DNA of 41,032 nt from a gamma proteobacterium symbiont of Bathyaustriella thionipta. Its GTDB lineage: Bacteria > Pseudomonadota > Gammaproteobacteria > GRL18. The stretch is taken from assembly GCA_025656775.1 (NCBI GenBank), contig JAHXHI010000304.1:1-41032 (forward strand), written 5' to 3'. Below are positions 1-41,032 of the stretch, piece after piece. How positions within the stretch are numbered: position 1 is the stretch's first letter; each line of letters begins with the position of its first letter. Below the pieces are notes generated by a model. The model saw nothing but the letters and a program-made list of their open reading frames with translations, was not told where the DNA came from and searched no databases. Position numbers and translations under genes: made by a program.

Positions 1-141
1 ATAGACATGTCGGTTTTAATAAATTACATAACTTTTCTGTCAAGCTTTTTTTTTCAATTTTTTTTAAATTTATGCTGAATAGTTACGAAAATCGTTTATT
101 AAATTTCATTTTCATTATTTATCATAAAGCATGTTATTGAA

Positions 142-411
142 TCACTGCCTGATATAAATAACATCATCACTTTCAGGTGTTATCATCTGCAATTTTTCTC
201 TTGCAATGCGCTCAATTCTTACGTGAGTTGCCCAGGTGTTTTGTTCCAGCTGCAATTTACCCCACTCAACTTCCATATCATCTCTTTGTTTTTCCTGCTG
301 CTGCAGTTCAACAAAGAGTTTTCGATTGTAATGCTTTACATAAACCACACTAATGGCAGATACAAAAGTAACAATCAGTAAAATCATTATAAATAATACT
401 TTACCACTCAT
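142..411 (-). CDS. ftsL: Cell division protein FtsL
   Basis: 89 aa, N-terminal TM followed by coiled coil (VELQQQEKQRDDMEVEWGKLQLEQNTWATHVRIERIAREKLQM); directly downstream of rsmH on the same strand. Confidence 0.9.
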   Translation of the reverse strand: MSGKVLFIMILLIVTFVSAISVVYVKHYNRKLFVELQQQEKQRDDMEVEWGKLQLEQNTWATHVRIERIAREKLQMITPESDDVIYIRQ

Positions 412-469
412 CTCGTTCCCCGCTTTAGTTAAGCTATATTCACTTATTTAACTTTTATGCAACGAAGAC

Positions 470-1417
470 TTATAACTTTTTAGCAACTCTCAATACGGCG
501 CTTCTGGCTCGAGGATTATCATCAAGCTCCTGTTTTCCCGCTTTAACTCTTTTACCTTCTAATTTCATTTTTCGGTTAACCGCTTCATCCATAATAGGCA
601 AGTCAGGGGGTAATTTTTCACCTTCGACCATTTTTTTAAAAAATCGTTTTACCTTTCGATCTTCTAAAGAATGAAAGCTTATCACCGCCAGAAGACCATT
701 CTTAGCCAGACAATGGTAACTTTGAGTTAAACATTCATCCAAATCACCTAACTCGTTATTAATAAAAATCCGTATCCCCTGAAAACTACGAGTGGCTGGA
801 TGTTTTTTCTTTTCCCAACGAGGATGAGCCTGCTTAACAATTTCTGCTAACTGTTTAGTATCATTAAGTACTTCATTTGCTCTTGCTAATACAATGGCTT
901 TAGCAATACGACGTGAGTAACGTTCCTCACCATATTCATACAACACTGCAGCAATCTCAGCTTCTTTTGCTTTATTGATCCATTGTGCAGCACTCATACC
1001 CTGCTGATCATTCATTCGCATATCCAATGGTCCGGATTGCTGAAAACTAAAACCTCTCTGTGGATCATCCAGTTGTGGCGAAGAAACGCCCAGGTCCAGT
1101 AATATTCCACTGATTTGACCGCATAATCCCTGAGTAACCAGATGTTCTTTCAGTTCTGCAAATGAGCCGTGATGTATACTGAAGCGCGGCTCATCTGCAA
1201 ATTTTTCTTCGGCTGTTGCTATTGCTTGCGGATCTTTGTCAAAAGCAATTAATCGGCCCGCATCACCCAAGCTTTCCATAATAAGTTGTGAATGACCGCC
1301 ACGGCCAAAAGTTCCATCGACATAAATACCATCAGGTTTTATCGCCAATGCCTCAATCGATTCACTGAGCAGCACAGGTTTGTGTTCATAATGTTCTGTG
1401 CTCATACTTGCACTCAT
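470..1417 (-). CDS. rsmH: 16S rRNA (cytosine1402-N4)-methyltransferase RsmH (MraW)
   Basis: HKPVLLSESIEAL, GTFGRGGHS, LDLGVSSPQLDDPQRGFSF, SFHSLEDRKVKRF motifs. Confidence 0.97.
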   Translation of the reverse strand: MSASMSTEHYEHKPVLLSESIEALAIKPDGIYVDGTFGRGGHSQLIMESLGDAGRLIAFDKDPQAIATAEEKFADEPRFSIHHGSFAELKEHLVTQGLCGQISGILLDLGVSSPQLDDPQRGFSFQQSGPLDMRMNDQQGMSAAQWINKAKEAEIAAVLYEYGEERYSRRIAKAIVLARANEVLNDTKQLAEIVKQAHPRWEKKKHPATRSFQGIRIFINNELGDLDECLTQSYHCLAKNGLLAVISFHSLEDRKVKRFFKKMVEGEKLPPDLPIMDEAVNRKMKLEGKRVKAGKQELDDNPRARSAVLRVAKKL

Positions 1418-1429
1418 ATTAGTAATACT

Positions 1430-1864
1430 TTATAAAGAAAGGGTTCCCAGCTCTGCTGGCAACTCTAACTCTTCATCATCTTGCCACTCACGATTCCAAC
1501 TATCTTCGTCCCAAACCTCAAATTTATTACCAATACCAACCAGAACCACTTGTTTATTCAAGCCGGTTATTTCTCTCAAATAAGGCGGAATATTAATTCG
1601 TCCGTTTTTATCCATATCACAATCTGCAGCATGTCCCAGATACAAACGTTGTATTCTGACGGCGGCTTTATTCACTGGCAGATTCGCCAGCTTGGTCTCT
1701 ACTTCTTTCCATTTGTTATGTGGATAGATAACGACTCGCTTTTCAGTATCTAAAGTAATAACCAGGTGACCGGCACAATCATCCACAAGGCGTTCTCGAT
1801 AGCGACTTGGGATCGCCATACGTCCTTTTGCATCAAGATTGAGTTTAGTTACACCATTTAACAC
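1430..1864 (-). CDS. mraZ: Transcriptional regulator MraZ
   Basis: Two SpoVT/AbrB-like repeats (LDAKGRMAIPSRYRERL; MDKNGRINIPPYLREITGL); first gene of the dcw cluster. Confidence 0.97.
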   Translation of the reverse strand: MLNGVTKLNLDAKGRMAIPSRYRERLVDDCAGHLVITLDTEKRVVIYPHNKWKEVETKLANLPVNKAAVRIQRLYLGHAADCDMDKNGRINIPPYLREITGLNKQVVLVGIGNKFEVWDEDSWNREWQDDEELELPAELGTLSL

Positions 1865-1960
1865 AGTAAGATACCGGAAAATTTTTATTAAATTCTGTTA
1901 TTTAATTTACAGTCAGTGAGTAGGCTCTGAGTGATTAAAAAGGCGTTATTTATTCTTTAG

Positions 1961-2018
1961 ATTCCACTTTAACCCATTTTAATCCAATTTGATCCAATTT
2001 GATCCACTTTACCCCACA
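1961..2018 (-). promoter_or_regulatory. Putative MraZ operator: six TGG boxes at 10-bp phase
   Basis: + strand CCA at 1964, 1974, 1984, 1994, 2004 and 2014; minus strand reads TGGGGTAAAG TGGATCAAAT TGGATCAAAT TGGATTAAAA TGGGTTAAAG TGGAA; about 100 bp upstream of the mraZ start. Confidence 0.75.
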
Positions 2019-2440
2019 ATTGCAACTATAGAATTTGTTTGAGGCCAGGTCAAGTAAAATCGAATATTATTTTAATTTCTTTCTTTTATGACAATAACTT
2101 AGCCCTTAATTCATTAGATTTTATAAGGATGATTTACTATTAAATCAGTAAGTTATTGTCATCTATTGATAAAACATTTAATAATAGGCGTATTGAAAAA
2201 AATTCTAGGAATAAATCGTAGGGAAAACTGGAAATTATGATTATACGGTGATTCGTTTAATTTTATGATTAAAGGCTTAATTAACCCTGTTTAACAAATA
2301 AAAAACGAGAAAAACACTATATTTAGATAAATAATAACAACAAAAACACTATATAATGTACTTTGTTTTTTGTACAAAAATAAAAAATAATCATTAGGAA
2401 ATGCGGGTCTAAAGCGCGTAAATTACAGCGGTTAATAAAA

Positions 2441-2820
<380 letters not shown>

Positions 2821-2897
2821 TTATCCTTGAATATATGAAATAAATCTACTCTGATTTTTATACAGTCGATACTCAATAAAACAAATGAGCACAAATA

Positions 2898-3785
2898 TTA
2901 TTCAGAATTTTTCAGAGCCAGGGCAAAGTGATAGATTTTTTTCTTCTTTTCACCACTAATATCAGCCGTCAGCTTTACTGCCTGTTTTAAAGATAACTCT
3001 TGAAGCAATACTCTTAACGTATGTTCTGCTAGTTCACTCAGTGTTTCACCTTCTGGTGCCTGAAATCCCTGCACCACAAGCACAATTTCACCTTTTTGCT
3101 GGTTAGCATCTGCTATGATCCAATCACGTAATGCTTTGGCACTAGCATTTTTGATTGTTTCAAAGGTTTTAGTCAGTTCTCGTGCTAACACAACAGTGCG
3201 TTGTTCACCCAATTCAGAGCATAAATCATTTAATGACTCAACAATCCGATGGGGTGTTTCATAAAAAACCATCGTACGCGGCTCTTTTTGTCTTTGTGCA
3301 TAAAAAGCTTTGCGCGGGCCCCCTTTAGAGGGCACAAAACCTTCAAAACAAAATTTATCCGTAGCCAGACCTGCTGCAGATAATGCCGCAATCAATGCAC
3401 TGGGACCTGGAACAGGTGTTACTGTAATTTTTTCCTGATGCGCCAGCTTGACTAAAAAGTACCCTGGGTCACTCACCAGTGGTGTGCCTGCATCAGAAAT
3501 CAGCGCAATATCACTGCCTTCTTTAATTTGTTGAATTATTTTTTCTGAAAACTGTCTTTCATTATGTTCATGCAATGCAATGCAATGCGTGTTAATATCT
3601 AGCTGTTTCAACAGGCGACCACTATGACGAGTATCTTCTGCAGCGATTTTGTCCACATTTTTTAAAACAGCGACCGCTCTTGGTGATATGTCCTGCAGGT
3701 TTCCAATCGGTGTTGCGACAATATATAATTGACCTGAGCGCTTATTAACAGAAGCAGTAACACCATCATGGTGAGTTGTATTCAT
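2898..3785 (-). CDS. rsmI: 16S rRNA (cytidine1402-2'-O)-methyltransferase RsmI
   Basis: GQLYIVATPIGNLQDISPRAVAVLKNVD, AAEDTRHSGRLL, ISDAGTPLVSDPGY. Confidence 0.96.
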   Translation of the reverse strand: MNTTHHDGVTASVNKRSGQLYIVATPIGNLQDISPRAVAVLKNVDKIAAEDTRHSGRLLKQLDINTHCIALHEHNERQFSEKIIQQIKEGSDIALISDAGTPLVSDPGYFLVKLAHQEKITVTPVPGPSALIAALSAAGLATDKFCFEGFVPSKGGPRKAFYAQRQKEPRTMVFYETPHRIVESLNDLCSELGEQRTVVLARELTKTFETIKNASAKALRDWIIADANQQKGEIVLVVQGFQAPEGETLSELAEHTLRVLLQELSLKQAVKLTADISGEKKKKIYHFALALKNSE

Positions 3786-3808
3786 TTAAATTAACCCCAA
3801 TTAAAAAA

Positions 3809-5776
3809 ATGTCTAAATTTTATCAATATATTTCAATTTTCATTATTATTCTTTTTGTCAGTGGTTGCGGCGGTTCATTATCGGTCAAAAAAGAGACTCA
3901 AAAAACCGAGACCGATTCTGACTTACAAGATTTTAATGCCACAACTATCAGTGCAATGAATACCGATGAAAAAATTGCATTTGCTGAAAAATTATTTGCA
4001 TCAGCTCAATCTCAAGCCTATGCTAGTCCACAAAGAAATACGCACTTAAGCAATGCCTTATTATTATGCACTCAAATTTTGCTTGACTCTCATCAAGCAA
4101 CACTGGCTCGTGATCAGAGTCTTGCTCAAATTAGTCCAGAGCAATATGACTATTCCTTACAGCTTGCGCAAAAAATAACGGCCCAGATTAATACACAATC
4201 ACTGTCTTTTGAACAACAGAATCAATATCTGCTCATGTCAGCGGTAGTTAGCTTAACAAATTATCAACCAGAAAAAACACTCATTCAGCTGAACCAGGAC
4301 TTTAATTCAGGCTTAGCTGAACTGTGGTCAATATATCATCAATTACGAGCAATGGCTGAGTTTCAATCAGGTCAGCAAGAAAAAGCGGTCAAAGAATTAA
4401 TTATCCGTCATGGTTATCTTTCTATAGCGCAAGAAAAACAAATCAATCAGCAATTAATCTGGAATTATCTTGCGGGTCTGAACACTGAGAACATTAACAT
4501 CACATCAAACACAGATGAGAGTGAACGTATGTATTCAGGCTGGCTAGAGTTAGCCAGGATTTTACGTGATTCACATGATCCACAAACCTTAAATCATTCG
4601 ATTAATTTTTGGCTTCAGAGCCATCCTGCCCATCAAGCCGATCGCGTATTTATTGACCACATCATACAAACACGTCAGGCTTCTATTTTAACCCTGAAAC
4701 AGGTTGCTGTCTTATTACCATTACAGGGAAAGCTGGCCAAGCCTGCTAAGGCCGTATTGGAAGGTATTATAGCGTCACACTATAATTCCCCTTTATCTGC
4801 TCATCTGCAACTACGTTTCTATGATACAGGTGGTGGTGAACCTGTCTGGATGACTTATCAGGAAGCACTTAATGATGGCGCTGATTTTGTTATTGGCCCC
4901 TTAGCGAAAAGTAATCTTGAAGTACTTGCCCAATCAAACCAGTTAGATATCCCAACTCTGGCTTTAAACAGTCTTGAGAATAGCAAAAATCAAACACCTG
5001 AGACATTATTTCAGTTTGGTCTGTCACCCGAATCTGCAGCGCGTATGGTTGCTGACAAAGCACGAAAAGATGGTCATTATTTTGCAGCAATAATGGCCCC
5101 TGATAGTGCATGGGGAAAGCGTATGAATAAAGCCTTCAGTACACAATGGGAAAAATCAGGTGGCGTGATTGCCGACAGCATCAACTATCAATCACAGGCT
5201 CATGACTTCTCTGATTCAATTAAAGCAATGTTCAATATTGATCAGAGTGAATCTCGCAGCAAGGAAATCAGCCGTACAATTGGCCGAAAATTAGAGTTTA
5301 CACCCAGACGACGCCAGGATATTGATATGCTTTTCATGGCGGCATTACCAAGACAGGCCAAACAAATTCCGCTGCAGGTAATCTATCACCATGGTGAATC
5401 TGTGCCAATTTATTCCACTGCCCACATTGTCGCTAACTACCATGATGCCAGACAGAATATTGATATGGATGGAGTCAACTTTTCTGATATGCCTTTTCTC
5501 TTAGGCAGCACGGAAAATACCACCAGCCAGCAAAATACTTATCAAAATTCCTTATATCAGCGTTTATTTGCAATGGGTGTGGATAGCTACCAATTAGCAC
5601 CTTATGTTAATTTTCTCTATAAGAATCCCTCTGAATCATATGCTGGTGATACCGGACAAATTACCATTGACCATAATGGTCATATTATTCGTGCCTTACC
5701 ATGGGCGACTTTTGATCAAGGTAATATAAAGTTAATCAATATGGAAATTAACCAGGACAATGCTTCGCTTTATTAA
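3809..5776 (+). CDS. lpoA: Penicillin-binding protein activator LpoA (lipoprotein)
   Basis: Lipobox FVSGCGG; C-terminal periplasmic-binding-like domain (VAVLLPLQGKLAKPAKAVLEGI, FVIGPLAKSNLEVLA); rsmI/lpoA/yraN synteny. Start set at the internal ATG preceding MSKFYQY. Confidence 0.92.
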   Translation: MSKFYQYISIFIIILFVSGCGGSLSVKKETQKTETDSDLQDFNATTISAMNTDEKIAFAEKLFASAQSQAYASPQRNTHLSNALLLCTQILLDSHQATLARDQSLAQISPEQYDYSLQLAQKITAQINTQSLSFEQQNQYLLMSAVVSLTNYQPEKTLIQLNQDFNSGLAELWSIYHQLRAMAEFQSGQQEKAVKELIIRHGYLSIAQEKQINQQLIWNYLAGLNTENINITSNTDESERMYSGWLELARILRDSHDPQTLNHSINFWLQSHPAHQADRVFIDHIIQTRQASILTLKQVAVLLPLQGKLAKPAKAVLEGIIASHYNSPLSAHLQLRFYDTGGGEPVWMTYQEALNDGADFVIGPLAKSNLEVLAQSNQLDIPTLALNSLENSKNQTPETLFQFGLSPESAARMVADKARKDGHYFAAIMAPDSAWGKRMNKAFSTQWEKSGGVIADSINYQSQAHDFSDSIKAMFNIDQSESRSKEISRTIGRKLEFTPRRRQDIDMLFMAALPRQAKQIPLQVIYHHGESVPIYSTAHIVANYHDARQNIDMDGVNFSDMPFLLGSTENTTSQQNTYQNSLYQRLFAMGVDSYQLAPYVNFLYKNPSESYAGDTGQITIDHNGHIIRALPWATFDQGNIKLINMEINQDNASLY

Positions 5777-6140
5777 GGATCATAATCAAAAAGGCCAATT
5801 GGCTGAAAACCTTGCTTTAAAGTATTTACAAAAACAGGGTTTAACACGTTTACAGGAAAATTTTTCTTGTAAGCATGGTGAAATTGACCTTATTATGTTT
5901 GATAATGAATTTATCGTCTTTATTGAGGTCAGATATCGTAAGAAAACTCAATTTGGTCATCCACTAGAGACAATTAATGATGCTAAGCAGAAAAAGATAC
6001 TGAAAGCTGTCCAGTATTTTTTAATAAAGCACCCTGAATTTAATCACCTGGCTTGTCGTATTGATGCTGTGGCACTCTACTCTCAGGATCAATCCAGAGA
6101 GGAGCAAATTGACTGGATCCAAAATGCCATACAGGCTTGA
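5760..6140 (+). CDS. yraN: YraN / UPF0102 family endonuclease-like protein
   Basis: GQLAENLALKYLQKQGL, ENFSCKHGEIDLIMFDNEFIVFIEVRYRK. Confidence 0.94.
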   Translation: MLRFIKDHNQKGQLAENLALKYLQKQGLTRLQENFSCKHGEIDLIMFDNEFIVFIEVRYRKKTQFGHPLETINDAKQKKILKAVQYFLIKHPEFNHLACRIDAVALYSQDQSREEQIDWIQNAIQA

Positions 6141-6166
6141 CAATATAACCCGAAAAAGGACAATAA

Positions 6167-6757
<591 letters not shown>

Positions 6758-6800
6758 TTTTTATTAAATACATTTTTTTCAATTTTGACCGGGTTTATTT

Positions 6801-7397
6801 ATGAAATCATTTACACTTACTTTTCTCATTATTAGCGTTGCTTATTTACTAAACGGTTGTACTACAGCAGTCATCGGCGGTGCTGTAGCCGGTACTTCTG
6901 TCGCCCTTGATAATCGAACAACAGGGGATTATGTTGAAGACCAGAATATCAAGTCTAAATTTGCCTATCTTTATTATCAAGATGATGAGCTAAGTGATCA
7001 AACACACATTAATGTGACCAGCTATAATCGCCAGATACTTATCACAGGTGAAGTCCTCACAGAGCAACAAAAACAAAAATTGAGCGATATTGCCAGTCAA
7101 ATAAAAAATGTTCGTAAGTATTTCAATGAAGTCACGATTGGTAAGCCCTCTTCAATGAGTACACGTACTAATGACTCCTATCTTACAAGTAAAATCAAAA
7201 CATCTGTTTTTACCAATATGAAGGAACTTGATGGCGCTCAGGTAAAAGTTGTCACTGAAAGCGGCAGCGTATTTTTGATGGGTCTGGTTACACCCTCACA
7301 GGGTAATCAAATCACAGAAATTGCACGTACAACTCGCGGTGTCAAACGCGTTATTAAATTATTTGAATACCCAGTTCCCCAAGACAAACGGATTTAA
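6801..7397 (+). CDS. dolP: BON-domain outer-membrane lipoprotein DolP (YraP)
   Basis: Lipobox LLNGCTT, two BON domains (INVTSYNRQILITGEV; VKVVTESGSVFLMGLVT). Confidence 0.9.
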   Translation: MKSFTLTFLIISVAYLLNGCTTAVIGGAVAGTSVALDNRTTGDYVEDQNIKSKFAYLYYQDDELSDQTHINVTSYNRQILITGEVLTEQQKQKLSDIASQIKNVRKYFNEVTIGKPSSMSTRTNDSYLTSKIKTSVFTNMKELDGAQVKVVTESGSVFLMGLVTPSQGNQITEIARTTRGVKRVIKLFEYPVPQDKRI

Positions 7398-7402
7398 CTC
7401 CC

Positions 7403-8785
7403 CTGAATACTCAATTTCGCGCTCAACTTGAACAATTATTCAGCCCTGAAGATCGATTATTAGATCAGTCACTTTGCTGGACTTATGGTTACGATAACAG
7501 CCGTCTCCATGCATTACCTGAGGCCGTTCTTTTTGCCCGTAATCACCAGCAAATCGTTAACTTAGTCAAGTTATGCCGACAATATCAGGTTCCGATTATT
7601 AGTCGTGGTGCCGGAACCGGAACCACAGGTGCCACGGTTCCTTACACTGGCGGTATTATTCTTTCTTTTGAGCGTATGACGCAGATTCTAAACATTGATC
7701 CCGCAAACCGATTCATTGCAACTGAGCCGGGGGTCACCAATCAAGCCATTCAGGAAGCTGCTGGCGCTCATAATTTTTTCTGGGCTCCCGATCCAACCAG
7801 TAGTGCTATCTGTACAGTTGGTGGTAATCTGGCTTATAACTCAGCAGGACCAAGAGCCGTCAAGTATGGTACCACCCGGGACAATGTTCTTGAACTTACA
7901 CTGGTAACGGGTAAGGGCGATACACTGCATACCGGGGTTAAAACAACTAAAGGCGTGGTTGGCTATGATTTAACACGCTTACTCATTGGTTCAGAAGGAA
8001 CCTTAGGCATTATCACCCAGGCGACATTAAAATTAATTCCTGTTTCAGATGATAAACGTACCTTACAAATCACTTATGATTCAATACATAGTGCTGCTCA
8101 GGCCGTATCTGACATTATGGCACAGCCAATAATTCCCTGTGCTCTGGAATTTATTGATAAACATGCTATTGAGATGATCAGGGATTATTCTTCTGCACAC
8201 TTACCCTCTAATGCCGGAGCCATGCTGATGGTTGAGCTGGATGGCAGTAAAGGCGCACTTGACGAAGGCTTACAATCAATTATCTCAGCCGCAAAGAATA
8301 AGGGCTGTCTGGCAATTAATAATGCTCAATCTGAACAGGAAATTAAAGCACTCTGGGAAACACGTAAAGCACTTTCTCCTGCGCTGAGAAAAATAGCGCC
8401 TAAGAAAATTAATGAAGACGTTGTTGTACCGGTATCCAGAATTCCTGAATTAATTGAGGGGCTTGACCAGCTTTCCCAAAAATATGGTATTCCTATCGTT
8501 AATTTTGGACATGCAGGAAACGGTAATATCCATGTTAATCTGCTTACAGATCCCGATGATGCAAAGCTGCAGATTAAAGCACAAGAATGTCTTGAGGACG
8601 TATTTCGATTAGTACTTGAACTTGACGGTACCCTTTCAGGCGAGCACGGTATTGGTTTGGTTAAAAAAGATTATGTAGGCAAAGAACTCGATGCAATGAG
8701 TTTAGCTTATATGAAAGCAATTAAAGAACAATTTGATCCTGATAATATTTTAAATCCGGGAAAAAGTTTCCCCGATTCAAAATAG
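7403..8785 (+). CDS. FAD-binding oxidase (GlcD / D-lactate dehydrogenase-like)
   Basis: Frame open from 7367; the PCMH FAD domain (PEAVLFARNHQQIVNLVKLCRQYQVPIISRGAGTGTTGATVPYTGGIILS) lies upstream of the first ATG (7676). C-terminus NFGHAGNGNIHVN, DGTLSGEHGIGLVKK. Start provisionally CTG 7403. Confidence 0.9.
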   Translation: MNTQFRAQLEQLFSPEDRLLDQSLCWTYGYDNSRLHALPEAVLFARNHQQIVNLVKLCRQYQVPIISRGAGTGTTGATVPYTGGIILSFERMTQILNIDPANRFIATEPGVTNQAIQEAAGAHNFFWAPDPTSSAICTVGGNLAYNSAGPRAVKYGTTRDNVLELTLVTGKGDTLHTGVKTTKGVVGYDLTRLLIGSEGTLGIITQATLKLIPVSDDKRTLQITYDSIHSAAQAVSDIMAQPIIPCALEFIDKHAIEMIRDYSSAHLPSNAGAMLMVELDGSKGALDEGLQSIISAAKNKGCLAINNAQSEQEIKALWETRKALSPALRKIAPKKINEDVVVPVSRIPELIEGLDQLSQKYGIPIVNFGHAGNGNIHVNLLTDPDDAKLQIKAQECLEDVFRLVLELDGTLSGEHGIGLVKKDYVGKELDAMSLAYMKAIKEQFDPDNILNPGKSFPDSK

Positions 8786-8819
8786 TGAAGACTGAACCGT
8801 TAACCCTGTTCAGCCGAAA

Positions 8820-9212
8820 TTATTTAACCAAAGTCAGATGAGGTTTTTGAGGTGATTCATCTTTTCCCCGAGTTGGATCAGGTGAGAGTGGATCATCATC
8901 TGTGTTTTCTTCAGGAAACATCATTCCTCGGCCGTTTTCTTTTGAATAGAGCGCTAATGCTGCCATTATAGGGACATTAACAATCATTGGCTTACCACCA
9001 AAGCGTGCATTAAAACTCACACCTTCATTGGTTAATTCCAAATCTCTTGTTGCGGTCAAACTAATATTTAAAATGATTTTGCCATCTTGTACATGCTCAA
9101 GAGGAACGGTAACGCCTTCTGCTTTCGCATCAACAAGTAAATACGGAGTCTGCTCATTATCAATGAGCCAATCATAAATTCCACGTAATAAATAGGGGCG
9201 ACTTGGAGTCAT
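8820..9212 (-). CDS. sspB: ClpXP protease specificity-enhancing factor SspB
   Basis: MTPSRPYLLRGIYDWLIDNEQTPYLLVDA; C-terminal hydrophobic tail HLTLVK resembling the ClpX-binding XB motif; downstream of sspA. Confidence 0.94.
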   Translation of the reverse strand: MTPSRPYLLRGIYDWLIDNEQTPYLLVDAKAEGVTVPLEHVQDGKIILNISLTATRDLELTNEGVSFNARFGGKPMIVNVPIMAALALYSKENGRGMMFPEENTDDDPLSPDPTRGKDESPQKPHLTLVK

Positions 9213-9313
9213 AGATAACCTGTTTATTTCATTTAAACATATACCTGTCATTATTAAATAAAATAACGACAGGATTATTGGGCCCTATCCTGGAGCTTGT
9301 CCAGAATAAGAGT

Positions 9314-9934
9314 TTACATATCTTCTTCGATGTCAGAAAGACTTTCCTGAAATGATTCTCTTTCAAAAATACGCTGAGCATACTGAGTTACGGCAATAGC
9401 TGATTCTGGTAATTCAATGCACATTTCATTTAAACGCCATAAAATAGGTGCAAGGGCACAATCAACTAAGGTAAATTCATCTGACATAAAATAAGGTTTC
9501 TGTTCAAAAACAGGGGCAATTGTCGATAAACTTTCACGCAATTCTTTTCTTTGCTTGACACCTTGCTTTTCTGTTTTGCCTATTAGCTTTTCAACCAAAG
9601 GGTCCCAGTCTTTTTTGATTCGGATCAGCAGCATTTTCAATTTTGCACGTTTGACAGGATCAACAGGCATTAGTGGTGGATGAGGAAAACGCTCATCCAG
9701 ATACTCCATAATTAATTGAGCATCATAGAGTACCAAATCACGATCCACTAAAGTAGGTGCTGAATGATAGGGATTTAAATCAATTAAATCTTCCGGCAGA
9801 TTATCAGGGTCAATATTAACAATTTCATGGTTAATGCCTTTTTCAGCCAAAACCATTCTTACTCGATGACTCAAAAGATCATTTCCGTCAGAAAACAGGG
9901 TCATGATTGATCTTCTGTTAGTAAGTTGAGTCAT
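9314..9934 (-). CDS. sspA: Stringent starvation protein A (GST fold)
   Basis: TLFSDGNDLLSHRVRMVLAEKGINHEIVNID, LVDRDLVLYDAQLIMEYLDERFPHPPLMPVDP; GGAGGAA Shine-Dalgarno before the ATG at 9934. Confidence 0.94.
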   Translation of the reverse strand: MTQLTNRRSIMTLFSDGNDLLSHRVRMVLAEKGINHEIVNIDPDNLPEDLIDLNPYHSAPTLVDRDLVLYDAQLIMEYLDERFPHPPLMPVDPVKRAKLKMLLIRIKKDWDPLVEKLIGKTEKQGVKQRKELRESLSTIAPVFEQKPYFMSDEFTLVDCALAPILWRLNEMCIELPESAIAVTQYAQRIFERESFQESLSDIEEDM

Positions 9935-10060
9935 AGTTCCTCCATAGGTAAATCTTAAACGCAAACAGGGGGCATGAAAGCCCCCTTAAAATAATTGCTT
10001 TACCCTATTTGTCTAGCAATGAAAAAGAGGATAAACAATCACAAATTTCAAATGTGATGA

Positions 10061-10798
10061 TTAATGAACATCTTTCCAATAATCTTTTTTCATTGCATAG
10101 GCAAAGCCAAAAAAGATAAACAAAAAGACAAGTACATAAATACCTAATGACTTACGATAGCTTTGATTAGGCTCACCAATATAGGACAAAAATGCAACCA
10201 AATCACGAATCATCGTATCAAATTCTTCTGGCTCCATGGTGCCTTTTTCAACCACCTCAACGCCAACAAGAACCTTGGTACCATCATGCTCTTCATAGAC
10301 TGGCTTTTTAACACCTTCCTGTTTCCAAAAGACATTAGGCATACCAACATCTTTGAAAATAACATTATTCTGCCCTGTTGTCTTGGCACTATCGGCATAG
10401 AAACCGGTTAAATAAGTGTATAACCAGTCAACACCTCTTGAGCGTGCAACCAGTGATAGATCCGGCGGAACAGCACCAAAAGCTTCTTTGGAATACTCTT
10501 CAGTCATCGTAGCAGTCATTGTGCTACCGAACTTAACACCAAGGTGATTCAAATTGTCCATCACTTCCGCTTCATTCATACCCAGATCATCTGCAACGCG
10601 GTTAAAACGCACAAACTTGGCTGAGTGACAGCTCAGACAGTAATCAGTAAAGACTTTTGCACCACGTTGTAGTGAAGCCATATCATCAACATCGACATTA
10701 GCAGGAGATTTAGGATATCCACCGCCAGCAGCCATTACCAGACCACTACTTATCATTGCTATTGTTGTTAATAGCAGAACCAGGATTGTCTTTTTCAT
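10061..10798 (-). CDS. petC: Ubiquinol-cytochrome c reductase, cytochrome c1
   Basis: CLSCHSAKFVRFNR heme motif, C-terminal TM; last gene of petABC. Confidence 0.96.
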   Translation of the reverse strand: MKKTILVLLLTTIAMISSGLVMAAGGGYPKSPANVDVDDMASLQRGAKVFTDYCLSCHSAKFVRFNRVADDLGMNEAEVMDNLNHLGVKFGSTMTATMTEEYSKEAFGAVPPDLSLVARSRGVDWLYTYLTGFYADSAKTTGQNNVIFKDVGMPNVFWKQEGVKKPVYEEHDGTKVLVGVEVVEKGTMEPEEFDTMIRDLVAFLSYIGEPNQSYRKSLGIYVLVFLFIFFGFAYAMKKDYWKDVH

Positions 10799-12033
10799 TA
10801 TGTAGTCCTTTCTGGAACTGGTTTATTTGTTTCCATCTTCGTGTAGAAAGGCATCAACAAGAAGAAAGCAAAATAGTAAATTGTACAAATCTGTGCCAGT
10901 AATGTACGACCATCTGTTGGCGCCAGAGTACCTAAAATACCCAGAATGATGAAAGACACAACAAACAGAGCAACCAGGATTTTATACCAGCCTGCACGAT
11001 AGCGTATTGACTTAACAGGATTACGATCCAGCCATGGCAGGAAGAAAAGCACCACAATGGCCGCACCCATAGCAATCACACCCGGGAATGCTGAACCAGC
11101 AATACTTGGGACAGCACGTAATACTGAGTAGTAAGGCGTGAAATACCAAACTGGTGCAATATGCTCAGGTGTTTTCAGTGGATTAGCCGGTTCAAAGTTA
11201 GCATGTTCCAGGAAATAACCAAACATTTCAGGCATAAAAAACACCACAATAGAAAAGAACATCAGGAAGACGATAACGCCGACAATATCTTTAACTGAGT
11301 AGTAAGGGTGAAAAGGGATACCATCTTTAGGAATGCCGTTTTCATCTTTGTTTTTCTTAATTTCAACACCATCTGGATTGTTTGAACCCACTTCATGCAG
11401 AGCAATAATGTGCGCAACAATCAGACCAATTAAAATCAGCGGTATAGCAACAATATGTAAAGAGAAGAAACGATTCAGAGTGGCATCACCGATAACAAAA
11501 TCACCACGAACCCAGATACCTAAATCTTCACCCACAAAAGGAATCGCGCTCACCAGGTTAATAATCACCTGTGCACCCCAGAATGACATTTGTCCCCAGG
11601 GAAGCAAATAACCCATAAAGCCTTCAGCCATTAGAGCCAAAAAGATTAAAACGCCAAAGATCCAGATTAATTCACGAGGCTTCTTATAAGAACCATAAAT
11701 CAGACCGCGGAACATATGCAAATAGACGACAACAAAAAATGCTGATGCACCGGTAGAATGGAAATAGCGAATTAACCAGCCCCATTCAACATCACGCATG
11801 ATACCCATTTCAACGGATTGAAAAGCCATTGCCGTATCAGGCTTATAGAACATGGCCAGAAAAACACCGGACAGGATCTGGATAACCAGAACCAGCATTG
11901 CTAATGAACCAAAGAAGTACCAGAAATTGAAGTTCTTAGGTGCATAGTACTTGGAAAGATGATCTTCCCATAATTTTGTCGCTGGAAAACGAGCATCAAT
12001 CCAGCCCATTAAACCATTGGATTTTTGTTCCAT
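10798..12033 (-). CDS. petB: Ubiquinol-cytochrome c reductase, cytochrome b
   Basis: RYFHSTGASAFFVVVYLHMFRGL, GYLLPWGQMSFWGAQVI, multiple TM. Confidence 0.97.
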   Translation of the reverse strand: MEQKSNGLMGWIDARFPATKLWEDHLSKYYAPKNFNFWYFFGSLAMLVLVIQILSGVFLAMFYKPDTAMAFQSVEMGIMRDVEWGWLIRYFHSTGASAFFVVVYLHMFRGLIYGSYKKPRELIWIFGVLIFLALMAEGFMGYLLPWGQMSFWGAQVIINLVSAIPFVGEDLGIWVRGDFVIGDATLNRFFSLHIVAIPLILIGLIVAHIIALHEVGSNNPDGVEIKKNKDENGIPKDGIPFHPYYSVKDIVGVIVFLMFFSIVVFFMPEMFGYFLEHANFEPANPLKTPEHIAPVWYFTPYYSVLRAVPSIAGSAFPGVIAMGAAIVVLFFLPWLDRNPVKSIRYRAGWYKILVALFVVSFIILGILGTLAPTDGRTLLAQICTIYYFAFFLLMPFYTKMETNKPVPERTT

Positions 12034-12641
12034 TATGCATTACTCCCATCTTGACCAATCAGGATTACTGTCTCACTCTTAAACATATGAGGAGGAATCG
12101 GCAGATTTGTTGGGGCTGGCATTGATTTGTAGACACGACCTGACAGGTCATAAATCGAACCATGACAGGGGCAGAAGAAGCCGCCCTTCCAGTCACTACC
12201 CAGTGAACCCGAAAAAGGATTATTTAAATCAGGCAGATATTTAGGGGCGCAACCAAGGTGAGTACACACACCTTCCATCACCGATATTTTTTTATGTTTG
12301 TCATAGGCACGCGCAGAGTTTTTACAATACTCCGGCTGCTTTGATGCATCAGAATTGACATCAGCAAGCATATCAACGTCTGACTCCAGAACATTCAGGT
12401 TATCATCTGTTCTTTTTAATATGTAAACTGGCTTACCGCGCCACTCTACTGTGATCATTTGCCCTTCTTCAAGTTTGCTGATATCAGCAAGCACAGGTGC
12501 ACCAGCGGCCAACGCTTTGGTACTTGGATTCCATGATTTGACGAAAGGTACAGCTACAAAACCGGCACCAATGGCACCAACCACAGAAGTGGATGCGACC
12601 AGAAAGCGACGTTTGCTATTATTTACAGCGTCTGCACTCAT
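12033..12641 (-). CDS. petA: Ubiquinol-cytochrome c reductase, Rieske Fe-S subunit
   Basis: CTHLGC and CPCHGSIYD Rieske cluster motifs, TAT-like N-terminus (SKRRFLVAS). Confidence 0.97.
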   Translation of the reverse strand: MSADAVNNSKRRFLVASTSVVGAIGAGFVAVPFVKSWNPSTKALAAGAPVLADISKLEEGQMITVEWRGKPVYILKRTDDNLNVLESDVDMLADVNSDASKQPEYCKNSARAYDKHKKISVMEGVCTHLGCAPKYLPDLNNPFSGSLGSDWKGGFFCPCHGSIYDLSGRVYKSMPAPTNLPIPPHMFKSETVILIGQDGSNA

Positions 12642-12690
12642 TTACTTACTCCCAAATATAAGACTTTAACCCGCCCCAAATGACACACAA

Positions 12691-12741
12691 AAAAAAGTAC
12701 TTTTTTCTTTTTATAACTCTGGTTATAACCCTTGCTATAAA
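12691..12741. promoter_or_regulatory. Palindrome plus 12-bp phased TATAAC boxes upstream of petABC
   Basis: AAAAAAGTACTTTTTT at 12691-12706; TATAAC 12712, TATAAC 12724, TATAAA 12736; GGTTATAACC 12721-12730. Confidence 0.35.
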
Positions 12742-13071
12742 AAAAGCACTCTATTTCCGGCCTTAATTCAATTACGCCAACTCAAGCGATAATTGACTCG
12801 AAGTGTGTTACGATTCTTAATTCGATAACGAAAAAATTTGCCACATTTTCTATGAAGAACCTTATAATATCAAGAACAATTTAATAATTTACTAATTAAG
12901 CTGACATTTATCATGAACTAGTTGACAATTTCCTCTAAATTGTTGAATTTATCAATTTATTGGTTTATTCAAAACTATTCTGAAATAGCGTCTGATTTTT
13001 AGCGCATAAGCCCAATTAATCACAATAAAATCTGCCAAAATTTTAGCACATATCACTTAACGAAATAGACT

Positions 13072-13815
13072 CTAAACTGGATTATTGATATCAATAAAAG
13101 TGTGTTTCAGCCCAAACTGAGCGGCCAGGTGCTCACCCAGTGCCTGTACTCCATATCGTTCAGTGGCATGATGTCCTGCAGCAAAATAATGTATATTGCT
13201 TTCTTTAGCAATATGCCAGGTATTTTCAGAAACTTCACCACTGATAAACGCATCAACCCCAAGCTCAATCGCTTGACTGATATAGTTTTGTGCCGCACCG
13301 GTACACAGAGCCACCTTGCTTATCATTCTATCAACTTCAATATGCAGCGGTTCTCGCCCTAATACATCAGTAATACACTGCCTGAAATCATTTCCACTTT
13401 GTTGTTTTATTGTTCCGGCCAGTGCAATTTCATTGCTGGAAAAATACTGCTCAATTTTAATATCCAATTTTTTTGCCAGTAATGCATTATTACCCAGTGT
13501 TTTATTAGCGTCCAAAGGCAAATGGTAAGCCAGCAAATTAACATCATTCACGAGAAGTGCCTTTAAGCGACGTTTTTTTATACCCGTCAATACCGGATTT
13601 TCCCCTTTCCAGAAAAAACCATGGTGTACTAATAACAGCTCAGCCTGTTGCGCTATCGCCGCATCAATCAGTGCCTGACTTGCCGTCACTCCAGAAACAA
13701 TATGTTTAATAGACTCTTTACCTTCCACCTGTAAGCCATTCGGGCAATAATCTTTAAATATTCCTATATCTAAATAATCATCACAATAAGTCACGATATC
13801 AGCACGCTTTACCAT
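13072..13815 (-). CDS. Nif3-like dinuclear metal centre hexameric protein (YbgI family)
   Basis: DYCPNGLQVEG, LLVHHGFFWKG, YHLPLDA, FAAGHHATERYGV. Confidence 0.93.
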   Translation of the reverse strand: MVKRADIVTYCDDYLDIGIFKDYCPNGLQVEGKESIKHIVSGVTASQALIDAAIAQQAELLLVHHGFFWKGENPVLTGIKKRRLKALLVNDVNLLAYHLPLDANKTLGNNALLAKKLDIKIEQYFSSNEIALAGTIKQQSGNDFRQCITDVLGREPLHIEVDRMISKVALCTGAAQNYISQAIELGVDAFISGEVSENTWHIAKESNIHYFAAGHHATERYGVQALGEHLAAQFGLKHTFIDINNPV

Positions 13816-13853
13816 AATTTTCCTCAATAAGAATTTTTGTGTAAACTATCAAG

Positions 13854-15038
13854 ATGACAAGCAAGAACCCTTCATCTCAACTATTTTTTTTATTATCAGC
13901 AGCCGCCGGTTTTCTGATTGCACTTATTTTATACTACCTGCTGCAAAATAATACCGATGAACCAATTTCTGCCACTAATAATCTCCCCCTTCCACAGGAA
14001 GAAGTAAGCCGTTCTCCGGCAAACCAGCCCCGAGCAAAAAGCACTCAAATCATTAGCTTTGCTCCGGCAGTGAATCGAGCAGCCCCCGCCGTTGTTAATA
14101 TTTTTACCCGCAAGCGAGTCAAGCATGAAAATACACTTTACAATAATGCCACACTCAGAGCCCTGATAGAAAAACGTTCGCCACCCTCTCAATACAGAGA
14201 AGAGAATAATCTGGGCTCAGGGGTTATTGTGTCATCACAGGGGCATATTTTAACCAATAATCATGTTATCTCCGGTGCACAGGACATTGAGGTTCTGTTA
14301 AAGGACGGTCGTTATCTTCAAGCCAGCATTGTCGGCCGTGACCTGGAAACCGACCTGGCATTGTTAAAGGTCTCTGCCGCCAAATTATCCACTATCCAGT
14401 TCGGTGACTCATCAAATCTCCAGGTTGGCGATATTGTCCTTGCGATAGGTAACCCCTTTGGCCTGGGAAACACAGTCACTTCAGGGATCATCAGCGCACT
14501 CAATCGCTCACAGTTTAGAGCCAATAGTTTTGATAATTTTATTCAAACAGATGCAGCAATTAACCCTGGCAATTCAGGTGGTGCTCTGGTTAATACTCAG
14601 GGTGAAATGATCGGCCTGAACACAATCAATATTAGTAATAGCGGTGGTTCTCAGGGTATTGGATTCGCTATCCCTTCTTCTTTGGTCAGGGAAATCATGT
14701 ATCAGCTAATCACTTATGGCGAAGTACGACGTGGCTGGATAGGCATTGAGGCAAAAGAAATATCGCCTATGCTGGCACAACAGCTTAATAGTGAGTCCAG
14801 CCATGCTTTGTTGATCATTGGCGTTTTACAGAACGGGCCCAGTCAAAAAGCAGGCATTAATGCGGGTGATATTATTACCCATATCAATAATATTAAAATA
14901 TCATCTGCAAAAATGGCTTTGGATTTAATCACCAATCTACGACCCGGTGAGGTTGCTATTCTGCGCGGCATGAGACGTAATCAATCATTACAATTTAAAG
15001 TAATTGCAGAAGAACGCCCCCAGATGTCTGGTTCTTAA
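13854..15038 (+). CDS. Membrane-anchored trypsin-like serine protease, DegS/AlgW family, one PDZ
   Basis: N-terminal TM; catalytic LTNNHVI, ETDLALLKV, NPGNSGGALVNTQGEMIGLN; PDZ with GPSQKAGINAGDIITHIN. Confidence 0.94.
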   Translation: MTSKNPSSQLFFLLSAAAGFLIALILYYLLQNNTDEPISATNNLPLPQEEVSRSPANQPRAKSTQIISFAPAVNRAAPAVVNIFTRKRVKHENTLYNNATLRALIEKRSPPSQYREENNLGSGVIVSSQGHILTNNHVISGAQDIEVLLKDGRYLQASIVGRDLETDLALLKVSAAKLSTIQFGDSSNLQVGDIVLAIGNPFGLGNTVTSGIISALNRSQFRANSFDNFIQTDAAINPGNSGGALVNTQGEMIGLNTINISNSGGSQGIGFAIPSSLVREIMYQLITYGEVRRGWIGIEAKEISPMLAQQLNSESSHALLIIGVLQNGPSQKAGINAGDIITHINNIKISSAKMALDLITNLRPGEVAILRGMRRNQSLQFKVIAEERPQMSGS

Positions 15039-15102
15039 AAAGTGCCAACACGCTTTTTATAGTGAGTCAGTATTTGTGGTTTAGTGTACTTATCTGAAAT
15101 GA

Positions 15103-16128
15103 TTATCTTTCAACTCGGTTTCGCCCACGTTCTTTTGCCAGGTAAAGTGCTTTATCAGCCCGTCCGATTAAATCATTGGATAAATCACTGGCACGAAACT
15201 GTGTGACGCCTATAGAAATCGTCACTTTACCATAAGATTTATCGGTCCCTTTGTCCGCCAACGTTCCAGAAGAAACCGCTTGACGAACTTGTTCTGCCAC
15301 AGTCATGGCTCCATTAATATTAGTTCCCGGGAGTATAATAACAAACTCTTCCCCACCAAATCGCGCCACAAAATCACTTCCTTTGGTATTGCGCTTTAAT
15401 GAAGCAGCAATATAGCGCAGCACTTTATCACCGATTAAGTGGCCATAGTTATCATTAAACGCTTTAAAATGATCAATATCCAAAAGCAACAGACAGAATG
15501 GTTTATGATTTTCCCGGGAAATAAAAATCGAATGTTCCAATGCCGCATCAAAGGCTCTACGGTTGGAAATACCGGTCAAAGCATCTATTTTTGATTCTTC
15601 TTTGACCTGCTCAAGTTCTTTGCGCAACGAATCAATTTCAGCAATCACACTGACAATCTGCTTTTCCATATGCTGCTGTGATTGTTTCACTGCATGGGTT
15701 TCTTCAATCACTTTCGTGGTTTCATGCAGCATAGTTTCGCTGGAAGTATTACTATCCAGAATATCGATAAATTGCTTAAGTGTGTTTGTATAACCGGATA
15801 GCTGGTTGCCTGAATAACCAAAGTCATTCATTATACTGGAGATAATATGTCGTATTTCCTGACGCATGACCTCAAAAAAATGTTCATCTTGTGCAAAATA
15901 GTGCTTATAGATTGTCGTGAGTTGTTGGTCTGACGGCACATCAGATTGCTCTATCAATTTGCTTAAATCATCCATCAAAGCTTGATTTCTTCCCGAAACA
16001 TACTCATATCCCATTTGATAATTATGTGGGTGGGCGGGAATTTTATGCTGTGCCAACAGGGAAATTGTCAGGCGAAGAAATTCAGATGATTTATTGAGGT
16101 TATCTGAATAGTTTGTTTTGTCTGTCAT
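15103..16128 (-). CDS. Diguanylate cyclase (GGDEF domain)
   Basis: DALTGISNRRAFDAAL, CLLLLDIDHFKAFNDNYGH, VARFGGEEFVIILPG. Confidence 0.95.
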   Translation of the reverse strand: MTDKTNYSDNLNKSSEFLRLTISLLAQHKIPAHPHNYQMGYEYVSGRNQALMDDLSKLIEQSDVPSDQQLTTIYKHYFAQDEHFFEVMRQEIRHIISSIMNDFGYSGNQLSGYTNTLKQFIDILDSNTSSETMLHETTKVIEETHAVKQSQQHMEKQIVSVIAEIDSLRKELEQVKEESKIDALTGISNRRAFDAALEHSIFISRENHKPFCLLLLDIDHFKAFNDNYGHLIGDKVLRYIAASLKRNTKGSDFVARFGGEEFVIILPGTNINGAMTVAEQVRQAVSSGTLADKGTDKSYGKVTISIGVTQFRASDLSNDLIGRADKALYLAKERGRNRVER

Positions 16129-16360
16129 AACAATATTAATTCATCTCATGAGTTTGAGTTATCTATGGTTAAAATAAAACCCTACACCCGATTAACCTGC
16201 TTTACCAAAATTGGAAAATAATCAGGCTAATTTACATGGATTTAATAGCACTGTAAACAAATGTATCCCTGCACCATCATGGATTGGGCTTAATTTTATA
16301 ACAAACAGCCCGGCAGCATTCATCATAAAGAACTAAAAATAATCACCTATAAACAGTGTA

Positions 16361-16386
16361 AAAAATACTGAGCGCTGAGCATTTTT
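16361..16386. terminator. Possible bidirectional intrinsic terminator
   Basis: AAAAATACTGAGCGCTGAGCATTTTT: imperfect stem with flanking A/T tracts, downstream of the histidine-kinase-like ORF. Confidence 0.35.
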
Positions 16387-16427
16387 AATTAATCTATCAA
16401 CTACAGCTGCATCATATCTTAAGTGTA

Positions 16428-17801
16428 CTAAAATACCCAGGTTGCCTTCCCAAGAGTCCCCCCCTCTGGCGCATTCCCAATAGAGAAGGTCCCCCCTGAT
16501 AACACTGTACGTTCTTTCATAGCAGCAAACACTTTAGCCGCGGCACTTTCATTGAACTGTATTTCATTGGAATGATAAGTTAATGCATTATCTTGCAGTG
16601 ACAGTGAAACACTATTAGTATTTCCCGTCAGATTCAATTTCACAACACCGGCATCACTAATGTTGCTTATGCTTTCCAGAGTTTCCTGTATGACACGGTA
16701 AATCAATGTTTTTACCGTGCCCGGCAAGCTGTCTTCATCAAGTTCAAAAGATGTCTTAATTAAAAGCTCAGTATAGACATTCCGATATTCACTGCATAAC
16801 CAGTTAATTGTTTTTATTAAGCCAAAATCATCCAGAGATGGTGGTCTTAACTCCATCGTGAGAGCCCGAACATCCTGTATCGTATCCTGAAGGGTATGAA
16901 TGGCCTGCTGTAATGGGATAAGTTCATCCTCTGTATGATTGATACTTGCGATTTCTATATTATTTTTAATGGCAGCCAGATTCTGAGCAATACCTTCGTG
17001 GAGCTTGTGCGCGATTCTCTTCTTTTCAGTCTCCTGAACGTTAAGCATTTGTACCTAAAGTAATTCCAGCGTTTTTGTTCTTTCCTGAATAATGGATTGT
17101 TATTGCTCAATGGTTTTTGAAGAAATACGCACAATAAAAAAAAGAAAACTATAAAGTATCAGAAGGACGATGAAGACACCAAGAAAAACCACCGTTTCAG
17201 TGCGTTCAACACGATCTACAACTAATTTAACATCGGTATATATTTCAAACACTCCATAGATAGATGAAGTTGGACTTAAGCGAATTGGTAAATAACTTTG
17301 TACGAGGTTATCTTCCTCAGAAGGCTTGCTGAATAGACTAAAAGTATCTATAAATATAAGTTTACTGGCCACTTGCCCCACAACGGCAGATTTAAATTGT
17401 TTGTTATTACTCTGATCAACACCTATTTGATTGGGTTTTGTCGAAAATACCACTATTCCATCTTTATCATAAATTTTTACCCTGACCACAGATGCATTCG
17501 CCATGATCTCCTGTATGGCTTTATCTAATGCCGATGGTAACAATTTATGCTGAGAAGATGGGATGCTATCCGTTTTTTTTGTAGTCGTTAAATAGTCTAT
17601 TAATTCATTTTTAACTGAGTTGAAAACCGTTTCAGCAAGTACCAGGTTGTTACGTTCACCCAGGATAACAATATCATTGATAGCCATCTGGCGATAAAAT
17701 AATGAAAGTAGAATCGCAGCAATTATCGTGCTGCCAAGCCCGACTATAGAAAAATAATATTTTAATTTAAATATATTTGTTATCGACTGCTCATTTGACA
17801 T
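16428..17801 (-). pseudogene. Histidine-kinase-like locus (TM sensor + HisKA_3/HATPase) interrupted by two in-frame stops
   Basis: ORFs 17801-17100 (two TM, extracytoplasmic domain) and 17048-16428 (EKKRIAHKLHEGIAQNL) are in the same frame, separated by TAA (17100-17102) - QSIIQERTKTLELL - TAG (17055-17057). Confidence 0.75.
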
Positions 17802-18014
17802 AAAGAGTTGCCACTACTTTTAACCAATTTGAATAGGGAGTATTTAAGCATCCTGCCGAATTGTTTTTAAACATTTCTGCTGCCTTTTAATGTTATAGAC
17901 TACCGAGTGTTAATTGTACAATTTTATCTGGTATTAACTTGCCTCGAGCACCTGCCGGCAATACAGCAAAATGAACAACGAGGTATTTATAAAGCAGTGT
18001 TGTTTAATACAGCG

Positions 18015-19091
18015 TTATGGCAATATTTTTTTCATACCTTCAATGAAGGCCTGATTTTCATCTGCAGTACCTACAGTAACGCGAAGGCAGTTAGCAAGAG
18101 AACCTGAAGTATCAGCAAAGCGTTTAATTAATATACCTGACTGTTTTAATGCTGAAAAAATAGTTTCTGAACTGATATGTTCAGCTTTGAATAAAATGAA
18201 GTTGGCTGCACTGGGGTATTGAATAATACCGTTTAAGCCCATCATTGCTTCTTTTAAAATTTCTCTATCCCTACAGATCTGATCCGTTTGTTGCTGCAGA
18301 ATATCATGCTGCTCAAGTGCAAAATCGGCAGTAAATTGTGTTAATACATTAATATTATAGGGTAGTCTCACCTTATCAAACTCGCTGATCCAATCAGAAG
18401 GACCACTAAGAATTCCAAGGCGAAGTCCAGCCAGCCCCATTTTGGAAACTGTTCTCATGACCACCAGGTTATCATAATCAGATAACATAGGCATAAAACT
18501 ATGACCGGCAAAAGCATGGTATGCCTCATCTACAACAACAAGTCCCGGAGCCATTTCAATAATTGTTTTGACGTCTTGTTCTGAAAACAGATTACCCGTA
18601 GGGTTATTGGGATAAGCCAGAAAAATCACTGCGGGCTGATGTATTTCTATTGCCTCGGTCATCGCCGCCATATCAAGTTGAAAGTGGCTATCCAGAGGAA
18701 TCCCCTGATACTTCATATTCGTGAAGCGAGCAATTATCTGATACATTACGAAGGTGGGTTCAGGTGCCATCACGACATTATCCGGCTTAGACAATGCCAT
18801 GCAGATAATCTGAATGAGCTCATCAGAGCCATTACCCAGAATAGAACACATTCCCTGTGGAACGTTCATGACTTGCTCTAATCGTTTTGTGAGTTTTGCT
18901 GCAGAAGGATCGGGATAACGATTAACAGGAACCTCAGACAACTGAGACAACCACTGCTGCTGCATGGACTCTGGCCATAGATAAGGATTCTCCATGGCAT
19001 CCAGCTTTATCATTTGTCCTGGGTCAGGTACATGGTAGGCCGATAATTCTCTGATATCATCTCTGATCCATTGTGTTATCAAATCAGTCAT
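18015..19091 (-). CDS. hisC: Histidinol-phosphate aminotransferase
   Basis: DAMENPYLWPE, LGNGSDELIQI, FLAYPNNPTGN, RTVSKMGLAGLRLG. Confidence 0.95.
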   Translation of the reverse strand: MTDLITQWIRDDIRELSAYHVPDPGQMIKLDAMENPYLWPESMQQQWLSQLSEVPVNRYPDPSAAKLTKRLEQVMNVPQGMCSILGNGSDELIQIICMALSKPDNVVMAPEPTFVMYQIIARFTNMKYQGIPLDSHFQLDMAAMTEAIEIHQPAVIFLAYPNNPTGNLFSEQDVKTIIEMAPGLVVVDEAYHAFAGHSFMPMLSDYDNLVVMRTVSKMGLAGLRLGILSGPSDWISEFDKVRLPYNINVLTQFTADFALEQHDILQQQTDQICRDREILKEAMMGLNGIIQYPSAANFILFKAEHISSETIFSALKQSGILIKRFADTSGSLANCLRVTVGTADENQAFIEGMKKILP

Positions 19092-19133
19092 CGGTCTTTT
19101 TTCTCCCGCTTTTGTTATAAGGGCTCATTATCC

Positions 19134-20441
19134 CTAGTCAGATGATTTTATACGATACTCAGCACTGCGGGCATGAGCGATAAGCCCTTCACCTCGAGCC
19201 ATCACCGAGGCAATTTTTCCTAATTCCGAGGCACCATCTTCTGAACACATAATCAGGCTGGAGCGTTTTTGAAAATCATACACACCTAAAGCTGAGCTGA
19301 ATCGAGCGGTTCTTGAAGTGGGTAAAACATGGTTGGGTCCGGCACAATAGTCGCCCAAGGCTTCTGCTGTATAACGTCCCATAAAAATAGCACCGGCATG
19401 GCGTATTTTGGGCAGCATAGACTGCGGGTCATCAACCGAGAGTTCCAGATGCTCGGGCGCAATATAATTGCAGACTTCTATGGCTTCATCCATATCATTG
19501 ACATGAATCAAGGCTGCTCTATCATTAAGCGAGACTTCAATAATTTCTTTACGCTCAATATCAACCAGCAAACGTTCAATAGAGTCCTGAACCTTATCTA
19601 AAAATTCTGCATCAGGAGAGATCAGAATAGGCTGAGCATCTTCATCATGTTCCGCCTGAGAAAATAAGTCCATAGCAATCCAGTCAGGATCGGTTTTACC
19701 ATCACATATCACTAAGATTTCAGATGGGCCGGCAATCATATCAATACCCACAGTACCAAAAACCATCCCCTTGGCCGTCGCGACATAGATGTTTCCAGGA
19801 CCAACAATTTTATCAACCTGTGGAACCGATTCCGTACCATAAGCCAGTGCAGCGACCGCTTGAGCACCGCCTACAGCAAATACCTTATCAACACCTGTTA
19901 TTGCCGCAGCAGCAAAAACCAGTTCATTGATTTGTCCATCAGGCGTCGGAACCACCATAATTAATTCTTTAACTCCGGCAACTCTCGCAGGAATGGCATT
20001 CATTAACACGGAAGAGGGATAAGCCGCCTGACCACCTGGCACATAGAGTCCCACTCGGTCTAAAGCCGTCACTTGCTGACCTAATAAGGTACCGTCTTCT
20101 TCAGTATACGACCATGATTCCATTTTTTGTTTTTCATGGTAACGTCTTACCCGCTCAGCAGATATTTCCAGAGCATGGCGTTGTTTTTCCGGCAAACCAT
20201 CCAGGGCTTGTTGCAGACGCTCATTGGGAATAGATAACACTGACATATCAGCCGCAGTCATGCGATCAAACTTATTGGTATACTCGACCAGTGCTTTATC
20301 ACCGTTTCTACGAACATCTTTTAGAATTTGTTTTACAGTTGATTGCACAGAATCATCTGAGACATTATCCCAGGCCAATAAGTCTTTCATTTGTGACCAG
20401 AAATTAGTGTCACTGGTTTGAAGACGATTAATATCAAGCAT
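19134..20441 (-). CDS. hisD: Histidinol dehydrogenase
   Basis: [68 protein letters not shown]. Confidence 0.97.
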
Positions 20442-20474
20442 GATAAACTCCGGTGAATTAGCTCTTGATTGGCT

Positions 20475-20494
20475 TTAAATAAACGTTTATTTAA
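20475..20494. repeat. Perfect 20-bp palindrome in the hisG-hisD intergenic region
   Basis: TTAAATAAACGTTTATTTAA. Confidence 0.85.
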
Positions 20495-20510
20495 GGTGTT
20501 ACTTAGATTT

Positions 20511-21143
20511 TTATTGCTTAACTGCTTCTGCAATACGCTCAATTAATAGTTTGACCCGCTGATGTTTCATTTTCATCGATGCTTTATTAACGATTAAGCG
20601 TGAACTGATATCAGCAATATGCTCCATGGGTGTTAAACCGTTCGCTTTGAGTGTATTACCCGTATCCACAACATCAACAATCCGATCAGCCAGACCAACC
20701 AGTGGTGCCAGCTCCATTGAGCCATAAAGTTTAATCACTTCGACCTGAATACCTTTTTCAGCATAAAAGCGCCTGGCTGTGTTAACAAACTTGGTGGCTA
20801 CCCGTAAGCGGCCGGTAATGGGCTTATCATTAACCGGACCTGCCGTCATTAAACGACACTTGGCAATATGCAGGTCAAGTGGTTCATAAACACCTTCACC
20901 GCCATGTTCCATTAGCACATCTTTACCTGCAACGCCCACATCAGCAGCACCATACTGTACATAAGTGGGTACATCAGTCGCACGAATAATAACCAGCTTG
21001 ATATTATCATGATTGGTGTCAAGGATCAGCTTGCGACTTTTATCCGGATCATCAACTGGATAAATATCAGCATGAGCAAGTAAAGGCAAAGTTTCTTTAA
21101 AAATTCGTCCTTTGGATAGCGCTATCGTCAGGGTATCACTCAT
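20511..21143 (-). CDS. hisG: ATP phosphoribosyltransferase, short form
   Basis: [54 protein letters not shown]. Confidence 0.96.
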
Positions 21144-21205
21144 TCTTTAATCTCTTTTTGTAATGCTTTATTTTTTGTTCGAAGTAAAGCGCCGCATCAA
21201 GGCCA

Positions 21206-22465
<1,260 letters not shown>

Positions 22466-22733
22466 TCAGTACGACCAAACCTTATAAGATTGAACAAAAC
22501 AGAGCATTTTACTCTTTCTTCTGCCTGTAGTCACTGTAAATAAAAGGGTTTTTTAAAAAAAGGGGGACTATTTAAGCTAAATTAATCCGTTAAATCGCAA
22601 CTAGAGTGATCAAGTTGCTGAAAATTCTGTGTATCTCCTCAAAGAACCCATTTTTCAGGGTAGACTGAGTTGATTTATTCAGGTTTAAATAATACGGCAC
22701 ATATTCAGGATATAGATAGAAAATTTATTAGAC

Positions 22734-22988
22734 TTAGCCAATTAATAATTTACTGGCCGTTGCCCATTCTTTGGGAGTATAGGCTTTAATACTCAGTGCA
22801 TGAATTTCACCACTGGTAATATAAGTATTCACCGTAGCATAAACCATTTGTTGTTTTTTTACCGGTGCTAACCCATCAAACTGATCGGCAACGACCGTTG
22901 TATCAAACATTCCATTATCGCCATTAACAGTCACTTGAGCACCTTCAATTCCGGCTTCGATTAATACTTTAATTTCATCAGTTGTCAT
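22734..22988 (-). CDS. BolA/IbaG family protein
   Basis: 84 aa; FDGLAPVKKQQMVYATVNTYITSGEIHALSIKAYTPKEW. Confidence 0.9.
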   Translation of the reverse strand: MTTDEIKVLIEAGIEGAQVTVNGDNGMFDTTVVADQFDGLAPVKKQQMVYATVNTYITSGEIHALSIKAYTPKEWATASKLLIG

Positions 22989-23037
22989 TTTTCTACTCTT
23001 TTTTGGGGGCTAATAGTTTATTTAAAAATTCAAGCTA

Positions 23038-23379
23038 TTAAGACGGCCTCAACGCCAGTGGTAGAACTTCATTCAAATCACTGAGGCGGGCAATATCATA
23101 CATTTGTGATGGCAGGTTAAAAAAAGTAATTTTTTTATTCTGCAATTCAGCTTCACGATACCACTCAACCAATAAAGCCAAACCAGAGCTATCTGAACGT
23201 TCAAGTTGTGATAAATCAACATCCAGAGTATCCATTTCATCACTAAATAAGGTTGTTCTGTTATTTGACCATAGCATAGGCACAGACTTAAAGTTTAACT
23301 GGCCTTTAAGTAGGTAATGCCCCGGAGATAATTTTTCAAGTTGTACTGCATTGGTATTTTCTGTCATGTGATATCGCAC
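23038..23379 (-). CDS. mlaB: STAS-domain protein, MlaB-like
   Basis: LDVDLSQLERSDSSGLALLVEWYREAE; follows mlaD. Confidence 0.85.
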   Translation of the reverse strand: MRYHMTENTNAVQLEKLSPGHYLLKGQLNFKSVPMLWSNNRTTLFSDEMDTLDVDLSQLERSDSSGLALLVEWYREAELQNKKITFFNLPSQMYDIARLSDLNEVLPLALRPS

Positions 23380-23388
23380 CTGGACTGT

Positions 23389-23859
23389 CTATTCGTCTTT
23401 TTTATCCGATTGACTGAAAAGAAACTGACTGATTAGTTTTTCCAGAACAATAGAAGATTGTGTAAGACGAATAACGCTGCCTTCTTCAAGTACATCAGGT
23501 GCTCCGCCAGGCTCAATACCAATGTATTTTTCACCTAACAGGCCCGCAGTATAGATTCCAACCGAGGAATCAACAGGCACATCACTAAAACGTGCATCAA
23601 TTGTCATTTTAACCACTGCTTCGTACGAATCCGGGTCCACCACAATGCTGGTAACACGACCTACGGTTACCCCTGCAATAGAGACCGCTGAACGTTCTTT
23701 CAGGCCACTGACATTGTCAAAGTTAGCAGTAATACTATAGTGCTCCCCGGCACTGAAGCTGCTGACATTACTCACATTCACTGCCAATACCAGTAGGGCT
23801 GCAATTCCCAAAGCAACAAAAATTCCAACCGATACTTCTAATATTCTTGAGTTAGACAT
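23389..23859 (-). CDS. mlaD: Phospholipid transport MCE protein MlaD
   Basis: ITANFDNVSGLKERSAVSIAGVTVGRVTSI, GLLGEKYIGIEPGG. Confidence 0.96.
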   Translation of the reverse strand: MSNSRILEVSVGIFVALGIAALLVLAVNVSNVSSFSAGEHYSITANFDNVSGLKERSAVSIAGVTVGRVTSIVVDPDSYEAVVKMTIDARFSDVPVDSSVGIYTAGLLGEKYIGIEPGGAPDVLEEGSVIRLTQSSIVLEKLISQFLFSQSDKKDE

Positions 23860-23904
23860 TATTTCTATCCACGTAATTATTTTGTATTTTCTAAATATAG
23901 GTTA

Positions 23905-24678
23905 CTACAGCATTAATGCGGTTAATAAGAAGTCCAGTCCCAGCACAGCTAATGCAGAATAAACGACGGTTCGGGTGGTTGAACGACTTACCCCTTCTGA
24001 TGTAGGTAAGCAGGTATAGCCTTCATAAACAGCAATCCAGGTTGTCACCACCCCAAAAACCACACTCTTAATCACACCCTGAACAATATCCTGATCAAAA
24101 TCAACTCGTGCCTGCATCTGGGACCAGTATGCGCCGGTATCAACACCCAGTAAATCCACGCCAACCAGATAACCGCCAAATACGCCTACAGCACTAAACA
24201 TAGCAGCCAGCAGCGGCATACTGATAATACCAGCGAACAATCTGGGTGCCAGAATTCGTTCTACCGGGTTCACAGCCATCATTTCCAAACCCGATAATTG
24301 TTCGGTTGCTTTCATTAGGCCAATTTCAGCAGTCAAAGCAGAACCTGCACGCCCGGCAAAAAGTAAGGCCGTCACAACAGGCCCTAACTCCCGTACTAAT
24401 GATAAGGCAACCATGACACCCAGGGATTCTTCGGCACCAAAATCAATTAATGTATTGTAGCCTTGTAAACCTAAAACCATGCCGACAAAAAAACCAGACA
24501 CGATGATAATCAGCATAGAGCGAACGCCAATTGAAAAAAGCTGCTGAATAATGAGGCCCGGGCGAAAAATTATTTTAGAAAATGCCATTACTGTCTGTAA
24601 AAACAATAACACTTCACCACCAAGGCGAGCCCAAAAATCAATGGCACTTTTGCCAATCTGCGCAAACCAGTCAAACAT
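23905..24678 (-). CDS. mlaE: Phospholipid ABC permease MlaE
   Basis: [54 protein letters not shown]. Confidence 0.97.
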
Positions 24679-24764
24679 TTTTTTTATCTTGTTCTGTTTT
24701 ATATCGTGTAAGAAGCATAAATTGACAGTAAATAATATGCATTAAACAGGGATTGTTATTCATA

Positions 24765-25583
24765 TTAATCAACGTATTCCCCTGAAAAGATGTCATCTTT
24801 AAAAGAACTCGCCTGATAGTGAAAAGGAACCGGGCCATCTGCTTCACCATGAACAAATTGACTAATCCAGGGTGAATTTGATTGACTCATTTCTTCCGGA
24901 CTGCCGTGTCCTACTATTTTACCCTGAGAAATCACATAAACTTTATCAGCAATTGCCATTGTCTCTTCAATATCATGAGAAACAATAACACTGGTTAATT
25001 CCAGTGCTTCATTCATTGAACGTATTAACTGAACTAATACGCCCATTGAAATAGGATCTTGTCCGGTAAAAGGTTCATCAAACATCACCATCTCAGGATC
25101 AAGTGCAATAGCACGGGCAAAAGCAACACGACGCGCCATACCACCCGATAGCTGACTGGGGTTTAAGTGACGTGCACCACGAAGACCCACCGCCTGCAAC
25201 TTCATTAAGACCAAATCCCGAATCATCACTTCAGGCAGTTCTGTATGCTCACGCAAGGGAAAAGCAATATTGTCAAACACAGACATATCCGTCAGAAGCG
25301 CACCACTTTGAAATAACATACCCATTTTTTTTCTAACTTCATACAGTTTTTTGGTCTTCATGGTGGGGATATTTTCACCATGAAAGTATATTGTGCCTTG
25401 TTGAGGCTTCAGTTGGCCGCCAATTAACTTGAGCAGCGTTGTTTTTCCTGTACCACTAGGGCCCATAATGGCGGTAATTTTCCCTTTAGGGATATCAATA
25501 TCAATACCATTAAAAATTTTGGAATGACCACGGGAGAAATGCAGATCTCTAATGCGAACCAGGGTTTTATCTGTTGCCTGCAT
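24765..25583 (-). CDS. mlaF: Phospholipid ABC ATPase MlaF
   Basis: MGPSGTGKTTLLKLIGG, LSGGMARRVAFARAIALDPEMVMFDEPFTGQDP. Confidence 0.97.
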   Translation of the reverse strand: MQATDKTLVRIRDLHFSRGHSKIFNGIDIDIPKGKITAIMGPSGTGKTTLLKLIGGQLKPQQGTIYFHGENIPTMKTKKLYEVRKKMGMLFQSGALLTDMSVFDNIAFPLREHTELPEVMIRDLVLMKLQAVGLRGARHLNPSQLSGGMARRVAFARAIALDPEMVMFDEPFTGQDPISMGVLVQLIRSMNEALELTSVIVSHDIEETMAIADKVYVISQGKIVGHGSPEEMSQSNSPWISQFVHGEADGPVPFHYQASSFKDDIFSGEYVD

Positions 25584-25680
25584 AATTTAGGCTAAATTCC
25601 ATTCTTTGAAAAAAAACTGTCAATACTATTATTAAATGACTGAGGAGTATATCAATAAAAGTAATTGACCTCTAGGAAAA

Positions 25681-26325
25681 TTACATCATGCTTTCAAGCA
25701 GGATGGCATTGCGGCAGTTTTCCAATGCATAGTTTGAAGAAAAAACAATATTCATCGTTCGACCATTTTTTGCCAGTGCATAATCTCGAATATTTTCTAT
25801 GACCCGTCGTAATTCTGCAGGCGCAATTTTTGTCTCACTTTTTACATGACAAAATAAATCGCTATTAAAGGTTTCTTCAAGGTCATTTCCAGCAAAGACA
25901 CAGCCCCATTCAAGCTGCGTTGAATGACTTATTACCGTTGTTTCACTCAGTTTATCCAAATTGATAAAATAACAATTGGCTTCAGCGATAACCTGACTTT
26001 CATAAAGCTGTTGCTGAAGGCTTAGCGAAAGCCCGGAACAATCAAATACACAATAAGCTGATCCTTCAGTATCATCGACTAGCGCCGTTAATTGTTCGAT
26101 AATTTTATCAACTGAATAATTATTTCCTGATTGAGTGAGTGAATACGGTAAATTGAGATCGGATAAATGAATGAGAAGCAGATCAAATTCATTGCTATAA
26201 TAGCTATAACGCCAATCTTCAGGTAGATCTTCTGGAAAGAAGTGATTTATCAGCGAAGAATTATTTAGGTTTGAGATACCAAAATGTAATTCACCATTGA
26301 ATTTTGTTTGTTTTTTTGAATTCAA
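25681..26325 (-). CDS. Hypothetical protein, possibly DUF72-like N-terminus
   Basis: 214 aa ORF; HFFPEDLPEDWRYSYYSNEFDLLLIH weakly resembles DUF72 N-terminal motif; upstream of mlaF on the same strand. Confidence 0.7.
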   Translation of the reverse strand: MNSKKQTKFNGELHFGISNLNNSSLINHFFPEDLPEDWRYSYYSNEFDLLLIHLSDLNLPYSLTQSGNNYSVDKIIEQLTALVDDTEGSAYCVFDCSGLSLSLQQQLYESQVIAEANCYFINLDKLSETTVISHSTQLEWGCVFAGNDLEETFNSDLFCHVKSETKIAPAELRRVIENIRDYALAKNGRTMNIVFSSNYALENCRNAILLESMM

Positions 26326-26355
26326 TATACCACTCTTTTTTCAATATAAGACCTT

Positions 26356-26553
26356 ATGATGGCCACAATTATTAATCTTAAACAATTTAAAAAACAACAA
26401 CTCAAGAAAAAAAATAAAGCCAGAACACTGTGCAATAGTGGTTTTCACCAATGGGAAATTATTGATAAAAATCAATTTGATGTAAAAAAAGGCCAATTAA
26501 TAACCACCTACCGATGTAAACAGTGTAATAAAATTAAAACAACTGCCACATAA
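26356..26553 (+). CDS. Small conserved-looking zinc-ribbon-like protein
   Basis: 65 aa; CNSGFHQWEIIDKNQFDVKKGQLITTYRCKQCNKIKTT (C..H and CxxC). Confidence 0.7.
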   Translation: MMATIINLKQFKKQQLKKKNKARTLCNSGFHQWEIIDKNQFDVKKGQLITTYRCKQCNKIKTTAT

Positions 26554-26760
26554 ATTCTTATAAAATCAGAGCAACAAACACAAAAAAACCGTTTGTAGGA
26601 TTAAAACCACAGCGGTAAGGTATTGATTTAAAATAACATCATTGATTTTTTATGTGTAACTGCGTTTTGATGCAATATGGCTATATATTTAGCAACACTT
26701 TTTGATTATCATACCTCTGAATTAGCTTATTATTAACAATAAAACAACAAACCGTACCAT

Positions 26761-27498
26761 ATGACTATTTTAACATTCAAATTCCGTCCTGTACCCTATT
26801 TTATACTGACTGCTTTGATTTTATTGGCAACGGGCTGTGCCTCCACAACACCGGATGGTGAAGTCAATGATCCCATCGAATCAGTAAACCGCAATATTTA
26901 CGAGTTTAATGAAGGTTTTGATCGCATTATTTTAAAACCTGTTGCTACAGGTTATCAAAAATTACCCACTCCAGTACAAACAGGTACCCATAATTTTTTC
27001 AGCAATCTTGACGATGTGGTGGTGGTGGTCAATGATATTTTACAGCTCAAACCCGAGCAGTTTACTTCTGACACATTACGTTTTTCAGTGAATACCGTAT
27101 TTGGTCTTCTGGGCCTAATTGATATGGGTACACCGATGGGTTTACCTAAACATCATGAAAGCTTTGCTGATACACTCGGTTACTGGGGCGTTGCTTCAGG
27201 TCCTTATATCGTTCTGCCAATTCTGGGCCCCAGCAGTGTTCGTGATGCTCCGTCCCTGGTAATCGACTTTCTGGTACATCCTCTGAATCAGGTATCACCC
27301 GCATCGGCAACCATTACCCTTGCTTCTGTCAGAGCAGTGGATATTCGTTCCGAATTACTTAAAACAACCGATATAAGAGACGAGCTCGCTCTTGATCCAT
27401 ATATCTTTACCCGTGAATCTTATTATCAGTGGCGTCAAAACAGAGTTTATGACGGTGAACCTCCTAAGGTCATAATCGAAGATTTTGAAGATTTTTAA
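26761..27498 (+). CDS. mlaA: Outer-membrane lipoprotein MlaA (VacJ)
   Basis: Lipobox LLATGCAS; NDPIESVNRNIYEFNEGFDRIILKPVATGY, FSNLDDVVVVVNDILQ. Confidence 0.96.
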   Translation: MTILTFKFRPVPYFILTALILLATGCASTTPDGEVNDPIESVNRNIYEFNEGFDRIILKPVATGYQKLPTPVQTGTHNFFSNLDDVVVVVNDILQLKPEQFTSDTLRFSVNTVFGLLGLIDMGTPMGLPKHHESFADTLGYWGVASGPYIVLPILGPSSVRDAPSLVIDFLVHPLNQVSPASATITLASVRAVDIRSELLKTTDIRDELALDPYIFTRESYYQWRQNRVYDGEPPKVIIEDFEDF

Positions 27499-27549
27499 AT
27501 TTTAAATTTAAAATTAGTGTAAGCGTTTCGCTTAAGAACCTGTTAAAAT

Positions 27550-27583
27550 GCCCCGCTACGTCCTGCGTATCGGGGCTTTTTTT
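27550..27583 (+). terminator. Rho-independent terminator after mlaA
   Basis: GCCCCG ... CGGGGC followed by TTTTTTT. Confidence 0.85.
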
Positions 27584-27624
27584 CATCAAACAAATTACGA
27601 CAGCAGGAAATACGGTTTACAAAA

Positions 27625-28608
27625 ATGGAAATGTTATTCAGTTGTGTTGCCATTCTAGCCGGATTTTTATTGCTCATATGGAGTGCTGATCGATTTGTTA
27701 TCGGCGCCTCTGGCATCGCTCTGAATTTTGGCGTTTCCCCGTTAATTATCGGTCTGACTATTGTCGGCTTTGGTACCTCTGCACCTGAAATGATTGTTTC
27801 AGGGGTGGCCGCTTATGAAGGTACTCCCAATCTTGCAGTGGGTAATGCTCTGGGCTCAAATATTACCAATATTGCTTTAGTTCTCGGTATCACCGCATTA
27901 GTATCTCCCCTTCTGGTTCACTCCAAAATTCTCAAGCGAGAATATCCCATTATGTTCATAATCATGCTGCTTGCATGGGCATTACTCTGGGATGGAGAGC
28001 TCAATCGCATTGACGGTGTTATTTTACTATGCGGTATGTTTGCCTTAATGGGCTTTATCACTTTAATGGGCATCAAAGAGAAGAAACAGTCCGGTTCACA
28101 AGATCCCCTTGAAGAAGAATTCAGTGAAGAAATACCTAAAGGTATGTCGACGCCAATGGCTTTTTTATGGCTTTTCATTGGTCTGGTGATCCTATTAGTC
28201 AGTTCTCGTCTATTAGTATGGGGAGCCGTTAATATTGCCCATGCATTTCACGTCAGCGAACTGGTCATTGGTTTAACCATTGTTGCCATTGGCACCAGTT
28301 TGCCCGAGTTAGCCGCCTCAATTGCCAGCGCCTTAAAAGGTGAGCACGAAATGGCTATTGGTAATATTATTGGCTCAAATATGTTTAATTTACTAGGCGT
28401 ATTAGGTATACCGGGTATTATGACAGGTGCTGTACTTGATCCCAACGTTTTAAGCCGTGACTATCCTGTTATGATAGCACTGTCTGTTCTACTCTTTATT
28501 TTTGCTTATGGATTTAAAGGTAAGGGTAGATTAAATCGTTTTGAAGGTGGTATATTGCTGATGTGTTATGTTGCTTATATGGTTATTATTTATCAGCAAA
28601 GTATTTAA
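27625..28608 (+). CDS. yrbG: Calcium/sodium antiporter (CaCA family, YrbG-like)
   Basis: GLTIVGFGTSAPEMIVS, GNALGSNITNIALVLG, GLTIVAIGTSLPELAASI, GNIIGSNMFNLLGVLG repeats. Confidence 0.95.
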   Translation: MEMLFSCVAILAGFLLLIWSADRFVIGASGIALNFGVSPLIIGLTIVGFGTSAPEMIVSGVAAYEGTPNLAVGNALGSNITNIALVLGITALVSPLLVHSKILKREYPIMFIIMLLAWALLWDGELNRIDGVILLCGMFALMGFITLMGIKEKKQSGSQDPLEEEFSEEIPKGMSTPMAFLWLFIGLVILLVSSRLLVWGAVNIAHAFHVSELVIGLTIVAIGTSLPELAASIASALKGEHEMAIGNIIGSNMFNLLGVLGIPGIMTGAVLDPNVLSRDYPVMIALSVLLFIFAYGFKGKGRLNRFEGGILLMCYVAYMVIIYQQSI

Positions 28609-28711
28609 TATAATAAAAATTTGTAGCGCATTATTTCTATGGTTTTTCATATAAAGCATTATCAGTATTTATGTGAAAGTGTATAAACAGTCGATAAAAA
28701 GGAGCCTGTTA

Positions 28712-29233
28712 ATGCAGGAGATTTTTGCCAAAGCCAGCACCATTAAGCTCTTAATCTGTGACATTGATGGCGTCATGACAGATGGCGGCCTCTTTTTTGG
28801 CGATAATGGTCTGGAATACAAAGCATTTCATTCAAGAGATGGTTTAGGTATTATGATGCTGCAACGCTCCGGTATTCCTCTTGCAGTTATTACAGCAAGA
28901 ACTTCAGATGTTGTTACCCATCGAATGAAAAACCTTAATATTGACCTGGTGTTTCAAGGGCAGCGCAATAAAGTGCAGGCATTTGAAACGCTTTGCCATA
29001 AACTGCAATTAGACTATACTCAGGTCGCTTATGTCGGCGATGATCTGGTTGATCTGCCTGTTATGAGAAAAGTCGGTTTATCTATTGCCGTTGCTGATGC
29101 CCATGAACGAGTGATACATCAGGCTGACTGGACAACCCGGCACAATGGCGGTCATGGTGCCGTACGTGATGTCTGTGAACTATTGATGGAAGCTCAGGGC
29201 ACATTGGAAGAACAGTTTGCAGTTTATCTTTAA
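28712..29233 (+). CDS. kdsC: 3-deoxy-D-manno-octulosonate 8-phosphate phosphatase KdsC (HAD)
   Basis: LLICDIDGVMTDGGLFFGDNGLEYKAFHSRDGLGI, VAYVGDDLVDLPVMRKVGLSIAVADAHE. Confidence 0.95.
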   Translation: MQEIFAKASTIKLLICDIDGVMTDGGLFFGDNGLEYKAFHSRDGLGIMMLQRSGIPLAVITARTSDVVTHRMKNLNIDLVFQGQRNKVQAFETLCHKLQLDYTQVAYVGDDLVDLPVMRKVGLSIAVADAHERVIHQADWTTRHNGGHGAVRDVCELLMEAQGTLEEQFAVYL

Positions 29234-29282
29234 ATTGACCTGACTCAGGGCTTATTAGTTAAAGTTTACAATTAAATCTGAT

Positions 29283-29876
29283 ATGGATAAAAAACTCCTA
29301 ACCATACTACTTGCTATCCCTGCTGCTTCAATCGCTATCACCTGGTATGTATTTACGCTTAGCGCCAGCAAACAAACGAGTATCAATCTCCCTGCAAAAA
29401 ACAGCGCCTTAAAAATTGCCGATACTTTTTTTAATACGGCGGAAATTATTAATTTCGGTGAAACCGGTCTCCCTAAAAGCAAAATAATCGGTGCTCAGGT
29501 TTCCCATTATCCTGATGAAGCAGACTCTGAAATCATGACCCCCAGAATTACCCTCTTTAGAGAAAATGGACCACCTGTTTATGTGAGTGCGGATCATGGC
29601 TGGATTAATAAGCAAGGAACTCGTGTTATTTTAAAAGGTCATACTGTAATAAAACGAGAACAATCGCAGGTTAATCAATTTTCTCAACTTGAATCACCCG
29701 AATTAACCATCTGGCCCAATAGAGACTATGCTGAAACGGATAAAGCCGTAAAAATTACAACCGATTCAACGATAGCAACGGGGGTTGGTATGAAAGCTTT
29801 TCTGGATAAAGAACATTATTACTTATTAAATAATGTCAAAGCTCAACATATACCGGCAAAGCCCAAACCAGATTAA
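29283..29876 (+). CDS. lptC: LPS export protein LptC
   Basis: N-terminal TM, TNSLTT-like beta-jellyroll; between kdsC and lptA. Confidence 0.88.
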   Translation: MDKKLLTILLAIPAASIAITWYVFTLSASKQTSINLPAKNSALKIADTFFNTAEIINFGETGLPKSKIIGAQVSHYPDEADSEIMTPRITLFRENGPPVYVSADHGWINKQGTRVILKGHTVIKREQSQVNQFSQLESPELTIWPNRDYAETDKAVKITTDSTIATGVGMKAFLDKEHYYLLNNVKAQHIPAKPKPD

Positions 29877-30004
29877 GACATAACACAGGATAGGCGGAGT
29901 TAAGGAAAATAGCAACTCTGCCTGAAATACAGGAGGATTTTCTGTATTTTGTAAATTGAACCATTCTATACCAATTGACGCTTAACCATGGAGCAGCAAT
30001 ACTA

Positions 30005-30565
30005 ATGAACTATCAACCGCTTTCCCAGATAAAAGTAAGCACCTGTTATTTACTATTTACTTTTGTTTTATTTCTTACTCCTGCAAGCCTGATGGCATTA
30101 TCAAGTGATCGAAATCAACCCATTAATCTGGAAGCAGACAGTGCAGATATTGATGATCTCAAAGGCATCAGTATATACACTGGAAATGTCATATTAAGTC
30201 AGGGAAGCATGGTTATCAAATCCAGTAAACTGACTTTATATACTGATAAAAACAAAGATCTGGAAAAAGCAATAGCCGTTGGCAGTGAAAAAAAACTAGC
30301 CACATTTAAACAACGTCCTGAAGGAAAAAATGTCGACTTCCGTGCCCGTGCCATTACCATGATTTACTATTTAACAAAAGATAAAATTCACTTGCTTAAA
30401 AACGCTTATGTTTGGCAAGACGGAGATACCTTCAGCGGTAACAAAATTATTTATGACACAAAAAATGAAACGGTGATCGCAACAGGTAAAAAGAACAAAG
30501 ATGGCAAACCTGTCTCCAGTGGTGGTCGGATAAAAGTGACCATTCAACCTAAGAATAAAAAATAA
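30005..30565 (+). CDS. lptA: LPS export periplasmic protein LptA
   Basis: Signal peptide; [42 protein letters not shown]. Confidence 0.93.
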
Positions 30566-30594
30566 TTCTTAGTTTATTTTCTGAGGTTAATCAC

Positions 30595-31332
30595 ATGTCA
30601 AGCCATCTATTAGAACTTCGAGCAGAAAAGCTCAACAAAACATTTAAGTCACGCCAGGTAGTCAATGATGTCTCTTTTTCAGTAAAAAAAGGGGAAGTTG
30701 TTGGATTATTAGGTCCCAATGGTGCAGGTAAAACCACCAGTTTTTATATGGTTGTGGGCTTAATCAAGGCTGATAGCGGTACTATCACCTGTCATAATAA
30801 GGACATGACCCACCTTCCTATTCATAAACGCGCCAAACAAGGCATTGGTTATCTCCCTCAGGAAGCATCGGTTTTTAGAAAACTAACCGTTGAAGAAAAT
30901 ATTATGGCCATTCTTGAAACCCGAAAAGATCTCAATCGAACCGACAGAAAGGACCATCTGGAACAATTATTAAATGAGTTAAGTATTAGCCATATTCGTA
31001 AGTCTGTGGGTATCAGCCTTTCAGGCGGTGAACGACGCAGGGTTGAAATAGCCAGAACCTTATCAATGGAACCTGATTTCATTTTATTAGATGAACCCTT
31101 TGCGGGCGTCGACCCAATTTCAGTCAGTGATATTCAAGCAATTATTCTCCACCTCACAGAAAAAAATATCGGTGTATTAATCACCGATCATAATGTCAGA
31201 GAAACATTAAGTGTATGCAAACGAGCTTATATTATGAATAGTGGCTGTGTCATCGCCAAAGGAACGCCTGAAGAATTATTAAGCAACGAGCAAGTTCGAG
31301 AAGTCTATCTTGGTGATAACTTCAAAATTTAG
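30595..31332 (+). CDS. lptB: LPS export ABC ATPase LptB
   Basis: [53 protein letters not shown]. Confidence 0.97.
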
Positions 31333-31423
31333 CCACTTTTATTTAAAAACAAGTTATTGATAGTTAACAATAATATCTTTTATTATAAAAATAATTAACT
31401 TTTTTGATCCTTATCAACTGCAA

Positions 31424-31438
31424 TGGCACGTAATTTGC
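31424..31438 (+). promoter_or_regulatory. Sigma-54 (-24/-12) promoter upstream of rpoN
   Basis: TGGCAC-GTAAT-TTGC, matching the TGGCAC-N5-TTGC consensus; about 115 bp upstream of the rpoN ATG, same strand. Confidence 0.8.
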
Positions 31439-31489
31439 GCTACTATTAAATCAAGGAACACTTATTTTCAACGGTATGAGCCCGATTAA

Positions 31490-31521
31490 TAGCGATGGAC
31501 ACAACTTAAAACCTATCGCTA
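31490..31521 (+). promoter_or_regulatory. Stem-loop in the rpoN 5' leader
   Basis: TAGCGATGG ... CC(T)ATCGCTA inverted repeat, no following T-run. Confidence 0.55.
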
Positions 31522-31551
31522 ACTAGAGAACAGGTATAAATTACTTATTTT

Positions 31552-33117
31552 ATGAAACAATCGCTTCATCTTCGCTTAGGCCAACAACTTACAATGACAC
31601 CTCAATTGCAGCAGGCGATAAAGCTGCTGCAATTATCCAGTTTAGATCTTCAACAGGAAATACAAGAAGCTCTGGATAGTAATGTCATGCTTGAAGTTGA
31701 TGAAACCAATTCAAATACCAGTTCTGATACCGACAATTCAAATAACGACAATAAAAGTGATTCTGTTGACTTAAATACTCTTGATAATAAAAACAATGAG
31801 CACAGCAACGAACTTAATAATCAACCATCAAATGATGATTTCACCAGTGAGGTAGACAACTCTCAAGTCGACTTCGAAAATAGTCAGAATGACATCCCTA
31901 CTGAACTGACAACCGATTCCAGCTGGGATGATACCTATGATACAAGCACCAGTTACACTGCTGGTCAAAGTATTAGTAACTCATACAGTGGCGATGATAG
32001 TAATTTATTTGAAAATAACGGTAAAACAGAAGACAGCTTACAAGAACACCTGATCTGGCAAGCCGAAATGACACCATTCAGTGATACTGACAGAATGATT
32101 GCTGATGCGATCATTGACGGTATTGATGACAGCGGCTATTTAACTCAGTCCTATGAAGAATTACTGCAATCATTTTCTCCTGAAGATGAAATTGATATAG
32201 AAGAAATTGAAGCGGTATTGCATCGTATTCAGAATTTTGATCCACCCGGAGTAGGCGCTCGAGATTTACAAGAAAACCTGCTATTACAATTAAGAGCTCT
32301 GGATAGTGATACTCAATGGTTAAGTGAGGCTAAAATTCTGGTATCCAGACACTTAAAATTACTTGCCAATCGAGACTTTGCCACCCTGAAACGTCGCATG
32401 AAATTAGATGAGACAAGGTTAGCCCAGGTGATCAGTTTAATCAAGAGCCTGAGTCCCAGGCCTGGCAGCCATATCTCTGATGATAAGCCTCATTATGTCA
32501 CTCCAGATGTCTATGTAAAAAAAATTAATGGCGCATGGACCTGTAGTCTCAATTCAGACTCCGCACCTAATATTAAAATTAATGAAGAATATCTAAATCT
32601 GGTTAAGGGCGCAAAAAAAGACAGCGATATGAGCTCAATTAAAGATCACTTACAAGAAGCTCGCTGGTTTATTAAAAGTTTACAAAGCCGCAATGAAACA
32701 TTATTAAAAGTATCGCGCTGTATTCTGGACTTTCAAAAAGATTTCTTTGAATATGGAGAAGAGCACATGCGAGCACTGGTTCTCGCAGACGTTGCTGAAG
32801 TCGTTGAAATGCATGAGTCCACGATATCAAGAGTGACTACTCAGAAATATATGCACACACCCGGAGGTATTTTTGAACTCAAATACTTTTTCTCCAGCCA
32901 TGTCACCACTGCAAGTGGTGGTGAGGCTTCAGCAACTGCTATTCGAGCAATTATTAAAAAATTTATTGCTGCAGAAAATAGTCGCAAGCCATTAAGTGAC
33001 AATAAAATTTCTACCATGCTGGCAGAACAGAATTATAAGGTGGCCAGACGTACGGTTGCTAAATATCGCGAATCAATGTCGATACCACCCTCTAATGAAA
33101 GAAAAAATATTGCCTGA
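31552..33117 (+). CDS. rpoN: RNA polymerase sigma-54 factor RpoN
   Basis: MKQSLHLRLGQQLTMTPQLQQAIKLLQLSSLDLQQEIQEAL; RpoN box ARRTVAKYRESMSIPPS. Confidence 0.98.
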   Translation: MKQSLHLRLGQQLTMTPQLQQAIKLLQLSSLDLQQEIQEALDSNVMLEVDETNSNTSSDTDNSNNDNKSDSVDLNTLDNKNNEHSNELNNQPSNDDFTSEVDNSQVDFENSQNDIPTELTTDSSWDDTYDTSTSYTAGQSISNSYSGDDSNLFENNGKTEDSLQEHLIWQAEMTPFSDTDRMIADAIIDGIDDSGYLTQSYEELLQSFSPEDEIDIEEIEAVLHRIQNFDPPGVGARDLQENLLLQLRALDSDTQWLSEAKILVSRHLKLLANRDFATLKRRMKLDETRLAQVISLIKSLSPRPGSHISDDKPHYVTPDVYVKKINGAWTCSLNSDSAPNIKINEEYLNLVKGAKKDSDMSSIKDHLQEARWFIKSLQSRNETLLKVSRCILDFQKDFFEYGEEHMRALVLADVAEVVEMHESTISRVTTQKYMHTPGGIFELKYFFSSHVTTASGGEASATAIRAIIKKFIAAENSRKPLSDNKISTMLAEQNYKVARRTVAKYRESMSIPPSNERKNIA

Positions 33118-33218
33118 TAAACGTATTACTTAAAGGGCATACAAACGATAAGTAAGCTTTTATTTTTAAATGTTTAAAGTAAAATATTATTTATCATAGC
33201 TAACAAGGAGCTAATCTT

Positions 33219-33542
33219 ATGCAAATAGATATAACCGGACACCACATCGATATCACAGATTCTCTGCGTGATTATGTCAACCAGAAAATGGAACGTGTTG
33301 AACGTCACTTTGGTATTGTTAGTAAAAGTCATGTTATTTTAAGTGTAGAAAAACAACGCCAGAATGCAGAAGCCACGCTGATGGTTAAAGGAAGTAAAGT
33401 GTTTGCTGAAGCTGTCGATGAAGATATGTATTCAGCCATCGATAGTTTAATTGACAAGCTTGATCGTCAAGTGAAAAAACATAAAGAAAAAATGACCGAT
33501 CACCACCGAGGTGAAGTGAGTCTTAAATCACACGAATTATAG
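33219..33542 (+). CDS. hpf: Ribosome hibernation promoting factor
   Basis: MQIDITGHHIDITDSLRDYVNQKMERVERHF, DMYSAIDSLIDKLDRQVKKHKEK. Confidence 0.96.
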   Translation: MQIDITGHHIDITDSLRDYVNQKMERVERHFGIVSKSHVILSVEKQRQNAEATLMVKGSKVFAEAVDEDMYSAIDSLIDKLDRQVKKHKEKMTDHHRGEVSLKSHEL

Positions 33543-33560
33543 TTATAAGCTGCCTGTTTT

Positions 33561-33594
33561 TAGCCTTGAGCCAGAGTCTCTGTTCTCAAGGCTA
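33561..33594. repeat. 10-bp perfect inverted repeat downstream of hpf
   Basis: TAGCCTTGAG-CCAGAGTCTCTGTT-CTCAAGGCTA with an inner CAGAG/CTCTG stem. Confidence 0.8.
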
Positions 33595-33841
33595 ATGCCT
33601 TAATGAGAGAGAAGATGCACTTTCTCTTAGAGCCCTCCCTAACACAACAATAAACAGAAATACCTTTCAATAAGCACTCAGTCACAGTATTTTTAGAAAA
33701 TCAGTGATAAAAAATAATATCATGTAAATAATTCCTCTTTTTCTTAAAAACCCTTAAATTTATTTGACAGTTTCTATGCATTCAGATGAAAATAGTATAT
33801 GAACTTCAACTTTCAAAAAACTACCTTTTAGTCAGACAGCC

Positions 33842-34294
33842 ATGAAATTTAACCATCTTATCAAAATTGATCAGATTCAACTTAACAATAGTGCCGGCAG
33901 TAAAAAAAAGGTACTTGAAAGTATCAGTCATATTGTCCATGATAACTATCCAGAATTAAGCACCAACAAAGTATTTGAAACACTGATTGATAGAGAACGC
34001 CTGGGCAGTACCGGCATTGGTCATGGCGTTGCACTGCCCCACGGACGTTTATCAGAATGCTCTGATAGCATCGGTATTTTTGTCAGCCTGATCAATGGTG
34101 TCGATTACGATGCCATTGACAAAGAACCGGTAAAACTCTTATTTGCACTATTGGTGCCTGACCATTCAACTGAAGAACACCTGCAAATACTGGCAAAACT
34201 TGCTGAATTTTTTCTCAATAAAGAAAACCGCCAAATTCTTAATAATGCCACTTCATCGGAAAGCGTTTATAATATTCTCATCAATATCGAGTAA
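33842..34294 (+). CDS. ptsN: PTS IIA-Ntr (PtsN)
   Basis: TGIGHGVALPHGRLSECSDSIGIFVSL; rpoN-hpf-ptsN synteny. Confidence 0.95.
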   Translation: MKFNHLIKIDQIQLNNSAGSKKKVLESISHIVHDNYPELSTNKVFETLIDRERLGSTGIGHGVALPHGRLSECSDSIGIFVSLINGVDYDAIDKEPVKLLFALLVPDHSTEEHLQILAKLAEFFLNKENRQILNNATSSESVYNILINIE

Positions 34295-34364
34295 ATTAAA
34301 TAGATTTTTCACGAATTTTGCTATTACAGTTATTTTTTAAAAAGAAGCATCATCATCCGGTTTT

Positions 34365-34901
34365 ATGAAAAAAAATAGACTTCCTGAACATGGTGTACTT
34401 ATCCAGGTCAGCCACATGGGTATCTATCTGACAGGTGATAGCGGAGTGGGTAAATCAGAAATTGCATTACAGTTGATCCATCAGGGTGCCAGACTCATTT
34501 GTGATGATGCACCCGAATTAACAACGAATATCAATACAAAAAAAATACTCGGTACCTGTCCTGAGGGCTTTTATGGCCTGATGCATATACATGATCTGGG
34601 TCTCATCAATCTTTTGGATATTATTGGCCAACAAAGTTTCAAGAGCAGTCAACCGATAGATTTTGTCATTGAACTGGTTAAAGCTAATGATAAACAAGCA
34701 ATCATCACTCAGCAAAATCCACAACATCTATTAACACCAGACTATCAAAAATGGCATTATCAGAGTTGTTCGGTTTCAGGTATTCGCATACACTTATACC
34801 CTGATAGAAATATACCTCTAATCATTAACACAGCAATTGAGCAATTTATCAGGTTTAAAGACTTAATTAATACCAAGTCAGGCCATCAACTTAAAGGGTA
34901 A
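34365..34901 (+). CDS. hprK: HPr kinase/phosphorylase, short form (C-terminal domain only)
   Basis: HGVLIQVSHMGIYLTGDSGVGKSEIALQLIHQGARLICDDAPEL; 178 aa, N-terminal domain absent. Confidence 0.88.
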   Translation: MKKNRLPEHGVLIQVSHMGIYLTGDSGVGKSEIALQLIHQGARLICDDAPELTTNINTKKILGTCPEGFYGLMHIHDLGLINLLDIIGQQSFKSSQPIDFVIELVKANDKQAIITQQNPQHLLTPDYQKWHYQSCSVSGIRIHLYPDRNIPLIINTAIEQFIRFKDLINTKSGHQLKG

Positions 34902-34927
34902 AACAGGATGACCTGGGGAATCAATCA

Positions 34928-35788
34928 ATGAAATTACAAATCGTTAGCGGCTTATCAGGCTCAGGAAAAACTATTGCATTACAAGTGCTTGAAGATTTAG
35001 ATTACTATTGTATCGCCAATCTTCCGTTAGAGTTATTATCTGAACTGGTTGAAAAAAGCCTTAAAGATCGTCGTTATATTGATAAAATTGCCGTTGGTAT
35101 TGATGCCAGAACACTGGGCAGTAATTTTTCCAGTTTTGCTGAAATATTGCAAACGGTTGAAAAAATCGATATCGAGTGTCATGTTTTATTTCTTCATGCC
35201 CAAACCAATATTCTACTCAAGCGGTTTAGTGAAACCCGCCGAAAACACCCATTGACTAATGAACAAACATCACTGGAAGAGGCCATTAATCGAGAAAGGC
35301 TTGTATTAAAAATGATTCAGGACGAAGCCGATCAGCAGATTAATACATCCAGTACAAATGTTCATCAGCTACGAGACAGAATTAAAGATATTATCACCCT
35401 GAACAACCAGCCCGTCATGGCATTACAATTTTTATCCTTTGGTTTTAAGCATGGTCTGCCTGATGATATGGATATGATGTTTGATATGCGCTGTCTGCCC
35501 AATCCTCACTGGGAACCAGCACTCAGACCTTTTACGGGAAAAGATCAGCCCGTCGCTGATTTTCTGGATCAACAAGAAAGCTGTGACGAAATGTTTGAAG
35601 ACATCCAGCAGTATGTTGATAAATGGCTCCCCTGCTTTGAAGAAAATAATCGAAATTACCTCACTATTGCCATAGGTTGTACCGGCGGTCAACACCGTTC
35701 TGTTTACATGGTTGAAAAATTAGCTCATTATTTTATGCAGCATCGAGAGTCTGTTATCGCACGTCATAAAGAACTGGAACAACGTTAA
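34928..35788 (+). CDS. rapZ: RNase adapter RapZ
   Basis: IVSGLSGSGKTIALQVLEDLDYYCIANLP, SFGFKHGLPDDMDMMFDMRCLPNPHW, IAIGCTGGQHRSVYM. Confidence 0.97.
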   Translation: MKLQIVSGLSGSGKTIALQVLEDLDYYCIANLPLELLSELVEKSLKDRRYIDKIAVGIDARTLGSNFSSFAEILQTVEKIDIECHVLFLHAQTNILLKRFSETRRKHPLTNEQTSLEEAINRERLVLKMIQDEADQQINTSSTNVHQLRDRIKDIITLNNQPVMALQFLSFGFKHGLPDDMDMMFDMRCLPNPHWEPALRPFTGKDQPVADFLDQQESCDEMFEDIQQYVDKWLPCFEENNRNYLTIAIGCTGGQHRSVYMVEKLAHYFMQHRESVIARHKELEQR

Positions 35789-35985
35789 AATATCCCGACA
35801 TTTATCAGTTGATCGCTGCAAAAAAACGTCTCTTCTGAAAACCATACTTCTTGTAAGTTATTGATTCTATTAATTGCGCCTCTATTTTCATCGAAGAAGT
35901 ATAAACTATCTCTTTTTTTCTCTATTAAAGCCATAATTTTCGGCTTATAATCTCTAGCTTCTTTCATTTTTAAGGGTTTGTTTGC

Positions 35986-36399
35986 ATGGGTGTCTCACTA
36001 TTACTCATCACTCACGACGACATAGGCAGCAGTTTATTGAATACTGCCATAAACATGATGGGAGTATCTCCTATCACTTATAAAAATTTAATTATTACCT
36101 CACAAATGGATATTGAACAGGGATATACACAAGCCATTCAATTGTGCAGTGAACTTGATAGCAATGATGACATTCTGATAGTAACCGATATGTATGGCTC
36201 AACCCCCAGTAATGTCGCAGCTAAACTGCTTGAAAATACATCAAAGCAACGAAGAATTATTCTTACTGGTCTCAATCTCCCTATGCTGGTTAAAATTATG
36301 AACTATGCTCATCTCGATGTATCAGAATTAGCCCAAAAAGCATGCTCTGGTGCGACTGAAAGTATTTTTATTATTGAGCACCCCATTGACTGTCATTAG
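35986..36399 (+). CDS. PTS EIIA component, mannose family
   Basis: LLLITHDDIGSSLLNTAINMMG, ILIVTDMYGSTPSNVAAKLL. Confidence 0.93.
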   Translation: MGVSLLLITHDDIGSSLLNTAINMMGVSPITYKNLIITSQMDIEQGYTQAIQLCSELDSNDDILIVTDMYGSTPSNVAAKLLENTSKQRRIILTGLNLPMLVKIMNYAHLDVSELAQKACSGATESIFIIEHPIDCH

Positions 36400-36464
36400 G
36401 GTATCTAAAACAAAGATTTCTCCCCAAAAGCCTGACTCCTCATGTTCAAAAAGAAGCCATTGCA

Positions 36465-36734
36465 ATGATTGAAAGACAAATTTTTATAATAAACAAACTT
36501 GGCTTACACGCCAGAGCTGCTGCTAAACTAGTGACATTAGCCAGTAGTTTTCAATCAACGATTGAACTTAAAACCAAATGTAAAACAGCCAATGGCAAAA
36601 GCATTATGAGTGTCATGATGCTTGCAGCCGGCCAAGGTACAGAAATCACATTACTCATTGAAGGCCATGATGAAAAACAAGCCGTCGCGGCCCTGGAAGT
36701 ACTCATAAATCAGCGTTTTGACGAATCAGAATAA
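36465..36734 (+). CDS. PTS phosphocarrier HPr
   Basis: NKLGLHARAAAKLVTLASSF (His15), ANGKSIMSVMMLAAGQGTEI (Ser46). Confidence 0.95.
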   Translation: MIERQIFIINKLGLHARAAAKLVTLASSFQSTIELKTKCKTANGKSIMSVMMLAAGQGTEITLLIEGHDEKQAVAALEVLINQRFDESE

Positions 36735-36795
36735 ATCATTTAAATTTTTTTCCGGATATATCAAAAAATCTAATATCAATTTAAAAGAAAACTTA

Positions 36796-38067
36796 ATGAA
36801 AAGTTTAAAAACCGATTTAATGAAAAATAAAATTATATTAGCCATCGGCCTGATCACACTTTTAACAATGACATGGACCGTTTTAACTCAGCTGTTCAAT
36901 ACTCCATCTCATCAGTTTTCTTTAACAAAGCGCACCTTACAAAGTGCTTCATCAACAGAAGAAACCAGTGACCATGCTGATAGCCTTATCAAAAATGTCT
37001 CTCCTTTTATAATGGCACAGTTTGCTTCTCATGAATCAACGCCTGAAGTTCATAGCGCCACAGCCATTGAACTTGGCAATAATAATATCATGGCATTTTG
37101 GTATGGCGGTACCCGGGAAGGCCACCAGGATGTCACGATTTATCAAAATACATGGCACAACAAAACGCAACAATGGGGGCAGGAAAAAAGTATATTAACA
37201 AGAGCATTTACCAGAGACGGCACATCACGTTATATTCGAAAACTGGGAAACCCCGTAGTCACAAGAGCGTCTGATAATTCAATCTGGTTATTCTATGTCA
37301 GTGTGTCCGTTGGCGGCTGGGCCGGCAGTGCCATTAATTTAACCCGCTCATATGACGAAGGGCAAAGCTGGTCAGTACCAAAGCGTCTAATCACATCACC
37401 CTTTCTCAACCTCAGTACACTGATTAAAGGCACGCCTGTTCATTATACTGACGGCACTATTGGCCTGCCGGTTTATCATGAGCTGCTTGGTAAATTTGGC
37501 GAACTCTTAAAGCTCAATAAAAATGGCGATGTTATCGATAAAATACGTTTATCCTGGGGGAAAACCTCATTACAGCCCATTTTATTTCCCCTATCATCCG
37601 ATAATGCCATTGCTATGATGCGTTATCAAGGTAAAGCCCCCATGCGAATACTGACACAAACAAGCAGTAATGCCGGCATAAACTGGACTACAGCTGAAAA
37701 AAGCACACTGCCCAATCCCGGTGCCGGGATCATAGGACTGTTTTTATATGATACTGACAATCTATTAGCAAACAAAGGTTCAAATACACCATTACTGCTG
37801 GCATTTAATAATGACGAAGAAGAACGCGACGATATGACCCTGGCTACATCAATTGATAATGGCCTAAGCTGGCAAGTTGCTCATGCTGTTGAAGAAAACA
37901 AATTAGCCCCCCCCAATAAAAACCAGCAGTTTTCCTATCCCTGGTTGCTGCAAACAAAAAATGGCAATATTCATCTGCTTTATACCTGGCATAAAAGTCA
38001 TATTAAACATGTTATTTTTAATACCACCTGGCTTACTAATACTCTGCCAGCAGGAGGGTTAAAATGA
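36796..38067 (+). CDS. Membrane-anchored sialidase-like (BNR/Asp-box) protein
   Basis: N-terminal TM; VHSATAIELGNNNIMAFWYGGTREGHQDVTIYQ; Asp-box-like SYDEGQSW, SSNAGINW, SIDNGLSW. Confidence 0.85.
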   Translation: MKSLKTDLMKNKIILAIGLITLLTMTWTVLTQLFNTPSHQFSLTKRTLQSASSTEETSDHADSLIKNVSPFIMAQFASHESTPEVHSATAIELGNNNIMAFWYGGTREGHQDVTIYQNTWHNKTQQWGQEKSILTRAFTRDGTSRYIRKLGNPVVTRASDNSIWLFYVSVSVGGWAGSAINLTRSYDEGQSWSVPKRLITSPFLNLSTLIKGTPVHYTDGTIGLPVYHELLGKFGELLKLNKNGDVIDKIRLSWGKTSLQPILFPLSSDNAIAMMRYQGKAPMRILTQTSSNAGINWTTAEKSTLPNPGAGIIGLFLYDTDNLLANKGSNTPLLLAFNNDEEERDDMTLATSIDNGLSWQVAHAVEENKLAPPNKNQQFSYPWLLQTKNGNIHLLYTWHKSHIKHVIFNTTWLTNTLPAGGLK

Positions 38068-38699
38068 ATCTCCTGCTCAGTAATTTACAAAGCCTCATGG
38101 GTCTGACCGGTATTTCACTATTACTTTCAGCCACTATCTTTCGGGTACTATTGTTCTTCAAAGTAAAAAAATCGTTTGCAGCGATTATCGCTATTATTCT
38201 TTTTGCTTTGTCTTACCTGTCTATTTCCGGATATTCAATTAATTTTTATGTACGCGGTCTGTTTAATGATCTCAGTATCAGTTCCCTCGTTTTGTTAAGC
38301 TATTACCTTATTTCATCGGTAAACAAGACACTTAGCCATAACAACCCAGCCTATCCCGCATTTTCACTGATAGCACTCACCGGTTTATTCTTTTACCCCG
38401 CGGCATTGGGTTTGGGAATGATTGATCCCTATTCCTGGGGATTTATCAATAAAACACATGATCACTACAGCAGCCTGATTTTTATTACCTGCCTGGCAGG
38501 CCTGATGACCTTTTCATTGATAAAACAATACAATCTGTTACTGCTTTGCCTTGTGCTATCAACCCTGGCTTACCAATTAAAGCTTTTAGAAAGCCAGAAT
38601 CTCTGGGACTATTTACTTGATCCACTCATTTTTATCTACGCACTCATTATGGTTATCAGTCGAATAAGTAAAAAAATGGTCATTTTTCAGCGTACTTAG
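38064..38699 (+). CDS. Multi-TM membrane protein coupled to the sialidase-like gene
   Basis: 211 aa, several hydrophobic helices; ATG overlaps the upstream TGA by 4 bp (ATGA). Confidence 0.8.
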   Translation: MNLLLSNLQSLMGLTGISLLLSATIFRVLLFFKVKKSFAAIIAIILFALSYLSISGYSINFYVRGLFNDLSISSLVLLSYYLISSVNKTLSHNNPAYPAFSLIALTGLFFYPAALGLGMIDPYSWGFINKTHDHYSSLIFITCLAGLMTFSLIKQYNLLLLCLVLSTLAYQLKLLESQNLWDYLLDPLIFIYALIMVISRISKKMVIFQRT

Positions 38700-38709
38700 A
38701 CAAACGTTT

Positions 38710-38736
38710 AACCCTTTTTGACATCATCTACGTCTA
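38710..38736 (+). promoter_or_regulatory. Putative ECF-type promoter
   Basis: AAC-N18-CGTCTA; the -10-like CGTCTA ends 10 bp before the ECF sigma start codon. Confidence 0.45.
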
Positions 38737-38746
38737 TAATTAATAT

Positions 38747-39343
38747 ATGGCAAAAAATTTAACTGATGAACAATTGATTCACTCTTACCAAAAGGGGGAT
38801 GCTGAGGCTTTTGACGAACTCTATAGTCGTTATAAAAATGCCGTTTATCATTATTTTTTTCGTCAGGTTCATAACACAAGTGCAGCAGATGAACTGCATC
38901 AGGACGTGTGGTTGCGTATTATTAAATCATCCACTGACTTTAAACTGCAATCGGGCTTTAAAACCTGGCTTTATAAAATTGCGCATAACAGACTGATTGA
39001 TTATTATCGCCGCTCCAGCAGACAGCCGCTACATTTAGTTCATAACACTATAGTTGATATTAACCATGAACCTGATAATAAATATGATGATTCTGTTAAT
39101 CAGCCTTCTGAACCAGATGAGATTTTACAGGAGCAACAAGTTAATCAAGCCCTTTTAACAGCGCTTAACTCACTACCCGATGAACAAAAAGAAGTTTTTT
39201 TACTGCATGAAAGAAGTGGCTTAACATTACAGGAAATTGCCATCATTACCGATAATTCTTTTGAAAGTAGCAAAAGTCGTCTACGCTATGCCGTTAAGAA
39301 ATTACGCCAACATATGACTCAATATCTGGCAGTTGAACGATGA
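38747..39343 (+). CDS. ECF-family RNA polymerase sigma factor
   Basis: TDEQLIHSYQKGDAEAFDELYSRYKNAVYHYFFRQ, GFKTWLYKIAHNRLIDYYRR, GLTLQEIAIITDNSFESSKSRLRYAVKKL. Confidence 0.95.
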   Translation: MAKNLTDEQLIHSYQKGDAEAFDELYSRYKNAVYHYFFRQVHNTSAADELHQDVWLRIIKSSTDFKLQSGFKTWLYKIAHNRLIDYYRRSSRQPLHLVHNTIVDINHEPDNKYDDSVNQPSEPDEILQEQQVNQALLTALNSLPDEQKEVFLLHERSGLTLQEIAIITDNSFESSKSRLRYAVKKLRQHMTQYLAVER

Positions 39344-40113
39344 AAAAACAATCAAATAATAAACAGGATGATAATTTTTTTGATGATTACCTGGAAGGAA
39401 AATCATCACTTTCTGAAATTTATCAGCAAATTGACTCTGCTGAGCCATCCGATAAGCTTAACCAAAGTATTTTATCTGCCGCCAGAGTTTCTACTGAACA
39501 AACAGCCATCACTAAAAACAGCTGGACACAGACTGCCTCATGGGCTGCTTCAGTGGCTGCGATTTCTCTGGTCGGCATTTTGGCACATAATACCTGGCAG
39601 GCCGAACAGGATGCTGCACAAACGTTAGAAGAAGATGGCCTGCCTTCTCTTTCACAGCCAGAGCGCGTTTTAAAAGCAAAGCCAGGCAAAGCAGAAATGG
39701 AATCAAGCATGCCGGCAGGACGCTCAGCACCCGCCCATGCACGTGCCAAAAAAAATGTTCTCTCCAATAGTGCAAACGACAGTCGAAAACTTTTATATAA
39801 GAGTGCCCCGGCACCCGTAATGCCTTCAGCACCCGGTTATTTTGAATTAAATAAAACCGAGTCCCTGTCAGATAAAAGCCAGGTTCAAGCATTTGAAGAT
39901 GCTCATAAAGAAATCTTAGCTTCACCCGCTGTTGAGGCGAAAAAAATAAAGCAGGATCGTTTCTCTGAACAACAAATAATGCTTAATAAAATTATTCAGC
40001 TTATTGATAACAATAAAATCGAACAGGCTCAGAAATTACTCTTTCAATTTAAAACAAACTACCCTAATTACCCTGTAGACCCTGTAATTTTAAAGCATTT
40101 ATCCCCATATTAA
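39340..40113 (+). CDS. Putative membrane-anchored anti-sigma factor
   Basis: 4-bp overlap with the ECF sigma gene; single TM (SWAASVAAISLVGILAHNTW), C-terminal IEQAQKLLFQFKTNYPNYPVDP. Confidence 0.8.
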   Translation: MKKQSNNKQDDNFFDDYLEGKSSLSEIYQQIDSAEPSDKLNQSILSAARVSTEQTAITKNSWTQTASWAASVAAISLVGILAHNTWQAEQDAAQTLEEDGLPSLSQPERVLKAKPGKAEMESSMPAGRSAPAHARAKKNVLSNSANDSRKLLYKSAPAPVMPSAPGYFELNKTESLSDKSQVQAFEDAHKEILASPAVEAKKIKQDRFSEQQIMLNKIIQLIDNNKIEQAQKLLFQFKTNYPNYPVDPVILKHLSPY

Positions 40114-40320
40114 GGATTTCAGGCATTTTTTTACGACAAAACGTCTTGAACTGTTACTTAACCACGGCAATCGCTGGCAACGTGCATTGATTGATGATGC
40201 GCTTCAATTTACCGTTAATAAAGAATTTGCAGAGCTGTTTACGGTATAAGAACATGGTGATGAAATTGCCATGAGACCCAGATCTAAATAAAACAATAAA
40301 ATGGAAATGGCAAAGAAACC

Positions 40321-40653
40321 ATGACAAAACTCACCCACTCTCTCAATAATTGGGGAACTGAGCAATTTAAAAAAACACTAAAACAAGAGATTGAAGCTTT
40401 AGGTAATGACATTTTACCCTTAAACCAGGCAACCTGTCAGGGAGGAGTAGCGGATGACTCAAATATCTCTGCACTCATTAACTCTATCACTGAAAATGAC
40501 ACTCAACTCGTGATAAAAGTAGGGATATTTTTTAACGAAATCATTGCAGGATGTAACTGTGGTGATGATCCAGCCTCTGAAAATACTTATTGTGAACTAC
40601 TGGTTTCTATTAATAAAAACAGTGCGGAAGCCTGTTTTTCTTTACAAAAATAA
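40321..40653 (+). CDS. Conserved-looking hypothetical protein
   Basis: 110 aa; VGIFFNEIIAGCNCGDDPASENTYCEL (CxCxDDP motif). Confidence 0.75.
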   Translation: MTKLTHSLNNWGTEQFKKTLKQEIEALGNDILPLNQATCQGGVADDSNISALINSITENDTQLVIKVGIFFNEIIAGCNCGDDPASENTYCELLVSINKNSAEACFSLQK

Positions 40654-40670
40654 GGTGTTTTTCTTCCTTA

Positions 40671-40787
40671 TATGTATGGAATAGACTTTATCGCAGTAAA
40701 AAACCATTATCACTATTATTTGTCGATGTGGATTTTTTCAAACAATATAATAATACTCCAGCTGAACCAGAGGCATTTGTCGATTAG
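40671..40787 (+). pseudogene. Fragment of a GGDEF (diguanylate cyclase) domain
   Basis: Frame reads LYVWNRLYRSKKPLSLLFVDVDFFKQYNNTPAEPEAFVD*, matching the GGDEF I-region but lacking the downstream GGEEF. Confidence 0.75.
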
Positions 40788-41032
40788 ATTTCAGCTTAAA
40801 CCTAATCCGTAATACACTGTTCAATTACGCTGGGACAAACCGTATTGATCCTGGCATCTTGAGAAATAAGATAACTCAAAACAGACATAGTGGGCATCGC
40901 ATCAATTGTTGCTTGTGCAACCCACTTTTGACCACACTCCTATGGTAAGCGCTTAAGCAACTACCGTTATTTCAAAAAAGTTTTCCCTACCTCATAATCA
41001 ATCTCATCAATTCACTATGAGGCTCACCAATG

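Follow-up and report, generated by a model that had tools for sequence, protein, structure and literature searches.

Closely set FNR, sigma-70, and sigma-54 elements upstream of rpoN suggest an FNR-activated, self-repressed promoter in an order of Gammaproteobacteria

The rpoN locus and its promoter elements

The window analyzed here, a 41,032-nt stretch of DNA from a gammaproteobacterial symbiont of Bathyaustriella thionipta, encodes the sigma-54 factor RpoN, with hpf, ptsN, and rapZ downstream of it (Table 1). An hprK-type open reading frame at 34365–34901 is short (178 aa), and its homolog in genome G017 (L096, 3917–4480, open-ended) has an extra N-terminal stretch. A further rpoN-hpf-ptsN cluster, partial and on a separate contig (L100), is present in G017 and is either a paralog or contamination.

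Table 1. Features of the rpoN region, in coordinates of the window; counts of 21 refer to the genomes of genera g1 and g4
Feature	Position	Strand	Basis or remark
IHF-type consensus site, WATCARNNNNTTR on minus, CAAGTTATTGATA on plus	31350–31362	-	rpoN-side flank AT-rich
FNR box TTGATCCTTATCAA, perfect TTGAT-N4-ATCAA	31404–31417	.	genome enrichment and conservation
Weak -35-like hexamer CTGCAA	31418–31423	+	17 nt upstream of -10; invariant in 21/21
Sigma-54 -24/-12 site TGGCAC-GTAAT-TTGC, TGGCACGTAATTTGC	31424–31438	+	exact match and conservation
Sigma-70 -10-like hexamer TACTAT	31441–31446	+	invariant in 21/21
Predicted transcription starts	31450–31453	+	31450 sigma-54, 31452–31453 sigma-70; inferred from geometry
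rpoN, RNA polymerase sigma-54 factor, 521 aa	31552–33117	+	NF004595 674 bits (cut-off 513), TIGR02395
hpf	33219–33542	+	TIGR00741; probably co-transcribed with rpoN

The lptB-rpoN gap of 219 nt contains a sigma-54 motif with the GG-N10-GC of a -24/-12 element. The initial annotation had correctly reported this motif on the rpoN strand, and it is the sole exact match in the window. The bare motif is unremarkable, given that the window holds three matches with at most one mismatch versus 3.04 expected; it is the conservation described below that lifts it above chance. Genome-wide, TGGCAY-N5-TTGC occurs 21 times versus five times for a reversed control, and many of these matches stand before genes, some of which we take to be nif genes of the nifH, nifE, and nifB types. 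The base 3' of TTGC is G at rpoN and T in most intergenic sites of the genome. Counting from the -12 C at 31438, geometry alone predicts a sigma-54-dependent start that would leave a leader of approximately 102 nt.

Two elements close to this motif had been overlooked, an FNR box 6 bp upstream and the hexamer TACTAT 2 bp downstream, which agrees with TATAAT at just four of six positions. The distance from box to hexamer is 23 nt, placing the box center between -41.5 and -42.5 according to which start is used. Class II FNR promoters have a box centered near -41.5, and the box and -10-like hexamer at rpoN show the geometry of a putative promoter of this FNR/sigma-70 type. FNR boxes are tenfold enriched in the genome (30 versus three in a reversed control), which encodes a candidate oxygen sensor, a four-cysteine FNR (L087) with the sequence CKECSLHQLC, a later cysteine, and an FNR-type recognition helix, as judged by eye. 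A second perfect FNR-type box, TTGATAAAAATCAA at 26462–26475, lies about 300 nt before an open reading frame at 26761 that resembles mlaA/vacJ.

Conservation within the order and across the class

We found rpoN in 23 of the 24 genomes of the order, which in this collection is a single family and whose metagenome-assembled genomes are incomplete. The conservation in relatives on which the motif of the initial annotation had been made to depend is present: 22 of 23 rpoN loci keep it, 19 of those 22 with the -12 C, although these genomes are related and such counts are not independent. In 21 genomes of two genera (g1 and g4) a block of approximately 45 bp precedes rpoN, TTTGAyCnnnATCAACTGCAATGGCAynnAwTTTGmGsTACTAT, within which TGGCA and TTG are invariant and both FNR half-sites are always kept, with one base changed from T to C in two genomes. 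The -12 C is present in 18 of the 21; the other three have an A (TTGA), a change that may weaken the sigma-54 site and with it the RpoN input. A third genus, g3 (L096), retains the FNR box and TGGCAT-N5-TTGC, followed at an equal distance by a weaker hexamer; in a fourth (L097) the block is missing and rpoN starts approximately 50 nt after lptB. In g3, rpoN is divergent from ccoN (L096, 1–1462), and the common gap contains two FNR boxes.

Between the FNR box and the -10 hexamer, 19 of 23 positions are invariant at rpoN versus 3 of 22 in the ccoN counterpart, a small control that was usable in four genomes only and for which G010 may have a different promoter. Because the rpoN segment is so much more invariant, something besides FNR and sigma-70 polymerase appears to constrain it, and the sigma-54 site matches this constraint. 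The four predicted elements and their fixed spacing are well supported by conservation.

Outside the order, we compared the last 200 nt upstream of rpoN in 108 regions. TGGCAY-N5-WTGC is present on the rpoN strand in 22 of these and on the reverse strand in three; further upstream the counts fall to one forward and none reverse, and Markov shuffles gave zero to one. Of the 21 distinct sites, 15 are followed after 2 nt by a TAnnnT hexamer; 0.6 would be expected, and 2000 shuffles never gave more than four. The -35-like hexamer is loosely CTGYAN in other Gammaproteobacteria that have the motif. As in class I occlusion, the sigma-54 site lies within the sigma-70 footprint, at a fixed 2-nt offset to the -10 element that holds class-wide. 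Outside the order, just 1 of 109 rpoN upstream regions has an FNR box, and the strict composite pattern occurs in three of 369 genomes of the class, each time at rpoN and in a member of this order. Given the class-wide overlap and the near confinement of the box to this order, the shared placement of sigma-54 site and -10 looks either ancestral or repeatedly acquired, and this order seems to have added the FNR box.

Upstream region and leader

Of 19 genomes tested, 15 carry the exact IHF consensus in an unchanged position relative to the FNR box (offset -54), compared with 5% of shuffled sequences, and the TGAT of the site is invariant in 20 of 20. Overlapping it is an exact inverted repeat, TTATTG-N8-CAATAA at 31354–31373, that had been proposed as an enhancer; its best counterparts in 20 other genomes have two to four mismatches, making the repeat specific to this genome and removing it as a candidate. 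Since the codon identity of lptB does not rise toward the end of the gene either, the upstream regions compared in the order contain no conserved repeat or extra block beyond the IHF-type site that might serve as an enhancer for a bEBP. We treat this absence as weak evidence because enhancers can be distant or species-specific. We also considered a second sigma-70 promoter, TTGATA-N18-TATTAT at 31357–31386, and rejected it because its TGAT is conserved and its -10 is not.

The leader hairpin of the initial annotation did not hold up: the 9-bp stem (31490–31498/31513–31521) folds in the window with z = -1.93, 11 of 200 shuffles fold equally well, and it was not seen by eye in relatives, whose leader length is highly variable. 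A leader segment, AAGGAACACTTATTTTCAACGGTATGA (31454–31481), is kept in several g1 genomes and missing in others.

Models of rpoN control

We lean toward a model in which FNR activates a sigma-70 promoter of rpoN, and a sigma-54 site in the core of that promoter lets RpoN repress its own synthesis. Transcription would start near 31452, and sigma-54 polymerase that has no activator would sit at the -24/-12 site in the spacer of this same promoter as a silent closed complex, shutting out sigma-70 polymerase. A rising level of RpoN would lower rpoN transcription, low oxygen acting via FNR would give a higher set point for RpoN, and the IHF-type site upstream probably shapes the region. Both the binding of each element and net repression as the direction of the RpoN effect are what we infer from sequence. 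The location of the site in an apparent sigma-70 core with a perfect class II FNR box makes promoter occlusion a better fit than transcription driven by sigma-54, and we favor autorepression because an overlapping sigma-54 site can repress (PMC4551910) and RpoN of P. aeruginosa occupies DNA upstream of rpoN (PMC8855297). Against this model we count the three genomes in which A replaces the -12 C, the imperfect -10 hexamer, and the fact that IHF-type sites are also typical of bEBP-activated sigma-54 promoters.

The IHF-type site and the near-consensus -24/-12 element, both conserved in the order, would also suit positive autoregulation, in which a sigma-54 polymerase at 31424–31438, activated by a bEBP bound upstream and aided by IHF bending, drives rpoN-hpf, with FNR beside the -24 as an anti-activator or independent input. 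The genome encodes at least 12 strong PF00158 proteins, and a 2025 survey, as excerpted, takes sigma-54 motifs at gammaproteobacterial rpoN genes as autoregulation (PMC12316311). We nonetheless consider this reading unlikely: it leaves the fixed -10 overlap unexplained, the G after TTGC departs from most intergenic sites of the genome, and neither the end of lptB nor the inverted repeat provides a conserved enhancer. Accordingly, the sigma-54 autoregulation proposed by the initial annotation survives in part, with the site and some autoregulation backed by conservation in the order and class and the activation by a bEBP left without a conserved repeat or enhancer.

Somewhat less likely still is that both promoters are productive from nearly one start, FNR and sigma-70 serving when oxygen is low and sigma-54 responding to nitrogen or other signals; the predicted starts are just 2–3 nt apart and every element is conserved, but binding of either polymerase would bar the other and there is no sign of a specific activator. 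We find it improbable that this is a plain FNR-dependent sigma-70 promoter with an incidental sigma-54 match. The FNR box and -10 do vary least in g1 and g4 and the -12 C is lost in three genomes, yet the spacer is near-invariant and lineages that have no FNR box show enrichment of the same motif with an unchanged offset. Extending the self-repression model to the class, it seems to us an evenly balanced question whether Gammaproteobacteria share a widespread design, an rpoN sigma-70 promoter with a sigma-54 operator in its core that would provide repressor-free homeostasis, to which one order added a class II FNR box that would make total RpoN oxygen-dependent.

In Pseudomonas, RpoN self-regulation is negative. 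By ChIP-seq, RpoN of P. aeruginosa occupies DNA upstream of rpoN, and the same report states that it controls its own expression and cites Kohler et al. 1994 for self-regulation in P. putida (PMC8855297); our model would share both traits, and the excerpted text mentions neither an FNR box nor the sign of the effect. Schaefer et al. 2015 reported that at overlapping sites in E. coli the sigma-54 holoenzyme competes for binding and thereby represses the sigma-70 promoter; every such case had the -12 C (PMC4551910). Their class I overlap resembles the rpoN promoter in having a sigma-54 site inside the sigma-70 footprint and a -12 C; it was observed in vitro for argT, chaC, mdfA, and patA, and the excerpt makes no mention of the promoter of rpoN itself. 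Such repression of overlapping sigma-70 promoters is also discussed in a Neisseria study (PMC6755734). A precedent for FNR-type input is Bradyrhizobium rpoN1, a direct target of FixK2 switched on in low oxygen and thus likewise under a CRP/FNR-family activator; it differs in that the activator is FixK2 rather than FNR and the host is an alphaproteobacterium with two rpoN genes, and the excerpted text describes no sigma-54 overlap (PMC6515984). The class-wide survey likewise found motif enrichment upstream of gammaproteobacterial rpoN; unlike us, it reads these genes as sigma-54-transcribed, and its excerpt makes no mention of the -10 overlap (PMC12316311). Each ingredient has a precedent, be it self-regulation by RpoN, occlusion of promoters by sigma-54, or control of an rpoN gene by the FNR family; the combination of all three and the fixed geometry appear to be new.

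The level of RpoN is commonly assumed not to vary, regulation being a matter for activators. If the self-repression model is true, that level would be coupled to oxygen and to RpoN itself, so that sigma-54 supply would be actively set; the mechanism implied by the fixed overlap of two sigma sites is simple and testable, and many genomes can be searched for it.

We also considered and rejected a link of the element to nitrogen fixation: nearly all genomes of the order keep the element, yet nifH scores above cut-off in only two of 24, G000 and G007 (L133, L134). Nitrogen fixation is patchy in the order.
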